64,000 bases of DNA from Janthinobacterium sp. 64 (lineage in GTDB: Bacteria > Pseudomonadota > Gammaproteobacteria > Burkholderiales > Burkholderiaceae_D). Numbering within the stretch: the stretch's first letter is position 1; each line of letters starts with the position of its first letter. A program made the position numbers and the translations under genes. The notes under the pieces were generated by a model. It made no database searches, was not told where the DNA came from, and saw only the letters and a program-made list of their open reading frames with translations. Where the stretch lies: positions 4,588,001 to 4,652,000 of the forward strand of contig NZ_PHUG01000001.1 of the NCBI RefSeq assembly GCF_002813325.1. Direction: 5' to 3'. Shown here one piece after another: positions 1 through 64,000 of the stretch.

Positions 1-1860
1 CGTGGCAGGATGTCGCCGGACCAGGTCGACGAGGCCGTGCGCCTGGCCGGCCTTTGGCAGCGCGGCGCGCCTCTTCCGACGACGTCGCAGACGGGACAGC
101 GTTCGCCGCAGGATTGGTACCGCCGCGCCGCCGAGGGGGGCGACATGGAAGCCGCTTACCAGCTGGGTTTGCTGTGCTGGAAAGGCACGGGCGGCCTGGA
201 TGAAAAGCAGGCTGCCCGCTGGCTGCGCAAGGCCGCCGAAAGCGGCATTGCCAAGGCCCAGCTGCAGCTGGCCGTGCTGTATGGCGAGGAGGCGGGCGTG
301 CCGCAGGACTATGTGCTCGCTTCCATGCTGAGCCAGTTGGCGGCGGCGGGCGGCGCGGCGGACGCCGGCGACGCCGTGGCCCGCTGGACAAAGAAACTGA
401 ATGCTGCGCAACAGGCCGAGGCGCAGCAGCTGGCGCGGGCATGGAAAGTGGGCATGCCGTTGCCGCAGGTCTCGGTGCATGGCATGGAACGCTTGATCAA
501 TTATGTGCGCGAGGCACGCAACAAGCTGCCGCCGACGCCAGAGGTGACGGCGCTGTTCAAGGCTGCCAAAGAGGGCGACGAAGCTGCCTTTGGCAAGCTG
601 CTGGCCGGCGTCGCCGAGCCGGGCGCCTATGCGCTCGACAGGAGTCCCTTGCTGAACTATTTGATTTCGCCTCCATCGAGCATGTACAAAGCCGAAGCGG
701 CATGGCTGAATGCGCAAACCCGGCAGGACGACGATCAGCAGCGACTGGCGCAGGCGCCGCTGCAGGCGCGCCGCCAGGCGCTGCGTGAGCAGTACGCCGC
801 GCTGTTGCCCGCCAAGCTGCGCATGATGACGCTGCTGTTGCAACGCGGCGTGCCGCTCGGCGAAGGCGATACGCTTTACCACGCCGCACCGCTGCATCTG
901 GCTGCCCTGTACGGCAATGCCGCAATGGTGCGCCTGTTGCTGGCGCATGGCGCCGATGTGCGGCAATACGGCGGCGAAAACCACACGCAGGCGCCGCTGG
1001 AATACGCCTTGCAGCAGGAGGATGCGGACATCTTGCCGGAATTGATCGACGCGAAAGAACGTACGGCCAGCATGATCGCCATGCTCGACGCAGGCGCGGG
1101 CCGGCCCTATTTGCTGGTAGACCAGTACCTGGCAGAGAAAAAGGCCAAGAAAGGCGGGGCTGCGCAGCCAGCGGAACGGCCGCTGGCCGATTCTTTGCTA
1201 TGGGGGCCCTTGCTGCGCCTGACGCGCGGCACCGAAGTGCTCGATAAAATGCTGGCCACCGGCACCACGCCAAATACTGATGAGCAGGAAAAGTCGCTGT
1301 ACGCCTATGCCGCCGAAGCGGGCAACGCCGGCGCGCTGGACTGGCTCAAGCAGCGCGTGCCCCGGCATGACGCGAAGGGAAATGACCGCTGGCTCGACGC
1401 TGCGATGCGCGCCATGTACAACTACCAGCCGACGTCCGAGGACGTGCTGCGCCAACTGGTGGTGCCCGGCATGCCATGGCAGCAAGTCGGACCCGCCGCC
1501 GAAGTTTCTTACAAGGGACAGCAGGCGGCGCTCGATTCGCGGCGTCTGGAAAAGGAGACGCTGCTGTGGCATGCGGTGCGCAGCCAGCGGCACGACTGGG
1601 TCGCCCGCCTGGCCGCGATGGGCGCGCCCATCGTCACCGGCGGTTATCTGCCGCCCTTGCTGGCGGCCGTCGAAAATAGCGACGCGGCGATGGTCAAGCT
1701 GCTGCTGAGCCTGGGCGCCGATCCGCTGGGCGGGGAATTCCCCGTATTGAAGATGGCGCAGCAACGGGCGTCGACGCCGGAAAGTAAAGCGGTGCTGAGC
1801 TTGCTGAAGGCGGCCGCCGCGGCGCGCAAGCCTGCGGCCGCCGCACCGTTGCCGCAATAG
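1..1860 (+). CDS. Sel1-repeat / ankyrin-repeat protein (5' partial)
   Basis: The reading frame is open from the first base of the window. The ATG at 10 lies inside a stretch (MSPDQVDEA..RLAGLW) that resembles the tail that usually closes a Sel1 domain, so the real start is probably upstream. Counting from that ATG, Sel1-like alpha/alpha repeats (AAYQLGLLCWKG, KAQLQLAVLYGEEAG) occupy about residues 35-120. Ankyrin repeats follow at about 293-335 (PLHLAALYGNAAMVRLLL) and 547-580 (PPLLAAVENSDAAMVKLLL). Both repeat families mediate protein-protein contacts; no catalytic domain is visible. The partner is unknown. A short hairpin terminator follows the stop codon. Confidence 0.8.
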   Translation, partial: RGRMSPDQVDEAVRLAGLWQRGAPLPTTSQTGQRSPQDWYRRAAEGGDMEAAYQLGLLCWKGTGGLDEKQAARWLRKAAESGIAKAQLQLAVLYGEEAGVPQDYVLASMLSQLAAAGGAADAGDAVARWTKKLNAAQQAEAQQLARAWKVGMPLPQVSVHGMERLINYVREARNKLPPTPEVTALFKAAKEGDEAAFGKLLAGVAEPGAYALDRSPLLNYLISPPSSMYKAEAAWLNAQTRQDDDQQRLAQAPLQARRQALREQYAALLPAKLRMMTLLLQRGVPLGEGDTLYHAAPLHLAALYGNAAMVRLLLAHGADVRQYGGENHTQAPLEYALQQEDADILPELIDAKERTASMIAMLDAGAGRPYLLVDQYLAEKKAKKGGAAQPAERPLADSLLWGPLLRLTRGTEVLDKMLATGTTPNTDEQEKSLYAYAAEAGNAGALDWLKQRVPRHDAKGNDRWLDAAMRAMYNYQPTSEDVLRQLVVPGMPWQQVGPAAEVSYKGQQAALDSRRLEKETLLWHAVRSQRHDWVARLAAMGAPIVTGGYLPPLLAAVENSDAAMVKLLLSLGADPLGGEFPVLKMAQQRASTPESKAVLSLLKAAAAARKPAAAAPLPQ

Positions 1861-2328
1861 CATTTGCCTGGTCGGCATGCGTCATCTTGCCCGGCGACAA
1901 CGCCGGGTTTTAGCGGCCTGGCGAGTCGTTTTCCTGCAACAGAGCGGGGATCAAGGCGCTGCCGATGCTATAATTCTGGCCCCGGCGCCTCCTGCCCCAT
2001 CCTTGCGGACGGCGCCAGCAGACGCGGTTGTATTTAAGTTTCATATCCAGCACTCGTCCGCGTCTCAAGGCCAGCGCATCCGCGATGCCAGCCACTTTCA
2101 GAGCGTCCCCTTCGGGCTGGGCGCCTGAGCCACGCGCACCGCCAGCGGTGCACCATTCACGGCGGAATCAACGCGGCTCATTGCACGCCGCTGCCGCCAC
2201 AGCGTAGCCAGGAATCTTGCTGCCTGGCCAGTCGTCTTTCGATACGGCACTCCTCAGCGCGCTTTTGGCGCCTGTGGCCGCGCCATGGCCGCGCGCTTTC
2301 CTGGTTTCGCCTATACAAGGAAACCAGC
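1861..2328. other. 468-bp gene-free stretch before the porin
   Basis: I see no convincing gene here. It begins with a terminator-like hairpin for the upstream gene and contains a perfect TATAAT at 1969-1974, with no good -35 element at 17 bp. If that box is the porin promoter, the porin mRNA has a leader of roughly 350 nt. Such leaders are often sites of small-RNA control, but no specific structure was recognised. Confidence 0.5.
1890..1911 (+). terminator. Intrinsic terminator-like hairpin
   Basis: A perfect 7-bp stem CCCGGCG/CGCCGGG with loop ACAA is followed by four T. It lies 30 bp after the Sel1/ankyrin stop codon. The short T-tract makes it a modest terminator. Confidence 0.55.
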
Positions 2329-3378
2329 ATGAAAAAAATCTCGATCACCGTCGGCCTCGTTTCGACCATCGCCACCGTGGCCGCCTTGCCTGCGGCCCAC
2401 GCCCAATCATCCGTTGATGTGTATGGCTTGATGGACGCTGGCCTGGTGCAGGAAGGCGGCGTCAGCAAGCTCACCAGCGGTATCTCGGCCGGCTCGCGCC
2501 TGGGCTTGCGCGGCACGGAGTCGCTGGGCAATGGCTTGCAAGCCGTGTTCACGCTGGAAGCGGGCGTGCAGAGCGACACGGGCCGCTCGGACCAGGCGGG
2601 CCAGTTGTTCGGCCGCCAGGCCTTTGTCGGCCTCAATAGCCCGCTGGGCATGCTGACCATGGGCCGCCAGTACAACCTGCAAAGCCAGGCACTGACGGAC
2701 GTGGCCGACCCATTCGAGGGCGGCTTTGCCGGCGCGGCAACCAACCTGGCCGGCTATTCGGCCACGCGCATCGACAATACCGTGCGCTACACCTCGCCCG
2801 AGCTGCGCGGCGTGACCGCCACCGTCATGTATGGCTTTGGCGAACATACGGGTGTTGTGGCAGATCAGCGCTCGCTGGGCCTGGCCCTGGGCTATGTCAA
2901 CGGTCCATTGACCCTGCGCCTGGCGCGCCAGAGCCGTGCCGGCGAGCCGGGCAAGGCCGACGTGAACAACACCATTCTGGCAGGTAACTACAACTTCGGC
3001 GTGGCCACGGCGTTTGCCGGTTATGGCCGCAACACGGGCGATGGCAGCACCATGTTCTTTGGGGAAAACCCATACGGCGCAGCGCAGGCACCGGCCCAGT
3101 CGATGGACAGCCGCGACGCCATCGTCGGCGTGTCCGTGCCGCTCGGCGCGACCACCGTGCTGGCCTCGTACGTGCACAAGGATGACCGCGACGCAGCCAA
3201 CCGCGACGCGCGGCAGCTGGCCATCGGCGCCACGTATGCCTTGTCCAAGCGCAGCAAGGTATATGTGGCCTACGCGCACATCCGCAACCGCAACGACGCC
3301 GCCTACATGGTGGGCAATGCAACGGAAGTGGGCACGGGCAACCGCGCCTTCAACGTCGGCCTGCGCCACGCTTTTTAA
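2329..3378 (+). CDS. Gram-negative porin (OmpC/Burkholderiales porin type)
   Basis: This 349-residue protein has a typical signal peptide: MKK, a hydrophobic core, and a predicted cut after AHA at about residue 25. The mature start [14 protein letters not shown] is the characteristic first strand of Burkholderiales trimeric porins, and the chain ends in F, the beta-barrel assembly signal. Motifs [12 protein letters not shown] and [13 protein letters not shown] strands fit the family. It is expected to form a general diffusion channel in the outer membrane. AAGGAAACC lies just upstream of the ATG. Its stop codon overlaps that of the convergent GGDEF-EAL gene within a TTAA sequence. Confidence 0.95.
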
Positions 3379-5456
3379 GCGGGCAGCATTTTCCCTTGCA
3401 GCAATAGTTCCTCGAAGGCGGACGCGGTCAGCGGGCGGCTGAACAGATAGCCCTGCATCTGGTCGCAGCCGTGCTGGCGCAGGAAAGCCAGCTGCTGCTC
3501 CGTTTCCACGCCTTCGGCGATGACTTTCAGGCGCAGGCTGTGTGCCAGCGAAATGATGGCGCGCACGATGGCTGCGTCGTCGCCGTGCGTGATGTCGCTG
3601 ACGAAGGTCTTGTCGATCTTGAGTACGTCGATGGGGAAGTGGCGCAGGTAGGCCAGGCTGGAATAGCCGGTGCCGAAGTCGTCGATGGACAGTTGCACGC
3701 CCAGCGCCTTCAGCTTGGTCATGATGGCCGTAGCTTGTTCCACGTCATGCATGACCATGCTTTCGGTCAATTCCAATTCCAGATGGGCGGCCGTCAGCCC
3801 CGTCTCAGCCAGCGCTTGCGCCACCGCATGCAGCAGATTCCTTTGCTTGAATTGCCGCGCCGACAGGTTAACAGCCAAGCGTAGCGGGCCGTGGCCGGCC
3901 AGCTGCCAGGCGCGCGCCTGGGCGCATGCGGTGTGCAGCACCCAGTCACCGATGGGGATGATCAAGCCCATTTCCTCGGCCAGGCCGATAAAGCTGACCG
4001 GTGCAATGCGCCCCAGTTGCGGATGTTGCCAGCGCAGCAGCGCTTCCATGCCCACCACCTTGCCGCTGGCCAAATCCAGCTGGGGCTGGTATTCGAGGTG
4101 GAACTGCCCCCGTTCCAGGGCATGGCGCAACTCGCTCTCCAGTCCCAGCCGCTCCAGGGTGCCCGCATTCATGCTGGAGGCATAGAATTGCCAGTGGCCC
4201 CGTCCCTGTTCCTTGGCGCGGTACATGGCGATGTCGGCGTGCTTGATCAGGGTGTCGGCATCGTCGCCATCGTCGGGATACACGGCCACGCCCATGCAGC
4301 AGCTGAGAAAAAATTCATATTCACCCAGTTGCAGCGGCTGCGCCACGGCGTCCAGGATGCGCTGCAGGATGGCGGCGCCCGGTTCGCCATTGCCATGCTG
4401 GGGCAGCAGCAGCACGAATTCGTCGCCGCCCAGGCGCGCCACCGTGTCGACTTCGCGCGTGGCGTCACGCAGGCGCTCGGCGACGCTTTTCAGCACCAGG
4501 TCGCCCGCGTCGTGGCCCAGGGTGTCGTTGACGAATTTAAAGCGGTCGAGGTCGATGAACACCACCCACAAGGGCAGGCCGCTGCGCCGCGTCACGGCCA
4601 TCGCCTGCTCCAGCCGTTCGCGCAGCAGGGCCCGGTTGGCCAGGCCCGTGAGGATGTCGTGCCTGGCCTGGAATTCCAGTTCCTGTTCGAAGCGCATGAC
4701 GCTGCTGATGTCGTATTGCGCCACCACAAAGTGGCTGACGGGGCCATTGCCATCGTCGCGCACGGGAGCGACGAACAGCTCGCTCCAGTAGCTGCTGCCA
4801 TCCTTGCGAAAATTGCGCACGATGGCCTTGCCTTCGCGCTGTTCGCGCAGGGCGGCTGTAATCTCATGCATGTCTTGCCGCCCTTGCTCGGGACCTTGCA
4901 AGTCTTCCAGGCGCTGGCCGATGACGTCGCCAGCCGCATAGCCGGTGATGCGCTCGAAGGCGGGATTGACGTATTCGATCAGGTAGCCCGGCGCGTCGGC
5001 GCTGCACAGGATGATGGCATTGGCCGATACTTCGATGATGCGTTCGCGCAAACGCAGCGACTTTTCAGTGTGCATGCGCGCGGCGATGTCTTCGGACAGG
5101 CGCAAATTGGCAAACTGCAGCGCCGCCGTGCGCTCGCCCGTGATGCGGGTAATCACGGAATTGCGCGACACGAGCTGATACACATAGGCGGCTGCCAGCA
5201 GGCTCGACAGCAGGCCACCCAGCAGCACATACAGCGAGCCGCGATGGTTCGCATCCAGGCCCATGCCTTTGGCCGGCAGCAGGGCAGCGCCCAAGGTGTG
5301 ACCGCTGGCGTGATACTGCAGCAGCAGCCGGGTGCTTTCCGACTCGATCTGGCGCGCCGAGGCGTAGCACAGGGCCGTCAGGCACAGCCCGACCGCCAGC
5401 GTGATCAGGGCCGAGGTGGAAACGGAAATGGAGATGCGTCTGAAAAATGATTGCAT
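3375..5456 (-). CDS. Membrane PAS-GGDEF-EAL cyclic-di-GMP protein
   Basis: I place the start at the ATG at 5456 (MQSFFRRIS, 693 aa). The frame stays open further upstream, but the extra residues look non-coding and would run into the divergent Crp-like gene. Two membrane segments (about 14-34 and 75-96) flank a short periplasmic loop. A PAS domain follows (about 140-255), then GGDEF (GGDEF at 343-347) and EAL ([16 protein letters not shown]) domains. The cyclase motif is intact, and an RxxD inhibitory site (REVD, 334-337) sits at the usual distance before it. EAL residues look complete, so the protein may both make and degrade c-di-GMP. The net activity cannot be read from sequence. Confidence 0.93.
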
Positions 5457-5536
5457 GATGGCGTCCGGTAAGCAGCGCCGGCGCCGATCCGTGATCCGGC
5501 AGCCCTGGCAGTGATTGACTGTAGGGCGTGCGGCAG

Positions 5537-5570
5537 ATTGCCGTCCGTTCGCTACCGAACGGACGGCAAT
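5537..5570. repeat. Perfect 15-bp inverted repeat with 4-nt loop
   Basis: ATTGCCGTCCGTTCG (5537-5551) and its exact reverse complement (5556-5570) are separated by CTAC. It lies between the divergent starts of the GGDEF-EAL gene (5456) and the Crp-like gene (5695). It could be an operator for a dimeric regulator or a transcribed hairpin. There is no T-tract on either strand, so a terminator is unlikely. Confidence 0.7.
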
Positions 5571-5694
5571 GCCAGAAAGAAATATAGTCGGGTCACTGTG
5601 CCAGCGCTGTGTTACGCTCCAGCATATGGCGCCCCTCGTTCGGACGTCTTTCATCGATCCCCTAGCTGACGACTGGAAAACAGGAAAACTGCCC

Positions 5695-6426
5695 ATGTCG
5701 AGTCCGCATGCCCAGCTGCACAACCCGAATCAAAACCATTTGCTTGCCGCCATGCTCGACGCCGATTTCGCGCGCCTGGCCCCCCACCTGGAGCAAGTCT
5801 CCATGTTGCTCGGTGACGTGATCTACGATTCGGGCGACAAGCTGCAGCATGTGTATTTCCCCACCACCGCCATCGTGTCCATCCACTACCTGCTGGAAAA
5901 CGGCGGCTCGTCGGAAATTGCCGGCGTCGGCAATGAAGGCGTCGTGGGCGTGTCGCTGTTCATGGGCGGGAATTCGACGCCGAGCCGCGCTGTGGTGCAG
6001 ACGGGCGGCGTCGGCTACCGGCTCAAGGCCCACCTGCTGATGGAAGAATTCGACCGCGCCGGTCCCGTCATGCGCTTGCTGCTGCGCTATACGCAAGCGC
6101 TGATCACGCAAATGTCGCAGACGGCCGTGTGCAACCGCCACCATACGGTGGAGCAACAATTGTGCCGCTGGCTGCTGCTGACCATGGACCGTCTGCCGAA
6201 CCGCGAGCTGACGATGACCCAGGAGTTGATTGCCAACATGCTGGGCGTGCGCCGCGAAGGCGTGACGGAAGCGGCCGGGCGTTTGCAGACGCGCGGCTTC
6301 ATCAGCTACCGTCGCGGCCATATCTCCGTGCTGGACCGCGCCGGCCTCGAAGGCCATGTGTGCGAATGCTATGGCGTGGTCAAGAAGGAATTCGCGCGCC
6401 TGCTGTCGGACGTGCGCCAGCGCTAG
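5695..6426 (+). CDS. Crp/Fnr-family transcriptional regulator
   Basis: The start at 5695 (MSSPHAQLH, 243 aa) is preferred over upstream in-frame starts because homology-like sequence begins only there and AGGAAAA precedes it. The N-terminal half is a cyclic-nucleotide-binding-type beta-roll (about 25-110). The C-terminal half holds a winged helix ([21 protein letters not shown], about 175-225). The canonical cAMP-pocket residues of Crp are not obvious, so the ligand is unknown. It is divergent from a c-di-GMP enzyme and followed by a histidine kinase, suggesting a local signalling unit. Confidence 0.88.
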
Positions 6427-6479
6427 GGTTCCTGATCTCCGCATTTCCCTCTTATCGTTGTCACAGCCCAGGCTACCTC

Positions 6480-8384
6480 ATGCAATCTGTTGAAAACATT
6501 CCCCCGCGCGCACCGTCGCGCTGGCCCATGGCGCTGGCGTTTTCGTTCAGCGCCATCGTGCTGCTGGCCATCGGCCTGCTGGCCTGGCGCGCGCCGTTCG
6601 AGACGGCCTGCGTCATCGATGCGCTGGTCTTCTTGCTGCTGATGCTGCTCGTGGCGCTGTACCGGCGCACCTTGGCGGCCAGCCTGCCGCGCCAGCTGCT
6701 CAAGGCGGGCGCCTTGCAGGATGCGATTTTCAACAGCGCCAATTTCTCGTGCATCGCCACCGATGCGCAGGGCGTGATCCAGATTTTCAACGTGGGCGCC
6801 GAACGCATGCTGGGCTATGCGGCGAGCGACGTGGTCGACAAGCTGACGCCGGCCGGCATTTCCGACGCGCAAGAAATTGTCGCGCGCGCGGCCGCCCTCA
6901 GTGCCGAACTCGATACCGTCATCACGCCTGGCGTGGAGACGCTCGTGTTCAAGGCCACGCGCGGTATCGAAGACATCTACGAATTGACGTATATCCGCAA
7001 GGATGGCAGCCGCTTCCCTGCCATCGTCTCCGTGACGGCCTTGCGCGATGCGCAAAGCAAGGTCATCGGCTACTTGTTGATCGGCACGGACAACACGGCG
7101 CGCAAGCAGGTCGAGGCGGAACAGGCCTTGCTGGACCAGCGCCTGCAGGAGCAGCAGGCGTACACGCGTTCGCTGGTCGAGACCAACAATGCCGAGCTGA
7201 AAAAGGCGCGCCAGGTGGCGGAAAAGGCCAACCGCGCCAAGTCGGAATTCCTGTCGAGCATGAGCCATGAGTTGCGCACGCCGCTCAATGCCGTGCTGGG
7301 CTTTGCGCAGCTGATGGCCTCCGACGTGCCGCCACCCACCGTGCCGCAGCAGCGCTCGATTGAACAAATCCTCAAGGGTGGCTGGTATCTCTTGCGTTTG
7401 ATTAATGAAATTCTCGACCTGGCCATGATCGAATCGGGCAAGGTCACCTTGTCGCAGGAAGCCATGTCGCTGCTCGACGTGCTGCAGGATTGCCAGGCGA
7501 TGATCGCGCCGCAGGCGGAAAAGCGCGGCATCCGCATGCAATTTCCCCGCTGCGGCGAAGCTTACTTCGTGCATGCGGACCGCACGCGTGTGAAACAGGT
7601 GATGGTCAACCTGTTGTCGAACGCCATCAAGTACAACCAGAGCGGCGGCGCCGTCACCGTCGACTGCAGCCAGCGTGGCGGCAAGGTGCGGGTCAGCGTG
7701 CGCGACAGTGGCGCCGGTCTCGACGCGGGCCAGGTGGCCCAGTTGTTCCAGCCATTTAATCGCCTGGGACAGGAAAACAGCACGGAAGAGGGCACGGGCA
7801 TCGGCCTCGTCGTCACCAAGCAATTGGTCGAATTGATGGGCGGCACCATCGGCGTCGACAGCACGGTCGGCGTGGGCACCACGTTCTGGTTCGAGCTGGC
7901 CGCCAGCAGCGCACCGGAACTGGTGCTGGGCGACGGCGATGCGCTGCCGCAGGTGCAGGTGCCGCAGGAAAGCCAGCGCACCTTGCTGTACGTGGAAGAC
8001 AATCCCGCCAACCTGGCGCTGGTGGAGCAATTGATCGCCCGCCGCAGCGATTTGAAGTTGCTCACGGCCATAGATGCGCACCTGGGCATCGACCTGGCGC
8101 GCACGTATCAGCCGGACGTGATCTTGATGGATATCAACCTGCCCGGCATCAGCGGCTATGGTGCCCTGAATATCCTGCATGATGACCCGCTCACCAGTCA
8201 CATTCCCGTCATGGCCCTGTCCGCCAACGCCGTGCCGCGCGACATCGAGAAGGGCCTGGAAGCGGGCTTCTTCCGCTATCTGACCAAGCCCATCAAGGTC
8301 GTCGAATTCATGGAGGCGCTCGACGTGGCCCTGCATCATGCAGCCGCGCACGGCCTGGCCGACGACACTCACACAGTACGCTAA
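6480..8384 (+). CDS. Membrane hybrid histidine kinase (PAS-HisKA-HATPase-REC)
   Basis: I start at 6480 (MQSVENIPP, 634 aa), since the longer frame runs inside the Crp-like gene. Two closely spaced membrane helices (about 17-36 and 41-60) are followed by a PAS domain (about 80-215) and a coiled coil. The HisKA box SMSHELRTPLN has its phospho-acceptor at H263. The ATPase domain has N-box NAIKYN and G-box GTGIGLVVTKQL. The C-terminal receiver (LLYVEDNPANLAL) has its phospho-acceptor at D551 (LMDINLPG). There is almost no periplasmic loop, so the signal is probably sensed by PAS or in the membrane. The REC-PAS gene begins 28 bp downstream and is likely co-transcribed. Confidence 0.94.
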   Translation: MQSVENIPPRAPSRWPMALAFSFSAIVLLAIGLLAWRAPFETACVIDALVFLLLMLLVALYRRTLAASLPRQLLKAGALQDAIFNSANFSCIATDAQGVIQIFNVGAERMLGYAASDVVDKLTPAGISDAQEIVARAAALSAELDTVITPGVETLVFKATRGIEDIYELTYIRKDGSRFPAIVSVTALRDAQSKVIGYLLIGTDNTARKQVEAEQALLDQRLQEQQAYTRSLVETNNAELKKARQVAEKANRAKSEFLSSMSHELRTPLNAVLGFAQLMASDVPPPTVPQQRSIEQILKGGWYLLRLINEILDLAMIESGKVTLSQEAMSLLDVLQDCQAMIAPQAEKRGIRMQFPRCGEAYFVHADRTRVKQVMVNLLSNAIKYNQSGGAVTVDCSQRGGKVRVSVRDSGAGLDAGQVAQLFQPFNRLGQENSTEEGTGIGLVVTKQLVELMGGTIGVDSTVGVGTTFWFELAASSAPELVLGDGDALPQVQVPQESQRTLLYVEDNPANLALVEQLIARRSDLKLLTAIDAHLGIDLARTYQPDVILMDINLPGISGYGALNILHDDPLTSHIPVMALSANAVPRDIEKGLEAGFFRYLTKPIKVVEFMEALDVALHHAAAHGLADDTHTVR

Positions 8385-8412
8385 TTCAGCATTTAATTTT
8401 AGGAATACCGCC

Positions 8413-9219
8413 ATGCTTCAAGCCACCGAGATCCTGAACGCCAGCATCCTCATCGTCGATGACCAGGAGGCCAACGTCATGCTGCTCGAACAGGTGCTGC
8501 GCAACGCCGGCTATACGCGCATCACCTCCACCATGGACCCGCAAGCCGTGCGCGCGCTGCACCAGCAGCACCGCTACGACCTGATCCTGCTCGACTTGCA
8601 GATGCCGGAAATGGATGGCTTCGAAGTCATGGAAGGCTTGCGCGACATCGAGGCGGGCAGCTATCTGCCCGTGCTGGTGATCACGGCCCAGCCGGGCCAC
8701 AAGCTGCGCGCGCTGCAAGCGGGCGCCAAGGACTTCGTCAGCAAGCCCTTCGACCTGGTGGAAGTCAAAACACGCATCCACAACATGCTGGAAGTGCGAT
8801 TGCTGTACCAGAAACTGGCCGAATACAACAAGTCGCTGGAGCAGATGGTGGAAGAACGCACGGCGGAGCTGCGCGAAAGCGAAGCGCGCTTCCAGCGCTT
8901 CACGGAACTGTCGTCCGACTGGTACTGGGAACAGGATGCGCAGGGCAACCTGACGCGCTTTTCCGGTCCCGTGGCTGAAATGCTGGGCATCGGCAGCGAA
9001 GAGGAGCCGCAGCGCTGGAACGCGGCCGAACGTGCCTTGCTCGACGCAAAAATTGCCGCGCGCGAACCGTTCCTCGACTTCATCTACAGCCGCGCCAACC
9101 TCGACGGCAGCACGCAGTATCTGCAGGTCAGCGGCGAACCGATGTTCGACAATGGCAGCCGCTTCATCGGCTATCGCGGCATCGGCCTCGATGTCACGGA
9201 GCGCTTGCGGGGAGCGTGA
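8413..9219 (+). CDS. Response regulator with REC and PAS domains
   Basis: The chosen ATG (MLQATEIL, 268 aa) has AGGAATA upstream. The receiver domain occupies about residues 10-135, with phospho-acceptor D61 (LLDLQMPEMDG) and the conserved KPFD lysine. A coiled-coil linker follows (about 135-165), then a PAS fold ending in the PAC-like YRGIGLDVTERL. No DNA-binding, GGDEF or EAL output domain is present, so output is probably through protein contact. It follows the hybrid kinase directly and is its likely partner; that pairing is inferred from position. Confidence 0.88.
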   Translation: MLQATEILNASILIVDDQEANVMLLEQVLRNAGYTRITSTMDPQAVRALHQQHRYDLILLDLQMPEMDGFEVMEGLRDIEAGSYLPVLVITAQPGHKLRALQAGAKDFVSKPFDLVEVKTRIHNMLEVRLLYQKLAEYNKSLEQMVEERTAELRESEARFQRFTELSSDWYWEQDAQGNLTRFSGPVAEMLGIGSEEEPQRWNAAERALLDAKIAAREPFLDFIYSRANLDGSTQYLQVSGEPMFDNGSRFIGYRGIGLDVTERLRGA

Positions 9220-9258
9220 TTTATACTTGGTGTCATCGACATCGACAAGGAAAGCATC

Positions 9259-9513
9259 ATGGCTGACAAATCTCCCTCCTACTGGTTTCCCGCCAAGACC
9301 TATGGCTGGGGCTGGGGTTTGCCCATCACCTGGCAAGGCTGGCTGGTATTCCTGGCCGCGCTGGCGCTGTTCGCCTGCGGCGCCTTCCTGTTCCCGCCGC
9401 AAACCATGTTCGTAGGCTACATCGTGTATGAAGTGGCCATCGTTGCCGCGCTCATTTTCATCTGCCAGCTGAAGGGCGAACCGACCGCCTGGCGCTGGGG
9501 CAAGAAGAAGTAG
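9259..9513 (+). CDS. Small two-helix membrane protein, function unknown
   Basis: This 84-residue protein has a good ribosome binding site (AAGGAAAG) upstream of the ATG. It contains a Trp/Gly-rich N-terminus (WFPAKTYGWGWGLP), two hydrophobic helices (about 27-46 and 50-69) and a basic tail ending WGKKK. The topology suggests both ends in the cytoplasm. I do not recognise a family. It is isolated between the signalling block and the thiamin operon. Confidence 0.7.
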   Translation: MADKSPSYWFPAKTYGWGWGLPITWQGWLVFLAALALFACGAFLFPPQTMFVGYIVYEVAIVAALIFICQLKGEPTAWRWGKKK

Positions 9514-9571
9514 GTCGATGCACAAAGACGACAGCTGCAAGAAATCATCTGGCCACGCGGCGTGAACCGCG

Positions 9572-9577
9572 TATAAT
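9572..9577 (+). promoter_or_regulatory. Probable thiC operon -10 box
   Basis: A perfect TATAAT lies about 26 bp before the first bases of the TPP riboswitch. No strong -35 match is seen 16-18 bp upstream. Transcription would start near 9584, so the riboswitch would lie at the 5' end of the mRNA, as expected. Confidence 0.5.
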
Positions 9578-9602
9578 TGGCTCGCTGCCGCAAGGCGGCA
9601 AA

Positions 9603-9700
9603 CGCTAGGGGTCCTGCCTTTCGCTGTGGAAACACGGTGCAAGCGCGGGTGAGAAATACCCTCCGAACCTGATCTGGATAATGCCAGCGAAGGGAAGCTT
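9603..9700 (+). ncRNA. TPP riboswitch (THI element)
   Basis: The conserved THI-box segments are present in order: CTAGGGGTCCT near the 5' side, GGGTGAGAAATACCC (pyrimidine-sensing arm with the TGAGA core), and GAACCTGATCTGGATAATGC followed by GCGAAGGGAAGC (pyrophosphate-sensing arm). It lies about 90 nt before thiC. Thiamin pyrophosphate binding is known to repress expression of such genes. No terminator hairpin with a T-run is obvious between the element and thiC, so control may act on translation. Confidence 0.96.
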
Positions 9701-9773
9701 TAGGATGAACGCACCCCGCTTTTCCGCGTGCGCGCAGCCGAACCTCCTTAGCTGGCTCCAGGCTTAAAAATAG

Positions 9774-11705
<1,932 letters not shown>

Positions 11706-11716
11706 AGGAGGGCGTG

Positions 11717-11929
11717 ATGACTGCATTGATATCCATCACGCTCAACGGCGCACCGCACCAGGTGCCGCCCGGGCAAACCCTGGACCAACTGATCGCCGCG
11801 CTGTCGCTGGAAAACCAGGCGCTGGCGCTGGCCGTCAACCGCAATGTGGTGCCGCGCAAGGCGTGGCCGGGGCAGGTTTTGCAAACCCAGGATCAAGTGG
11901 AAATAGTCCGCGCCATCGGCGGCGGCTGA
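11717..11929 (+). CDS. thiS: Sulfur carrier protein ThiS
   Basis: This is a 70-residue ubiquitin-fold protein. It ends in Gly-Gly-Gly, providing the C-terminal diglycine that is adenylated and thiocarboxylated for thiazole formation. The start ATG at 11717 follows AAGGAGGGCG, only 11 bp after the thiC stop. An adjacent in-frame GTG at 11714 is possible. It precedes thiG, its partner, with a 15-bp gap. Confidence 0.95.
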   Translation: MTALISITLNGAPHQVPPGQTLDQLIAALSLENQALALAVNRNVVPRKAWPGQVLQTQDQVEIVRAIGGG

Positions 11930-11944
11930 ACTAAGGAAAAAGCA

Positions 11945-12736
11945 ATGAACAGTAATAACAACGACCTGCTGACCATCGCAGGCAAACAGTATCAATCACG
12001 CTTGCTGGTCGGTAGCGGCAAGTACAAGGACTTGCCGCAGACGCGCGAAGCGACGGACGCGGCCGAGGCGCAGATCATCACGGTGGCGATCCGGCGCGTG
12101 AATATCGGGCAAGACCCGAACGCGCCCAGCTTGCTCGACGTCGTGCCGCCGGACCAGTACACGATACTCCCGAACACGGCCGGCTGCTACAACGCGAAAG
12201 ACGCCGTCTACACCCTGCAGCTGGCGCGGGAGCTCCTGGGCGGGCGCAATCTGGTGAAGCTGGAAGTGCTCGGTGATGAAAAGACCCTGTTTCCGCACAT
12301 GCCGGAAACCTTGATTGCGGCCGAAGCGCTGGTTAAGGATGGCTTTGACGTGATGGTTTACTGCAGCGACGACCCCATCCAGGCGAAGATTTTGGAAGAC
12401 ATCGGCTGCGTGGCCGTCATGCCGCTCGCTTCCCTGATCGGCTCGGGCATGGGCATTTTGAATCCGTGGAATCTGTCGCTGATTATCGACCAGGCGAAAG
12501 TGCCCGTGCTCGTCGATGCCGGCGTGGGCACGGCGTCGGATGCGGCCATCGCCATGGAACTCGGTTGCGATGGCGTGCTGATGAATACGGCCATTGCCGG
12601 CGCGCGCGACCCCGTGCGCATGGCGCGCGCGATGAAGCTGGCCGTGCGGGCCGGGCGCGAAGCATTTTTGGCGGGCCGCATGCCGCGTAAATTTGCCGCC
12701 TCGCCGTCGTCGCCGATGGCGGGCCGGCTGGCGTGA
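11945..12736 (+). CDS. thiG: Thiazole synthase ThiG
   Basis: This 263-residue TIM-barrel enzyme forms the thiazole phosphate ring from deoxyxylulose 5-phosphate, dehydroglycine and ThiS thiocarboxylate. The Schiff-base lysine region VKLEVLGD is present, as are the phosphate-binding segments [12 protein letters not shown] and [12 protein letters not shown]. An AAGGAAAAAGC ribosome site precedes the ATG. Its stop overlaps the thiD start (TGATG). The substrate deoxyxylulose 5-phosphate is made by Dxs, encoded elsewhere in this window. Confidence 0.97.
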
Positions 12737-13512
12737 TGGCGCCGATGCGTCTGCCGTGTCGTCCGGTTGTGCTGGTGTTTGCCGGCCTCGACCCTTCCGG
12801 CGGCGCCGGCCTGGCCGCCGATATTCTGGCCATTGCCGCGCAGGGCGCGCATGCCTTGCCCGTCATCACGGCGCTGACGGTGCAGGACAACGACAGGGTT
12901 TTTGGCGTGCAGGCGGTGGCGCCGGAATTGCTGCGCCGCCAGGCGCTGGCCCTGATCGACAAGATGGCCATTCACGCCGTCAAGATCGGCATCCCCGGCA
13001 GTGCTGCGAATGCGGCCGTCATTGCGCAACTGATCGCGCAATTGAAGCTACTCCAGCCCGATTTGCCTGTCGTGCTGGACCCCGTGCTGGCCAGCGGCCA
13101 TGGCGACGTGCTCAGCCGGGACGATGCCGTGCTGGCGCTGGCGCCCTTGCTGCCGGTGACGACCGTCATCGTGCCGAACGGGCCGGAAGCGCTGGCCCTC
13201 GGTGGCGCAGAAAACTTGCGCACGCAAGGTTGCGCCAATGTGCTGGTGACGGGCGGCCATGGCGACGGTGAGGAAGTGCTCAACCGTTGGTTTGATGCCG
13301 AGGGCGGCGAGCGCGAGTGGCGCTGGCTGCGCTTGCCCGGCGAATTTCACGGCAGCGGCTGCACCCTGGCGTCGGCCATCGCGGCGCGCCTGGCGCAAGG
13401 CGTGCCGGTGCAAGAGGCGCTCGATGGCGCGCAAGCCTATTGCCACGCGGCCCTGGCCGGCGCGTATGCGATAGCGCCAGGCCAGCTGATGCCGCAACGA
13501 TTTTTTACCTAA
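12736..13512 (+). CDS. thiD: Hydroxymethylpyrimidine (phosphate) kinase ThiD
   Basis: This is a ribokinase-fold enzyme of about 258 residues that phosphorylates HMP and HMP-phosphate to HMP-pyrophosphate. It shows the N-terminal signature FAGLDPSGGAGLAADI, the TALTVQD segment, and the C-terminal catalytic motif GSGCTLASAI. I chose the ATG at 12736 because it overlaps the thiG stop by one base (translational coupling). A GTG at 12733 and an ATG at 12748 are alternatives. thiE follows after 10 bp. Confidence 0.95.
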   Translation: MAPMRLPCRPVVLVFAGLDPSGGAGLAADILAIAAQGAHALPVITALTVQDNDRVFGVQAVAPELLRRQALALIDKMAIHAVKIGIPGSAANAAVIAQLIAQLKLLQPDLPVVLDPVLASGHGDVLSRDDAVLALAPLLPVTTVIVPNGPEALALGGAENLRTQGCANVLVTGGHGDGEEVLNRWFDAEGGEREWRWLRLPGEFHGSGCTLASAIAARLAQGVPVQEALDGAQAYCHAALAGAYAIAPGQLMPQRFFT

Positions 13513-13522
13513 GGAAAACATC

Positions 13523-14167
13523 ATGCGTGGACTGTATCTGGTCACCCCGAACTGGGACGACACCGACCGCCTGCTCGACGTCAGCGAGCAAGCCCTGCAG
13601 GAAGGCGTGGCCCTGCTGCAATACCGTCACAAGAGCGCCGAGGCGGAGCAGCGGCGCGAGCAGGCGGGCGCCTTGCTGGCCCTGGCCCGCAAGTATGGCG
13701 TGCCTTTCATCATCAATGACTTCATCGAGCTGTGCGAAGAGCTCGATGCGGACGGCGTGCACGTGGGGGGCACGGATGCGTCCGTGGCGCAGGTGCGCGC
13801 GCGCCTGGGCAAGGACAAGATCGTCGGCGCCTCGTGTTATGGCGACATGGCCCTGGCCCGCACGGCCGAGGCGGGCGGCGCCAGCTACGTGGCCTTCGGC
13901 GGATTTTATCCTTCGCTGGTGAAAAAGTATCCGGTGACCACGCCTCTCGATATCGTGCTGCAAGCCAAACGCGAGATCGCCTTGCCCTGCGTGGTGATCG
14001 GCGGCATGACGCCGGAGAACGCGGCGCCGCTGGCCGCGCGCGGCGCCGACATGGTGGCGGCCATCACCAGCGTCTACCAGGCGGACGATGTGGATATCGC
14101 AGTGCAGCAATTCAATCGATTATTTGCAGCATGCGCAGGGGAATGGAAGGCTGATTTGGGCGAATAA
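13523..14167 (+). CDS. thiE: Thiamin-phosphate synthase ThiE
   Basis: This 214-residue TIM-barrel enzyme joins HMP-pyrophosphate and thiazole phosphate to thiamin phosphate. Typical segments include LLQYRHKSA (substrate pyrophosphate contact), DGVHVGGTDAS, and the C-terminal VVIGGMTPENA/GADMVAAITS. AAGGAAAAC lies upstream. It is the last gene of the thi run. Confidence 0.95.
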   Translation: MRGLYLVTPNWDDTDRLLDVSEQALQEGVALLQYRHKSAEAEQRREQAGALLALARKYGVPFIINDFIELCEELDADGVHVGGTDASVAQVRARLGKDKIVGASCYGDMALARTAEAGGASYVAFGGFYPSLVKKYPVTTPLDIVLQAKREIALPCVVIGGMTPENAAPLAARGADMVAAITSVYQADDVDIAVQQFNRLFAACAGEWKADLGE

Positions 14168-14173
14168 TCGGCA

Positions 14174-14179
14174 TATAAT
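14174..14179 (+). promoter_or_regulatory. Candidate -10 box for the ANTAR regulator gene
   Basis: A perfect TATAAT lies 33 bp upstream of the next ATG, with CTGATT 17 bp before it as a poor -35. It suggests that the response-regulator gene has its own promoter. Confidence 0.35.
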
Positions 14180-14212
14180 AAGAGCATCATTCATTACCGA
14201 GGTCCCCCACCC

Positions 14213-14845
14213 ATGAGTCAGCCAGCCGCCGCGAAACGCCTTATCCTGATCGTTGACGATGACCAGCTCCTGTTGGAATTCCTCGGCGAAGTCCTGCGCC
14301 ATGCCGGCTACGAGACGGCCCTGGCCCATTCGGCCGAAGTGGCGCTGCAGCTGATCGCCCAGCGCGAGCCCGACCTGGCCTTGCTCGACATCCACATGCC
14401 GGGCATGTCCGGGCTGGAACTGGCCAAACGCCTGCATGGCGAAACGGCCGTGCCATTCATGTTCCTGTCGGGCAGCGGCGACAGCGAATCGGGCAAGCAG
14501 GCGGCCGCCTACGGCGCCGTCGGTTACGTGGTCAAACCCGTCGACGAAGGCCGTTTGATGCCTGCCTTCGAAGCCGGTCTGGCGCGTGCCGATGAAATCC
14601 GCCAGCTGCGCCGCACCGAACTGAACCTGAACGCGGCCCTGGCCGCCGGGCGCGAAACGAGCCTGGCCGTGGGCCTCTTGATGGGCAAGTTCCAGACGGA
14701 CCGCAACACGGCTTTCGAAGTGCTGCGCGACCATGCCCGCTCCAGCCGCCGCAAGATCAATGAAATCGCCAGCCAGCTGCTGCTGGCCGAGGAAACCCTG
14801 AACGGCTTGCACGGCGCCTTCCTCAACCGCGCGAAAGCCAAGTAA
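14213..14845 (+). CDS. ANTAR-domain response regulator
   Basis: This 210-residue protein has a receiver domain (about 8-125) with phospho-acceptor D59 (LLDIHMPGMSG) and the conserved lysine in VVKPVD. After a coiled-coil linker comes a C-terminal ANTAR domain (about 145-200; AVGLLMGKFQTDRNTAFEVL). ANTAR proteins are RNA-binding antiterminators that recognise paired hexaloop hairpins. I did not find an obvious target hairpin pair next to the gene. No histidine kinase is adjacent, so it is an orphan here. Confidence 0.92.
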   Translation: MSQPAAAKRLILIVDDDQLLLEFLGEVLRHAGYETALAHSAEVALQLIAQREPDLALLDIHMPGMSGLELAKRLHGETAVPFMFLSGSGDSESGKQAAAYGAVGYVVKPVDEGRLMPAFEAGLARADEIRQLRRTELNLNAALAAGRETSLAVGLLMGKFQTDRNTAFEVLRDHARSSRRKINEIASQLLLAEETLNGLHGAFLNRAKAK

Positions 14846-14871
14846 ACGTTTCAACCATACACAGGACACAC

Positions 14872-15978
14872 ATGAAAACCAAAGCAGCGATTGCATGGAA
14901 GGCGGGCGCGCCTTTGACCATCGAGGAAGTCGACCTGGCCGGCCCGCGCGAGGGCGAGGTACTGGTCGAAATCAAGGCCACGGGCATTTGCCATACCGAT
15001 TACTACACCCTGTCGGGCGCCGATCCGGAAGGCATCTTCCCGTCCATCCTCGGCCATGAAGGCGCCGGCGTCGTCGTTGACGTGGGCCCGGGCGTGAAAA
15101 GCCTGAAAAAGGATGACCACGTCATCCCCCTGTACACGCCGGAATGCCGCCAGTGCAAATTCTGCCTGTCGCAAAAAACGAACCTGTGCCAGTCGATCCG
15201 CTCGACCCAGGGCCGCGGCCTGATGCCGGACGCCACGTCGCGCTTTTCCATCGACGGCAAGCCCATCTTCCACTACATGGGCACCTCGACCTTTTCGAAC
15301 TACATCGTCGTGCCGGAAATTGCCCTGGCCAAGATCCGCGAAGACGCGCCCTTCGACAAGGTGTGCTACATCGGCTGCGGCGTCACCACCGGCGTGGGTG
15401 CCGTGCTGTTTACGGCCAAGGTCGAGGCGGGCGCCAACGTGGTCGTGTTCGGCCTGGGCGGCATCGGCTTGAACGTGATCCAGGCTGCGAAAATGGTTGG
15501 TGCCGATAAAATCATCGGCGTCGACATCAACCCGGCCCGACAAGCCATCGCGCGCAAGTTCGGCATGACGCATTTTGTCAACGCCAACGAAGTGGAGAAC
15601 GTGGTCGACACCATCGTGCAACTGACGGACGGCGGCGCCGATTATTCGTTTGAATGCATCGGCAACACCACCACCATGCGCCAGTCGCTTGAATGTTGCC
15701 ACAAGGGCTGGGGCCAGTCCATCATCATCGGCGTGGCGGCGGCCGGCCAGGAAATTTCCACCCGTCCATTCCAGCTGGTGACGGGGCGCGTGTGGAAAGG
15801 TTCCGCCTTCGGCGGCGCACGGGGACGCACGGACGTGCCGAAGATCGTCGACTGGTATATGGAAGGCAAGCTCAATATCGACGATTTGATCACGCACCGT
15901 TTGAAGCTGGACGATATCAACCAGGGTTTCGACCTGATGAAGAGCGGCGAATCGATCCGCTCCGTCGTGCTGTATTAA
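14872..15978 (+). CDS. frmA: S-(hydroxymethyl)glutathione dehydrogenase (class III ADH)
   Basis: This 368-residue zinc alcohol dehydrogenase of class III oxidises the glutathione-formaldehyde adduct with NAD. Visible features are catalytic zinc ligands C40 and H62-E63 (GICHTDYY, GHEGAG), four structural zinc cysteines C92, C95, C98 and C106, and the Rossmann motif GLGGIGLNVIQ. The region RPFQLVTGRVWKGSAFGG is characteristic of the class III enzyme. The S-formylglutathione hydrolase gene often found next to it is absent here; two terminators follow directly. Confidence 0.96.
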   Translation: MKTKAAIAWKAGAPLTIEEVDLAGPREGEVLVEIKATGICHTDYYTLSGADPEGIFPSILGHEGAGVVVDVGPGVKSLKKDDHVIPLYTPECRQCKFCLSQKTNLCQSIRSTQGRGLMPDATSRFSIDGKPIFHYMGTSTFSNYIVVPEIALAKIREDAPFDKVCYIGCGVTTGVGAVLFTAKVEAGANVVVFGLGGIGLNVIQAAKMVGADKIIGVDINPARQAIARKFGMTHFVNANEVENVVDTIVQLTDGGADYSFECIGNTTTMRQSLECCHKGWGQSIIIGVAAAGQEISTRPFQLVTGRVWKGSAFGGARGRTDVPKIVDWYMEGKLNIDDLITHRLKLDDINQGFDLMKSGESIRSVVLY

Positions 15979-15986
15979 TTGAAATG

Positions 15987-16006
15987 CGCCGTACCACGGC
16001 GTTTTT
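15987..16006 (+). terminator. Intrinsic terminator (first of two)
   Basis: Stem CGCCGT/ACGGCG with loop ACC is followed by five T, starting 9 bp after the frmA stop codon. Confidence 0.75.
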
Positions 16007-16007
16007 G

Positions 16008-16033
16008 CGGAGGCTGCGGCCTCCGTTTTTTTT
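16008..16033 (+). terminator. Intrinsic terminator (second of two)
   Basis: A perfect 7-bp stem CGGAGGC/GCCTCCG with loop TGCG is followed by eight T. It lies immediately behind the first terminator, giving a strong transcription stop after frmA. Confidence 0.85.
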
Positions 16034-16163
16034 GCTCCGCGTTCCATCCATCGTCCATGCTTGCCGTCCAGGCAGGGTTTTTTGCGGCCTGTCGCAGCGT
16101 GCTGGAGACCAGGTTCGTTTGCCGCTAGAGTCAACGCTCCACTACTTTTGCGACGAGGCAGCC

Positions 16164-17009
16164 ATGTCCACTTCCCACCGTTTGATCCTCAGCCTGGCCG
16201 GTATCTTGCTTGGCGGCAGCGCACTGGCCGTGCAGCCGCCCGCGCCGCCCGCGCCACCAGCCGCGCCCAGCAAGAAAATCAATATTTCCATGGGCAGCGG
16301 CGATGGCTATGCGCTCGTCGACAGTAGCGAGGATAGCGTCACCATGGCAGGCACCGATGTCGATGGCCAGCAGATTAAACAGCTGCAGCGTTCGCTCAAG
16401 GGGCATTTCCTGTGGTTCCGTGACCAGGGCAAGGGCTATGTGACGCAGGATGCCGCGCTGTTGGCCCGCGTGCGCGACGCCTGGAAGCCATCGCAGCAAC
16501 TGGGCTTGCAGATGAGCGGCCTGGGCAAGCAGATGAGCGAACATGGCAAGGCCATGGGCGAAATGGGCCGCAAGATGGGCGCCCATGGCGCAGCGCAGGC
16601 GAATGGCGGTACGCGCGATGCGGAGCAGCTGCAAACGCTGGGCCGCCAGCAGCAGGAACTGGGCCGCAAGATGGGCGAGGCGGCGCGCCGCCAGGCGCAA
16701 GCGACCACGGAGACGGCGCGCCGAGCGGCAGGGCGCGAGGTGGAACGCCTGCAGCAGCAAATGGAAGATGCGCAGGATGCGATGGAAGAGGCCAACGACC
16801 GCATTGTCGCCAAGCAAGATGTCGAAGCGGCCAAGGCAGACGCGCTGTCGCGCCAGATGGATCAGCGTGGCAAGCCGATGGAAACCCTGGGCAAGCAAAT
16901 GGAAGCGCTGGGACGCCAGCAGGAAAAGGCATCGAAAGCAGCCGACAAGACCACGCGCCAGGTGATCGCCCAGGCGCTCAGCGAAGGCAAGGCAAAACTG
17001 GTGCGCTAA
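16164..17009 (+). CDS. Exported coiled-coil protein with Gly/Met heptads
   Basis: I start at 16164 (MSTSHRLIL, 281 aa). A signal peptide (about 1-23) and a Pro/Ala linker precede a small domain (KKINISMGSGDGYALV, about 36-100). The rest is a long, charged coiled coil (about 110-275) in which short LG-(K/R)-QM-type heptads recur, with Gly or Ala at the same heptad position (LGKQMSE, HGKAMGE, MGRKMGA, LGKQMEA). Similar tails occur on some M56/BlaR1-like proteins, but no peptidase is present here. Function unknown. Confidence 0.75.
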   Translation: MSTSHRLILSLAGILLGGSALAVQPPAPPAPPAAPSKKINISMGSGDGYALVDSSEDSVTMAGTDVDGQQIKQLQRSLKGHFLWFRDQGKGYVTQDAALLARVRDAWKPSQQLGLQMSGLGKQMSEHGKAMGEMGRKMGAHGAAQANGGTRDAEQLQTLGRQQQELGRKMGEAARRQAQATTETARRAAGREVERLQQQMEDAQDAMEEANDRIVAKQDVEAAKADALSRQMDQRGKPMETLGKQMEALGRQQEKASKAADKTTRQVIAQALSEGKAKLVR

Positions 17010-17281
17010 GCAAGATGCCAGGTGGCGGCCACGGCGCGGTATTGCGCCGGCAACTGCCCCCTGGCCTCGTCTTCGCTGGCATACACGGCATCCTGTACGG
17101 TTTCCCAGCGCGCGTCGCAACTGAAACGGTAGACTTGCGCTTCGCCCCCGTAGCGGCACACGGCCAGGCCGTGGATGGCGGTGGGGGCGCCACCATGCTC
17201 ATCGGTGACGTGGCCGAAGGGCCGGTCGGACCAGGCCCAGGCCAGTACGCGGGCGCCGTCGAGGTGAGTCGGTGGTGTCAT
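17006..17281 (-). CDS. Small hypothetical protein (91 aa)
   Basis: This is a plausible soluble protein (MTPPTHLDGARVLAWAW) with an ordered-looking composition and no membrane segment. Its stop overlaps the stop of the convergent coiled-coil gene. Overlapping frames on the + strand have less protein-like composition. I recognise no family. It reads away from uvrD. Confidence 0.5.
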   Translation of the reverse strand: MTPPTHLDGARVLAWAWSDRPFGHVTDEHGGAPTAIHGLAVCRYGGEAQVYRFSCDARWETVQDAVYASEDEARGQLPAQYRAVAATWHLA

Positions 17282-17344
17282 GGGGATGCAGGCTGCGGTG
17301 TCGGGATGGCGATTGTAGCGCGCGTGGGCAAAATGCCGCGACCG

Positions 17345-17360
17345 CTGGACAAATGCACAG
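17345..17360. promoter_or_regulatory. LexA-like SOS box upstream of uvrD
   Basis: CTGG-N8-ACAG matches the LexA consensus CTG-N10-CAG and differs from CTGT-N8-ACAG at one base. It overlaps the expected -35 region of the uvrD -10 box at 17379. In many proteobacteria uvrD is part of the SOS regulon, which supports the call. Confidence 0.5.
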
Positions 17361-17378
17361 TATTTTTAGCCATGCCGG

Positions 17379-17384
17379 TATAAT
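17379..17384 (+). promoter_or_regulatory. uvrD -10 box (leaderless transcript predicted)
   Basis: A perfect TATAAT ends only 6 bp before the uvrD ATG, so transcription would begin at or next to the start codon. The box sits within a 7-bp inverted repeat CATGCCG (17371-17377) / CGGCATG (17387-17393). No Shine-Dalgarno sequence can be accommodated. Confidence 0.5.
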
Positions 17385-17390
17385 CACGGC

Positions 17391-19700
17391 ATGCAAAATC
17401 TTCTTCACAACCTCAATCCCGAACAATTGGCTGCCGTGACGTTGCCGGCCCAGCATGCCCTGATACTGGCCGGTGCCGGTTCGGGCAAGACCCGCGTGCT
17501 GACCACCCGCATCGCGTGGCTGATCCAGACCCAGCAGGTGTCGCCGCCCGGCATCCTGGCCGTGACGTTTACGAATAAAGCCGCCAAGGAAATGCTCACG
17601 CGATTGTCGGCCATGCTGCCAATCAATACGCGCGGCATGTGGATCGGCACCTTCCACGGCCTGTGCAACCGCTTGCTGCGCACGCATTACCGCGACGCGG
17701 CCTTGCCGCAAACGTTCCAGATCCTCGACTCGCAGGATCAATTGTCCGTGATCAAGCGCTTGTTGAAGGCGAACAATATTGACGATGAAAAATTCCCGCC
17801 GAAGACGGTGATGTATTTCATCAACAATGCCAAGGACCAGGGCTTGCGCGCCACGGATGTGGAAGCGTACGACGCGCACGAGCGCAAGATGGTCGAGCTG
17901 TACCAGCTGTACGACGACCAGTGCCAGCGCGAAGGCGTCGTCGATTTTGCGGAACTGCTGCTGCGCACGTATGAATTGCTGAGCCGCAACCAGCCCCTGC
18001 GCGAGCATTACCAGGCGCGCTTCCGCCACATTCTGGTCGACGAGTTCCAGGATACGAATAATCTGCAATACAACTGGTTGAAATTGCTGGCCGGCCACGG
18101 CAGCCGCGATGGCGGCGCCCTGTTTGCCGTCGGCGACGATGACCAGAGCATCTACGCGTTTCGTGGCGCGAATGTCGGCAACATGAGCGCCTTCGAGCAC
18201 GAGTTCCAGGTCAAGAACTTGATCAAGCTGGAGCAGAACTACCGCTCGCACGGCCACATCCTCGACAGCGCCAACGTGTTGATCGCGAACAATAGCAAGC
18301 GCCTGGGCAAGAATCTGCGCACGGACGCGGGCCATGGCGAGCAGGTGCGCGTGTATGAAGCCAGTTCCGACTTGCAGGAAGCGCAGTGGATCATCGAAGA
18401 GGCGAAAAGCCTGATCGCCGATGGCGCCTCGCGCAGCGAAATTGCGATTCTGTACCGATCGAATGCGCAGTCGCGCGTGATCGAACATGCGCTGTTTTCA
18501 GCCAGCATTCCGTATCACGTGTACGGCGGCCAGCGCTACTTCCAGCGCGCCGAGGTCAAGCACGCGATTGCCTATTTGCAGTTGATGGACAATCCGCACA
18601 ATGATTCCGCTTTCTTGCGCGTGGTCAATTTCCCCACGCGTGGCATCGGCATGCGCTCGATCGAGCAATTGCAGGCAGCGTCGGAGCAGTACGGCATTTC
18701 GCTGTACGCCGCCGTGCCCTACGTGGCGGGCAAGGCGGGCAGCGTGCTGGCCGGCTTCGTCAAGCTGATCGAAGGCGTGCGCTTTGAAACGCAGCAGTTG
18801 TCTCTGCCGGAAATGGTCAGAGTCGTGCTGGAAGCGAGTACCTTGCTGCAGCATTACCAGAATGAAAAGGAAGGCGCCGACCGCATCGAGAACCTGGAGC
18901 AGATGGTCAGCGCGGCCAGCCAGTTCGTTTCCGAGGAAGGCTTTGGCCAGGCAGCACCGGCCCATCTGGGCCCTGCCGCCCAGGCGCAATCGGGCGCGCC
19001 CGTCGTCAACCAGGATGGCATCGACATCCTCGATGCCGACGCGCCGCTGCCGGCCGTCATGTCGCCGCTCTCCGCCTTCCTCTCGCATGCGTCCTTGGAA
19101 GCGGGCGACAACCAGGCGCAGGCGGGCCAGGATGCGCTGCAGATGATGACGGTGCACTCGGCCAAGGGCCTGGAATTTGACAACGTGTTCATCACGGGCC
19201 TGGAAGAGGGCTTGTTCCCGCACGAAAGCAGTTCGAAGGAAGACAATGGCGTGGAAGAGGAGCGCCGCTTGATGTACGTGGCCATCACGCGCGCGCGCAA
19301 ACGCTTATATATGAGCTTTGCGCAGACGCGCATGCTGCACGGCCAGACGCGCTACAACATGAAGTCGCGCTTCTTTGACGAGTTGCCGGAAGAATCGCTG
19401 AAATGGCTGTCGCCGAAGGTGCAGGCGAACTGGTTCGGCAACCGCAAGTCGGCCTGGGACGAGGCGCCCAAGGTGGTCAGTCTGGGTTCGGATAATGCGA
19501 TTGCACAAAAGATCGCGCAAAAAGCCACGGGCGGCGGCTGGCGCATCGGCGAATCGGTGGCGCACGCCAAGTTCGGCGAAGGCGTGATCGTCAATATCGA
19601 AGGCGGCGGCGGCAATGCGCGCGCGCAAATCAACTTCGGACAGCATGGCATGAAGGTGCTGGACCTGGGGATTGCGAAGCTGGAACGACTGGGACGCTAA
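17391..19700 (+). CDS. uvrD: UvrD-type superfamily 1 DNA helicase
   Basis: This 769-residue 3'-5' helicase fits DNA helicase II, used in nucleotide excision and mismatch repair. Motifs in order are Walker A GAGSGKT (28-34), FTNKAAKEM, the TFHG segment, Walker B DEFQDTN (about 218), DDDQSIYAFRGA, the EQNYRS segment, and the C-terminal VHSAKGLEFDNVFITG. The C-terminus carries the UvrD-type Tudor-like end (HAKFGEGVIVNIEG), arguing against Rep or PcrA-like short forms. Length is normal. Confidence 0.96.
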   Translation: MQNLLHNLNPEQLAAVTLPAQHALILAGAGSGKTRVLTTRIAWLIQTQQVSPPGILAVTFTNKAAKEMLTRLSAMLPINTRGMWIGTFHGLCNRLLRTHYRDAALPQTFQILDSQDQLSVIKRLLKANNIDDEKFPPKTVMYFINNAKDQGLRATDVEAYDAHERKMVELYQLYDDQCQREGVVDFAELLLRTYELLSRNQPLREHYQARFRHILVDEFQDTNNLQYNWLKLLAGHGSRDGGALFAVGDDDQSIYAFRGANVGNMSAFEHEFQVKNLIKLEQNYRSHGHILDSANVLIANNSKRLGKNLRTDAGHGEQVRVYEASSDLQEAQWIIEEAKSLIADGASRSEIAILYRSNAQSRVIEHALFSASIPYHVYGGQRYFQRAEVKHAIAYLQLMDNPHNDSAFLRVVNFPTRGIGMRSIEQLQAASEQYGISLYAAVPYVAGKAGSVLAGFVKLIEGVRFETQQLSLPEMVRVVLEASTLLQHYQNEKEGADRIENLEQMVSAASQFVSEEGFGQAAPAHLGPAAQAQSGAPVVNQDGIDILDADAPLPAVMSPLSAFLSHASLEAGDNQAQAGQDALQMMTVHSAKGLEFDNVFITGLEEGLFPHESSSKEDNGVEEERRLMYVAITRARKRLYMSFAQTRMLHGQTRYNMKSRFFDELPEESLKWLSPKVQANWFGNRKSAWDEAPKVVSLGSDNAIAQKIAQKATGGGWRIGESVAHAKFGEGVIVNIEGGGGNARAQINFGQHGMKVLDLGIAKLERLGR

Positions 19701-19703
19701 ATA

Positions 19704-19785
19704 CCGGGGTCAGACCCGCCTGGGGGAATGCCTTCCAATGGAAGGCATTCCAATCCGTCAGGACTGACCCCAGCTGACCCCAGCT
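19704..19785. repeat. REP-like palindromic repeat region
   Basis: GGGGTCAGACCC is followed by a perfect 12-bp inverted repeat GGAATGCCTTCC (19725-19736) / GGAAGGCATTCC (19740-19751), then by inverted copies of the GGGGTCAG motif (CTGACCCC, twice). This resembles short intergenic palindromes dispersed in Burkholderiales genomes. It lies between the convergent uvrD and membrane-protein genes and could double as a terminator. Confidence 0.6.
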
Positions 19786-20571
19786 TTAATTTTTGTCCAG
19801 CGACACCGTCTTGCTGTCATCGACGGGCAAGCCGAAGATCTGGCGGTAGGCGGCGTAGAACGAGCAATGCATGATGATGGTCAAGATCATCGACAGGGGC
19901 ATCATCAGTTGCATCATCAGCGGCGTGCGGCCAAAGATGACGGCCAGTAACTGGCTGGTGACGACGCTGATGGCGAACCAGGTGGCGGCGAAGACGATGA
20001 AGGCCGACAGCGAGCGCCAGACGGCGAAAAAGCTGAAGAACAGCGCCTTGCCCAGGCTGATGCGTTGCCAGTAGATCAGCGGCGCTGCAAAGCAGAAGGC
20101 CATCGCCGCCGGCACGTACATCGCGATGGCCAGCAGGATGCCCAGGCCCAGGCGCGATCCCGGAATGATGGCGCGCGCCTCTTCTTCCGACAGCTGTCCC
20201 GTGACCAGTTGCCACAGCAAGCCATCGTCGACCAGGGTCGAGGCGCCGATGGCAACGATGGCCATCAGGATATACAGCACGCCCAAGCCCAGCAGGGACG
20301 CCAGCGCGGGTTTGCGGAAGCCCGAGATCAACAGGCTGGGCAGGACGCGCTTGCCCTGGTCGATATGCAGGCAGCCTTGCACGAAGGCGATGGAAAATAC
20401 GGGCACCAGGATGACGGGCAGCATTTGGCCGAGCACGGGCACGATGCTGACGGCCAGCATGCAGAACATATAGCCGAGAAACAGCATCGACATGCCGCCA
20501 GGTTGCTGGCGAAACAGGGAGAAGCCCTGTTTCACCCATTGCCAACCTGTACTTGCAGGTAATTTTTCCAT
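19786..20571 (-). CDS. BPSS1780-type multi-pass membrane protein
   Basis: The start MEKLPASTGWQWVKQG at 20571 (261 aa) lies 3 bp after the thrB stop, and a longer upstream extension would overlap thrB. The protein has about six hydrophobic helices. The N-terminal pattern (LPASTGWQWVKQGFSLFRQQP) matches a membrane family common in Burkholderiales and annotated BPSS1780. Function is unknown. It is the last gene of a minus-strand unit with thrB and a DUF2782-like gene. Confidence 0.8.
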   Translation of the reverse strand: MEKLPASTGWQWVKQGFSLFRQQPGGMSMLFLGYMFCMLAVSIVPVLGQMLPVILVPVFSIAFVQGCLHIDQGKRVLPSLLISGFRKPALASLLGLGVLYILMAIVAIGASTLVDDGLLWQLVTGQLSEEEARAIIPGSRLGLGILLAIAMYVPAAMAFCFAAPLIYWQRISLGKALFFSFFAVWRSLSAFIVFAATWFAISVVTSQLLAVIFGRTPLMMQLMMPLSMILTIIMHCSFYAAYRQIFGLPVDDSKTVSLDKN

Positions 20572-20573
20572 GT

Positions 20574-21530
20574 TTAAAACAGTTCCGGGGCAGGTGTGGC
20601 GATACGTTCGCGCAGAATGCGTTCGAAATGCGCGGGATCGTGCGGGGTCAGCATTTCCGCTTCGCGCGGCTGGTAGTAATCGTACAGACGCGACAGCCAG
20701 AAGCGCAGCGCGGCAGCGCGCAGCATCGCTTGCCATGCCGTCTGTTCTTCACGCGTGAACGGACGCACGGCCTGGTAGGCGTCGAGCAGGGCGCGCACTC
20801 TCGCCTTGTCGAGCACGCCCGTGGCCAGGTCCACGCACCAGTCGTTGACGGTGACGGCCACGTCGAACAGCCACGTGTCGCAACCGGCAAAATAAAAGTC
20901 GAAAAAGCCCGTCAGTTGCTCGCCGTCAAACATGACGTTGTTGCGGAACAAGTCGGCATGCACGGGGCCGCGCGGGATGGCTTTATACGTATCGCAGGCA
21001 GCAAAGGCGTCCTGGAAATGAATTTCCGCGCGCAGCAAGTGCGCCCTGGCATCGTCGAGGTGGTGCAAGACCAGCGGCGTGGTGGCGTTCCACCACTGCA
21101 GTCCCCGCAAATTCGGCTGCTGCAGGGGGAAGTCCTGCGCCGCCAAATGCATTTTCGCCAGCATGGTGCCGACGGCCGCGCAATGCACAGCTTGCGGCGC
21201 CATCTGCGAGCTGCCGTCGAGTTTGCTGACGATGGCGGCCGGCTTGCCTTGCAAGGCCGTCACCAGCTCGCCATCGGCGTTGGCGATCGGCGCGGGCACC
21301 AGCACGCCCCGGTCCGCCAAATGGCGCATCAGTTGCAGATAGAACGGCAATTGCTCGAAGCTGAGGTTTTCAAAGATCGTCAGCACATACTCGCCGCGCT
21401 CCGTGCTCAGGAAAAAGTTGCTGTTTTCGATGCCGGACGCGATGCCCTTGAGCGCCAGAGGTTTGCCGAGTGGAAACTGCGTGAGCCACTGGCCGATATC
21501 GTCCAGGTGTAGCGCGGTAAAAACTGCCAT
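20574..21530 (-). CDS. thrB: Homoserine kinase ThrB (APH-fold type)
   Basis: This 318-residue protein belongs to the aminoglycoside-phosphotransferase-fold homoserine kinases used in many proteobacteria instead of GHMP-type ThrB. Signatures are [19 protein letters not shown] near the nucleotide site, the catalytic loop [14 protein letters not shown] and the metal-binding segment GFFDFYFAG. It phosphorylates homoserine for threonine synthesis. No other thr gene is adjacent. Confidence 0.95.
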
Positions 21531-21606
21531 GGGAAAAGGGGATGATCTAAATGGTCAAAAAAAGCCGGCTGCCCCGCAGGTGGCCGGGGCAGGGCAGAGT
21601 GGCTGC

Positions 21607-22002
21607 TTACTTCGTTGCTGCGGGCGGTGCTGGCGCGTCCGCTGCCTCTTCATCGCGTTGTTTCTGTTTCTTCTTGCCCAGATCAAATTCCAGCACTTTC
21701 CATTGCGGGCCGCGCAGGGCGCCGCCGTGGGCCTGGTCGGCGCCAGCGGCTGGCTTCATGTAATACGTGCTGCCGCCGCTGGTGACTTTCACTTCGCTGG
21801 TGACGCCCGCTTCGCGTTTTTCGGTGATCTGCTGCTTGGCGGCGGCCGGCGCCACGGTGATGGGCGCTTCGCCCATTTCCTCGATACGTTCGAGCTGTGG
21901 CGGCGCTTCGCTCGGTTTGGCCGGCGTCTGGGCGCTGGCGATGGCCGAACATGCCAGCAGGGGCAGGGCGAGGAATGTCCAGAGTGTCGATGTACGCATC
22001 AT
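21607..22002 (-). CDS. DUF2782-like exported protein
   Basis: The protein has 131 residues if started at the first of two ATG codons (22002 and 21999). A signal peptide (about 1-23, ending SAIASA) precedes a mature part with the pattern ITEKREAG..SEVKVTSGGSTYYMKP, then a C-terminal W-containing strand and a charged Ala/Pro tail. The arrangement resembles DUF2782 proteins found beside thrB and polA in Burkholderiales. Function unknown; likely periplasmic. Confidence 0.65.
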   Translation of the reverse strand: MMRTSTLWTFLALPLLACSAIASAQTPAKPSEAPPQLERIEEMGEAPITVAPAAAKQQITEKREAGVTSEVKVTSGGSTYYMKPAAGADQAHGGALRGPQWKVLEFDLGKKKQKQRDEEAADAPAPPAATK

Positions 22003-22197
22003 GATGGGTTCGCTTCCATGTGTGGGACTGCAGCGCGTGCAGTGCTGTATTGCCGTCAATTTATCTATAAGGCATTGTAACAAACTGGTAGGCAATGCTG
22101 TTTAATTGCGGCGAAATGGCTGGCAGCGGCAGCCCGCGCGCCCGCACGGGGCCGCCAGCTTGCTAAAAAACGCCAGGGACGGCACGCATTGCGGCCA

Positions 22198-22225
22198 TTG
22201 GCGCGGCCCTAAACTCTGCGATAAT
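22198..22225 (+). promoter_or_regulatory. Candidate polA promoter
   Basis: TTGGCG (22198-22203) and GATAAT (22220-22225) are separated by 16 bp, a reasonable housekeeping-sigma promoter about 70 bp before the polA ATG. Confidence 0.45.
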
Positions 22226-22295
22226 TGGGCGATATTCCACCCGCCCGCCGCTGTGTCTTCCCGGCTGGCGCGGCTCACCTTATTTTATTGGCATT

Positions 22296-25046
22296 ATGCA
22301 AAACACCCTGCTGTTAGTCGACGGTTCCAGTTACCTCTATCGTGCCTTCCATGCGCTGCCTGACCTGCGCAGCCCGGATGGCTATCCCACGGGCGCCATG
22401 CACGGCATGGTCAACATGCTGCGCCGCCTGCGCGCCGATTACCCGGCCGCCTACATCGCCTGCGTGTTCGACGCCAAGGGTAAAACTTTCCGCGATGATA
22501 TGTATCCCGAGTACAAGGCGACGCGCGCCTCGATGCCGGACGACCTGCGCCTGCAGATCGAACCGATCCACGAAGCCGTGCGCGCCATGGGCTGGCCCAT
22601 TTTGATGGTCGACGGCGTGGAAGCCGATGACGTGATCGGGACGTTGGCCGTGCAGGCGGCCAGCGCCGGCATGAACGTGGTGGTGTCGACGGGCGACAAG
22701 GACTTGGCGCAGCTGGTCAACAGCCAGGTCACCCTGATCAATACCATGAGCAACGAAAAGCTCGACGAGGCGGCCGTGCTGGCCAAGTTCGGCGTGCCGC
22801 CGAACCGCATCATCGATTACCTGTCGCTGATCGGCGATACGGTCGACAACGTGCCGGGCGTGTCGAAATGCGGCCCGAAGACGGCCGTCAAATGGCTGAC
22901 CTTGTACGACAGCCTGGAAGGCGTGATGGAAAACGCGGCCAGTGTGGGCGGCGCCGTCGGTGAACACCTGCGCACGGCCCTGCCATGGCTGCCGCAGGCG
23001 CGCGCCTTGATCACTGTCAAGACCGATTGCGATTTGTCGCAACACATGACAACCATCGCCGACTCGCTCGTGGCAAAACACGAAGACAAGGAAGCGCTGC
23101 TGGCCTTCTTCAACCGCTACGGCTTCAAGGCCCTGCTGCGCGAACTGGGCGCCACGCCGCCGCCGATGTCGCCCGTTGGCGCACCGATAGCGACGAGCAA
23201 TACGACCGGCGACATGTTCGCCGATGCCGTGCCAGCAGTCGAGGCCGTGTATGAAACCGTGCTGACGGACGAGCAGCTGGACAAATGGATCGCGCTGATC
23301 GATGCGGCTGCCCTGACGGCTGTCGACACGGAAACCACGTCGCTGGAACCGATGACTGCGCAAATGGTCGGCATTTCCCTCTCGGTGGCCGAACACGCCG
23401 CCTGCTACATCCCGCTGGCGCACGACTACGCGGGCGCGCCGGAGCAGTTGACGCGCGAGCACGTGCTGGCGAAACTGCGCCCGTGGCTGGAAGATGCCAA
23501 CAAGCCCAAGCTGGGCCAGAACCTGAAATACGACAGCCATATCTTCGCCAACCATGGCGTGACGTTGCGCGGCATCGCCCACGATACCCTGCTGGAATCG
23601 TATGTGTTTGAATCGCACAAGAAGCACGACATGGACAGCTTGGCCCTGCGCCACCTGAACTACACGACGATCCCGTTCGAGGATGTGTGCGGCAAGGGCG
23701 TCAAGCAGATCACGTTCAATCAAGTCGAGGTGGAGCAGGCGGCGAAGTATGCGGCCGAGGATGCCGACGTCACCTTGCGCTTGCACAATGCCATGTGGGG
23801 CAATGTGGCGAATGATGAAAAACTCACCTACATCTATGAAAAGATCGAGATGCCGACGGCCGTGGTCTTGCAAAAGATCGAGCGCAACGGCGTGCTGATC
23901 GACGATGAATTGCTCAACATCCAGTCGGCCGAACTGGCCGTGAAGATTTTAGAATTGGAAAAGAAGGCGTATGAACTGGCCGAGCAGCCGTTCAACCTGG
24001 GTTCGCCCAAGCAGATCGGCGAAATCTTCTTTGAAAAGCTGAAACTGCCGGTGGTCAAGAAAACCCCGACGGGCGCGCCTTCGACGGATGAAGAAGTGCT
24101 GCAAAAGCTGGCCGAGGATTATCCGCTGCCGAAAGTGCTGCTCGAATACCGCGGCATGGCCAAGCTGAAATCGACCTACACGGACAAATTGCCGAAGATG
24201 ATCAACGTCACGACGGGTCGGGTGCATACGAACTATGCGCAAGCCGTGGCCGTGACGGGTCGCTTGGCGTCGAACGACCCGAACTTGCAGAATATTCCCA
24301 TCCGTAGCGCGGAAGGGCGCCGCATCCGCGAAGCCTTTATTGCGCCGCCGGGCAGCCATATCGTCTCGGCCGACTATTCGCAGATCGAATTGCGCATCAT
24401 GGCGCACATCTCTGGCGACGAAGCCATGTTGCGCGCATTTGCCGACGGCATCGACATTCACCGCGCCACGGCCGCTGAAATCTTTGGCGTGCCGGCCGCG
24501 GAAGTGCAGAGCGAACAGCGCCGCTATGCCAAGGTCATCAATTTCGGCTTGATCTACGGCATGAGCGCATTCGGCCTGGCCGGTAACCTGGGCGTGGACC
24601 GCACGGCCGCGCAAAGCTATATCGACCGATATTTCGCCCGTTTTTCCGGCGTGAAACAGTATATGGAAGACACGCGCCAGCAAGCCAAGGCGCGCGGCTA
24701 CGTGGAAACCGTGTTCGGCCGCCGCCTGTGGCTGCCGGAAATCAATTCGCCAAACGGCCCGCGCCGCCAGGGTGCGGAACGGGCGGCGATCAATGCGCCG
24801 ATGCAGGGCACGGCCGCCGACCTGATCAAGCTGGCCATGATCGCCGTGCAAGGCTGGCTGGAAACGGACGGCTTGCAAACGAAGATGATCATGCAGGTGC
24901 ACGATGAACTGGTGCTGGAAGTGCCGGACGCGGAACTGGAACTGGTCAAGCGCAAGCTGCCGGAACTGATGGCCAGCGTGGCCGCGCTGAAGGTGCCGCT
25001 GACGGCGGAAGTGGGCGTTGGGCGCAATTGGGACGAAGCGCATTGA
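22296..25046 (+). CDS. polA: DNA polymerase I
   Basis: The 916-residue protein has all three domains. These are the N-terminal 5' nuclease (LLLVDGSSYLYRAFHALP, about 1-290), a 3'-5' exonuclease whose DTETTSLEPM keeps the metal-binding D-x-E near residue 345, and a family A polymerase with motif A DYSQIELR (about 692), motif B RRYAKVINFGLIYGMS and motif C QVHDELVLEV (about 869). Proofreading therefore appears intact. It serves Okazaki fragment processing and repair. It is divergent from the thrB operon and followed by REP palindromes. Confidence 0.98.
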   Translation: MQNTLLLVDGSSYLYRAFHALPDLRSPDGYPTGAMHGMVNMLRRLRADYPAAYIACVFDAKGKTFRDDMYPEYKATRASMPDDLRLQIEPIHEAVRAMGWPILMVDGVEADDVIGTLAVQAASAGMNVVVSTGDKDLAQLVNSQVTLINTMSNEKLDEAAVLAKFGVPPNRIIDYLSLIGDTVDNVPGVSKCGPKTAVKWLTLYDSLEGVMENAASVGGAVGEHLRTALPWLPQARALITVKTDCDLSQHMTTIADSLVAKHEDKEALLAFFNRYGFKALLRELGATPPPMSPVGAPIATSNTTGDMFADAVPAVEAVYETVLTDEQLDKWIALIDAAALTAVDTETTSLEPMTAQMVGISLSVAEHAACYIPLAHDYAGAPEQLTREHVLAKLRPWLEDANKPKLGQNLKYDSHIFANHGVTLRGIAHDTLLESYVFESHKKHDMDSLALRHLNYTTIPFEDVCGKGVKQITFNQVEVEQAAKYAAEDADVTLRLHNAMWGNVANDEKLTYIYEKIEMPTAVVLQKIERNGVLIDDELLNIQSAELAVKILELEKKAYELAEQPFNLGSPKQIGEIFFEKLKLPVVKKTPTGAPSTDEEVLQKLAEDYPLPKVLLEYRGMAKLKSTYTDKLPKMINVTTGRVHTNYAQAVAVTGRLASNDPNLQNIPIRSAEGRRIREAFIAPPGSHIVSADYSQIELRIMAHISGDEAMLRAFADGIDIHRATAAEIFGVPAAEVQSEQRRYAKVINFGLIYGMSAFGLAGNLGVDRTAAQSYIDRYFARFSGVKQYMEDTRQQAKARGYVETVFGRRLWLPEINSPNGPRRQGAERAAINAPMQGTAADLIKLAMIAVQGWLETDGLQTKMIMQVHDELVLEVPDAELELVKRKLPELMASVAALKVPLTAEVGVGRNWDEAH

Positions 25047-25052
25047 TGCTGC

Positions 25053-25154
25053 GTCGGCTTACGCGGGGCATGCCCCGCTAAGCCGACCTACGTGCCGATC
25101 AAGAGTGACGAGCAGTGACCGTAGGTCGGCTTAGCGCGCAGCGCGTAAGCCGAC
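25053..25154. repeat. Pair of REP-type palindromes after polA
   Basis: Unit 1 (25053-25087) has outer arms GTCGGCTTA/TAAGCCGAC and an inner 16-bp palindrome GCGGGGCATGCCCCGC. Unit 2 (25125-25154) has the same outer arms around GCGCGCAGCGCG and is followed by six T (25156-25161). The units are in opposite orientation and share a 16-bp stretch (GCTAAGCCGACCTACG) as an inverted copy. This is a BIME-like arrangement, and unit 2 may terminate polA transcription. Confidence 0.8.
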
Positions 25155-25187
25155 ATTTTTTGTTAACACACCCTTCAGGAGAAACGC

Positions 25188-26072
25188 ATGAGCGACATGA
25201 TCACCGATTGTGAAAGTTTGCTGGGCCAGAGCAGCCTGTCCGGGCCGGATGGCCGTCGTGATTTCCTGAAGGTGGCGCTGGGCGCGGGTTTTGCCGTGGC
25301 CGTGCTGCCCGTGGCGGCGCAAAACGTCATCAAGACGGATTCCGCCGGTCTCGTCACGGGCAGCATGTCGGTGATGGTCGATGGCCAGGCCGTGCCCGTG
25401 TATGCGGCCCAGCCGGAAGGCAAGACGGGTTTGCCCGTGGTCTTGGTCATTTCGGAAATCTTTGGCGTGCATGAACATATCGCCGACATGGCGCGCCGTT
25501 TCGCCAAGCAAGGCTATCTGGCCCTGGCGCCCGATCTGTTCGTGCGCCAGGGCGATCCGACCAAGGTGTCCAGCATCCCGGAATTAATGAAAGGCATCAT
25601 CGCCAAGACGCCGGATGCGCAAGTGATGGCGGATCTCGATGCGGTGGTGGCGTGGGCGAAGCAGAATGGCGGCGACACGAGCCGCCTGGGTATCACGGGT
25701 TTCTGCTGGGGCGGCCGTATCACCTGGCTGTACGCGGCGCACAATCCGGCCGTCAAGGCGGGCGTGGCCTGGTATGGCCGCCTCGTGGGCGAGTCCAATC
25801 CCTTGCAGCCAAGCAACCCCATCGATATCGCCCCGACCTTGAAAGTCCCCGTGCTGGGCTTGTATGGCGGCAAGGATACGGGCATCAGCCAGGAATCGAT
25901 CGGCAAAATGAAGGAGGCGCTGGCCAAGGGCGGCAACAAGTCGGAATTTGTCGTGTATCCCGATGCGGGCCACGCCTTCAATGCCGATTACCGCCCCAGC
26001 TACGTGGCGGCCGATGCGAAAGACGGCTATGCGCGTTGTTTAGCCTGGTTCAAGCGCCACGGCGTGGCCTGA
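25188..26072 (+). CDS. Dienelactone hydrolase family protein with Tat signal
   Basis: This 294-residue alpha/beta hydrolase has, near its N-terminus, a twin-arginine pattern GRRDFLKVALGAGFAV (Arg 23-24). The hydrophobic stretch ends PVAAQ, suggesting export by Tat. The catalytic nucleophile is the cysteine of GFCWGG (about residue 173), with histidine in AGHAFN (about 261), as in dienelactone hydrolases. The real substrate is unknown. AGGAGAAACGC precedes the ATG. It stands alone after polA. Confidence 0.9.
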   Translation: MSDMITDCESLLGQSSLSGPDGRRDFLKVALGAGFAVAVLPVAAQNVIKTDSAGLVTGSMSVMVDGQAVPVYAAQPEGKTGLPVVLVISEIFGVHEHIADMARRFAKQGYLALAPDLFVRQGDPTKVSSIPELMKGIIAKTPDAQVMADLDAVVAWAKQNGGDTSRLGITGFCWGGRITWLYAAHNPAVKAGVAWYGRLVGESNPLQPSNPIDIAPTLKVPVLGLYGGKDTGISQESIGKMKEALAKGGNKSEFVVYPDAGHAFNADYRPSYVAADAKDGYARCLAWFKRHGVA

Positions 26073-26288
26073 TCGGCAACAGAAAAACACCGCATTTCCC
26101 AGAAGTTAACGCGAAAGGCGCACCGGGCTGTAAAATGCCCGCTGCGCGCCAATGCAGTACAATTGCATCTTCATCGCGCGACGCTGCCGCCAGACGCGCA
26201 AATGTAAACAATAGATAACAACGCATTCATCAGGCCAGACGCCAGCATCGCGGGCGCCAGTGACCCGGCGCCATTTTGAGGTAAGAAA

Positions 26289-27074
26289 ATCATCGATCCC
26301 GTCCTTATATCCATTTTGCTCGCGACCACGCTCGCGGGCGTGTTGAGCATTACCGCGGCGGCGATCTTTTCGTTTGCATTCCTGTCCAAGGTGGTCGAGC
26401 GCATGGTCAGCTTGTCCGTCGGCATCATGTTGTCGACGTCCTTGCTGCACGCCTTGCCCGAAGCGTTCGAGTCCCAGGCGGACCCGCGCAGCCTGTTCGC
26501 CACCCTGCTGGCGGGTTTGCTGGCCTTCTTCATGCTGGAAAAATTCGCCATCCTGCGCCATTCGCACCACCACGAAGGCGATGGCCACCACCATGCGCAC
26601 GGCCACGACAAGCACGAGGCGGGCAAGGCCGGCTGGATGATCCTGGTCGGCGACGGCATGCACAACTTTACGGACGGCATCCTGATCGCCGCCGCCTTTC
26701 TGGCCGACCCGAAGCTGGGCCTGGTGACGGGCCTGGCCATCATCGCGCATGAAATCCCGCAGGAAATCGGCGATTTCATCGTACTTCTCAACGCCGGCTT
26801 CTCGCGCTTGCGTGCCTACATCTTCAATCTGCTGTGCAGCCTGATGGCGGTGGCGGGCGGCTTGCTTGGCTATTTCACCCTGGACCGCGCCAGCAATCTG
26901 ATTCCCTACGTGCTCGTGTTCGCCTCGTCCGGTTTCATCTACATCGCCTTGAGCGACCTGATGCCGCAGATGCAGCGCCGCGCCACCTTGCGCGAAACCA
27001 TCCCGCAAGTGCTGTTGATCGCGCTGGGCGTGTGCATCGTGCTGTTCCTGACGCATCAGCGCCACGGCGGTTGA
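26289..27074 (+). CDS. ZIP-family metal transporter
   Basis: Seven to eight membrane helices and a His-rich cytoplasmic loop (HSHHHEGDGHHHAHGHDKHE, about residues 95-115) identify a ZIP divalent-metal (Zn/Fe/Mn) transporter. Metal-site motifs VGDGMHNFTDG and AHEIPQEIGDF lie in the conserved helices. The start is unclear. GAGG at 26278-26281 is well placed only for the ATC codons at 26289 or 26292, while the nearest standard start is TTG at 26316, which would cut into helix 1. I give the ATC form (261 aa), tentatively. Confidence 0.85.
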   Translation: MIDPVLISILLATTLAGVLSITAAAIFSFAFLSKVVERMVSLSVGIMLSTSLLHALPEAFESQADPRSLFATLLAGLLAFFMLEKFAILRHSHHHEGDGHHHAHGHDKHEAGKAGWMILVGDGMHNFTDGILIAAAFLADPKLGLVTGLAIIAHEIPQEIGDFIVLLNAGFSRLRAYIFNLLCSLMAVAGGLLGYFTLDRASNLIPYVLVFASSGFIYIALSDLMPQMQRRATLRETIPQVLLIALGVCIVLFLTHQRHGG

Positions 27075-27099
27075 TGTACTGACTGTGTGGGTGTAGTAT
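27071..27099 (+). promoter_or_regulatory. Candidate promoter upstream of leader peptide / ABC-F gene
   Basis: TTGATG (27071-27076) and TAGTAT (27094-27099) are spaced by 17 bp. A start near 27106 would give a leader of about 220 nt before the ABC-F ATG, containing the 28-codon ORF at 27137. Confidence 0.4.
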
Positions 27100-27136
27100 T
27101 GCCTTTCTGACTAACTTGCACAGAAAGGAGGAAAAT

Positions 27137-27223
27137 ATGGAAATTTTTATGCTCGCCCTATGGGATGCGCGTTCTTTAAGCACATTCGCCAGCTCTTGCC
27201 CACGTTCTATCGCGCTGCGATAA
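27137..27223 (+). CDS. Possible 28-aa leader peptide
   Basis: An ATG directly behind AAAGGAGGAAAAT, the strongest Shine-Dalgarno match in the neighbourhood, opens a 28-codon frame. It starts MEIFMLALWDARS and ends SIALR before TAA. It lies in the leader region of the ABC-F gene, 102 bp before its start. Ribosome-protecting ABC-F genes are often regulated by attenuating leader peptides, which makes this plausible. No homologue is known to me, and coding is not proven. Confidence 0.4.
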   Translation: MEIFMLALWDARSLSTFASSCPRSIALR

Positions 27224-27325
27224 CCGGGTCAGAGCAAAGACACTCCTCCCTCTACAGCCTTTCCCGGCTTGTCGTTAGCGCTCCTGTTAACGCGGATGCT
27301 TGCATCCCGAACAAAGACAAGAGCC

Positions 27326-29062
27326 ATGACTACCCTTATCTCGACACAAGCTTTACAGCTGGATACCCACGACGGTTTCCTGTTCAACGAACTCGCCTTT
27401 ACCTTGCGCCAGGGCGACCACATCGGCCTGATCGGCCACAATGGCTGCGGCAAATCCACCTTGCTGGGTCTGCTCAGCGGCACGCGCGAAGCCTCGTCCG
27501 GCACCATTCATGTCGCCCGTGCCTGCCGCTTGCAGCACGTGGAGCAGCATTTGCCAGCCGAACTTGCCAGCCTGAGCCTGTACGACGCCTTGCTGGCGCC
27601 CGTGCTGGAGCAGCCGGAACTGCATTGGCGGGTCGACAGCCTGCTGGCCGAACTCGGTTTTGACCTGGACACGGCGCAAGTGCCCGTGCACTCGCTGTCC
27701 GGCGGCCAGCACACGCGGCTGCTGCTGGGCCGTGCCCTGCTGCAGGAGCCGAACGTGCTGCTGCTCGACGAACCGAGCAATCACCTGGACTTGCCTTCGC
27801 TGCTGTGGCTGGAGCAATTCTTGCTGGCCTGGCGCGGCGCCTTCATCCTCGTCTCGCACGACCAGCGCCTGCTCGACAACGTGGCTACGCGCAGCTGGAT
27901 CTTGCGCGACAGCCGCCTCTACGACTTCGACTTGCCGTGCGGCCCCGCGCTGGCGGCGCTTGCCGAAGCGGATATGGCCGCTGCCGCCCGCCATGCGGCC
28001 GAGCAAAAGGAAATCGACCGCCTGTCGGCCAGCAGCGCCCGCCTGGCCCTGTGGGGCCGCACCTATGACAATGAAGACCTGGCGCGCAAGGCCAAGACCA
28101 TGCAGCGGCGCATCGACAAACTGAAGGATGAACAGTCGTTCGTCAGCGATGGCGCACCCTGGCTTTTGCGCCTGCGCGGCAAGGCGCTGGCGGCCGACCA
28201 GTTGCTGGCGCTGGACGAACTCGATGTGCGCGCCGTGCCGACGTCACCCGTGCTGTTCCACGTCGGCCAGCTGTGGCTCAAACCGGGCGACCGCATCGCC
28301 TTGCTGGGCGCCAACGGCAGTGGCAAGTCGTCGCTGTTGCGCCTGTGCTGGCAAGCGATCCAGGCGCAGGAGGAACGCAGCGACCTGCGCTACCACCACG
28401 CCGCCAACATCGGTTACTACGACCAGTCGCTCAAGCAGCTGGCCGACGATGCGGATTTGTCCGACGCCCTGTACCCGTTTGCCGTGCAAAACGAGGCTGC
28501 GCGCAGCCAGGTGGCGCGCAAGCAAGCCTTGATTGCGGCTGGTTTCCCGTATGCGCGCCATGGCCAGACGGTGGCGACCCTGAGCGGCGGCGAGCGGGCG
28601 CGGCTGCTATTCCTGGGCTTGTCGCTGGCCAGCTACCACTTGCTGCTGCTGGACGAACCGAGCAACCACCTGGACATGCAGGGCAAGGCGGAACTGGGGC
28701 AAGCCTTGCGCGGCTTTGCCGGCGGCTGTTTATTGGTGTCGCACGACCGCGACCTGATCGAGACGGCTTGCAACCGGTTTTGGGTGGTGGCCGATGGCCA
28801 GCTGGAAGAGTGGCCCGATGCGGCCAGCGCGTATGCACGGCTGAGCGCCGAGGATGGGCCGGCGTTGATACCTGCGCCAAGAGTGGAGCAGGCGACCGCG
28901 GTACTGGCGGACATCGACGTGCAGCTGGAGCGCTTGTGTGAACTGGAGCAATTGCTGGCGGAAGACCTGGCGAGAAAGCCACGCCACCAGAAGCCGGCCA
29001 GCCAGCAGGCGTGGCTGGCGGAACTGGAACAGTTGAATCAAGCGCTGGGGATAACGTCGTAG
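27326..29062 (+). CDS. ABC-F family ATPase
   Basis: The start is taken at 27326 (MTTLISTQALQ, 578 aa). Two ABC cassettes are in tandem with no membrane domain. The first has Walker A GHNGCGKST (about 35-43), signature LSGGQHTRLLLGRAL and Walker B LLLLDEPSNHLD. The second has GANGSGKSS (about 327), LSGGERARLLFLG and LLLLDEPSNHLD. The linker between them is helical and charged, and a coiled-coil tail closes the protein. ABC-F proteins act on the ribosome E site. Whether this one confers antibiotic tolerance is unknown. Confidence 0.92.
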   Translation: MTTLISTQALQLDTHDGFLFNELAFTLRQGDHIGLIGHNGCGKSTLLGLLSGTREASSGTIHVARACRLQHVEQHLPAELASLSLYDALLAPVLEQPELHWRVDSLLAELGFDLDTAQVPVHSLSGGQHTRLLLGRALLQEPNVLLLDEPSNHLDLPSLLWLEQFLLAWRGAFILVSHDQRLLDNVATRSWILRDSRLYDFDLPCGPALAALAEADMAAAARHAAEQKEIDRLSASSARLALWGRTYDNEDLARKAKTMQRRIDKLKDEQSFVSDGAPWLLRLRGKALAADQLLALDELDVRAVPTSPVLFHVGQLWLKPGDRIALLGANGSGKSSLLRLCWQAIQAQEERSDLRYHHAANIGYYDQSLKQLADDADLSDALYPFAVQNEAARSQVARKQALIAAGFPYARHGQTVATLSGGERARLLFLGLSLASYHLLLLDEPSNHLDMQGKAELGQALRGFAGGCLLVSHDRDLIETACNRFWVVADGQLEEWPDAASAYARLSAEDGPALIPAPRVEQATAVLADIDVQLERLCELEQLLAEDLARKPRHQKPASQQAWLAELEQLNQALGITS

Positions 29063-29077
29063 TTATCCACTGGTAAG

Positions 29078-29109
29078 AAAATGGCGGACCAGTTGGTCCG
29101 CCATTTTTT
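29078..29109. terminator. Bidirectional intrinsic terminator
   Basis: A perfect 11-bp stem (29081-29091 with 29094-29104), loop GT, is flanked by A-rich and T-rich ends. It therefore reads as a terminator for the ABC-F gene and, on the other strand, for sseA. Confidence 0.85.
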
Positions 29110-29959
29110 AATTTCCCGTCGCCACAGGCCGCGCCGGATCGGCGCACCATTCGCTCCACGAGCCCGGATACAGGGCCGCGCCAGGCAGACCTGCCACTTC
29201 CAGGGCCAGCAGGTTATGGCAAGCCGTCACGCCGGAGCCGCACTGCAGGATGGTAGATTCAGCCGTACTGATCAGGCCCGCGAATTCCTGCTCCAGTTCT
29301 TTCGCGGATTTGAAGCGGCCATCCGCCTGCAGGTTGTCCTTGAAGAAACGGTTTTTCGCGCCGGGGATATGGCCGCCCACGGGGTCGATGGTTTCGTTTT
29401 CGCCGCGATACCGGTCGGGCGCGCGCGCGTCGATGACGGTCAAGGCCTGGGCTTCCAGGTTGGCGATGACGTCCTGCACGCTGACCGTGCGCGTCAGGCT
29501 GGCTTTCTCCGTCAGGGTGCCGACAGGGCGGGGTGCCAGGGGCGTGACCAGCGGCAAGCCTTGCGCCTGCCAGGCGGCCAGACCTCCGTCGAGCACGGCG
29601 ACGGCAGGATGGCCGACCCAGCGCAGCAACCACCACACACGGGCCGCGAACATGCCGCCCTGGCCGTCATAAGCGACCACTTGCGTGTCGTCATCGATGC
29701 CCCAGCCGCGCAAGGTGGCCAGCAGGACGTTGCGCTCGGGCAAGGGGTGGCGGCCCGTAAATGCCGCACCGCGCGCCGTCTTCGGGCCGGACAGGGCCGT
29801 GTCGATATCGGCGAACTGCGCGTTCTGGATGTGGCCGGCGGCAAACGCATCGCTGCCGGCCGTCGGCTTGAGCAAGTCGTGGCGGCAATCGAGGATGACC
29901 CAGTTGCTGTCATTCAGGTGGTCGGCCAGTTCGCTGGCCTGGATCAAGGTGGTGTACAT
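29108..29959 (-). CDS. sseA: 3-mercaptopyruvate / thiosulfate sulfurtransferase
   Basis: This is a two-domain rhodanese of 283 residues, started at MYTTLIQAS with AAAGGAGC upstream. The inactive N-terminal domain has VILDCRHDL and DGGLAAW. The C-terminal domain carries the catalytic loop CGSGVTA (about residue 238), the form typical of mercaptopyruvate sulfurtransferases. It transfers sulfane sulfur to thiophilic acceptors. It lies 13 bp downstream of the DMT exporter gene. Confidence 0.92.
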   Translation of the reverse strand: MYTTLIQASELADHLNDSNWVILDCRHDLLKPTAGSDAFAAGHIQNAQFADIDTALSGPKTARGAAFTGRHPLPERNVLLATLRGWGIDDDTQVVAYDGQGGMFAARVWWLLRWVGHPAVAVLDGGLAAWQAQGLPLVTPLAPRPVGTLTEKASLTRTVSVQDVIANLEAQALTVIDARAPDRYRGENETIDPVGGHIPGAKNRFFKDNLQADGRFKSAKELEQEFAGLISTAESTILQCGSGVTACHNLLALEVAGLPGAALYPGSWSEWCADPARPVATGN

Positions 29960-29972
29960 CAGGAATGCTCCT

Positions 29973-30896
29973 TTACACTTCGCTGGCGATGGGATCCGTG
30001 CGCGCGATCGCCGCGCCACGGGCCGTGTTGCGGGTATTGTAATAGGTGGCGGCGATGCCGGAGGCGAGAATGACGCCGATGCCGGCCCAGCCATGCCAGT
30101 CGAACAGGTCGCCAAAGATCACCACGCCCCAGAAGCTGGAAAAGACGATGCCCGTGTATTGCAAATTGGCAACTACCAGTGTCTTGCCCAGGCGATAGGC
30201 GCGCGTCATGGCCATCTGCGCCATGGTGGCGCACAGGCCGATGGCGGCCAGCAAGCCGATGCCATAGGCGCTTGTGTGCGCATGCCAGACGACGGGGCCG
30301 CCGCCGGCGCTGGCCACGTGGCCGATCACGCCGGCGAGGAAATTGACGACCGAGAAATAAAACACGACCCGGTATTCGGGTTCGCCCAGCAAGCCCAGCT
30401 TGCGCACCTGCAAATAGGCGAGGGCCGACAGCATGCCGGAAATCAAGGCCGTGATGGCGCCGGCCGCCTGGTCCGTCTCGAACACGGGCTGCAGCAGCAG
30501 GGTCACGCCGACAAAGCTCATGGCAATGGCCGCCACCAGCGGCCACTCGACTTGTTTTGTTGCCTTCCACCAGCCGCCAGCGAGCAGGATCACGGCGATC
30601 CAGATGGGCGCCATGTAATTGAGCGTCATGGCCGTGGCCAGCGGCAGGATGGCGATCGCATAAAACCACAGCCACAGGGCGATCACGCCCACCACGCCGC
30701 GCCACAGATGCTGGCCCGGCATCGTGGTTTTAAAGCTGCCGCCCTGGTACAAAATCGTGCAGCTCATGACGGTCATGCCGATGATGCCGCGGTACATGAC
30801 GATTTCGGACGTCGAATACATCTCCGACGCCAGCTTGACGCACACGCCCATGATGGCAAACATGAAACTGGCGAATAACATCCAAAGCGATTGCAT
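29973..30896 (-). CDS. DMT/EamA-family transporter
   Basis: The start MQSLWMLFASFMFAIMG at 30896 gives 307 residues with about ten membrane helices in two EamA repeats. Typical features are the N-terminal FMFAIMGVCVK helix and YRGIIG near helix 2. Such proteins mostly export small metabolites or amino-acid derivatives; the substrate here is unknown. It sits between a Rieske oxygenase and a sulfurtransferase on the same strand, so it may move a substrate or product of those enzymes. That is inference. Confidence 0.88.
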   Translation of the reverse strand: MQSLWMLFASFMFAIMGVCVKLASEMYSTSEIVMYRGIIGMTVMSCTILYQGGSFKTTMPGQHLWRGVVGVIALWLWFYAIAILPLATAMTLNYMAPIWIAVILLAGGWWKATKQVEWPLVAAIAMSFVGVTLLLQPVFETDQAAGAITALISGMLSALAYLQVRKLGLLGEPEYRVVFYFSVVNFLAGVIGHVASAGGGPVVWHAHTSAYGIGLLAAIGLCATMAQMAMTRAYRLGKTLVVANLQYTGIVFSSFWGVVIFGDLFDWHGWAGIGVILASGIAATYYNTRNTARGAAIARTDPIASEV

Positions 30897-30952
30897 GAGT
30901 AAATCCTGGTAATGAAAATGAAAAAGGCCGCGCGAGGCGGCCCTTGAGGGAA

Positions 30953-32053
30953 TTACAGTTCGATATTGTTGCGGTACCACTCGTGGAAGTGCTGCATGCC
31001 GTCTTCCATCGGCGACTGGTAAGGGCCCACTTCGTTCTCGCCGCGCGCCATCAGGGCCTTGCGGCCCGCATCCATGCGCAGGGCGATTTCATCGTCCTCG
31101 ACGCAGGTTTCCATGTAGGCGGCCCGTTCCGCGTCGACGAAGTCGCGCTCGAACAGCACGATTTCCTCTGGATAATAGAACTCGACCACGTTGCGCGTCT
31201 TTTGCGGACCGTCGGGCCACAGGGTCGAGACGATCAGCACGTGTGGATACCATTCGACCATGATGTTCGGATACAGGGTCAGCCAGATGGCGCCATACGG
31301 TGGCGCTTCGCCGCCACGGAATTGCAGCACCTGCTCTTGCCATTTTTTATAGGCAGGCGAACCGGCCTGCTGCAAGCCGCGGTGCACGCCCACCGTTTGC
31401 ACGCTGTAATCCTTGCCGAATTCCCAGCGCAGATCGTCGCAGCTGACGAAGCTGCCCAGACCCGGATGGAACGGTTCCACGTGATAGTCTTCCAGATAGA
31501 CTTCGATGAAGGTCTTCCAGTTGTAGTCGCATTCGTGGATTTCCACGTGGTCGAACATATAGCCGGAAAAATCGAGGTCTTTCGAGACGGACAAATCTTT
31601 CAATTTTTCCATCACGTTGTAGCCATTTTGCTCGAACAGCAAGCCATTCCAGCTTTGCAGCGGCGTTTTCGACAGGTTCAGGCACGGCGTTTCGGGGAAA
31701 TGCGGCGCGCCGATCAATTCACCCTTGAGGTCGTAGGTCCAGCGGTGCAACGGGCAGACGATATGGTTCGCATTGCCGCGGCCATTGAACATCAGCGCCT
31801 GCCGGTGACGGCACACGTTGGACAGCACTTCGATGCCATTGGCGTTGCGCACGAGCATGCGCCCTTCGTTCTCAGACGCCAGGGTCGCAAAATCGCCGGT
31901 TTCCGGCACCATCAGCTCGTGCCCGACATAGCGCGGGCCAGCCTGGAACAATTGCTGCATTTCACGCTGCAACAGCGTTTCGTCAAAATAGACGTGGACC
32001 GGAAGTTGCGCGTTTGAGCGCGCCAGCTTGGCGTGAGTAGCCAGATCGGACAT
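30953..32053 (-). CDS. Rieske non-heme iron oxygenase, alpha subunit
   Basis: The start MSDLATHAKL gives 366 residues. The Rieske cluster motif is complete: C81-x-H83 (CRHRQ) and C100-x2-H103 (CPLHRW). The catalytic domain shows the mononuclear iron pattern EDYHVEPFHPG. Length and arrangement fit ring-hydroxylating or choline/carnitine-monooxygenase-like enzymes. No reductase, ferredoxin or beta subunit gene is adjacent, so the electron donor is encoded elsewhere. A Fur-like box lies about 190 bp upstream. Confidence 0.9.
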   Translation of the reverse strand: MSDLATHAKLARSNAQLPVHVYFDETLLQREMQQLFQAGPRYVGHELMVPETGDFATLASENEGRMLVRNANGIEVLSNVCRHRQALMFNGRGNANHIVCPLHRWTYDLKGELIGAPHFPETPCLNLSKTPLQSWNGLLFEQNGYNVMEKLKDLSVSKDLDFSGYMFDHVEIHECDYNWKTFIEVYLEDYHVEPFHPGLGSFVSCDDLRWEFGKDYSVQTVGVHRGLQQAGSPAYKKWQEQVLQFRGGEAPPYGAIWLTLYPNIMVEWYPHVLIVSTLWPDGPQKTRNVVEFYYPEEIVLFERDFVDAERAAYMETCVEDDEIALRMDAGRKALMARGENEVGPYQSPMEDGMQHFHEWYRNNIEL

Positions 32054-32238
32054 CCCAACCCCCCATAAATGTACAACGGTCAGCAGTGCCCCAGGCCATT
32101 CCCTGGGCAACCGCTACAGAGAGAAAGAATCCGCAAAGACCTGAATTCAAATTTGTTGAAACGGTATTTCGGACAGAACCGGCGATTATAGCGCGTATCG
32201 GCCTCGGCATTGCCAAACCCCTTCGGCAAATAGGCTAC

Positions 32239-32257
32239 TTTAATGATAAACATTGTC
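32239..32257. promoter_or_regulatory. Fur-like box
   Basis: The 19-mer TTTAATGATAAACATTGTC matches the classical Fur consensus GATAATGATAATCATTATC at 15 of 19 positions. It could control the iron-dependent oxygenase on the minus strand or the xseB-ispA-dxs unit. Confidence 0.5.
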
Positions 32258-32357
32258 ATTTACCGTGCAATTTCCGGCCGATGGGGGTGATTGCGCTAAA
32301 ATTGACTGCCAAGCTGGTAACGTCTTCCCCTTTGAGCACGCCGATTGCGCTTTAGTT

Positions 32358-32387
32358 TTCACTTAATAGTGTGGTTTGTTCTAAAAT
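32358..32387 (+). promoter_or_regulatory. Candidate xseB-ispA-dxs promoter
   Basis: TTCACT (32358-32363) and TAAAAT (32382-32387) are spaced by 18 bp, about 75 bp upstream of the xseB ATG. Confidence 0.4.
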
Positions 32388-32460
32388 AACGCTTCTATGC
32401 TGGCCGGGAGTCCCCGGCGTCTCCCTACATACCCCTCGTGCCACGAAGAGATCTGAGTCT

Positions 32461-32712
32461 ATGTCGAAGAAATTAACTGCCGCTGCCGCAGCGCCGGCCT
32501 CGTTTGAAGAGGCGATGGCGGAACTGGCGCAGCTGGTAACGCAAATGGAAGCGGGCCAGTTGCCGCTGGAAGCATCGGTCGCGGCCTACCAGCGCGGCTC
32601 GGAACTGGTCAAGTATTGCGCTACCCAGCTCGACAGTGTCGAAGCGCAGGTGAAAGTATTGGAAGGCGATATGCTGAAACCGTTCGTCGATGCCGGCGAG
32701 GCCGCACTATGA
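32461..32712 (+). CDS. xseB: Exodeoxyribonuclease VII small subunit
   Basis: This 83-residue protein has the conserved XseB core SFEEAMAELAQLVTQMEAG, followed by LPLEASVAAYQRGSEL. It forms the helical partner that assembles on XseA to degrade single-stranded DNA. Its stop overlaps the ispA start (ATGA). Placement before ispA and dxs is the classical proteobacterial order. Confidence 0.95.
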   Translation: MSKKLTAAAAAPASFEEAMAELAQLVTQMEAGQLPLEASVAAYQRGSELVKYCATQLDSVEAQVKVLEGDMLKPFVDAGEAAL

Positions 32713-33620
32713 TGGCCAGTGTATCGCAAGACGGCGTGACCTTCGGCGACTGGATGCAAGCGACCCAGTCCGGCGTGGAAAGCCGGCTCGACCAGTTTCT
32801 GCCTGCACTTGACGCCGTACCGCACAAGCTGCACGCGGCCATGCGCTATGCGCTGCTCGGTGGCGGCAAGCGCGTGCGTCCGCTGCTGGTGATGGCGGCC
32901 GGTGAATTGTTTGATGCCGATCAAGATACCCTCGCGCGCGCCGCTTGCGCGCTGGAAATGATTCACGTGTATTCGCTCGTGCATGACGACATGCCGTGCA
33001 TGGATGATGATGCCTTGCGCCGTGGCAAACCCACCGTGCACATCGCCTACGATGAAGCGACGGCCCTGCTGGTCGGCGACGCGCTGCAATCGCAAGCGTT
33101 CATGCTGCTGGCCGACGGCGCGGCGATTCCGCCCGCGCGGCAAATGGCCATGATCAAGCTGCTGGCGCACGCGTCTGGCTCAGCCGGCATGTGCGGCGGC
33201 CAGGCGATCGACCTCGACAGCGTCGGCCTGGCCTTGACCTTGCCGCAGCTGGAACAGATGCATCAACTGAAAACGGGCGCCTTGCTGCGCGCGGCCGTGA
33301 TCCTGGGCGCGCTGGCCGGCAAGGACCTGGCGCCAGACGAGATGACGGCGCTGAACGCGTATGCGCGCGCCGTCGGCCTGGCGTTCCAGGTGGTCGACGA
33401 CGTGCTCGACGCCACGGCCGATTCGGCCACCCTGGGCAAGACGGCGGGCAAGGATGCGGCGGCCAACAAGCCGACCTACGTATCGATACTGGGGCTGGAA
33501 CCATCGAGAGCCCTGGCAGAACAATTGCGGTGCGACGCCCATGCGGCGCTGGCGCCATTCGGGGACAAGGCACGCCGTCTGCGCGAGCTGGCAGACCTGG
33601 TCGTGCAGCGGAAGGCATAA
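32709..33620 (+). CDS. ispA: Farnesyl diphosphate synthase (polyprenyl synthetase)
   Basis: The 303-residue all-helical prenyltransferase has its first aspartate-rich motif in HDDMPCMDDDALRRG (about residue 93) and its second in DDVLD (about 230). GGGKRVRPLL at the pyrophosphate site is also present. Two residues of spacing within the first motif match the short-chain FPP synthases of bacteria. It condenses DMAPP and IPP to farnesyl diphosphate. The start at 32709 overlaps xseB by four bases; dxs starts immediately after its stop. Confidence 0.95.
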   Translation: MMASVSQDGVTFGDWMQATQSGVESRLDQFLPALDAVPHKLHAAMRYALLGGGKRVRPLLVMAAGELFDADQDTLARAACALEMIHVYSLVHDDMPCMDDDALRRGKPTVHIAYDEATALLVGDALQSQAFMLLADGAAIPPARQMAMIKLLAHASGSAGMCGGQAIDLDSVGLALTLPQLEQMHQLKTGALLRAAVILGALAGKDLAPDEMTALNAYARAVGLAFQVVDDVLDATADSATLGKTAGKDAAANKPTYVSILGLEPSRALAEQLRCDAHAALAPFGDKARRLRELADLVVQRKA

Positions 33621-35489
33621 ATGAAACTGTTAGAAACCATCAATGAACCAGCGCAAGTGCGCAAGCTGGCCCGCTCGCAACTGGTGCCGCTGGCGCAGGA
33701 ATTGCGCAGCTTCCTGCTCGATTCCGTTTCCAAGACGGGCGGCCATTTGTCGTCCAACCTGGGCACGGTCGAGCTGACCGTCGCGCTGCACTATGTGTTC
33801 AACACGCCGCACGACCGCATCGTGTGGGACGTGGGCCACCAGACCTATTCGCACAAGATTTTGACGGGCCGGCGCGAGCGCATGCATACCCTGCGCCAGA
33901 AGGATGGCATTTCCGGCTTCCCGAAACGCGACGAAAGCGAGTACGACACCTTCGGCACGGCGCACTCGTCGACGTCGATCTCGGCCGCCCTTGGCATGGC
34001 GCAGGCGGCCAAGATCAAGGGCGACCCGCTGCACGCGATCGCCGTGATCGGCGACGGTTCGATGACCGCCGGCATGGCCTTCGAGGCGATGAACAATGCG
34101 GGCGTGCAGGAAGACGTCAACCTGCTGGTGATTTTGAACGACAACGACATGTCGATCTCGCCGCCCGTGGGCGCGTTGAACCGCCATCTGGCGCGCTTGA
34201 TGTCGGGCCAGTTCTATGCGGCGGCGAAAAATGTCGGCAAATCCGTCTTGCCCGGCCCCGTGCTGGAACTGGCGAAGCGCTTCGAAGAGCATGCCAAGGG
34301 CATGGTCGTGCCCGCCACCATGTTCGAGGAATTCGGTTTTAACTATATCGGCCCCATCGATGGCCACGACCTCGATTCGCTGATCCCGACCTTGCAAAAT
34401 ATCAAGCAATTGAAGGGGCCGCAATTCCTGCACGTGGTCACCAAGAAGGGGCAAGGCTACAAGCTGGCCGAGGCGGAACCGATTTTGTACCACGGCACGC
34501 CGAAGTTCAATCCACTGGAAGGCATCAAGCCGGCCACGGCGCCGGGCAAGATGACGTACACGGATGTGTTCGGCAACTGGCTGTGCGACATGGCCGCGCA
34601 CGACAAGCGCCTGGTGGGCATCACGCCGGCCATGCGCGAAGGCTCGGGCATGGTCAAGTTCGAACAGCAATTCCCGAACCGCTATTTCGACGTCGGCATC
34701 GCCGAGCAGCATTCCGTGACCTTCGGCGCGGGCCTGGCCTGTGAAGGCTTGAAACCCGTCGTGGCCATCTATTCCACGTTCCTGCAGCGCGCCTACGATC
34801 AATTGATCCACGACGTGGCGTTGCAAAACCTGGACGTGACGTTTGCGCTGGACCGCGCCGGCCTGGTGGGTGCCGATGGCGCCACGCACGCGGGCAACTA
34901 TGACATGGCGTTCCTGCGCTGCATCCCGAACATGGTCATCATGGCCGCGTCCGACGAAAACGAATGCCGCCAGATGCTCACCACGGGCTACCACTATCCT
35001 GGCCCGGCCGCCATCCGCTATCCGCGCGGCGCCGGTGCCGGCGCGGCCATCGTGCCGGAACTCACCAGCATCGAGATCGGCAAGGGCGAGCTCAAGCGCC
35101 ACGGCAAGCGCATCGCCATCCTGGCCTTCGGTTCCATGGTGGCTCATAGCGTGGCGGCGGGCGAGAAGCTCGACGCGACTGTTGCCAACATGCGCTTCGT
35201 CAAGCCGCTCGATGTGGCGCTGGTGAAACAGCTTGCCGCAGAACACGATTACCTGGTGACGGTGGAAGAGGGCTGCATCATGGGCGGCGCCGGTTCGGCC
35301 GTGGCCGAAGCGCTGGCAGCGGAAGGGATCGTCAAGCCGATTTTGATGCTGGGCTTGCCGGACGTCTTCATCGACCATGGCGACCCTGTGCAACTGCTGA
35401 AAAGCGTGGGCCTCGACGCAGCCGGCATCGCCGCTTCGATCGAGCAGCGTTTCCCGTCCGCAGGGCCGCGCCTGGCGATGGTCAGCTAA
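33621..35489 (+). CDS. dxs: 1-deoxy-D-xylulose-5-phosphate synthase
   Basis: This 622-residue thiamin-diphosphate enzyme catalyses the first step of the MEP isoprenoid pathway and supplies the precursor for ThiG. ThDP-binding [17 protein letters not shown], the NDNDMSIS segment and the transketolase central motif [16 protein letters not shown] are visible, together with the C-terminal transketolase domain. It starts on the base after the ispA stop codon, indicating co-translation. Confidence 0.97.
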
Positions 35490-35509
35490 AAGCTCAAGCA
35501 AGATAACAG

Positions 35510-35528
35510 CGGCACTGCGGTGCCGTTT
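35510..35528 (+). terminator. Weak terminator-like hairpin after dxs
   Basis: Stem CGGCAC/GTGCCG with loop TGCG is followed by only three T, 20 bp after the dxs stop. Confidence 0.35.
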
Positions 35529-35613
35529 CGCCCGCAGGAATTTTACGCTGCACTGCAACATTTTTCGCCCGGGAATGCTACGATGACGCTTTGATACTTC
35601 TTCAAAGTCCACC

Positions 35614-37740
35614 TTGCATTTCAGGAAACTTCACCGCCGTACACGCGCACTGGCCGGCCGCTGGCTGACGGGCATGCACGCCTATACCGACAAGCTCGCG
35701 CAGCGCCGCCCCCTGTGGATGGTCAGCCTGGCCATCGATGAAACGAATCTGTCCGAGGGTCTGCGGGCCGCGTGCGCATCGAGCGCCATGCTGCTGCTGG
35801 GCCTGCTGTTCGACCACCCCGATTTTTCCTGGGCCGCCATCGGCGCCTTCTGGACTTGCCTGGCCGACGCGGCCGGCACGCGGCGCATGCGTTTCGTCTC
35901 GATGCTGGGCTTCGGCCTGCTGTCGACCGTGGCCGGCGGCCTGACGGCGCTGGCGGCCGGGCATGGCGTGGCGACGGCCGCCATCGCCGTGCTGCTGTTT
36001 TCCTGGGCCGGCGCGCTGGCGCGCATCTGGGGCGCGGCCACGGCGCAAGTGGCCATTTTGGCGGCCACGGCTTGCGTGGTGATGGTCACGCACCCGTTGG
36101 AATCGATGACGCAGACGGCGCCTTTCCTGGGGCTGTACCTGTTCGGCTGCCTGTTTGCCACGGTGCTCAGTTTTACCGTCTGGCGCATCCACCCGTTCAG
36201 CCCTGCCAGGCGCGCCATCCGCGCCGCGTATTCGCGCCTGGCCGGCATCGCGCGCGACAATGCGCGCTTCCTCGAACATGATGCCGCGCAGGCGGACGCC
36301 GCCGCGCATGGCGCCAGCTACCGTTCGCAGGCGCGCGCCGCGCTGGAAGCGGCGCGCGTGGCGCTGGCCGCCGTGCCGCCTGCGCGCGCGGGACGCAGCG
36401 CCCTGTACGACAACCTGCTGCTGGCGCTCAGCGACGCCGAGCGCATCTTCGCCTATTTAATTGCCGTCACGCATACGTGCGAGCGCGAGCAGCAGCGCCT
36501 GCGCCAGGACCCGCGCGCGCGGCGCAGCCTGGAAGTGATGGCCGTGCTGCTGCGCCGCCTGGGGCAGGCCGTGCAGCGCCAGCCGGAAACGCCGCCCCTG
36601 GAATTGCAGCGCCGCCTGGCGGGCTGCGGACGGCGCCTGGAAGCGGCGCTGGGCGCCTTGCTGCCACTGCGTCTGAATGTCGACTTCATGGAACTGGGCT
36701 TGCCGCGCGCGGCGCAGCTGGCGTGGCGCGAGGCGGCTTTCCTGGCGCTGGGGCAGGCGTGGCAGACGGCAAAAGTCAACGCCACGCCGCAATCGCTGAG
36801 CTGGCGCCATGCGGCGCGCGTGTCGCTGGCGACGACGGCCGGCTTCCTGCTGGTCGAGGCCTTGCATATTCCGTTCGGCTACTGGGCCACCATGGCGACG
36901 TTATTGATATTGCAGCCGTCCGTGTCGACCACCTGGCCGCGCGGCATTGAACGGGTCGCTGGCAGCGTGCTGGGCGCCGTGCTGGCCGTGCTGATCGGCC
37001 TGGTCATTTACACGCCGCTGGGCATCTCGCTGGTGGTGTTTCCGTTGATCGTCGCCACCATGGCGTTGCGCAGGGTCAGCTACAGCCTGCACGTGCTGTT
37101 CATGACACCCGCCTTCGTGCTGGTGGCCGACTATGCGGCGCCCGCCAGCGAGATGGTGTATGCGGTGAGTCGCCTGGGCAACAATGTGCTCGGCTGCATG
37201 CTGGCCTTGCTGGCCACGTTTTATCTGTGGCCCGACCGCGAAGCGGACGACCTCGACCAGCGCCTGGCAAAAGCCGTGTCGGCCAACCTGAAATATTTGC
37301 TGGCCGTGCTGGCGGCGGGTGGACGCTGGGATAGTGCGATTGCGCGCCTGCGCCGTGAGGCGGGGCTGGCCAGCAATAACGCCGAACAAGTGCTGCAGCG
37401 CCTGCGCATCGAGCGCCGCCTCGACCGCAGCGCCGGCGTGGGCCTGGCGGCGCTGCGCACCTTGCCGCTGCTGCGCCGCGTGGCGGGCAGCACGGCGCGC
37501 ATCAGCCTGAGTCCCCAGGCCGAGCCGGCGCCGCCCGAGCTGCAGCAGTGGATTGCCGAGGTCAGTGCTGAAATGGATGCCTTGCTGCGCGGTGATTCCG
37601 GCACCCCGGCGCCCGGCCCCTGCATCAGCGAGGTCCTGACGCCGTTGCAGGCCGATGCCGTGACGCAGGTGCAGTTGTTGCGTGGCTTGCTGCGCGAGCA
37701 TGTGCATGCGCAGCCGCCCAAGGTGGCGGTGCCCGCATAA
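35614..37740 (+). CDS. FUSC-family inner membrane protein
   Basis: The protein has 708 residues if started at TTG 35614; ATG at 35674 is an alternative, and neither has a strong ribosome site. Two clusters of membrane helices (about 50-190 and 405-545) are each followed by a long cytoplasmic helical region. This is the duplicated layout of FUSC/YccS/aromatic-acid-exporter proteins. The second cluster includes FGYWATMATLLILQPS, a typical FUSC segment. No membrane fusion protein or outer membrane channel gene is adjacent, so a complete efflux system is not encoded here. Confidence 0.88.
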   Translation: MHFRKLHRRTRALAGRWLTGMHAYTDKLAQRRPLWMVSLAIDETNLSEGLRAACASSAMLLLGLLFDHPDFSWAAIGAFWTCLADAAGTRRMRFVSMLGFGLLSTVAGGLTALAAGHGVATAAIAVLLFSWAGALARIWGAATAQVAILAATACVVMVTHPLESMTQTAPFLGLYLFGCLFATVLSFTVWRIHPFSPARRAIRAAYSRLAGIARDNARFLEHDAAQADAAAHGASYRSQARAALEAARVALAAVPPARAGRSALYDNLLLALSDAERIFAYLIAVTHTCEREQQRLRQDPRARRSLEVMAVLLRRLGQAVQRQPETPPLELQRRLAGCGRRLEAALGALLPLRLNVDFMELGLPRAAQLAWREAAFLALGQAWQTAKVNATPQSLSWRHAARVSLATTAGFLLVEALHIPFGYWATMATLLILQPSVSTTWPRGIERVAGSVLGAVLAVLIGLVIYTPLGISLVVFPLIVATMALRRVSYSLHVLFMTPAFVLVADYAAPASEMVYAVSRLGNNVLGCMLALLATFYLWPDREADDLDQRLAKAVSANLKYLLAVLAAGGRWDSAIARLRREAGLASNNAEQVLQRLRIERRLDRSAGVGLAALRTLPLLRRVAGSTARISLSPQAEPAPPELQQWIAEVSAEMDALLRGDSGTPAPGPCISEVLTPLQADAVTQVQLLRGLLREHVHAQPPKVAVPA

Positions 37741-37824
37741 GCGAGCGGCGTGGCGCAGATGCCACAGGCTGGCCGAAATTTTTACGCATGTCAAAAAAAC
37801 AGCGCGTTTTGATCTTTCTGTCTT

Positions 37825-37855
37825 GTAAATGCGAATAGTAATAGTTATCATTTAC
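37825..37855. promoter_or_regulatory. Fur-like box upstream of TonB receptor
   Basis: The 19-mer GCGAATAGTAATAGTTATC (37831-37849) matches the Fur consensus at 13 of 19 positions and is framed by a perfect GTAAATG/CATTTAC inverted repeat. It lies about 95 bp before the TonB receptor ATG, where iron control is expected. Confidence 0.6.
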
Positions 37856-37946
37856 AACTGGCAGCATGAGAAGACGACACTGGAGGATCAAGTGAAGGGC
37901 GGCATCATGAGACTGCCCCTTTCCCATCCGCAGTTGAAGGTTCTTC

Positions 37947-40499
37947 ATGTCTTCCATTCTTACCCTGCGCCAATCCGTCCTGGCCATCGGCCTGGCCTTT
38001 GGCGCCAGCGTCGCCTCGCCCCTTGTTCTTGCCGCCGAAGCGGACGCCGATGAACCGGCACCGCAGGTGCTGCCCGAAGTGCGCTTGCAAGCCGAACGTG
38101 TTTCCGTGGGCGAACAACGCCTGGACAGGCGCCAGATCGAAGCGATGAAGGGCATCGACGGCAATGTCACGAGCTTGTTGCGCATCAATCCCAGCGTGCA
38201 ATTCGATAACAAGCAGCAAGCGTCCGCCACCCAGGGCGAGCTGGCGCCGGCCGACATCAGCATCAATGGCGCCAAGTTCTACGACAATCTGTACCAGATG
38301 GATGGCATGTCGCTCAACAACGATATCGGCCCCGTCAGTAGTAATCCCGCCAGCAATACCACGCCACCGTCGGCCAGCCAGGGTTTTGCCGTCGATACCA
38401 GCCTACTGTGCGACGTGACGGTGCTCGACTCGAACATCGGCGCCGAGTATGGCCGCTTCAAGGGCGGCGTGGTGAAGGCCAACACTTGCGCGCCCACGCG
38501 CAAGCTGTCCGGCCAGGTTTCCGTGGAAAGCACGCGCTCGTCGTGGATGCAATACAAGCTCAACGATAGCCAGAAGGAAAGCGCCACCACGTCGACGACG
38601 GCGGCCTTGCAGCCCGAATTCGAGAAATGGACGTACCGTGCCGCGCTGCAGGGCAAGGTGACGGAGAATTTCAGCCTGATCGGCAGTTTTATCCGCAAGA
38701 CGTCGGACATTCCCCTGAATGGCTACGGCAACCGTTTGCAAAGTGAAAGCGATGCCAACCGCAAGGTACAAAAGCGCAGCAGCGACAACGCCTTCGTGCG
38801 CGGTTTCTGGACCATCGGCCACGGCGTGCTGGCCGATTTCTCGCTCATGCATGCACCGGCCAGTGGCGACTATTTCATTGCCAATGCAAAAAACAGCACG
38901 TATCACCTGAAAAGCGGCGGCACGGGTGTCAACCTGGGCCTGACGCATCCCGTGGGATTGCTGGGCAATGCCAAGGCGGAGCACCGATTGAGCTGGAACA
39001 AGATGGACAGCTCGCGCGATGCCGATGCCAGCGTCTGGAAAGCCTGGCGCTACTCGAGTGGCAAGAACTGGGGCGTCAAAACGGGCACGGGTGCGACGGG
39101 CTGGGCCAGTAACGAGGGCGGCTGGGGCGACGTCGACCAGGAACAGGAAAATATCGCGTACCAGGGCAAGCTGAAGTGGGAGCCGCTTGATTTGCTGGGC
39201 ATGTCGCATACTTTCGAGGCCGGTGTGGAACTGGACTATCAACACAGCAGCTATGTGCGCCACACGCAGTATGAGCAATACCAGGCATCGCTCAATACCA
39301 ACACTTGCAATATGCCGGGTGGCGCGGTGGACACGCAATACTGCTCGCTGTCCAAGCCCTGGAATGCGGCGTCGAACGTGCGCGGCCAGTACCTGGCGCA
39401 GCGCATTATCTACTACGCGGGCGCCTATGAGCTGAACAACAAGATGCGCGGCGCCTTCCTGCAGGACGACGTCAGGCTGGGCGATGTGCGCCTGCGCCTG
39501 GGCGTGCGCTACGACAGCGACGAGCTGTCGCCGAAGTCCAGTATCGCGCCGCGCCTGTCGGCCTTCTGGGATGTGGCAGGCAAGGGCACGACACTGATCG
39601 AGGCAGGCGCCAACCGCTACTATGGCCGCAATTTCTTCGATTTCTATGCGCGTTCGAAACGCCTGGCACTGCAGACCGCTCCGCAAAATCGTACCTTGAC
39701 GGGTGGCTTGCTGAAGGATTGGGCGGCGCCCGAGATGGCCACCAACTGGGCCTGGTACAAGACGGGCGAGATGAAGGTGCCGTACACGGATGAAAAAATG
39801 CTGGGCATCAGCCAGCAGTGGGCGGGCGTGAAGTGGAGCGCCAAGCGCGTGCTGCGCGAAGGCCGCGACGAGATGGTGCAGCATTTGTTGTCGCCGGCTA
39901 ATTTCTATTGGGATAACGTGGGCCGCACGGACAGCAAGGTCTGGACGTTTGCCGCCGAAACGGCGCGTCCCCTGCGCTGGGGCGATACGGCCACGCACGT
40001 GCAGTTCGGCTACGACCGCACGCGCATCCACTCGTCGCACGCCGATTACGCGGATAGCCTGAGCGATCTTGCGGGCGACTTGAAAGACTATATCTATTAC
40101 CAGGGCAAGTTCATGCGCTGGGTCGATCGTCCGGCGAATAATTACAACCGTCCCTGGACGGCGCGCCTGCTGCTGTCGACGGATATCCCCGCGTACCGCC
40201 TGAAAGTGGACAACTTCTTGCGCGTGCGGGGGCCGGAAACGGGCATGGCGGCGACGGGTGAGTCCAAGCTGTTCGACGGCGAGGTGGCCACCGTCTTCAA
40301 GGATATTACGGTGGGCAAGTCGATCACCTGGGACATGCGCGTGCAGTATGCGCTGCCGAAGACGGGCCCGGGCGAGGGCTTTGTGAACCTGGGGATCGAG
40401 AACGTGAGCAACCGCAGCAATCCCCTGTTCCAGTCGACGACCGAGGTCGTGTATGAAAAAGGCCGCCAGTTTACGCTGGAACTCGGCTACCGTTTCTAA
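37947..40499 (+). CDS. TonB-dependent outer membrane receptor
   Basis: This is an 850-residue receptor. A signal peptide (about 1-29, ending VLA) is followed by an acidic linker and a plug domain (about 55-180; RRQIEAMKGIDGNVTSLLRINPSVQF, with YQMDGMSLNND and GAEYGRFKGGVV). A long 22-strand-type barrel ends in LELGYRF with terminal Phe. It should import an iron chelate or another large substrate; the ligand is unknown. A GAAGG ribosome site and a Fur-like box lie upstream, and a di-heme peroxidase gene follows after 19 bp. Confidence 0.92.
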   Translation: MSSILTLRQSVLAIGLAFGASVASPLVLAAEADADEPAPQVLPEVRLQAERVSVGEQRLDRRQIEAMKGIDGNVTSLLRINPSVQFDNKQQASATQGELAPADISINGAKFYDNLYQMDGMSLNNDIGPVSSNPASNTTPPSASQGFAVDTSLLCDVTVLDSNIGAEYGRFKGGVVKANTCAPTRKLSGQVSVESTRSSWMQYKLNDSQKESATTSTTAALQPEFEKWTYRAALQGKVTENFSLIGSFIRKTSDIPLNGYGNRLQSESDANRKVQKRSSDNAFVRGFWTIGHGVLADFSLMHAPASGDYFIANAKNSTYHLKSGGTGVNLGLTHPVGLLGNAKAEHRLSWNKMDSSRDADASVWKAWRYSSGKNWGVKTGTGATGWASNEGGWGDVDQEQENIAYQGKLKWEPLDLLGMSHTFEAGVELDYQHSSYVRHTQYEQYQASLNTNTCNMPGGAVDTQYCSLSKPWNAASNVRGQYLAQRIIYYAGAYELNNKMRGAFLQDDVRLGDVRLRLGVRYDSDELSPKSSIAPRLSAFWDVAGKGTTLIEAGANRYYGRNFFDFYARSKRLALQTAPQNRTLTGGLLKDWAAPEMATNWAWYKTGEMKVPYTDEKMLGISQQWAGVKWSAKRVLREGRDEMVQHLLSPANFYWDNVGRTDSKVWTFAAETARPLRWGDTATHVQFGYDRTRIHSSHADYADSLSDLAGDLKDYIYYQGKFMRWVDRPANNYNRPWTARLLLSTDIPAYRLKVDNFLRVRGPETGMAATGESKLFDGEVATVFKDITVGKSITWDMRVQYALPKTGPGEGFVNLGIENVSNRSNPLFQSTTEVVYEKGRQFTLELGYRF

Positions 40500-40518
40500 T
40501 CAACTCTTCGGCAGGCGC

Positions 40519-41673
40519 ATGAATATGGCATCCCACCTGAAAAAAACCACCGTCGCCGTGGCCGCCTTGCTGGCGGGCGGCGCCTTGTTGCTCAGCCTCG
40601 ATGGCCAGGCGCGCGAAGGCGCTCCATCCGCCGTTGAACCTTGCGTTGGCGCAAGCGGCTGGGACCTGGCCTGTCTGCGCCAGACGTATGCGCGGCCGAT
40701 GGCCGGCTGGCCCCGGCCGCACCTGCCCGATGGCGTGACGGCTGCGGAAATGGCGCCCGTCTCCGCCATGCCCGTGCCCGTGCCGTCCTTGGCGCCGGCC
40801 GTCGTGGCGCTGGGGCAGCGCCTGTTCAACGACCCGCGATTGTCGCGTTCTAACGCTGTGGCTTGCCTCAGTTGCCACAGCCCCGCGCACAGCTTTGCCG
40901 ACAGCAAGCCCGTTTCCGTCGGACACGAAGGGCGGCTGGGGCAGCGCAATACGCCGGGCTTGCTGGGCGTGGCGCAGATCAAGACGCTGTTCTGGGATGG
41001 CCGCGCCAGCACCCTGGAAGAGCAGGCGCTGGGGCCCTTGCAGCATGCCGACGAGATGGCCATGGACGTGCCGGCCCTGGCGGCCAAGCTGGCCGCGCTC
41101 GATGATTACACGGCGCAGTTCGATGCGGCTTTTGGCCAGGGCGCCGGCGTGACCCTGCCGCGCATCCTGACGGCGCTGGCCGATTATCAGCGCACGGTGC
41201 TGCCGCCCGTCACGCGTTTCGATACCTTCCTGGAGGGCGAGCGCACGGCCCTGAACGACCGTGAGCTGCTGGGCCTGCATCTGTTCCGCACCAAGGCGCG
41301 CTGCATGACGTGCCACAGCGGTGCCTTGCTGACGGACCAGCAATTCCATAACCTGGGGCTGACGTATTACGGCCGCAAGAAATATGAAGACCTGGGGCGC
41401 TATCTGGTGACGGGCAAGGATGGGGACGTGGGCAAGTTCCGCACGCCGGGCTTGCGCGGCGTGGCGCAATCGGGGCCGTGGATGCACAACGGCCTGTTTC
41501 CGCAGATGGTGGGCTTGCTGAACATGTATAACGCGGGCATGTCGCGCCCCGTGCCGCGCAACGCACAGCAGGCGGCCGATCCGAAGTTTCCCGTCACCTC
41601 GCCCCTGCTGCGACCGCTGCAGCTGACGTCGGACGAAATCATCGCCTTGAAGTCCTTCCTGGAAGTGCTGTAG
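40519..41673 (+). CDS. Di-heme cytochrome c peroxidase / MauG-like protein
   Basis: Started at MNMASHLKK (384 aa; ATG 40525 is an alternative). A signal peptide covers about residues 1-33. Two c-type heme motifs are present, C116LSCH120 and C262MTCH266. Family segments RNTPGLLGVAQIKTLFWDGRA and KFRTPGLRGVAQSGPWMHNG are intact. It is expected in the periplasm, reducing peroxide or oxidising a protein or small molecule as MauG and MbnH do. The tight spacing behind the TonB receptor suggests a joint role. Confidence 0.93.
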   Translation: MNMASHLKKTTVAVAALLAGGALLLSLDGQAREGAPSAVEPCVGASGWDLACLRQTYARPMAGWPRPHLPDGVTAAEMAPVSAMPVPVPSLAPAVVALGQRLFNDPRLSRSNAVACLSCHSPAHSFADSKPVSVGHEGRLGQRNTPGLLGVAQIKTLFWDGRASTLEEQALGPLQHADEMAMDVPALAAKLAALDDYTAQFDAAFGQGAGVTLPRILTALADYQRTVLPPVTRFDTFLEGERTALNDRELLGLHLFRTKARCMTCHSGALLTDQQFHNLGLTYYGRKKYEDLGRYLVTGKDGDVGKFRTPGLRGVAQSGPWMHNGLFPQMVGLLNMYNAGMSRPVPRNAQQAADPKFPVTSPLLRPLQLTSDEIIALKSFLEVL

Positions 41674-41718
41674 GCGCGGCGCATCATGCCGGTCCGTGAT
41701 CATCTGTCACTGCCTGTT

Positions 41719-42273
41719 TTATCCTCTGGTGCGGTCATGCCGCCACAGCACGTCGCTGCCGCCGGCAAAGCGGTTCAGCACGCGCGACAGCACGAACAAC
41801 AGGTCCGACAGGCGGTTCACGTACTGGCGCGGATGCTCATGGAGGGGTTCCGCATTGGCCAGGGCGACGATGCTGCGCTCGGCGCGGCGGCACACGGTGC
41901 GGCATACATGCGCCAGCGAGGCGGCGCGCGAACCGGCCGGCAGGATGAATTCACTCAAGGCGGGCAAGTCCGCATTGTATTTCGCCAGTAAGTCATCGAG
42001 GCGCAGCACATGCTCTTCCTTGATCAGCTGGTAGCCGGGGATGCAGATTTCCCCGCCCAGGTCGAACAGATCGTGCTGGATGGCCACCAGTTCGTCGCGC
42101 AAGGCGTCGGGCATGGCTTCGCACAGCAGCAAGCCGATATTGGAATTGAGTTCGTCCACGTCGCCCATGGCGTGGATGCGGGCGCTGTCCTTGCTGGTGC
42201 GGCTGCCGTCGCCCAGGCCGGTGCTGCCATTGTCGCCCGTGCGCGTGGCGATTTTCGAGAGTCGGTTACCCAT
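41719..42273 (-). CDS. ATP:cob(I)alamin adenosyltransferase (PduO type)
   Basis: The start MGNRLSKIATRTGDNG gives 184 residues. The N-terminal ATP-binding motif TRTGDNGSTGLGDGSR and the C-terminal RQYVNRLSDLLFVLSR are the PduO signatures. It adenosylates corrinoids to coenzyme B12. It is divergent from glcD; no other cobalamin gene is nearby. Confidence 0.95.
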   Translation of the reverse strand: MGNRLSKIATRTGDNGSTGLGDGSRTSKDSARIHAMGDVDELNSNIGLLLCEAMPDALRDELVAIQHDLFDLGGEICIPGYQLIKEEHVLRLDDLLAKYNADLPALSEFILPAGSRAASLAHVCRTVCRRAERSIVALANAEPLHEHPRQYVNRLSDLLFVLSRVLNRFAGGSDVLWRHDRTRG

Positions 42274-42423
42274 GATGTTGATCCTGTCAATGAAGAATGG
42301 GGGCAGCATACGACACTGCGTGCCGCCTGGCTGCGGATTTGGCTTCGAAATGGACAAAAAATGCGCTGCGCGCCACTTTTGTGCTTACAATCGTTGCACG
42401 CCCATGCCCTTTCCCCCCATCTT

Positions 42424-43914
42424 ATGCTCAATGCTGCCCCTGAACCTGGATTGACCGCCGCGCGCCAGCAAGCCGTCGTCGCGGCCCTGCTGGCCGTGCT
42501 GCCGGCCCGCTGCGTGCTGTCCGACGCCGAAGATACGCGCCCGTACGAATGCGACGGCCTGGCCGCCTACCGCCAGCTGCCGATGGTGGTCACCCTGCCC
42601 GATACGGAAGAACAGGTCATCGCCATCCTCGGCGTCTGCCGGGAACTGAAGGTGCCGATCGTGCCGCGCGGCGCTGGCACGGGCTTGTCGGGTGGCGCCT
42701 TGCCGATTGCCGACGGCGTGGTGCTGTCGACGGCGCGCCTGAACCGCATCGTGCGCCTCGATGCGTATGCACGCATCGCCGTGGTGCAGCCGGGCGTGCG
42801 CAACCTGGCCATTTCCGAAGCGGCGGCGCCCCACGCGCTGTACTACGCGCCCGATCCATCGTCGCAGATCGCCTGCAGCATCGGCGGCAACGTGGCGGAA
42901 AACTCGGGCGGCGTGCATTGCCTGAAATACGGCCTGACCGTGCACAATGTGCTGCGCGTGCGCATCGTCACCATCGATGGCGACGTGCTGGAGCTGGGTG
43001 GCGAATGCCTCGACGCTCCGGGCCTCGACCTGCTGGCCGTCTTCATCGGCTCCGAAGGCATGCTGGGCATCGTCACGGAAGTGACCGTGAAACTGATCCC
43101 GAAACCGGCGACGGCCAGAGTCATCATGGCCTCCTTTGACGATGTCGTCACGGGCGGCAATGCCGTGGCCAACGTGATTGCCGCCGGCATCATCCCGGCC
43201 GGCCTGGAAATGATGGACCAGACCTCGTCGCGCATGGTCGAACCGTTCGTCAAGGCCGGCTATGACATCGATGCAGCCGCCATTTTGCTGTGCGAAGCGG
43301 ACGGCACGCACGAGGAAGTGGAAGAGGAAATCGCCCGCATGACGGCCGTGCTGGAAGGGGCGGGCGCCAGCGCGATTGCCGTGTCGCAGTCGGAAGCTGA
43401 GCGCATGAAGTTCTGGTCCGGCCGCAAGAATGCGTTTCCCGCCGCCGGACGCATCTCGCCCGACTACTACTGCATGGACGGCACCATCCCGAGAAAAAAA
43501 CTGGCGCAAGTCCTGACGGGCATCGCCGCCATGGAAACGACGCATGGCTTGCGCTGCGCGAATGTGTTCCACGCGGGCGACGGCAATCTGCATCCGCTGA
43601 TCCTGTTCGATGCCAACAAGCCTGGTGAATTCGAGCGCGCCGAAGCGTTTGGCGCGGACATTTTGGCCCTGTGCGTGGCCGTCGGCGGCACCATCACGGG
43701 CGAGCATGGCGTGGGCATGGAAAAGATCAATTCCATGTGCGTGCAGTTTACGCGCGCCGAACTCGATGCCTTCTTTGCCGTCAAGCGCGCCTTTGACCCG
43801 CATACTCTGCTGAACCCGGACAAGGCGATCCCCACCTTGAACCGCTGCGCCGAATTCGGCAAGATGCATGTGACGGCAGGGCGCCTGCCATTCGCCAACC
43901 TGCCCCGTTTTTAA
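42424..43914 (+). CDS. glcD: Glycolate oxidase subunit GlcD (FAD-linked)
   Basis: The start ATG at 42424 gives 496 residues; the frame is open upstream but would overlap the adenosyltransferase gene. The FAD-binding motif PRGAGTGLSGGALP and the C-terminal FAD-linked oxidase motif GTITGEHGVG are present. Together with GlcE and GlcF it oxidises glycolate to glyoxylate at the inner membrane, passing electrons to quinone. It is the first gene of glcDEF, with 15 bp before glcE. Confidence 0.95.
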   Translation: MLNAAPEPGLTAARQQAVVAALLAVLPARCVLSDAEDTRPYECDGLAAYRQLPMVVTLPDTEEQVIAILGVCRELKVPIVPRGAGTGLSGGALPIADGVVLSTARLNRIVRLDAYARIAVVQPGVRNLAISEAAAPHALYYAPDPSSQIACSIGGNVAENSGGVHCLKYGLTVHNVLRVRIVTIDGDVLELGGECLDAPGLDLLAVFIGSEGMLGIVTEVTVKLIPKPATARVIMASFDDVVTGGNAVANVIAAGIIPAGLEMMDQTSSRMVEPFVKAGYDIDAAAILLCEADGTHEEVEEEIARMTAVLEGAGASAIAVSQSEAERMKFWSGRKNAFPAAGRISPDYYCMDGTIPRKKLAQVLTGIAAMETTHGLRCANVFHAGDGNLHPLILFDANKPGEFERAEAFGADILALCVAVGGTITGEHGVGMEKINSMCVQFTRAELDAFFAVKRAFDPHTLLNPDKAIPTLNRCAEFGKMHVTAGRLPFANLPRF

Positions 43915-43929
43915 CCACCGGAGACTCTT

Positions 43930-45000
43930 TTGCAAGCGATAGTGGAACAATTCAGGCAGGCCATCCTGGCAGCCAGTGCGGCGGGCAAACCCTTGCGCCT
44001 GCGCGGCGGCGGCACGAAAGACTGGTATGGCCAGCAGCTCGAAGGCGAGGTGCTCGACACGCGCGCCTATGCGGGCATCATCGACTATGAACCGACGGAG
44101 CTGGTGATCACGGCCCGCTGCGGCACGCCGCTCGCGGACGTCGAGGCGGCGCTGGCCGCGCGCAAGCAGATGCTGGCGTTCGAGCCGCCGCATTTCGGCG
44201 CTGGCGCCACCGTGGGCGGCGTCGTCGCCAGCGCCTTGTCCGGCCCGCGCCGCGCCAGCGCGGGTGCGCTGCGTGATTTCGTGCTGGGCGCCGTGCTGAT
44301 GGACGGTCACGGCGAGCGCCTGGCCTTCGGCGGGCAAGTCATGAAAAACGTGGCCGGCTACGATGTCTCGCGCCTGCTGGCGGGGTCCCTGGGTACCCTG
44401 GGCCTGATCCTGGACGTGTCGCTGAAGGTATTGCCCTTGCCGCTGCGCGAAGCGACGTTGCGCGTGGCGTGCGCGGAAATCGCCGCCTTGCGCATGCTCA
44501 ATGAGTGGGCGGGCAAGCCGCTGCCGATATCGGCCAGCTGCTGGCATGACGGCATCTTGAGCGTGCGCCTGTCCGGCGCCGAGGCGGCCGTGTCGGCGGC
44601 GCTGCAATCATTGAAAGGCGAACTGCTGGCAGACGATGAGGCGGCCGCCTTCTGGCTGGCCGTGCGCGAACAGACGCACGCTTTCTTTGCGGGCGCGGGC
44701 AGCTTGTGGCGATTATCTCTGCCGCCGCACGCCAGCGCCGTGATTTTGAAAGGGCGCCAGCTGATCGAGTGGGGCGGCGCGCAGCGCTGGCTCAAGCTCG
44801 ATGGCGACGCCGATGCCGATGGCGCCCGGCACATCCGCCAGGCCGTGGCAGCGCTTGGGGGCCACGCCACCCTGTTCCGCGGCGGCGACAAGGCGGTGGG
44901 CGTGTTCCACCCGCTGGCGCCCGCCATCGCCACCATCCACCAGCGCCTGCGGCAGGCTTTCGACCCTGCCGGCATCTTCAACCCGCACAGAATGACTTGA
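43930..45000 (+). CDS. glcE: Glycolate oxidase subunit GlcE
   Basis: This 356-residue FAD-binding protein appears to start at TTG 43930, with CGGAG seven bases upstream. Visible segments are PLRLRGGGTKDWYG (FAD pyrophosphate site) and FGGQVMKNVAGYDVSRLLAGSLGTLG, characteristic of GlcE. It is shorter than GlcD and lacks the GEHGVG end, as usual. glcF begins 4 bp after its stop. Confidence 0.95.
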   Translation: MQAIVEQFRQAILAASAAGKPLRLRGGGTKDWYGQQLEGEVLDTRAYAGIIDYEPTELVITARCGTPLADVEAALAARKQMLAFEPPHFGAGATVGGVVASALSGPRRASAGALRDFVLGAVLMDGHGERLAFGGQVMKNVAGYDVSRLLAGSLGTLGLILDVSLKVLPLPLREATLRVACAEIAALRMLNEWAGKPLPISASCWHDGILSVRLSGAEAAVSAALQSLKGELLADDEAAAFWLAVREQTHAFFAGAGSLWRLSLPPHASAVILKGRQLIEWGGAQRWLKLDGDADADGARHIRQAVAALGGHATLFRGGDKAVGVFHPLAPAIATIHQRLRQAFDPAGIFNPHRMT

Positions 45001-45004
45001 GCGC

Positions 45005-46234
45005 ATGCAAACCAATCTCGCCGATTTCATCAAGAATACGCCGGCAGGCGACGAAGCCGAAGCCATTCTGCGCGCCTGCGTGCATTGCGGCTTTTGCACG
45101 GCCACCTGTCCCACCTACCAGCTGCTGGGCGACGAGCTCGATGGCCCGCGCGGACGCATCTATTTGATCAAGCAAGTGCTCGAAGGCGCGCCCGTTACGG
45201 CCAAGACGCAGACGCACCTGGACCGCTGCCTGACCTGCCGCAACTGCGAGTCGACCTGTCCCTCGGGGGTGCAGTACGGGCGCCTGGTCGACATCGGCCG
45301 CAACGTCGTGGGACAGCGCGTGCAGCGCCCCTTGCGCGAACGCGCCTTGCGCTTCGCCCTGAAGGAAGCCTTGCCGCGCCGCTGGCTGTTTACGCCCGTG
45401 TACAAGGTGGGGCAGGCGCTGCGGCCCTTGCTGTCAAAAGGCTTGCAGGATAAATTGCGCCCCGGCGCCGCTGCCGGTGCCTGGCCCGCGCGCCAGCATG
45501 CGCGCAGCATGCTGCTGCTCGATGGCTGCGTGCAGCCGGCCATGTCGCCCAACATCAACGCGGCCACGGCGCGCGTGTTTGACGCGCTGGGCGTGCAATT
45601 GATCGTCGCGCCGAAGGCCGGTTGCTGCGGCGCGCTGCGCCATCACCTGAACGACCAGGACGCGGCGCTGGACGACATGCGCCGCAATATCGACGCCTGG
45701 TGGCCGTATGTCGACAGCGCCGAAGCCATCGTCATGACGGCCTCCGGCTGCGGCGCCACGGTGAAGGAATACGGCCACCTGCTGGCGCACGACGCGCAGT
45801 ATGCGGACAAGGCGCGGCGCATCGCCGCACTGACGCGCGATCTGTCCGAGATCATGCCGGCGTTTGAAAACGAGCTGGTGGCGCTGCTGCAAGGGCGCAT
45901 CGGCAAAAAAGTCGCGTATCACCCGCCGTGCACCCTGCAGCACGGCCAGCAAATCCGCGGCAAGGTGGAGCAGGTCTTGCGCGCCGTCGGCGTCGACGTG
46001 CGCCTGTGCGCCGACAGCCATTTGTGCTGCGGTTCGGCGGGCACGTATTCGATTTTGCAGCCGGCCCTGTCGCAGCAGCTGCGCGACAACAAGGTGGCCA
46101 ACCTGGAAGCGTGCGAACCCGATGAAATTGTGTCGGCCAATATCGGCTGCCTGAGCCACCTGCAGTCGGGCACCGAGACGCCCGTGCGGCACTGGATCGA
46201 GCTGATCGACTCCGCTTTGCCCCAGGTCAGATAG
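45005..46234 (+). CDS. glcF: Glycolate oxidase iron-sulfur subunit GlcF
   Basis: This 409-residue protein has two 4Fe-4S ferredoxin motifs near the N-terminus (CVHCGFCTATCP and CLTCRNCESTCP). Two CCG-type domains follow in the C-terminal part (GCCGALRHH, LCCGSAGTY). It passes electrons from GlcD/GlcE to the quinone pool. Its last bases overlap the end of the convergent GGDEF-EAL gene by 8 bp. Confidence 0.96.
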   Translation: MQTNLADFIKNTPAGDEAEAILRACVHCGFCTATCPTYQLLGDELDGPRGRIYLIKQVLEGAPVTAKTQTHLDRCLTCRNCESTCPSGVQYGRLVDIGRNVVGQRVQRPLRERALRFALKEALPRRWLFTPVYKVGQALRPLLSKGLQDKLRPGAAAGAWPARQHARSMLLLDGCVQPAMSPNINAATARVFDALGVQLIVAPKAGCCGALRHHLNDQDAALDDMRRNIDAWWPYVDSAEAIVMTASGCGATVKEYGHLLAHDAQYADKARRIAALTRDLSEIMPAFENELVALLQGRIGKKVAYHPPCTLQHGQQIRGKVEQVLRAVGVDVRLCADSHLCCGSAGTYSILQPALSQQLRDNKVANLEACEPDEIVSANIGCLSHLQSGTETPVRHWIELIDSALPQVR

Positions 46235-48377
46235 ACACTTCGCTATATTGCGCGGTTTTCCATTGCGGCGCCGGGATGAAATTGTTCGCCCACTCCAGCA
46301 CGGCGTCGGCCGGCATGGGGCGGGCGATGCCGTAGCCTTGCGCCAGGTCGCAGCCCAGCTGGATCAGGCGCGCGCCATGTTCGACGCTTTCCACGCCTTC
46401 GGCAATCACCGTCAAGCTGAATGAACGGGCCAGGCCGATGACGGCGCGCACCAGGTGCAGGTCGTCGCGGTCGTTGAGCATGTTGCGCACGAAGCTTTGG
46501 TCGATCTTGACGATGTTCGCCGGCAGGCGCTTCAAATACGACATCGACGAGTAGCCGGTGCCGAAATCGTCGAGCGCGAACGTGATGCCCAGCGCCTGGC
46601 AGGCGCGGATGATGCGGCGCACGTCCTCGATGTCGTGCAGGGCCGACGATTCGAGGATTTCCAGTTCCAGCATGCTGGCGCGCACGCCGGGAAATTCGCC
46701 GAGGATGGTTTCCAGGCGCGAGACGAAATCGGCTTGCTGGAAGTGGCGCGCCGCGATGTTGACGCTGACCACCCAGTGCTTGCCGACTGCACTCCAGCGC
46801 TGCATCTGCCACAGGGCCTGGCGCAGCACCCATTCGCCGATGTCGATGATCAGATCCGTCTGCTCCACCAGCGGCAGGAATTGCGCCGGTGCCAGCACGC
46901 CGCGGCGCGGATGCTGCCAGCGCAGCAGCGCTTCCATGCCCACCACCGTGCCGGCGCGCATGTTCACCTTAGGCTGGTAGTACAGCCGCAGTTCGCCGTT
47001 GATCAGGGCGTGGCGCACTTCCGTGCGCTGGTTGTGGTGGGTGCGCACTTCTTCATCGAGGTTGGTGTCGAAGAAGTGATACTGGTTGCGCCCCGTCAGT
47101 TTCGCCTGGTAGACGGCGTGGTCGGCGTGGCGCAGCAGGCTTTCCGTATTCAAGTCCTTGCCCGCATAGACGGCGATACCGGCGCTGGCCGTCATGTGCA
47201 GCGCCTGCTGGTCGCACTGGTAGGGGCGGCTCAGTTCCTGCATCAATTGGGTGACGTTCTGTTCGATGCTGGCGATATTGGCCTGGCCGCACAGCAGCAT
47301 GACGAATTCATCGCCGCCCAGGCGCGCCGCGTAGTGGACCTGGCCCGTAAAGCCGTGCAGACGGCCCGCCACCTGCTTGAGGATTTCATCGCCCGCTTCG
47401 GCGCCGTAGCGGTCGTTGATGGCCTGAAAGTGGTCGAGGTCGAACAGGCAGACGGCCAGCAGGCGCTGGCGTTCGCGCGCCAGGAACAGTTCCTGTTCGA
47501 AGCGGGCGGCCAGCGCGGCACGGTTGGGCAAGCCCGTCAGCACATCATTATAGTTTTGCCATGACAGTTTTTGCAGCGCCTGCTGCATGTGCACGGTTTC
47601 GTTCAGCTGCTCGCCCAGCTGGCGCTGGCTGGTCTTCAGCGAGGAAAACAGTTCTTCGACATCGCCGGCCATGCTGTTGAACGAGTGCGACACGGCTTGC
47701 GCTTCGGGTGTGGCGCCAGCGGCCAGGCGCACGGCGAAGTCGCCTTCGCGGAAGCGGTCGGTCGCTTGCACCAGCCGCCCCAGCAGCCGGCGGTGCATGG
47801 CCAGGATCAAGCCCAGCAAGAGGAAGACCAGCACGATATTGATGGTGCTGAGAACGGCCTGTTCGCGCACCCGCAGCCATACCTGCGCCAGGGGCAGTCC
47901 TGGCGTGTAGTGCAGGGCGAGGATGCCGTCGCCGCCGTCCGGCAGCGCCACCGTCAGTCGGCTGCGGATGGCCGTGATGCCGGCCAGGCGCCGGAACCAC
48001 GCGGGCACGTCGTCGGCCACAGTATCGGCACGCTGCTGGTCGGCCTGCACCTCGACATGCCCGCCAGCCGTGTCCCAGCGCGCGGAAACGAGGCTGCGGT
48101 TCAGCGGCAGGGCGCCGCGCAGCACCTGGCGCACGCTGTCTTGCATCGCGTGACTGTCCGTGTGGACGGTCAGCGGCAGCACGCTATTGGCCAGGAACAG
48201 GTCGAGTTGCCGCGCATCGCTCTGGTAGCGCGCATTGGCCAGTGCCGTTTCCGTACCGAGCAGGGCGTGATAGCGAACGGCGGAAACGGCGAGTATCAGG
48301 AAGAAAATAGGAATGAAGAGGCGGGGATAAATGCCCATCCGCATCCATGAAGATATTATTTTCCCAAAGACTGGCAT
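46227..48377 (-). CDS. Membrane HAMP-GGDEF-EAL cyclic-di-GMP protein
   Basis: The 716-residue protein has an N-terminal membrane helix (about 17-37), a periplasmic sensor region (about 38-170), a second helix (about 173-195), HAMP (about 196-250), GGDEF (LGGDEF near residue 345) and EAL ([16 protein letters not shown]). Catalytic residues of both domains look present. The RxxD inhibitory site found in the other c-di-GMP protein of this window is missing (TGQVHYAARLGG). Start choice between residue 1 and nearby methionines is uncertain. It probably senses a periplasmic cue. Confidence 0.92.
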   Translation of the reverse strand: MPVFGKIISSWMRMGIYPRLFIPIFFLILAVSAVRYHALLGTETALANARYQSDARQLDLFLANSVLPLTVHTDSHAMQDSVRQVLRGALPLNRSLVSARWDTAGGHVEVQADQQRADTVADDVPAWFRRLAGITAIRSRLTVALPDGGDGILALHYTPGLPLAQVWLRVREQAVLSTINIVLVFLLLGLILAMHRRLLGRLVQATDRFREGDFAVRLAAGATPEAQAVSHSFNSMAGDVEELFSSLKTSQRQLGEQLNETVHMQQALQKLSWQNYNDVLTGLPNRAALAARFEQELFLARERQRLLAVCLFDLDHFQAINDRYGAEAGDEILKQVAGRLHGFTGQVHYAARLGGDEFVMLLCGQANIASIEQNVTQLMQELSRPYQCDQQALHMTASAGIAVYAGKDLNTESLLRHADHAVYQAKLTGRNQYHFFDTNLDEEVRTHHNQRTEVRHALINGELRLYYQPKVNMRAGTVVGMEALLRWQHPRRGVLAPAQFLPLVEQTDLIIDIGEWVLRQALWQMQRWSAVGKHWVVSVNIAARHFQQADFVSRLETILGEFPGVRASMLELEILESSALHDIEDVRRIIRACQALGITFALDDFGTGYSSMSYLKRLPANIVKIDQSFVRNMLNDRDDLHLVRAVIGLARSFSLTVIAEGVESVEHGARLIQLGCDLAQGYGIARPMPADAVLEWANNFIPAPQWKTAQYSEVSI

Positions 48378-48522
48378 CGTTTTTTTGATCGATATCTGCG
48401 AATAATTATGTCAACATTATCACTCAAATTTGCTATTGGAAACACAATATTAATATCAAGCATGAAATAAATACGGATAGTTTGATTTCATCGTTTGTTG
48501 TTTTAAATCAAAGCGTCGCGTG
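48378..48522. other. AT-rich intergenic segment
   Basis: This short stretch is much richer in A and T than anything around it (runs such as ATTATGTCAACATTATC and ACAATATTAATATC). It holds no gene. It probably contains the promoter of the minus-strand GGDEF-EAL gene and may bind a nucleoid protein. Confidence 0.5.
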
Positions 48523-49008
48523 CTATTCCTGTAGCAATTGCCGAATGTCGGCCGCCAGGCTGGCCGGTTTGCTGGCCGTCGCGTAGCGGCGAAATACGCT
48601 GCCATCCTTGCGCACCAAAAACTTGGTGAAATTCCATTTGATCGCTTGCGTGCCGAATATGCCGGGCGCCGCCTGTTTTAATTGCGCAAACAGGGGATGG
48701 GTATGCGGACCATTTACGTCGATCTTGGCAAACAGGGGAAAGGTGACGCCGAACTTTTTCTCGCAAAAGTCTTTGATTTCCCCATTCGAGCCCGGTTCCT
48801 GCTGGCGGAATTGATTGCAGGGAAATCCCAGCACGACCAGGCCCTGCTCGTGAAATGCGCGGTACAGCGCTTCGAGCCCCTGGTATTGCGGCGTGAAACC
48901 GCAGGCGCTGGCCGTGTTGACGATCAGCAACACCTTGCCCTTGTAGCGTGCCAGGTCGACCGGCGTGCCGTCCAGCGCCTCGGCCTGGAAAGCGTGGATG
49001 CTGGTCAT
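48523..49008 (-). CDS. Glutathione peroxidase family protein
   Basis: The 161-residue thioredoxin-fold protein has catalytic Cys36 in NTASACGFTPQ (Cys rather than selenocysteine). The family motifs FPCNQFRQQEPG (with the conserved Gln) and WNFTKFLV (Trp and Asn) complete the catalytic tetrad. It reduces peroxides, in bacteria often with thioredoxin. The next gene on the same strand, pilU, ends 1 bp before its start. Confidence 0.95.
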   Translation of the reverse strand: MTSIHAFQAEALDGTPVDLARYKGKVLLIVNTASACGFTPQYQGLEALYRAFHEQGLVVLGFPCNQFRQQEPGSNGEIKDFCEKKFGVTFPLFAKIDVNGPHTHPLFAQLKQAAPGIFGTQAIKWNFTKFLVRKDGSVFRRYATASKPASLAADIRQLLQE

Positions 49009-49009
49009 G

Positions 49010-50149
49010 TCAGAGCAGCCCCAGCTTGGTGGTGCCCGTTTGCGGGGCCGGTTCCGGCGCCGTTGCGCCCTTGAGCTTGATCGTCAGGCGCAGGTCGTTG
49101 ACGGAATCGGCATTGCGCAGCGCGTCTTCATAGCTGATGGCGCCCGCTTCGTGCAGGTCGAACAGGGCCTGGTCGAACGTCTGCATGCCAAGCTCGCGCG
49201 ATTTTTTCATCAATTCCTTGATCTCGTGCACCTGGCCCTTGAAGATCAGGTCGCTCATCAGCGGTGAATTGAGCAGGATTTCCAGCGCCGCCTTGCGTCC
49301 GCCGCCTTCCTTGCTGGGGATCAGCCGCTGGGAAATCATGCCCTTCAAATTGAGCGACAGATCCATCAGCAGCTGCTGGCGCCGCTCTTCGGGGAAGAAA
49401 TTGATGATGCGGTCCAGCGCCTGGTTGGCGTTGTTCGCGTGCAGGGTCGCCAGGCACAGATGGCCCGTCTCGGCGAATGCGATGGCGTGGTCCATGGTGT
49501 CGCGGTCGCGTATCTCTCCGATCTGGATCACGTCGGGCGCCTGGCGCAGGGTGTTTTTCAGGGCCGTGGCCCAGTCGTCCGTATCGACGCCCACTTCGCG
49601 CTGAGTGACGATGCAGTTGCCGTGCGGATGGATGAATTCCACGGGGTCTTCGATGGTGATGATGTGGCCATGGCTGTGCGCGTTGCGGTGGCCCACCATG
49701 GCCGCCAAGGTGGTCGACTTGCCGCAACCCGTGGCGCCCACCATGATGACGAGGCCTCGCTTGCTCATGACGATGTCTTGCAGGATGGCGGGCAAACCGA
49801 GCCCATCAAGGGTGGGGATGGCGGTATTGATCAATCGCAAGACCATGCCTGCCTGGCCCATCTGCACGAAGGCGGACACGCGGAAACGCCCGAGGCCGTC
49901 CGGGCTGATGGCGAAATTGGCTTCGCGGCTGGATGCGAATTCGGCTGCCTGGCGTTCGTTCATGACGGCGCGCACGTAGCCGGCCGCCTGCTGCGCATCG
50001 AGCGCGGCGGTCGCCAGCGGCGTCAGCTTGCCGTCGAGCTTGATGGCGGGCGGAAAGCCGGCCGTGATGAACAGGTCCGAGCCGCCGCGTGCGCGCATCT
50101 GCGCCAGCAGCGCGTGCATGGCGCCATAGTATTCGTGCGTCGTTTGCAT
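49010..50149 (-). CDS. pilU: Type IV pilus retraction ATPase PilU
   Basis: This 379-residue hexameric secretion ATPase has Walker A GATGCGKSTT (138-147, with Ala and Cys replacing the usual Pro and Ser), an Asp box ITIEDPVEF, Walker B IQIGEIRDRDTMDHA and a His box. Its extended C-terminal tail and position beside pilT identify PilU, the accessory retraction motor for twitching motility. It ends at the gpx start and begins 4 bp after pilT. Confidence 0.93.
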   Translation of the reverse strand: MQTTHEYYGAMHALLAQMRARGGSDLFITAGFPPAIKLDGKLTPLATAALDAQQAAGYVRAVMNERQAAEFASSREANFAISPDGLGRFRVSAFVQMGQAGMVLRLINTAIPTLDGLGLPAILQDIVMSKRGLVIMVGATGCGKSTTLAAMVGHRNAHSHGHIITIEDPVEFIHPHGNCIVTQREVGVDTDDWATALKNTLRQAPDVIQIGEIRDRDTMDHAIAFAETGHLCLATLHANNANQALDRIINFFPEERRQQLLMDLSLNLKGMISQRLIPSKEGGGRKAALEILLNSPLMSDLIFKGQVHEIKELMKKSRELGMQTFDQALFDLHEAGAISYEDALRNADSVNDLRLTIKLKGATAPEPAPQTGTTKLGLL

Positions 50150-50153
50150 GGGC

Positions 50154-51197
50154 TTATCCAGGGAAGTTTTCAGGCGATTTGGCGGCTGCGCGGGCCGCTT
50201 CGGCCGAGATCGTGCCGCGCCGCACCAGGTCGCTCAAGCACTGGTCCAGCGTCTGCATGCCGACATTGCTGCCCGTCTGGATGGCCGAATACATTTGCGC
50301 CACTTTCGCTTCGCGGATCAGGTTGCGCACGGCGGGCGTGGCCAGCATGATTTCATGCGCGGCGACGCGTCCCGCGCCGTCCTTGGTTTTCAGCAAGTTC
50401 TGCGAAATGACCGCTTGCAAGGATTCGGACAGCATGGCGCGCACCATTTCCTTTTCCTCGGCGGGGAAGACGTCGATGATGCGGTCGATCGACTTCGCCG
50501 CCGACGAGGTATGCAGGGTGCCGAACACCAGATGGCCCGTTTCGGCCGCCGTCAGCGCCAGGCGGATGGTTTCCAGGTCGCGCAATTCGCCCACTAAAAT
50601 CACGTCCGGGTCTTCGCGCAAGGCCGAGCGCAGGGCGTTGCTGAACGAATGCGTGTGCGAACCGACTTCGCGCTGGTTGATCAGGCATTTCTTCGGTTCG
50701 TGCACGAATTCGATCGGGTCTTCGATGGTCAGAATATGGTGGTTCAGGCGCTCGTTGACGTGGTTCACCATGGCCGCCAGGGTGGTCGACTTGCCCGAAC
50801 CGGTCGGCCCCGTCACCAGTACGAGGCCGCGCGGACGCATGGCCAGCTCGCCGAAGATGCGCGGGGCGTTGAGCTCTTCCAGGGTCAGCACTTTCGACGG
50901 AATCGTGCGCAGCACGGCCGAGGCACCCCTTTCCTGGTTGTAGGCGTTGACGCGGAAGCGGGCCAGGCCGGGAATCTCGAACGAGAAATCGCATTCCAGC
51001 GCTTCTTCATAGGCCTTGCGCTGGCTGTCGTTCATGATGTCGTAGATCATGCTGTGCACTTCCTTGTGCTCGAGCGGCGCCACGTTCAGGCGGCGCACGT
51101 CGCCATGGACCCGTATCATCGGCGGCAGGCCGGAAGACAGGTGCAAGTCGGAAGCCTTGTTGTTGACGGAGAAAGCGAGTAGTTCGGAGATGTCCAT
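50154..51197 (-). CDS. pilT: Type IV pilus retraction ATPase PilT
   Basis: This 347-residue ATPase has Walker A GPTGSGKSTT (130-139), ILTIEDPIEF, Walker B ILVGELRDLETI and the PilT-specific C-terminal motif (A)VRNLIRE. It depolymerises type IV pili for twitching motility. pilU follows in the same unit. The divergent neighbour is yggS, the common arrangement in beta- and gammaproteobacteria. Confidence 0.96.
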   Translation of the reverse strand: MDISELLAFSVNNKASDLHLSSGLPPMIRVHGDVRRLNVAPLEHKEVHSMIYDIMNDSQRKAYEEALECDFSFEIPGLARFRVNAYNQERGASAVLRTIPSKVLTLEELNAPRIFGELAMRPRGLVLVTGPTGSGKSTTLAAMVNHVNERLNHHILTIEDPIEFVHEPKKCLINQREVGSHTHSFSNALRSALREDPDVILVGELRDLETIRLALTAAETGHLVFGTLHTSSAAKSIDRIIDVFPAEEKEMVRAMLSESLQAVISQNLLKTKDGAGRVAAHEIMLATPAVRNLIREAKVAQMYSAIQTGSNVGMQTLDQCLSDLVRRGTISAEAARAAAKSPENFPG

Positions 51198-51261
51198 TTA
51201 TAATCCCTGTGCCTGCATTGATGGGCTGGCGCACTGTGCCGCCGCCCCTATACACTAGAAA

Positions 51262-51969
51262 ATGATTATGTCCACAATCGAACAGAACTTGCAAGCCGTG
51301 CGCGACAGTATTGCGCAGGCCGCCGTGGAGGCGCAGCGCGCCCCGACCGACGTGACCCTGCTGGCCGTGTCGAAAACCTTCGGCGCGGACGCCGTGCTGG
51401 ACGCCATGCGCGCGGGCCAGGCGGCGTTTGGCGAAAACTATCTGCAGGAAGCGCTCGACAAGATCGCCTTTGTAAAAGCGGCCGCACCGCAGCACGTCCC
51501 GGCATGGCACTTCATCGGCCCCATCCAGAGCAACAAGACGCGCCCCATCGCCGAGCACTTCGATTGGGTGCACACGGTGGAACGGGAAAAGATCGCCGCG
51601 CGCCTGTCCGAGCAGCGCCCGGCCGGCTTGCCGGACCTGAATATCTGCCTGCAAGTCAATATCAGCGGCGAAGCGAGCAAGAGCGGTGTGACGCTCGCCG
51701 AACTGCCGGCGCTGGCGCGCGCCGTGGCGCAATTGCCCCGCTTGCGTTTGCGCGGCCTGATGGCGATTCCCGAACCGGAAACGGATGTCAACCTTCAGCG
51801 CGCTGCCTTTGCGCAATTGCGCGTGCTGTACCAACAATTGAAGGCGGACGGCCTGGCGCTCGATACCCTGTCGATGGGCATGTCGGCCGACTTGCGCGCC
51901 GCCGTGCTGGAAGGCGCCACCATCGTGCGCGTGGGCAGTGCCATTTTCGGTTCCCGCAACTATTCCTGA
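51262..51969 (+). CDS. yggS: YggS-family PLP homeostasis protein
   Basis: This 235-residue PLP-binding TIM-barrel protein (start 51262, or 51268 for MSTIEQN) has the lysine in LLAVSKTFGADAV that binds pyridoxal phosphate. It also has HFIGPIQSNKTRPIA and the C-terminal LSMGMSADLRAAV with VRVGSAIFGSR. It has no known catalytic reaction and buffers cellular PLP. It is followed after 16 bp by proC. Confidence 0.95.
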   Translation: MIMSTIEQNLQAVRDSIAQAAVEAQRAPTDVTLLAVSKTFGADAVLDAMRAGQAAFGENYLQEALDKIAFVKAAAPQHVPAWHFIGPIQSNKTRPIAEHFDWVHTVEREKIAARLSEQRPAGLPDLNICLQVNISGEASKSGVTLAELPALARAVAQLPRLRLRGLMAIPEPETDVNLQRAAFAQLRVLYQQLKADGLALDTLSMGMSADLRAAVLEGATIVRVGSAIFGSRNYS

Positions 51970-51985
51970 TAAAGAGAGAACAAGC

Positions 51986-52816
51986 ATGACGACAGAACTG
52001 AACATCGCCTTCGTAGGCGGCGGCAACATGGCGGCCGCCCTGATCGCCGGCCTGGCGGGCAAATTGACCCTGGGCGGCAACATCCACGTGATCGACCCGC
52101 ATGCACCCGCGCTGGAAAAACTGCAGGCGCAATTCGGCGTCACCACGGCGACCTCCGCCAGCGACGCGCTGCGCGCCGTGGACGTGATCGTGCTGGCCGT
52201 GAAACCGCAAAGCATGCGCGAAGTGGCGGCGCAATTGCTGCCCTTCCTCGATGGGGAAAGGGCGCCATTGATCCTGTCGATCGCCGCCGGCATCCGCGCG
52301 CAAGACCTGTCGCGCTGGCTTGGCGATTATTCCGCCATCGTGCGCTGCATGCCGAACACGCCGGCCCTGATCGGCATGGGCATCACGGGCATGGTGGCCA
52401 GCAGCGGCGTCAGCGACGAGCAGAAAAAGACGGCGGACGCCATCCTGCGCGCCGTCGGCCAGACCGTCTGGCTCGACGACGAAGCCAAGATCGACCCCGT
52501 CACGGCCGTGTCCGGCAGCGGCCCGGCCTATGTGTTTTACTTTATCGAAGCGATGCAGCAGGCGGCCGCCGAGCTGGGCTTGACGCCGGAGCAGGGCACG
52601 CAGCTGGCCATTGCCACGTTTACGGGCGCGGCGCAGCTGGCGGCGAACTCCAGCGAACCCGTGTCGCTGCTGCGCGAGCGCGTCACGTCGAAAGGCGGCA
52701 CGACGTATGCGGCCCTCACCAGCATGGAAGAGAGCGGCGTGAAGGCGGCCATCGTCAAGGGCATCAAGGCGGCCGCGCAGCGGGGGCGCGAGATGGGGGA
52801 CGAGCTGGGCAAATAA
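51986..52816 (+). CDS. proC: Pyrroline-5-carboxylate reductase
   Basis: The start ATG at 51986 (276 aa) follows AAAGAGAGAA. The N-terminal Rossmann motif FVGGGNMAAALIAGL, VLAVKPQ, MPNTPALIGMG and the C-terminal signature (VTSKGGTTYAAL) are all present. It catalyses the last step of proline biosynthesis with NADPH. Confidence 0.96.
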   Translation: MTTELNIAFVGGGNMAAALIAGLAGKLTLGGNIHVIDPHAPALEKLQAQFGVTTATSASDALRAVDVIVLAVKPQSMREVAAQLLPFLDGERAPLILSIAAGIRAQDLSRWLGDYSAIVRCMPNTPALIGMGITGMVASSGVSDEQKKTADAILRAVGQTVWLDDEAKIDPVTAVSGSGPAYVFYFIEAMQQAAAELGLTPEQGTQLAIATFTGAAQLAANSSEPVSLLRERVTSKGGTTYAALTSMEESGVKAAIVKGIKAAAQRGREMGDELGK

Positions 52817-52819
52817 ACG

Positions 52820-53536
52820 CTACATCACTTTGACGGCGCGGCCGATATACAGGATCGGCCCCGTCGGCCGGCCCGTGGGCGAGCCTGTTTGCGGCTCCAA
52901 GGTGATTTCAAACAGTTGATCGGGCTGCAGCGGCGGCAGCTTGTCCAACGTCAACTTGAGGCTCTGGCCCGGCTTGACGAGGCCCAGCGAGACGGGTGCG
53001 CCCCAGTCCTTGCCCTTGGTCCAAAATTGCAGGGCTTTCTGCTGCGGCACGGTTGTTGGGCCCAGCGGGATCAGGCTCAGGTCGCGGTTCTTGCCGCCGC
53101 GTCCGCCCGCCTGCACGATCCAGCCCGGCGATTTATCCTGCGGCGCCACCAGCACCACCAGATAGCCGGGTCCGCTGGGCGCCTGCAGTTGCATAGTGAC
53201 CAGCACGGCCAGCACGGCCGTGGCCGCCAGGCCGCCGCCGGCCAGCACTCGCCAGAAGGCCAGGCTGTTCCACCACGCCTGCCAGCCGCCCGCCTGCCGC
53301 ACGGCTTTTGGCGTAAACAGGCTGGCGCCGATGCGCGGCCACAGTTGCGCCGAGGGCGTTTCGGGCGGCGCCAGCGTCGTCAAGGGCAGCAGACGCCGTT
53401 CCCAGGCATCGACGGCGTCGCGCAAGGCGGCGTCGCGCGGTAAACGCTGTTCCACGTCCGCCCGTTCGGCCAGGTCCAAGGTACCCAGCACGTATTCGCT
53501 GGCCAGCCTTTGCAAGTCTTCGTCGCTGTCGATCAT
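52820..53536 (-). CDS. Anti-sigma factor (RskA-like)
   Basis: The start MIDSDEDLQRL at 53536 overlaps the sigma gene stop (ATGA); length is 238 residues. The N-terminal helical domain (about 5-55; LASEYVLGTLDLAERADVEQRL) is the sigma-binding anti-sigma domain without zinc ligands. A single membrane helix (about 93-115) precedes a periplasmic RskA-type domain with repeated PQ- and G-rich strands. It should hold the ECF sigma factor at the membrane until signalled. Confidence 0.9.
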   Translation of the reverse strand: MIDSDEDLQRLASEYVLGTLDLAERADVEQRLPRDAALRDAVDAWERRLLPLTTLAPPETPSAQLWPRIGASLFTPKAVRQAGGWQAWWNSLAFWRVLAGGGLAATAVLAVLVTMQLQAPSGPGYLVVLVAPQDKSPGWIVQAGGRGGKNRDLSLIPLGPTTVPQQKALQFWTKGKDWGAPVSLGLVKPGQSLKLTLDKLPPLQPDQLFEITLEPQTGSPTGRPTGPILYIGRAVKVM

Positions 53537-54090
53537 CCCATGCACTCCCGCAAGGCGGCCAGGCCCCGCTTGACCCAGGCTTTGACGGTTCCCAGCGGCG
53601 CTTGCAGTCGCTGCGCGATTTCATTATGGGAACAGCCATCGACATAGGCGTACAGGATGCTGTTGCGTTTGGATTCGTCCAGATGACCGAGGCAATCGTG
53701 CAGCTTGCCCATGTTCGCCTGAAGCGCGTAGGCATCGCCGGCATCATGGCCTTGGCGTTCGTGCAGCAGGGTTTCCACGGTATCCTCGTCGGCCGAAATT
53801 TCATGGGCGCGGGCGCGCGCCACGTCCAGCGCCTGGTGCCGCACCACCACATAGATCCAGCCCTTGCCGCTGCCGCGCGTGGCGTCGAAGCTGCCGGCGC
53901 GGCGCCAGATATTCAGGAAGGCGTCGTGCAGTACGTCTTCGGCCAAGTCCCGCTGACGCACGATGCGCAGGGCTACGCCCAGCAGATAGCGGCTTTCCTG
54001 CTGGTACAGGCCGTGCAATGCCTGCTGCTCGCCCCTGGCGCAGGCGCGCAGGGCGGCATCGTAATCGAACGGAGTGGCTAGCGTTGGCAA
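53533..54090 (-). CDS. ECF RNA polymerase sigma factor (SigK-like)
   Basis: This 185-residue sigma factor has region 2 (AEDVLHDAFLNIWRRAGSFD, then WIYVVVRHQALDVARA) and region 4 with its helix-turn-helix (SHNEIAQRLQAPLGTVKAWVKRGL). Its downstream partner is the overlapping anti-sigma gene. The target promoter is not identified. A DUF3455 lipoprotein gene lies 106 bp upstream on the same strand and may be in its regulon. Confidence 0.94.
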   Translation of the reverse strand: MPTLATPFDYDAALRACARGEQQALHGLYQQESRYLLGVALRIVRQRDLAEDVLHDAFLNIWRRAGSFDATRGSGKGWIYVVVRHQALDVARARAHEISADEDTVETLLHERQGHDAGDAYALQANMGKLHDCLGHLDESKRNSILYAYVDGCSHNEIAQRLQAPLGTVKAWVKRGLAALRECMG

Positions 54091-54196
54091 GGTCGGTGCA
54101 ATCGTTTGGACGCAATTGTCAGGAGTGAACGGTTAGCAAGTTTTCAAGACCGAGTATAGGCCAGAAACCAGCTTGCCAACCGTCACATCCATGGTT

Positions 54197-54754
54197 TTAT
54201 AGTGATTTCCAGAAGATGTAGTCAGCCTGGTAAGGCACCCATTGTTTGGCGCCGATGGACTCCATGCCGCAGGGGCTGCTTGGCGCCACGCCGCCGCTGG
54301 TGGCCACGCGCTGGATGTAGCTGACGCCCTGCATGGCGCCGCTGCCCGTGGCCGGATTGGCTTTCACCAGCTGATACGGGATGTTGCCCGCGCCGGCCGG
54401 CGCCACGGCCACTTGCGTCGCCGTCACTTTCGAGCCGTCCAGGTTGGCCCAGGTGGCAGGCGGGCCGACATACGTGCCGACCTGCATGCCGCCGCGGTCG
54501 TTCAAGGCCGCGTCCGGTCCCACGAAGACCCATTCATGGCCCGTCATGTCTTTCTTGGCCTTGCATTCGTAGGCGATCTTGCCCACGCCCACCGTTTGCA
54601 TGGCGACCTGGTGGCCATCGGGCACTTTCACGGCATTCGGCAATTGTTCCTGCGAATAGCGCGCGCTCATGGGGGCGCAGGCCGTCAGCAGCAGGGCGGC
54701 GCCCAGCAAAGTCAGTGCGGGAACGGTATGGCGTGGGGCGATGTTGGCATGCAT
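54197..54754 (-). CDS. DUF3455 family lipoprotein
   Basis: The 185-residue protein has a lipobox-like signal sequence (LLGAALLLTAC, Cys at about 26). The mature domain has the DUF3455 pattern: VPDGHQVAMQTVGVGKIAYEC near the start, GPPATWANLDGSKV in the middle and a YIQRVATSGG-(x)-P-x-x-C end. Function is unknown. AGGAGC precedes the ATG. It lies upstream of the sigma/anti-sigma pair. Confidence 0.85.
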   Translation of the reverse strand: MHANIAPRHTVPALTLLGAALLLTACAPMSARYSQEQLPNAVKVPDGHQVAMQTVGVGKIAYECKAKKDMTGHEWVFVGPDAALNDRGGMQVGTYVGPPATWANLDGSKVTATQVAVAPAGAGNIPYQLVKANPATGSGAMQGVSYIQRVATSGGVAPSSPCGMESIGAKQWVPYQADYIFWKSL

Positions 54755-54849
54755 GGCAAGCTCCTGGTAGTTGGCTCAACCGGCTGGTTGATGTCATTAC
54801 TACGCATGGGGCAGCCATTTGGATGCAGCCAGGAAAAAATATTTTAGAA

Positions 54850-54991
54850 CGCCTATCAAAACCTACTGCGCGTCGTAATTTGCGGCCTGCGATGCTCACT
54901 GCCTCGGCGGCCCCGTACTTCGTACAGTTGCGCTTCTCGAGCCAACGGGGGCGCCGAGCCTTCCTTCCGCTCGCTACGGTTTTGTTAGGCG
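54850..54991. repeat. ~142-bp element with imperfect terminal inverted repeats
   Basis: The left end CGCCTATCAAAACCTACTGC (54850-54869) is closely matched by the reverse complement of the right end (CGCCTAACAAAACCGTAGCG, from 54991). The interior contains GTACTTCGTAC and no ORF of note. The element fills the gap between a YqjK-like gene end and a DUF3455 gene start. It resembles non-autonomous intergenic repeats of Burkholderiales; copy number cannot be judged here. Confidence 0.5.
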
Positions 54992-54994
54992 TTG

Positions 54995-55342
54995 TTAGTC
55001 TGGTATGTCTTTCTTGCTGAAACGCTGCGCCAGTGCCAGCACGACGGGCATGGCGGTGGTGGCGTGCTTGAGCAGCGCGCCGCTGGCCCGCAGCAGCGGC
55101 AGGAAGCGGCGTGGGCGCACGAGCAGCAGGCCCAGCACGGCTCCCCCTAGCATCAGGGGAATTTTAAAACGCGTGGCCAGGGTGTGGCGCAGATTGCCGC
55201 CCGTGAGCGGTTCCAGCAATTGCCGCGTCTGCACGCCCAGGGCCAGGCGCTGCAGCGCGCATTCGGCCAGCAGCGCGTCGCGCCGCTGCGCCAGGCTGGC
55301 AGCCGTGTGCACATGCGATAACTTGGTGGGATGCGTGGTCAT
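54995..55342 (-). CDS. Small YqjK-like membrane protein
   Basis: The 115-residue protein starts at MTTHPTKLSHV, overlapping the stop of the preceding YqjE-like gene (ATGA). It has a charged helical N-terminal half (LAQRRDALLAECALQRLALG) and one or two C-terminal hydrophobic segments (IPLMLGGAVLGLLLV). Size, layout and position after DUF883 and YqjE-like genes match YqjK; sequence identity is too low for a sure call. Confidence 0.65.
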   Translation of the reverse strand: MTTHPTKLSHVHTAASLAQRRDALLAECALQRLALGVQTRQLLEPLTGGNLRHTLATRFKIPLMLGGAVLGLLLVRPRRFLPLLRASGALLKHATTAMPVVLALAQRFSKKDIPD

Positions 55343-55725
55343 GGCCGCTCCGATCCCCGGCGCGCCAGCAATTGCAGCTCGTCCAGGTCTTTGTTCAGTT
55401 CGGAAAGTGTAAAGGACAGCAGTTTCGGCTTGCTGCGGAAACTGGCGCGCACGCCGAGCAGGGTGGCGATGGCGGCAGCGATGAAGACGGCGGCCGTGAT
55501 GGCGATGGCGGCGATGCGGTGCGTGTCCCAGAACAGCACGATGACGAGGAACACGATCAATACGAGGCCGACAAACAGGCACAACAGTGCCAGCATGGCC
55601 AGCGCCAGATACGACAGGAAGCGCAGCGACTCTTCTTCCATTTCCACGGCCGCCAGGGCCAGACGGGTCTGGACGATGGCGGCGAGGGTCGCTGCGACTT
55701 GGGCGACTTGGTGCACGATAGCCAT
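55339..55725 (-). CDS. YqjE / phage-holin-family membrane protein
   Basis: This 128-residue protein has two membrane helices (about 38-65 and 70-93) and charged termini, as in the YqjE family, which databases often label phage holin family protein. It is not part of a prophage. It lies between a DUF883 gene and a YqjK-like gene, forming the yqjD-yqjE-yqjK-type operon linked to stationary-phase membrane or ribosome functions in enterics. Confidence 0.82.
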   Translation of the reverse strand: MAIVHQVAQVAATLAAIVQTRLALAAVEMEEESLRFLSYLALAMLALLCLFVGLVLIVFLVIVLFWDTHRIAAIAITAAVFIAAAIATLLGVRASFRSKPKLLSFTLSELNKDLDELQLLARRGSERP

Positions 55726-55781
55726 ATGCTGCCTTTCGCGTCAGGAGACGGCCCAGGCCGTCGGTACTGCGTCGCTACGGT

Positions 55782-56138
55782 CTAGCGGCGTGACGAGGAA
55801 AGCAGCAGGCCGAACAGCACGCCGACGACGGCGCCGGCGCCCACGGCTTTCCATGGATTGTCTTGCACGTATTCGTCGGTGGCCTTGGCCGCCTTCTTGG
55901 TACGTTCGAGCAAGTCTTCTTCCAGCTTGATCAAGTCTTTCTTGGCCGTTTCCAGGGTGGCGATGAACTTGTCCTTGACGGCTTTGACATTCTCGCCCGT
56001 CTGATCCTTGGCGCCATCAAGCCAGCCTTCCGCTTCATTGATGACGGTTTTCAGGTCGCCGACCAGTTTGTCGCGCGCCTTGTCGGCGTCGGCGAGAATG
56101 CTGTCGCTGCTGGATTTTCCGGTATGTATCGAGCTCAT
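55782..56138 (-). CDS. DUF883 (ElaB/YqjD-type) protein
   Basis: The 118-residue protein has a long amphipathic helical region (about 15-90) and a C-terminal DUF883 anchor: DEYVQDNPWKAVGAGAVVGVL with a glycine-rich membrane helix and RR end. E. coli YqjD and ElaB bind ribosomes and anchor them at the inner membrane in stationary phase. It is the first gene of the three-gene group. Confidence 0.92.
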   Translation of the reverse strand: MSSIHTGKSSSDSILADADKARDKLVGDLKTVINEAEGWLDGAKDQTGENVKAVKDKFIATLETAKKDLIKLEEDLLERTKKAAKATDEYVQDNPWKAVGAGAVVGVLFGLLLSSSRR

Positions 56139-56246
56139 GTATTACCTCATGGAAGTGAAACTGCACAGTGAAATACCAGTGTAGGCAGCTGCGGCCAGGC
56201 TAGTCTTGCGCCGCCTCAAAGGCTACCGCGGCGCAAAGATCATTGC

Positions 56247-57101
56247 TTAACGGAAAGCAAAGTCCAGCACCACGCCCGCAAACACCGCTGCTCCTAGCCA
56301 GTTATTATGCCGGAACGCCGCAAAACACGGCATGCGCTCGCGTGCGCGGATCAGGGTGTAGTGGTAAACGGCGCAGCCGGCCGCCACCAGCAAGCCCGCC
56401 ACATACCAGTAGCGCAAGCCCAGGTGCCAGCCGCAGACCAGCCACAGCAGCAGGAAAGCCGCATAGCACAGCATGATGATGGCCACGTCGTAGCGGCCAA
56501 AGGTGATGGCCGAGGTCTTGATGCCGATCTTTAAGTCATCGTCGCGGTCGACCATCGCGTATTCCGTATCGTAGGCCACGGCCCAGAAGACATTGCCCAG
56601 CAACAGCAGCCAGGCGACGACAGGTACGCCATCCGTGATGGCGGCAAAGCCCATGGGAATGCCGAAGCCAAAGGCGATGCCCAGATACGCTTGCGGAATC
56701 GCAAAGAAGCGCTTGAAGTAGGGATAGGTGCCGGCGATGATGACGGCCGCCACGGACAGTTGCTTGGTCAGCGCGTTGAGGGGCAGGATCAGGCAAAAGG
56801 CCAGTACGGTCAGCACGCCGGCCACGGCCAGCGCTTCCTTGCCGCTGATGCGCCCGCTGGTGATGGGACGCTCGGCCGTGCGCTTGACGAATTTGTCGAT
56901 ATCCTGGTCGGCGTAGTCATTGATGGCGCAGCCGGCCGAGCGCATCAGGAAAGTGCCAAGAATAAAAATGAGCAGCAGCCGCCAGTCCGGCACGCCCTGC
57001 TGCGCCAGCCACAGCGCGCACAGGGTAGGCCACAGCAGCAATACGGTACCGATAGGCTTGTCCAGCCGTATCAGGCGGAAATACAGCGCCAGCTTGTTCA
57101 T
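56247..57101 (-). CDS. ubiA: 4-hydroxybenzoate polyprenyltransferase UbiA
   Basis: This 284-residue integral membrane prenyltransferase has the two aspartate-rich motifs, NDYADQDID and [12 protein letters not shown]. It attaches the polyprenyl chain to 4-hydroxybenzoate in ubiquinone synthesis. About eight to nine membrane helices are visible. It lies 58 bp downstream of oxyR on the same strand. Confidence 0.95.
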
Positions 57102-57142
57102 GGAAGACTCGATCTTGTTGAAGAGAAAGGTCGATTATCGCA

Positions 57143-57164
57143 AATAGTATGTAAATGTACTATT
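57143..57164. repeat. Short inverted repeat between oxyR and ubiA
   Basis: AATAGTA and TACTATT, 8 bp apart, straddle the oxyR stop codon. The site is AT-rich compared with its surroundings and could be a weak terminator or a ubiA promoter-proximal operator. Confidence 0.3.
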
Positions 57165-58098
57165 CGTCGTCTTCGCACAAGGGGGTGATGCCGGGCAAGT
57201 CGCAGCCAGCGATGGCTGCGCACAGGGCATCGATGGCGGCCTTGCGTGTAAAACTCTTGCGCCACAGCATGACCACCCGGCGCGATGGCACGGGGGCGGC
57301 GAAGGGCCGGTATGCGAGCATGCCCTCGGTCGCGTGCATATTGGCGACGGAAGCGCGCGGCAAGACCGTCAGGCCGATGCCGCTGGCCACCATGTGGCGG
57401 ATGGTTTCCAGCGAAGAACCTTCAAAGGTGCGCTGCATGCCGTTGCCGGGCGAGGAAAAGCGCGCCATTTCGGGACACACTTCCAGCACCTGGTCGCGGA
57501 AGCAGTGGCCATTGCCCAGCAGCAGCATGGTTTCCGATTTCAAGTCTTGCGCGGCGATTTTTTCACGCGCCGCCCATGGATGCTGGCGCGGCATGGCGAC
57601 GACGAACGGTTCGTCATACAGTTCCTGCATGGCCATGCCGTGGTCGGGCAGGGGCAGGGCCATGATGGCCACGTCCAGTTCGCCCTGGCGCAGCAATTCG
57701 AGCAGGCGAACCGTGAAGTTTTCCTGCAAAATCAAAGGCATTTGCGGCACCTGGTCTATCATGGCCTTGACCAGGGGCGGCAGCAGGTAGGGGCCGATCG
57801 TGTAGATCACGCCCAGGCGCAGGGGGCCGGCCAGCGGGTCCTTGTTTTGCTTGGCGAGTTCCTTGATGGCGGCCGTCTGTTCCAGCACGCGTTCGGCTTG
57901 CGCGATGATCTGCGCGCCCAGGGGCGTGACGGAGATTTCCGCGCCGCCCCGTTCGAACAGGACCACGCCCAATTCGTCTTCGAGTTTCTTGATGGCCACT
58001 GACAGGGTCGGCTGGGCAACGAAGCACGCTTCGGCGGCGTGGCCGAAGTGCTTCGCGCGCGCGACTGCAACGATATATTTCAGTTCAGTCAGTGTCAT
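57160..58098 (-). CDS. oxyR: Hydrogen peroxide-sensing LysR regulator OxyR
   Basis: This 312-residue LysR-type regulator has an N-terminal winged helix (MTLTELKYIVAVARAKHFGHAA). The redox cysteines fall exactly at Cys199 and Cys208 (NGHCFRDQVLEVC), the residues that form the activating disulfide in E. coli OxyR. It should control peroxide defence genes. The glutathione peroxidase and di-heme peroxidase in this window are possible targets, not shown. Confidence 0.96.
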   Translation of the reverse strand: MTLTELKYIVAVARAKHFGHAAEACFVAQPTLSVAIKKLEDELGVVLFERGGAEISVTPLGAQIIAQAERVLEQTAAIKELAKQNKDPLAGPLRLGVIYTIGPYLLPPLVKAMIDQVPQMPLILQENFTVRLLELLRQGELDVAIMALPLPDHGMAMQELYDEPFVVAMPRQHPWAAREKIAAQDLKSETMLLLGNGHCFRDQVLEVCPEMARFSSPGNGMQRTFEGSSLETIRHMVASGIGLTVLPRASVANMHATEGMLAYRPFAAPVPSRRVVMLWRKSFTRKAAIDALCAAIAGCDLPGITPLCEDDE

Positions 58099-58197
58099 AG
58101 TTTGATTGAAACACAGGAAGTGCTTACTTGCAATGAATGAAAGGTGGCGCGCACGTGAAACTGTGGCGCCGATGGCGTATTGTAGCGGATCGCCCCC

Positions 58198-58203
58198 TAT
58201 AAT
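58198..58203 (+). promoter_or_regulatory. Candidate -10 box for rfaE2
   Basis: A perfect TATAAT about 70 bp before the ATG, flanked by GCCCC and GGGGC, with no clear -35 element at 17 bp. Confidence 0.35.
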
Positions 58204-58275
58204 GCGGGGCCGGGCGGCGAAGGCAGAGGGTTGTCGGCGCTGGCGTGATCCTACTTAACACTACAAGAGATATCC

Positions 58276-58758
58276 ATGCCTGATTTTGAAAACAAACTGT
58301 GCGGCCGTGACGAACTGCGCGCCCGCGCCGCAGCGCTGCCGAAACCGGTGGTGGTGACGAATGGCGTGTTCGACATTCTGCACCGCGGCCACGTGACGTA
58401 CCTGGCGCAGGCGCGCGCGCTGGGCGCCTCGCTGGTGGTGGCCGTGAATACCGATGCCTCGGTAAAACGCCTGGGCAAGGGCGACGACCGTCCCCTGAAC
58501 AGCTGCGAAGACCGCATGGCCGTGCTGGCCGCGCTGGAAGCGGTGAGCCTGGTGGTGCCATTCTCGGAAGACAGCGCCCTGGAAGTGGTGCAGGAGATCG
58601 AACCGGACATCTATGCCAAGGGCGGCGACTACGACATGGCGGCCATCCCTGAAGGCAAGGCCGTGCTGGCGTATGGCGGCCAGGCCGTGGCCATCGATTT
58701 CGCGCACGACCGCTCGACCACCAAGCTGCTGACGAAAGTGCGCGCGCAGCAGGGCTGA
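58276..58758 (+). CDS. rfaE2: Heptose 1-phosphate adenylyltransferase RfaE2/HldC
   Basis: This 160-residue nucleotidyltransferase of the cytidylyltransferase-like fold has the nucleotide motif TNGVFDILHRGHVTYL (HxGH). AVNTDASVKRLGKG and the C-terminal RSTTKLL (S-T-T-x-L/K) motif are also present. It activates D-glycero-beta-D-manno-heptose 1-phosphate with ATP for LPS core synthesis. The kinase half is not fused here and must be a separate gene. Confidence 0.94.
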   Translation: MPDFENKLCGRDELRARAAALPKPVVVTNGVFDILHRGHVTYLAQARALGASLVVAVNTDASVKRLGKGDDRPLNSCEDRMAVLAALEAVSLVVPFSEDSALEVVQEIEPDIYAKGGDYDMAAIPEGKAVLAYGGQAVAIDFAHDRSTTKLLTKVRAQQG

Positions 58759-58760
58759 GG

Positions 58761-58782
58761 AACGCCGTCAATGCGCCGTCAA
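58761..58782 (+). repeat. Perfect tandem 11-bp repeat upstream of the tubulin-like cluster
   Basis: CGCCGTCAATG occurs twice without a gap (58761-58771 and 58772-58782), directly abutting the candidate -35 element at 58783. An 11-bp period puts both copies on the same DNA face, as in OmpR/PhoB-type activator sites. Confidence 0.6.
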
Positions 58783-58811
58783 TGTTTTCATACAGATAAA
58801 AAGACGTTACT
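58783..58811 (+). promoter_or_regulatory. Candidate promoter of the tubulin-like cluster
   Basis: TTTTCA (58783-58788) and TACTAT (58806-58811) are spaced by exactly 17 bp. Each matches the housekeeping consensus at four of six positions. A weak promoter next to the tandem repeat suggests activation. Confidence 0.4.
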
Positions 58812-58898
58812 ATGAGAACTGCCAGGGTTGCGACCTCGTTGCGTCAGCCCCAGCACCCGTTACACCGCCTGATATGCATTGCTAGTCATAGAAAATAC

Positions 58899-60407
58899 AT
58901 GGATCTTAAAACTTCTGGGGATTGGGCCGTGCCCTCCGGCGTCTGGTACGTCGACGACGATGGTGCGTGGAGCATGCAGCGCAGCGCAGACGGCCAGAAC
59001 GTCTCGCCCCTGCTGAGCCAGGCCGATATCGGCAAGCTGATGCACGCGCGGCGCCTGCCGGCTGCCGCCGGCGCGCCCGTGCGGCTGTTTCCGCCCGAAT
59101 TTGCGTTCGATCCCGCCTCGGGCGCGGCCTTGCAGGTGCCGCCCGAGGCGGCCGCCACGCCGTCCGGGGTGCCGCCTTGGGTGCCCCCTTTCGGCGCACA
59201 CCCCGTCAGCGACGTGCCGCCGGCCGGCGCGGCCGGCTTGCGCCAGGCCAGCGTGCCCCTGAAGCTGGCGGACCAGCGCGCGCGCGAAGAGCATGCGCAA
59301 GCCGATGCCTCGCTGCCCATGCCGCCACCGGGCGAATACGAATTCTTTTCCGCGCAGTTCGGCACCAGCGCGCCCGCGCTGCTGGCGCTCGACCCGCGCA
59401 AGGCCGTCTTGCACGCCTGGCTGCCCGCCTCGAAACGCTGGCTGGCGCTGGACCCCGACCATGGTGGCTTGCTGGCCGAATCGGACCTGGCCCACGGCGC
59501 CTGGCGCGCCGAGCTGGTGCCGGAGTTCAACAGCGTGCTGGTCTTGCCGACCAGCCATGGCCTCGCTTGCATCCGTCCCGACGTGCCGTCGCTCACTTAC
59601 GTGGTCGAGCACGTGGGCGGCGCGCCGTGCGTGGCTGCGCCCGTCTGGTTCCAGAATCGTTTGTGGGCGCCTTTGCGCGACGACGATGGCCGCATCCGCT
59701 TCGTCAATCTTGACGCACAACAAAAGCCGGGCAGCGACGTGCTGCTCGACGGCATGATGGACCTCGGTGCCGTCGGCGCGCCCGTGGCCTACAACCGCAT
59801 GGCCGTGTGGCCGTGCGCCAACGGCCAGCTGCGCTTGCAGCTGCAGCCCGATGGCAATGTGGCCGCCTCGTTCACGCCGTGGCCCGAAGGGCTGGTGCCG
59901 CACTTCGAATTCGGCAGCCCCTACCTGTCGCGCGACGGTGGCCTGTGGCAATTGTGCTTTGAAAGCCGGCGCGGCACTTATGTCTATGTGAAACTGGGCG
60001 CCCAGGTCGAGAAGGCCGACGCGCTGGCGCCGCGCCTGTGTTCGGGCAGCTTCAATTACCGCTTCGCCACCAAGCTGAAAACGGCGCCGTGGGAAGAGCC
60101 GGAACACGGCGACGATGGCGGCAAGAACCAGGCCGTCATGCCGCTGCTCGAATCGGGCGCCGAGTCCGGTGTCAGCAGCAGCGTCTTCGGCGTCAAGTTC
60201 GCCACCAGCGCCGGCCTGTCGAGCGTGCTGCGCTCGAACGAGCGCCTGGCGGCCCAGCTGGTGCAGGACGATGAATTGCGCGAAACCGTGTTCCATACGT
60301 TTGCCGTCAGCGAACCGTGGCGCTTGCGCCTGTTTGTCCATGAAGGCACGCTGTGGGCATATCACCGGCTGCTGTCGCGCATCGATGGCTGGGCCTTGCA
60401 GGCATGA
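58899..60407 (+). CDS. Cytosolic beta-propeller-like protein of tubulin cluster
   Basis: I start at 58899 (MDLKTSGDW, 502 aa). No signal peptide or membrane helix is seen. The N-terminus (WAVPSGVWYVDDDGAWSM) and a Pro/Ala-rich linker (about 60-135) precede a beta-rich region. There, three blade-like repeats begin at about residues 245 (VAAPVWFQNRLWAPL), 292 (VGAPVAYNRMAVWP) and 338 (FGSPYLSRDGGLWQL), each about 46-47 residues long with a W on the second strand. This suggests a partial or divergent beta-propeller. I recognise no family. Its stop overlaps the next start (ATGA), so it is coupled to the vWA-like gene. Confidence 0.75.
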   Translation: MDLKTSGDWAVPSGVWYVDDDGAWSMQRSADGQNVSPLLSQADIGKLMHARRLPAAAGAPVRLFPPEFAFDPASGAALQVPPEAAATPSGVPPWVPPFGAHPVSDVPPAGAAGLRQASVPLKLADQRAREEHAQADASLPMPPPGEYEFFSAQFGTSAPALLALDPRKAVLHAWLPASKRWLALDPDHGGLLAESDLAHGAWRAELVPEFNSVLVLPTSHGLACIRPDVPSLTYVVEHVGGAPCVAAPVWFQNRLWAPLRDDDGRIRFVNLDAQQKPGSDVLLDGMMDLGAVGAPVAYNRMAVWPCANGQLRLQLQPDGNVAASFTPWPEGLVPHFEFGSPYLSRDGGLWQLCFESRRGTYVYVKLGAQVEKADALAPRLCSGSFNYRFATKLKTAPWEEPEHGDDGGKNQAVMPLLESGAESGVSSSVFGVKFATSAGLSSVLRSNERLAAQLVQDDELRETVFHTFAVSEPWRLRLFVHEGTLWAYHRLLSRIDGWALQA

Positions 60408-61873
60408 AGGCGCGCTTACTGAGCGTGGCCTGCGCCGCGTTGTTCAGCGCTGCCGCCGCGCACGCGGCCGGCATCCAGCAAGCGTTTCTGGTGCAAAATT
60501 CGGGCTGGATGGAGCCGTTCTACACGGATGAACACTCGCAACTGAAAGCGCTGGTGGGCGCCGTGGCGCAGGCCGCTACAAACCCGTCCGATAAAGTCTA
60601 TACCCTGGCCTTCAGCCAGAGCAGCGGCAGCAATGTGTCGCCCGCACTGATCGGGCAGGGGCAGGGCGGCGCCGGCGTGGCGGGCCAGCTGGCCAGTCTG
60701 GGCCTGGCGCGCAAGAGCGCCGGCGGCGCGCTGGCCGACACGGATTTCCAGGAAGCCGTGACCAAAACCATCACGGGGCCGTTCCAGTCCGCCTCCGGCA
60801 TCGTGTGGATCTTTACGAATAACAAGAACAGCCCCAACAACGACAGCCAGACGGCCGAGCGCAACCGCGACTTTTACCGCTTGCTGCATCTGGAACCGTC
60901 GATCACCAAGACCTTGGTGTTTCCGCTGCGCATGCCCGTGCAGGGCAAGCTGTACAGCGCCAAGGGCTTGATGGTGTATGCGCTCGCATATGGCCAGCCC
61001 GCGTCCGAGGCGTTGACCCGCATCCTGGCCGAAGGGCGGCTGTCGCAAGTGCTGACGCGCCCGCCCGCGCGCTTGAAACCGGTAGACCAGGATGCCGTGC
61101 GCATCGTGCCCCAGTCCGTCAAGAACAGCGCCAACGTACACGCCAGCCTGGGCCGCGACGGGCGCACCATCGTGCTCGACGTCGATGCGGCCAAGCTGGT
61201 GCCGCAAGTGGTGCTGCAAGCGTCCTTGCAAAACATGTTTTTCCCGTACGTGATCGACAGCGCCAAAGTGCACGCGAGCCTGGCGGGCCAGAACGCGCCG
61301 CTGCACGTTGCGCCAGATCAAATCCGCCAGCTGCAGCCGGGTGCCAGCCAGGCCGTGCAGGTACAGTTTGCGTTGCCGATGGCGCAGATTCCGTCGCCGT
61401 GGTCGGCGCAGGCGATCGCCGCCATGGGCAAGCAAGTGATGCTGCCGATGCAGGCGCAAGTGGGCCTGTCGGAACAGCGGCTGGCGCTGGCGTCCAGCTT
61501 TGGCAAGGATTTGCAGGAACTGTTCCCCGGCGACCCGATTTCCAGCATGTTCACGCCGCCCGACAGCGTGCGCGCCTCGCAGGCAACGATCCCGCTGCTG
61601 GTGCGCATCCAGTATCCGCTCTTGCCCGTGCTGGTGATACTGGGCGGCGTGCTGGCGCTCGTGCTGGGTTTGCTGGCGCTGGGTTTGCTGGGCACGCGCG
61701 CCACGCGCTACAAGGTGATGGCCGACGGCGTGCAGCGGCAAGTGCTGTTGAAACCGTTCAAGAGCGTGCAGATCCGCGATGACGACGGCCGCGACATCGG
61801 CGAACTCAAGCGGGGCCTGGGCCAGCCCGCCGTCGTGCGCGTAGCCGAAGGCCATACCCTGAGCCTGGCCTGA
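60404..61873 (+). CDS. Exported, membrane-anchored vWA-like protein
   Basis: The start at 60404 (MKARLLSV, 489 aa) overlaps the previous stop. A signal peptide ends near AHA (about 1-21). A vWA-like fold follows (about 24-200). The strand FLVQNSGWM (28-36) aligns with the MIDAS motif (DxSxS) of vWA domains but has Q31 and W35 at metal positions, and IFTNNKN (about 137-142) replaces the later Asp. A beta-rich middle (about 230-400) leads to one membrane helix (about 404-432) and a cytosolic tail of about 57 residues (beta-rich, FHA-like at most). It may link periplasm and cytosol. Confidence 0.7.
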   Translation: MKARLLSVACAALFSAAAAHAAGIQQAFLVQNSGWMEPFYTDEHSQLKALVGAVAQAATNPSDKVYTLAFSQSSGSNVSPALIGQGQGGAGVAGQLASLGLARKSAGGALADTDFQEAVTKTITGPFQSASGIVWIFTNNKNSPNNDSQTAERNRDFYRLLHLEPSITKTLVFPLRMPVQGKLYSAKGLMVYALAYGQPASEALTRILAEGRLSQVLTRPPARLKPVDQDAVRIVPQSVKNSANVHASLGRDGRTIVLDVDAAKLVPQVVLQASLQNMFFPYVIDSAKVHASLAGQNAPLHVAPDQIRQLQPGASQAVQVQFALPMAQIPSPWSAQAIAAMGKQVMLPMQAQVGLSEQRLALASSFGKDLQELFPGDPISSMFTPPDSVRASQATIPLLVRIQYPLLPVLVILGGVLALVLGLLALGLLGTRATRYKVMADGVQRQVLLKPFKSVQIRDDDGRDIGELKRGLGQPAVVRVAEGHTLSLA

Positions 61874-61917
61874 ACAATCACTCCCTAAAAATTCCTTCCA
61901 TTCAACAGAGGCATACC

Positions 61918-62358
61918 ATGGCGCAAGACACCCCAAAAGACAATGCAGGTTTCACCTTGCCAGCACCGGCGTCCGCGCCGCCCGCCGCCGATGCACCGGC
62001 TGCCGGCGCTGCGGCTACCACGGCCACGACCGAAGCTGCACCCGCGTTGGACCCTGCCAGCACGACCGACACCTCGTCGCGCGACACCCTGGTCGGCGGC
62101 GTGGTGCTGTTGCTGCTGTTCATCGCCTTTTTCTTTGCCAAGAATGCCTATGCAAATGGCCTGGTGGCCAAGCGCGTGCCGCCGAACAAGGCCAATGCCT
62201 CGGGCTGGTGGCTGTTCATCTTCCTGGCCAGCCTGGCGACCGGTGTCGTGCTGGCCGCCGTAAACGCGCATAAATTCCTCGCGCCACTGTTCATGGGACC
62301 GCTGGTGCTGGTGGGCTTGGTCGCCCTGTTGCTGACTTTTACTTCCAGCCGCCGTTAA
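61918..62358 (+). CDS. Small multi-pass membrane protein of tubulin cluster
   Basis: This 146-residue protein has an Ala/Pro/Thr-rich disordered N-terminus (about 1-55). Three hydrophobic helices follow (about 58-80, 97-118 and 122-141), with a conserved-looking loop RVPPNKANASGWW, and the chain ends SSRR. No family is recognised. It sits 44 bp after the vWA-like gene and 34 bp before the tubulin-like gene, and probably anchors or recruits partners at the inner membrane (inferred). Confidence 0.75.
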   Translation: MAQDTPKDNAGFTLPAPASAPPAADAPAAGAAATTATTEAAPALDPASTTDTSSRDTLVGGVVLLLLFIAFFFAKNAYANGLVAKRVPPNKANASGWWLFIFLASLATGVVLAAVNAHKFLAPLFMGPLVLVGLVALLLTFTSSRR

Positions 62359-62392
62359 GCACGCCGTAACACGCATCATCGAAGGAATCACC

Positions 62393-64000
62393 ATGGCAGA
62401 GAACCTGAACCAAACCATCACCGGCGGCGCCAGCGAGCGCAAGCAGGACAAGATCATCGAACTGCGCCCGACCCTGTTCATCGGCATCGGCGGCACGGGC
62501 ATGCAGGTGCTGATGCGCGTGCGCCGGCGCATCCTCAACACCCTGTGGGGCGGCGCGGGCAACCGCACGCGCATCGAGGGCCTGGCCGACTTTCCCATCG
62601 CGCAATTCATCCATTTCGACCTCGACAATGGCGCAGTGATCGAGAGCGGCGAGTCGCAGGCGAAGGACTTGCAGTTCGACCAGGTGAAGTTCACGGACGA
62701 TGACAAGGTGGTCGAATCGTTCGACATGGACAAGTACAGCCGCGATGAAGACTCGCTGGAAAAATATCCGCACATCAAGGAATGGCTGCCGCTGACGCCG
62801 CAGCGCATCCGCGAATTGCGTTTCGACATGAGTAGCGGCGCCGGCCAGATCCGCGCCGTCTCGCGCCTGTATTTCTTCGATAAATATGCAAAGATCCGCG
62901 ACAAGATCCGCTTGAAGCTGAAAGCGCTGAAGACGGGCCTGTCGCACGATCGCCAGCTGGCCGAACTGGGTTTGCGCATGGAAACGAACCGTTTCCGCAT
63001 CGTCATCGTCGGTTCCGTCGCCGGTGGCACGGGGTCCGGTTCCTTCCTCGACATGGGCTTGCTGGCGCGCTGGCTGGCGCGCAGCGAAGTGGGCGCGGCC
63101 GACGTCGAGCTGATGCTGTTCTTGCCGACCGGCTACACCAAGGCCAACAAGGACCGGGTCGAGGCCAATGGCTATGCGGCGCTGATGGAGCTGGAATCGG
63201 CGATGATGGGCAATAAAGGCTATGTGGGACGCTGGGATGCGTATGACCGCCCGGAACTGACGCGCGAGCCGTACAGCGAGGTCTACCTGATCGATTCGGG
63301 CAACCTGGCCCAGCAGCACACCAAGGATGTCAGCGACGTCTACCACATGGTGGCCGATTCGCTGTTCGAGGATTTCGCCTCGGCCGACTTCGCGCGCGCC
63401 AAGCGCTCGATCGCCGTCAACCAGGCGCAGCACAAGAACTCGCTGTACAACGCGCCCGTGCCGCAAGACCGCTTCGGCGACATGCGCCTGTATTTCTCGA
63501 AGCGCTTTTCCTCGTTCGGCATGGCCGTGCTCGATACGCGCCAGGAAGCGGCGCGCGATGAGCGGGCTCACCGCTGGGCCGGCGCCATGCTGCAAGCGTT
63601 CTTTGGCGTGGGCGGCACGGATGCGGGCGCCAACCGGGCCACGGATACGCAGCGCGACAATTTCCTCGCCGCCAATATGTTCCTGAAAGGCACGCCGTTC
63701 AGCGACTTCCCCGAGTTTTCCGACAAGAGCATCGAACTGAAGCGCTCCAGCGGCGACTTCATCGATTTCCGCGTCGTCGACGAATTGCTGGAAGACCGCC
63801 ACGGCCACTTGCTGGCCGGCGTGGAAAACCGGGTCAACACGCGCATCAACGATATCCGCACGGGTTTTGACCGCAGCGAATGGCCGGCGCAGGTGCGCGA
63901 CGCCATGAAGCATCTGGAACGCGACGCCGTGCGCGACCAGGATTCCACGGCCGACACGACGGAAGACCGCATCAGCAAGCGCCGCCGCGAAGTGCTGGAA
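62393..64000 (+). CDS. Tubulin/FtsZ-superfamily-like protein (3' partial)
   Basis: From the ATG at 62393 (after GAAGGAATCACC) the frame stays open for 536 codons to the window edge, so the stop is outside. The N-terminus has LFIGIGGTGMQVLMRV (GIGGTG 31-36), like the first nucleotide loop of tubulins and FtsZ. GSVAGGTGSGSFLDMG follows (GGTGSG 211-216), corresponding to the tubulin signature loop. The pattern fits the bacterial tubulin-like family (Pfam Tubulin_2 / FtsZ-like families described from comparative genomics). The rest is long, charged and helical. Neighbours suggest a membrane-linked, nucleotide-dependent polymer or scaffold; no function is proven. Confidence 0.8.
   Translation, partial: MAENLNQTITGGASERKQDKIIELRPTLFIGIGGTGMQVLMRVRRRILNTLWGGAGNRTRIEGLADFPIAQFIHFDLDNGAVIESGESQAKDLQFDQVKFTDDDKVVESFDMDKYSRDEDSLEKYPHIKEWLPLTPQRIRELRFDMSSGAGQIRAVSRLYFFDKYAKIRDKIRLKLKALKTGLSHDRQLAELGLRMETNRFRIVIVGSVAGGTGSGSFLDMGLLARWLARSEVGAADVELMLFLPTGYTKANKDRVEANGYAALMELESAMMGNKGYVGRWDAYDRPELTREPYSEVYLIDSGNLAQQHTKDVSDVYHMVADSLFEDFASADFARAKRSIAVNQAQHKNSLYNAPVPQDRFGDMRLYFSKRFSSFGMAVLDTRQEAARDERAHRWAGAMLQAFFGVGGTDAGANRATDTQRDNFLAANMFLKGTPFSDFPEFSDKSIELKRSSGDFIDFRVVDELLEDRHGHLLAGVENRVNTRINDIRTGFDRSEWPAQVRDAMKHLERDAVRDQDSTADTTEDRISKRRREVLE

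Follow-up and report, generated by a model that had tools for sequence, protein, structure and literature searches.

A conserved operon around an FtsZl1-type tubulin homologue in Janthinobacterium: a probable trans-envelope complex adjoined by Ter genes in some relatives

Introduction

What could a tubulin-like protein do when it is encoded beside a vWA-like protein and a small membrane protein, in a genome that carries a canonical FtsZ gene elsewhere? This question is raised by the end of the window, the 64,000-nucleotide stretch of DNA from Janthinobacterium, a soil bacterium, analysed here (G000:C1:4588001-4652000, genome size 6.3 Mb). The first-pass annotation of the window referred to comparative-genomic work on clusters of this type, which can be identified as Makarova and Koonin 2010 (PMC2875224). 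In its accessible sections, that paper predicts an FtsZl1 system with vWA and membrane proteins, for which membrane remodelling was proposed. No experiment on FtsZl1 proteins, or on what the operon does, was found in the literature searched. A 2023 evolutionary analysis, as far as its available text goes, omitted FtsZl1 proteins as lacking the FtsZ_C and Tubulin_C Pfam domains. Parts of PMC9871819 and PMC5898192 were also drawn on. The roles of FtsZl1 and Ter proteins are both long-standing questions, and the operon described here can be tested in easily grown Janthinobacterium.

Extent of the operon

The annotation described a one-strand cluster of four genes that runs off the window. All four indeed lie on the forward strand, and reading onward from 64000 (stretch L002, where window position equals L002 position plus 58499) gave the rest of gene 4 and two further genes:

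Gene 1, 58899..60407, forward strand: soluble protein candidate of 502 aa, from the ATG at 58899 (frame open from 58812)
Gene 2, 60404..61873, forward strand: vWA-fold protein of 489 aa, from the ATG at 60404
Gene 3, 61918..62358, forward strand: membrane protein of 146 aa
Gene 4, 62393..66070 (L002:3894-7571), forward strand: tubulin-like protein, 1225 aa at full length, its 5' part in the window to 64000
Gene 5, about 66104-67300, forward strand, past the window end: zinc-ribbon-like protein of 398 aa
Gene 6, 67318-68064, forward strand, past the window end: putative lipoprotein of 248 aa

Genes 1 and 2 overlap by ATGA, and gaps of 44 and 34 bases separate gene 2 from gene 3 and gene 3 from gene 4. 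Gene 6 is followed by a 156-aa gene and another called gene, both on the opposite strand, the second of which looks ComF-like and is presumably of that family. Methyltransferase and cytochrome oxidase genes lie farther downstream.

A predicted interrupted tubulin fold in gene 4

Sequence and predicted structure agree in supporting gene 4 as a tubulin superfamily member of the FtsZl1/Tubulin_2 type. The two loops that first suggested this, GIGGTG and GGTGSG, are residues 31-36 and 211-216, and Pfam Tubulin_2 (PF13809) is matched far over its cut-off (E 4.9e-61, 207.4 bits against 27). In a 38-row alignment, G33-G34-T35-G36 of T1 and A210-G-G-T-G-x-G216 of T4 are invariant, while E326-D327-F328 with D/E332 occurs in 38/38 rows and is placed at T7 by element order only. 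Profile alignment with FtsZ aligned the T4 loop alone, and the gene 4 profile found no convincing relative among PDB sequences.

The structure is a prediction for the homologue from locus L068, which is 98.4% identical to gene 4; it was built from 38 sequences and has a pTM of 0.71. The model falls inside the tubulin superfamily and includes the C-terminal domain of the fold. Residues about 460-816 are mostly helix by DSSP and sit inside the tubulin fold, which is thus predicted to be complete yet interrupted by a long helical region. At the C-terminus, a GYF domain (GYF_2, PF14237, E 1.3e-12) is flanked by proline-rich stretches. The helical interruption and the GYF tail set gene 4 apart from CetZ, tubulin and TubZ, to which identity is 8-17% among the matches listed. 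In locus L137, from a metagenome-assembled genome (MAG) labelled Bacteroidales that may be a binning error, gene 4 ends with repeated zinc-ribbon-like motifs instead of GYF.

Candidate partners on both sides of the membrane

Gene 2 consists of a signal-like N-terminal segment, a vWA-fold domain (about 22-221), an Ig/PapD-like domain (about 226-405), a transmembrane segment (406-430) and a small beta domain. The vWA assignment is borne out by fold, whereas Pfam VWA is matched by only 2 of 44 gene 2 members and not over the cut-off (best E 0.042). The canonical MIDAS pattern DxSxS...T...D is absent from all 44 rows. Mapped by element order, its positions hold the invariant Q31-N-S33-G-W35 and T113, with N139-N140 after the next strand. 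A search of PDB sequences with the gene 2 profile gave no convincing relative, and the top Foldseek rows, a mix of Fusexin, KirBac, SPD-2 and integrin with low TM-scores, were insufficient by themselves.

Gene 3 has a Pro/Ala-rich N-terminus followed by three hydrophobic windows, in keeping with the small membrane protein first described. Gene 5 carries two CxxC pairs, recognised by eye (Zn_ribbon_3 at E 0.072 is under cut-off), then a proline-rich linker, a single hydrophobic window (108-126) and a further part beyond it. Gene 6 has a signal segment ending in LAGC and weak DUF533 and Gly-zipper matches, both under cut-off; from its sequence, it is probably a lipoprotein outside the inner membrane.

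A scan of gene 1 found no hydrophobic segment. Its relatives are 23-58% identical (alignment A4), and 13 of 43 match Zn_Ribbon_1 weakly at the N-terminus (best E 0.0034). The first-pass annotation had considered this protein propeller-like and given it a scaffolding role. However, no propeller family was found in the Pfam matches of the 43 members, no PDB relative was found by sequence, and comparison of alignment pieces with one another gave weak self-similarity only, leaving nothing usable for that reading. Of the earlier interpretation, the propeller scaffold was not confirmed, and filament formation and membrane remodelling are conjectural; the tubulin superfamily member, the vWA fold, the small membrane protein, the conserved neighbourhood and the continuation past the window are all supported. 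New with respect to it are genes 5 and 6, the GYF domain, the helical region that breaks up the modelled tubulin fold, the changed MIDAS positions and, in some relatives, adjoining Ter genes.

Conservation and distribution

Of 40 genus genomes, 38 have a Tubulin_2 match (36/37 good ones). In the family, it was found in 32 of 145 genomes, 31 of them over the cut-off (G031, below it, is left out), and in 7 of 44 genera. An even draw of the class gave 5 of 369, own genome included and four over the cut-off. Gene 2 was found in 8 of 399 genomes of an even order draw, again including the own genome, and in 5 of 159 genera. The cassette is therefore common in the genus and sparse in the order.

The operon is chromosomal, and many distant relatives preserve the order of its core genes, more often than chance would give. 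By tblastn, genes 1-2-3-4 stand in order at 23 of 27 family and class loci, own included; the other four (L047, L060-L062) hold different kinds of Tubulin_2 and were left out. Identities at the 23 fall to about 24% for gene 1 and to 37-44% for genes 2-4. Named genomes were searched with gene 2 only, which gave 171 relatives among 207 stretches, and the best 80 of the 171 were used, so that gene 2 is present in these loci by construction. The gene 1-4 order is kept in 79 of the 80, the last ending at a contig end, and all 80 have a relative of gene 3. The neighbourhood is thus conserved beyond Burkholderiales, the order in which it was to be checked. By a loose test, gene 1 ends in an NTGA able to overlap a start in 73/79 loci, and flanking genes vary between lineages.

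Gene 5 is matched by profile in 57/80 loci (57/68 with room after gene 4). Twelve of the 23 loci without a match have fewer than 700 bases after gene 4; in the other 11, the next gene read by eye has two CxxC pairs in four (L109, L115, L117, L137) and a partial pattern in two (L113, L118). Gene 6 is matched by profile in 42/80 loci, in one of them (L111) apart from the cassette. It is absent from 25 named loci with more than 1.5 kb after gene 4 and was not found in a large Massilia/Pseudoduganella group. From these counts, the strict core is four genes, five are the rule, and six occur in the window's branch and some others.

Titles with the cassette include Janthinobacterium, Massilia, Duganella, Pseudoduganella, Rubrivivax, Rhodoferax, Paraburkholderia, Variovorax and Azohydromonas, as well as Azoarcus, Rhodanobacter, Acinetobacter, Thiodictyon, Methylococcaceae, Parendozoicomonas, Humidesulfovibrio and the MAG labelled Bacteroidales. 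In Parendozoicomonas, the gene immediately before the cassette, in the same orientation, belongs to the phosphorylase superfamily (PNP_UDP_1; L118:7408-8187). Neither the 72,556 plasmid nor the 50,697 phage records searched with gene 2 contained a match, and viral contigs yielded no confirmed one.

Links to Ter genes

In some relatives, the cassette is contiguous with genes of Ter operons (TerD/TerC/TerB/TerY). For example, a Thiodictyon locus (L109) reads, on one strand, TerD, TerD, TerD, TerD, TerC, FGE, TerB, FGE, genes 1-4, TerD, and the TerD after gene 4 begins with CxxC pairs. After gene 4 in a Methylococcaceae MAG (L111) come TerD, TerD, vWA, TerD, vWA, TerY and PP2C. TerD also directly follows gene 4 in L110, and TerD matches lie upstream in L112. 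In addition, protein P0240, with three member sequences, has a TerD domain at the N-terminus, fused to most of gene 1.

These links are limited in number. TerD occurs at 4 of 80 named loci, three from Thiodictyon and one from Methylococcaceae, which amounts to two lineages plus one fusion, the only one of TerD and gene 1 among the 68 proteins listed. It was found at none of the 26 loci L042-L067; the TerD profile derives from the hits just counted, and many of the loci are short. The window's own operon, unlike these relatives, has no TerD or TerC gene among its six proteins. The nearest Ter genes of its genome lie some 18 kb downstream, beyond a stretch that includes cytochrome oxidase genes; there, two TerD genes stand behind a gene that we take, by position, to be TerC-like (G000:C1:4674138-4676064; seven TerD matches in the genome).

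Co-occurrence across genomes adds nothing to this. TerD is present in 27/31 genomes with Tubulin_2 against 11/114 others (odds ratio 63), but the unrelated T6SS control VipB is also enriched (28/31 against 37/114, odds ratio 19). The TerD co-occurrence may largely reflect kinship and genome size, and it was dropped as evidence because of this control. In the literature searched, which covered few subscription papers, no paper on a link between the Tubulin_2 cassette and Ter was found.

A proposed trans-envelope complex

The gene products would fit a trans-envelope complex arranged round the FtsZl1-type tubulin homologue, an architecture to which we give a probability of roughly 85%. Gene 4 would be cytosolic, hydrolysing GTP and polymerising in a GTP-dependent assembly. 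This assembly would be tied to the inner membrane via gene 3, the segment of gene 2 after its transmembrane helix, and gene 5. For the GYF domain, the likeliest docking sites would be proline-rich segments, either in gene 5 or in neighbouring gene 4 subunits. On the far side of the inner membrane, gene 2, through its vWA-Ig part and changed ligand site, and the putative lipoprotein of gene 6 may read or load the envelope, while gene 1 would serve as a soluble adaptor. Gene 6, however, is not constant among loci, and the pTM and 38 sequences behind the gene 4 fold and the T4-only FtsZ alignment also count against the complex.

The most likely function would lie in the pathway of the Ter proteins (TerD/TerC), where the complex would sense stress, chemical or at the envelope, and answer it mechanically. 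The whole mechanism, including this Ter-type stress role, is tentative, and we place it somewhat below even odds. Against it stand the few loci with TerD, the single fusion, the distance to Ter genes in the window's genome and the VipB control. A more far-reaching version can be imagined, in which a Proteobacteria-wide trans-envelope machine relies on the helical-armed tubulin to supply force or a scaffold in a Ter-type stress response. Here, Ter would sense cytosolic chemical or pore damage, the tubulin would assemble, and the envelope would be stiffened or resealed via the zinc-ribbon, transmembrane and vWA proteins; we consider this version speculative and rather doubtful. With a tubulin fold predicted to be complete but interrupted, recurring putative partners on either side of a membrane and physical Ter links in some lineages, a vague prediction of 2010 becomes a testable complex.

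Comparison with known systems

The closest described relative is the FtsZl1/vWA system, in which a Tubulin_2 protein with a helical extension is also encoded beside vWA and membrane proteins (PMC2875224, sections available). Following that work, an FtsZl1 filament could bend the inner membrane, with the vWA and membrane proteins as anchors for remodelling or vesicle formation. The combination of genes is the one described there, and the full tubulin fold of the predicted model makes filaments more plausible. However, the P-loop GTPase, kinase and OmpA partners, frequent but not universal in that account, have no match over curated cut-off among the six proteins. The MIDAS residues, intact in most vWA proteins according to the same sections, are replaced in gene 2. 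The present operon also differs in its recurrent GYF end, gene 1, gene 3 and zinc-ribbon-like gene 5, in the helical region that interrupts the modelled fold, and in the Ter genes that adjoin it in some lineages. This Ter contiguity points elsewhere, and no less to a stress response than to remodelling. A reviewer of the 2010 paper, in the portion consulted, doubted how a cytosolic FtsZl1 could join periplasmic partners; in the complex proposed here, the transmembrane proteins of genes 2, 3 and 5 would offer explicit bridges. Overall, remodelling is an unlikely function.

An infection-triggered immune or conflict system is improbable to a greater degree. Kaur et al. 2020 (PMC7159879, in the passages available) describe GAP1-N2 systems, with versions in Firmicutes and Actinobacteria that pair a tubulin with an extracellular or membrane-bound vWA protein; the GTPase can carry zinc ribbons, and Planctomycetes have versions with GYF proteins. 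The tubulin and the membrane-bound extracytoplasmic vWA are shared with the present operon, which, given the zinc ribbons and GYF domains that recur in those systems, could encode a kindred complex. Ter operons have also been implicated in phage inhibition (PMC8123226, in part). Nevertheless, none of the six proteins matched a GTPase, FNIII or effector family over cut-off, nor was a variable effector seen. The six proteins match 0 PADLOC families, and together with the lack of gene 2 matches in the plasmid and phage records, and of confirmed ones in viral contigs, this led to the rejection of a known anti-phage defence system. The near-constant presence in the genus, the fixed core gene content and the lack of mobile-element hits speak for a function in house-keeping or stress rather than in conflict.

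Finally, surface motility or adhesion, with a cytosolic polymer coupled to the envelope by zinc-ribbon, GYF and polyproline contacts as in the Myxococcus Glt machine, whose GltJ contacts a GTPase through zinc-ribbon and GYF domains, is very improbable: residues 1154-1217 of gene 4 do match the gliding model GltJ (E 3.4e-6, 26.4 bits), but far below its 450-bit cut-off and limited to the GYF end, and GYF domains are common.

Other Tubulin_2 genes

A second Tubulin_2 match, its frame roughly 1000 aa long, is present in 3/40 genus genomes, and its neighbourhood was read for one of them (L047, G538:C1:5907000-5926000). This different Tubulin_2 gene, of 994 aa, has as neighbours a caspase-fold protein (Peptidase_C14), a DUF4384 protein and an ABC transporter. 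A putative TAXI/TRAP partner in L114 gave no Pfam match. In L060 (G447:C80), another Tubulin_2 gene, of 1005 aa, has as neighbours a neutral zinc metallopeptidase and an NMT1_3 (TAXI-like) protein, an arrangement reminiscent of the TRAP-type neighbour that a reviewer of the 2010 paper mentioned for Polaromonas (PMC2875224, in part).
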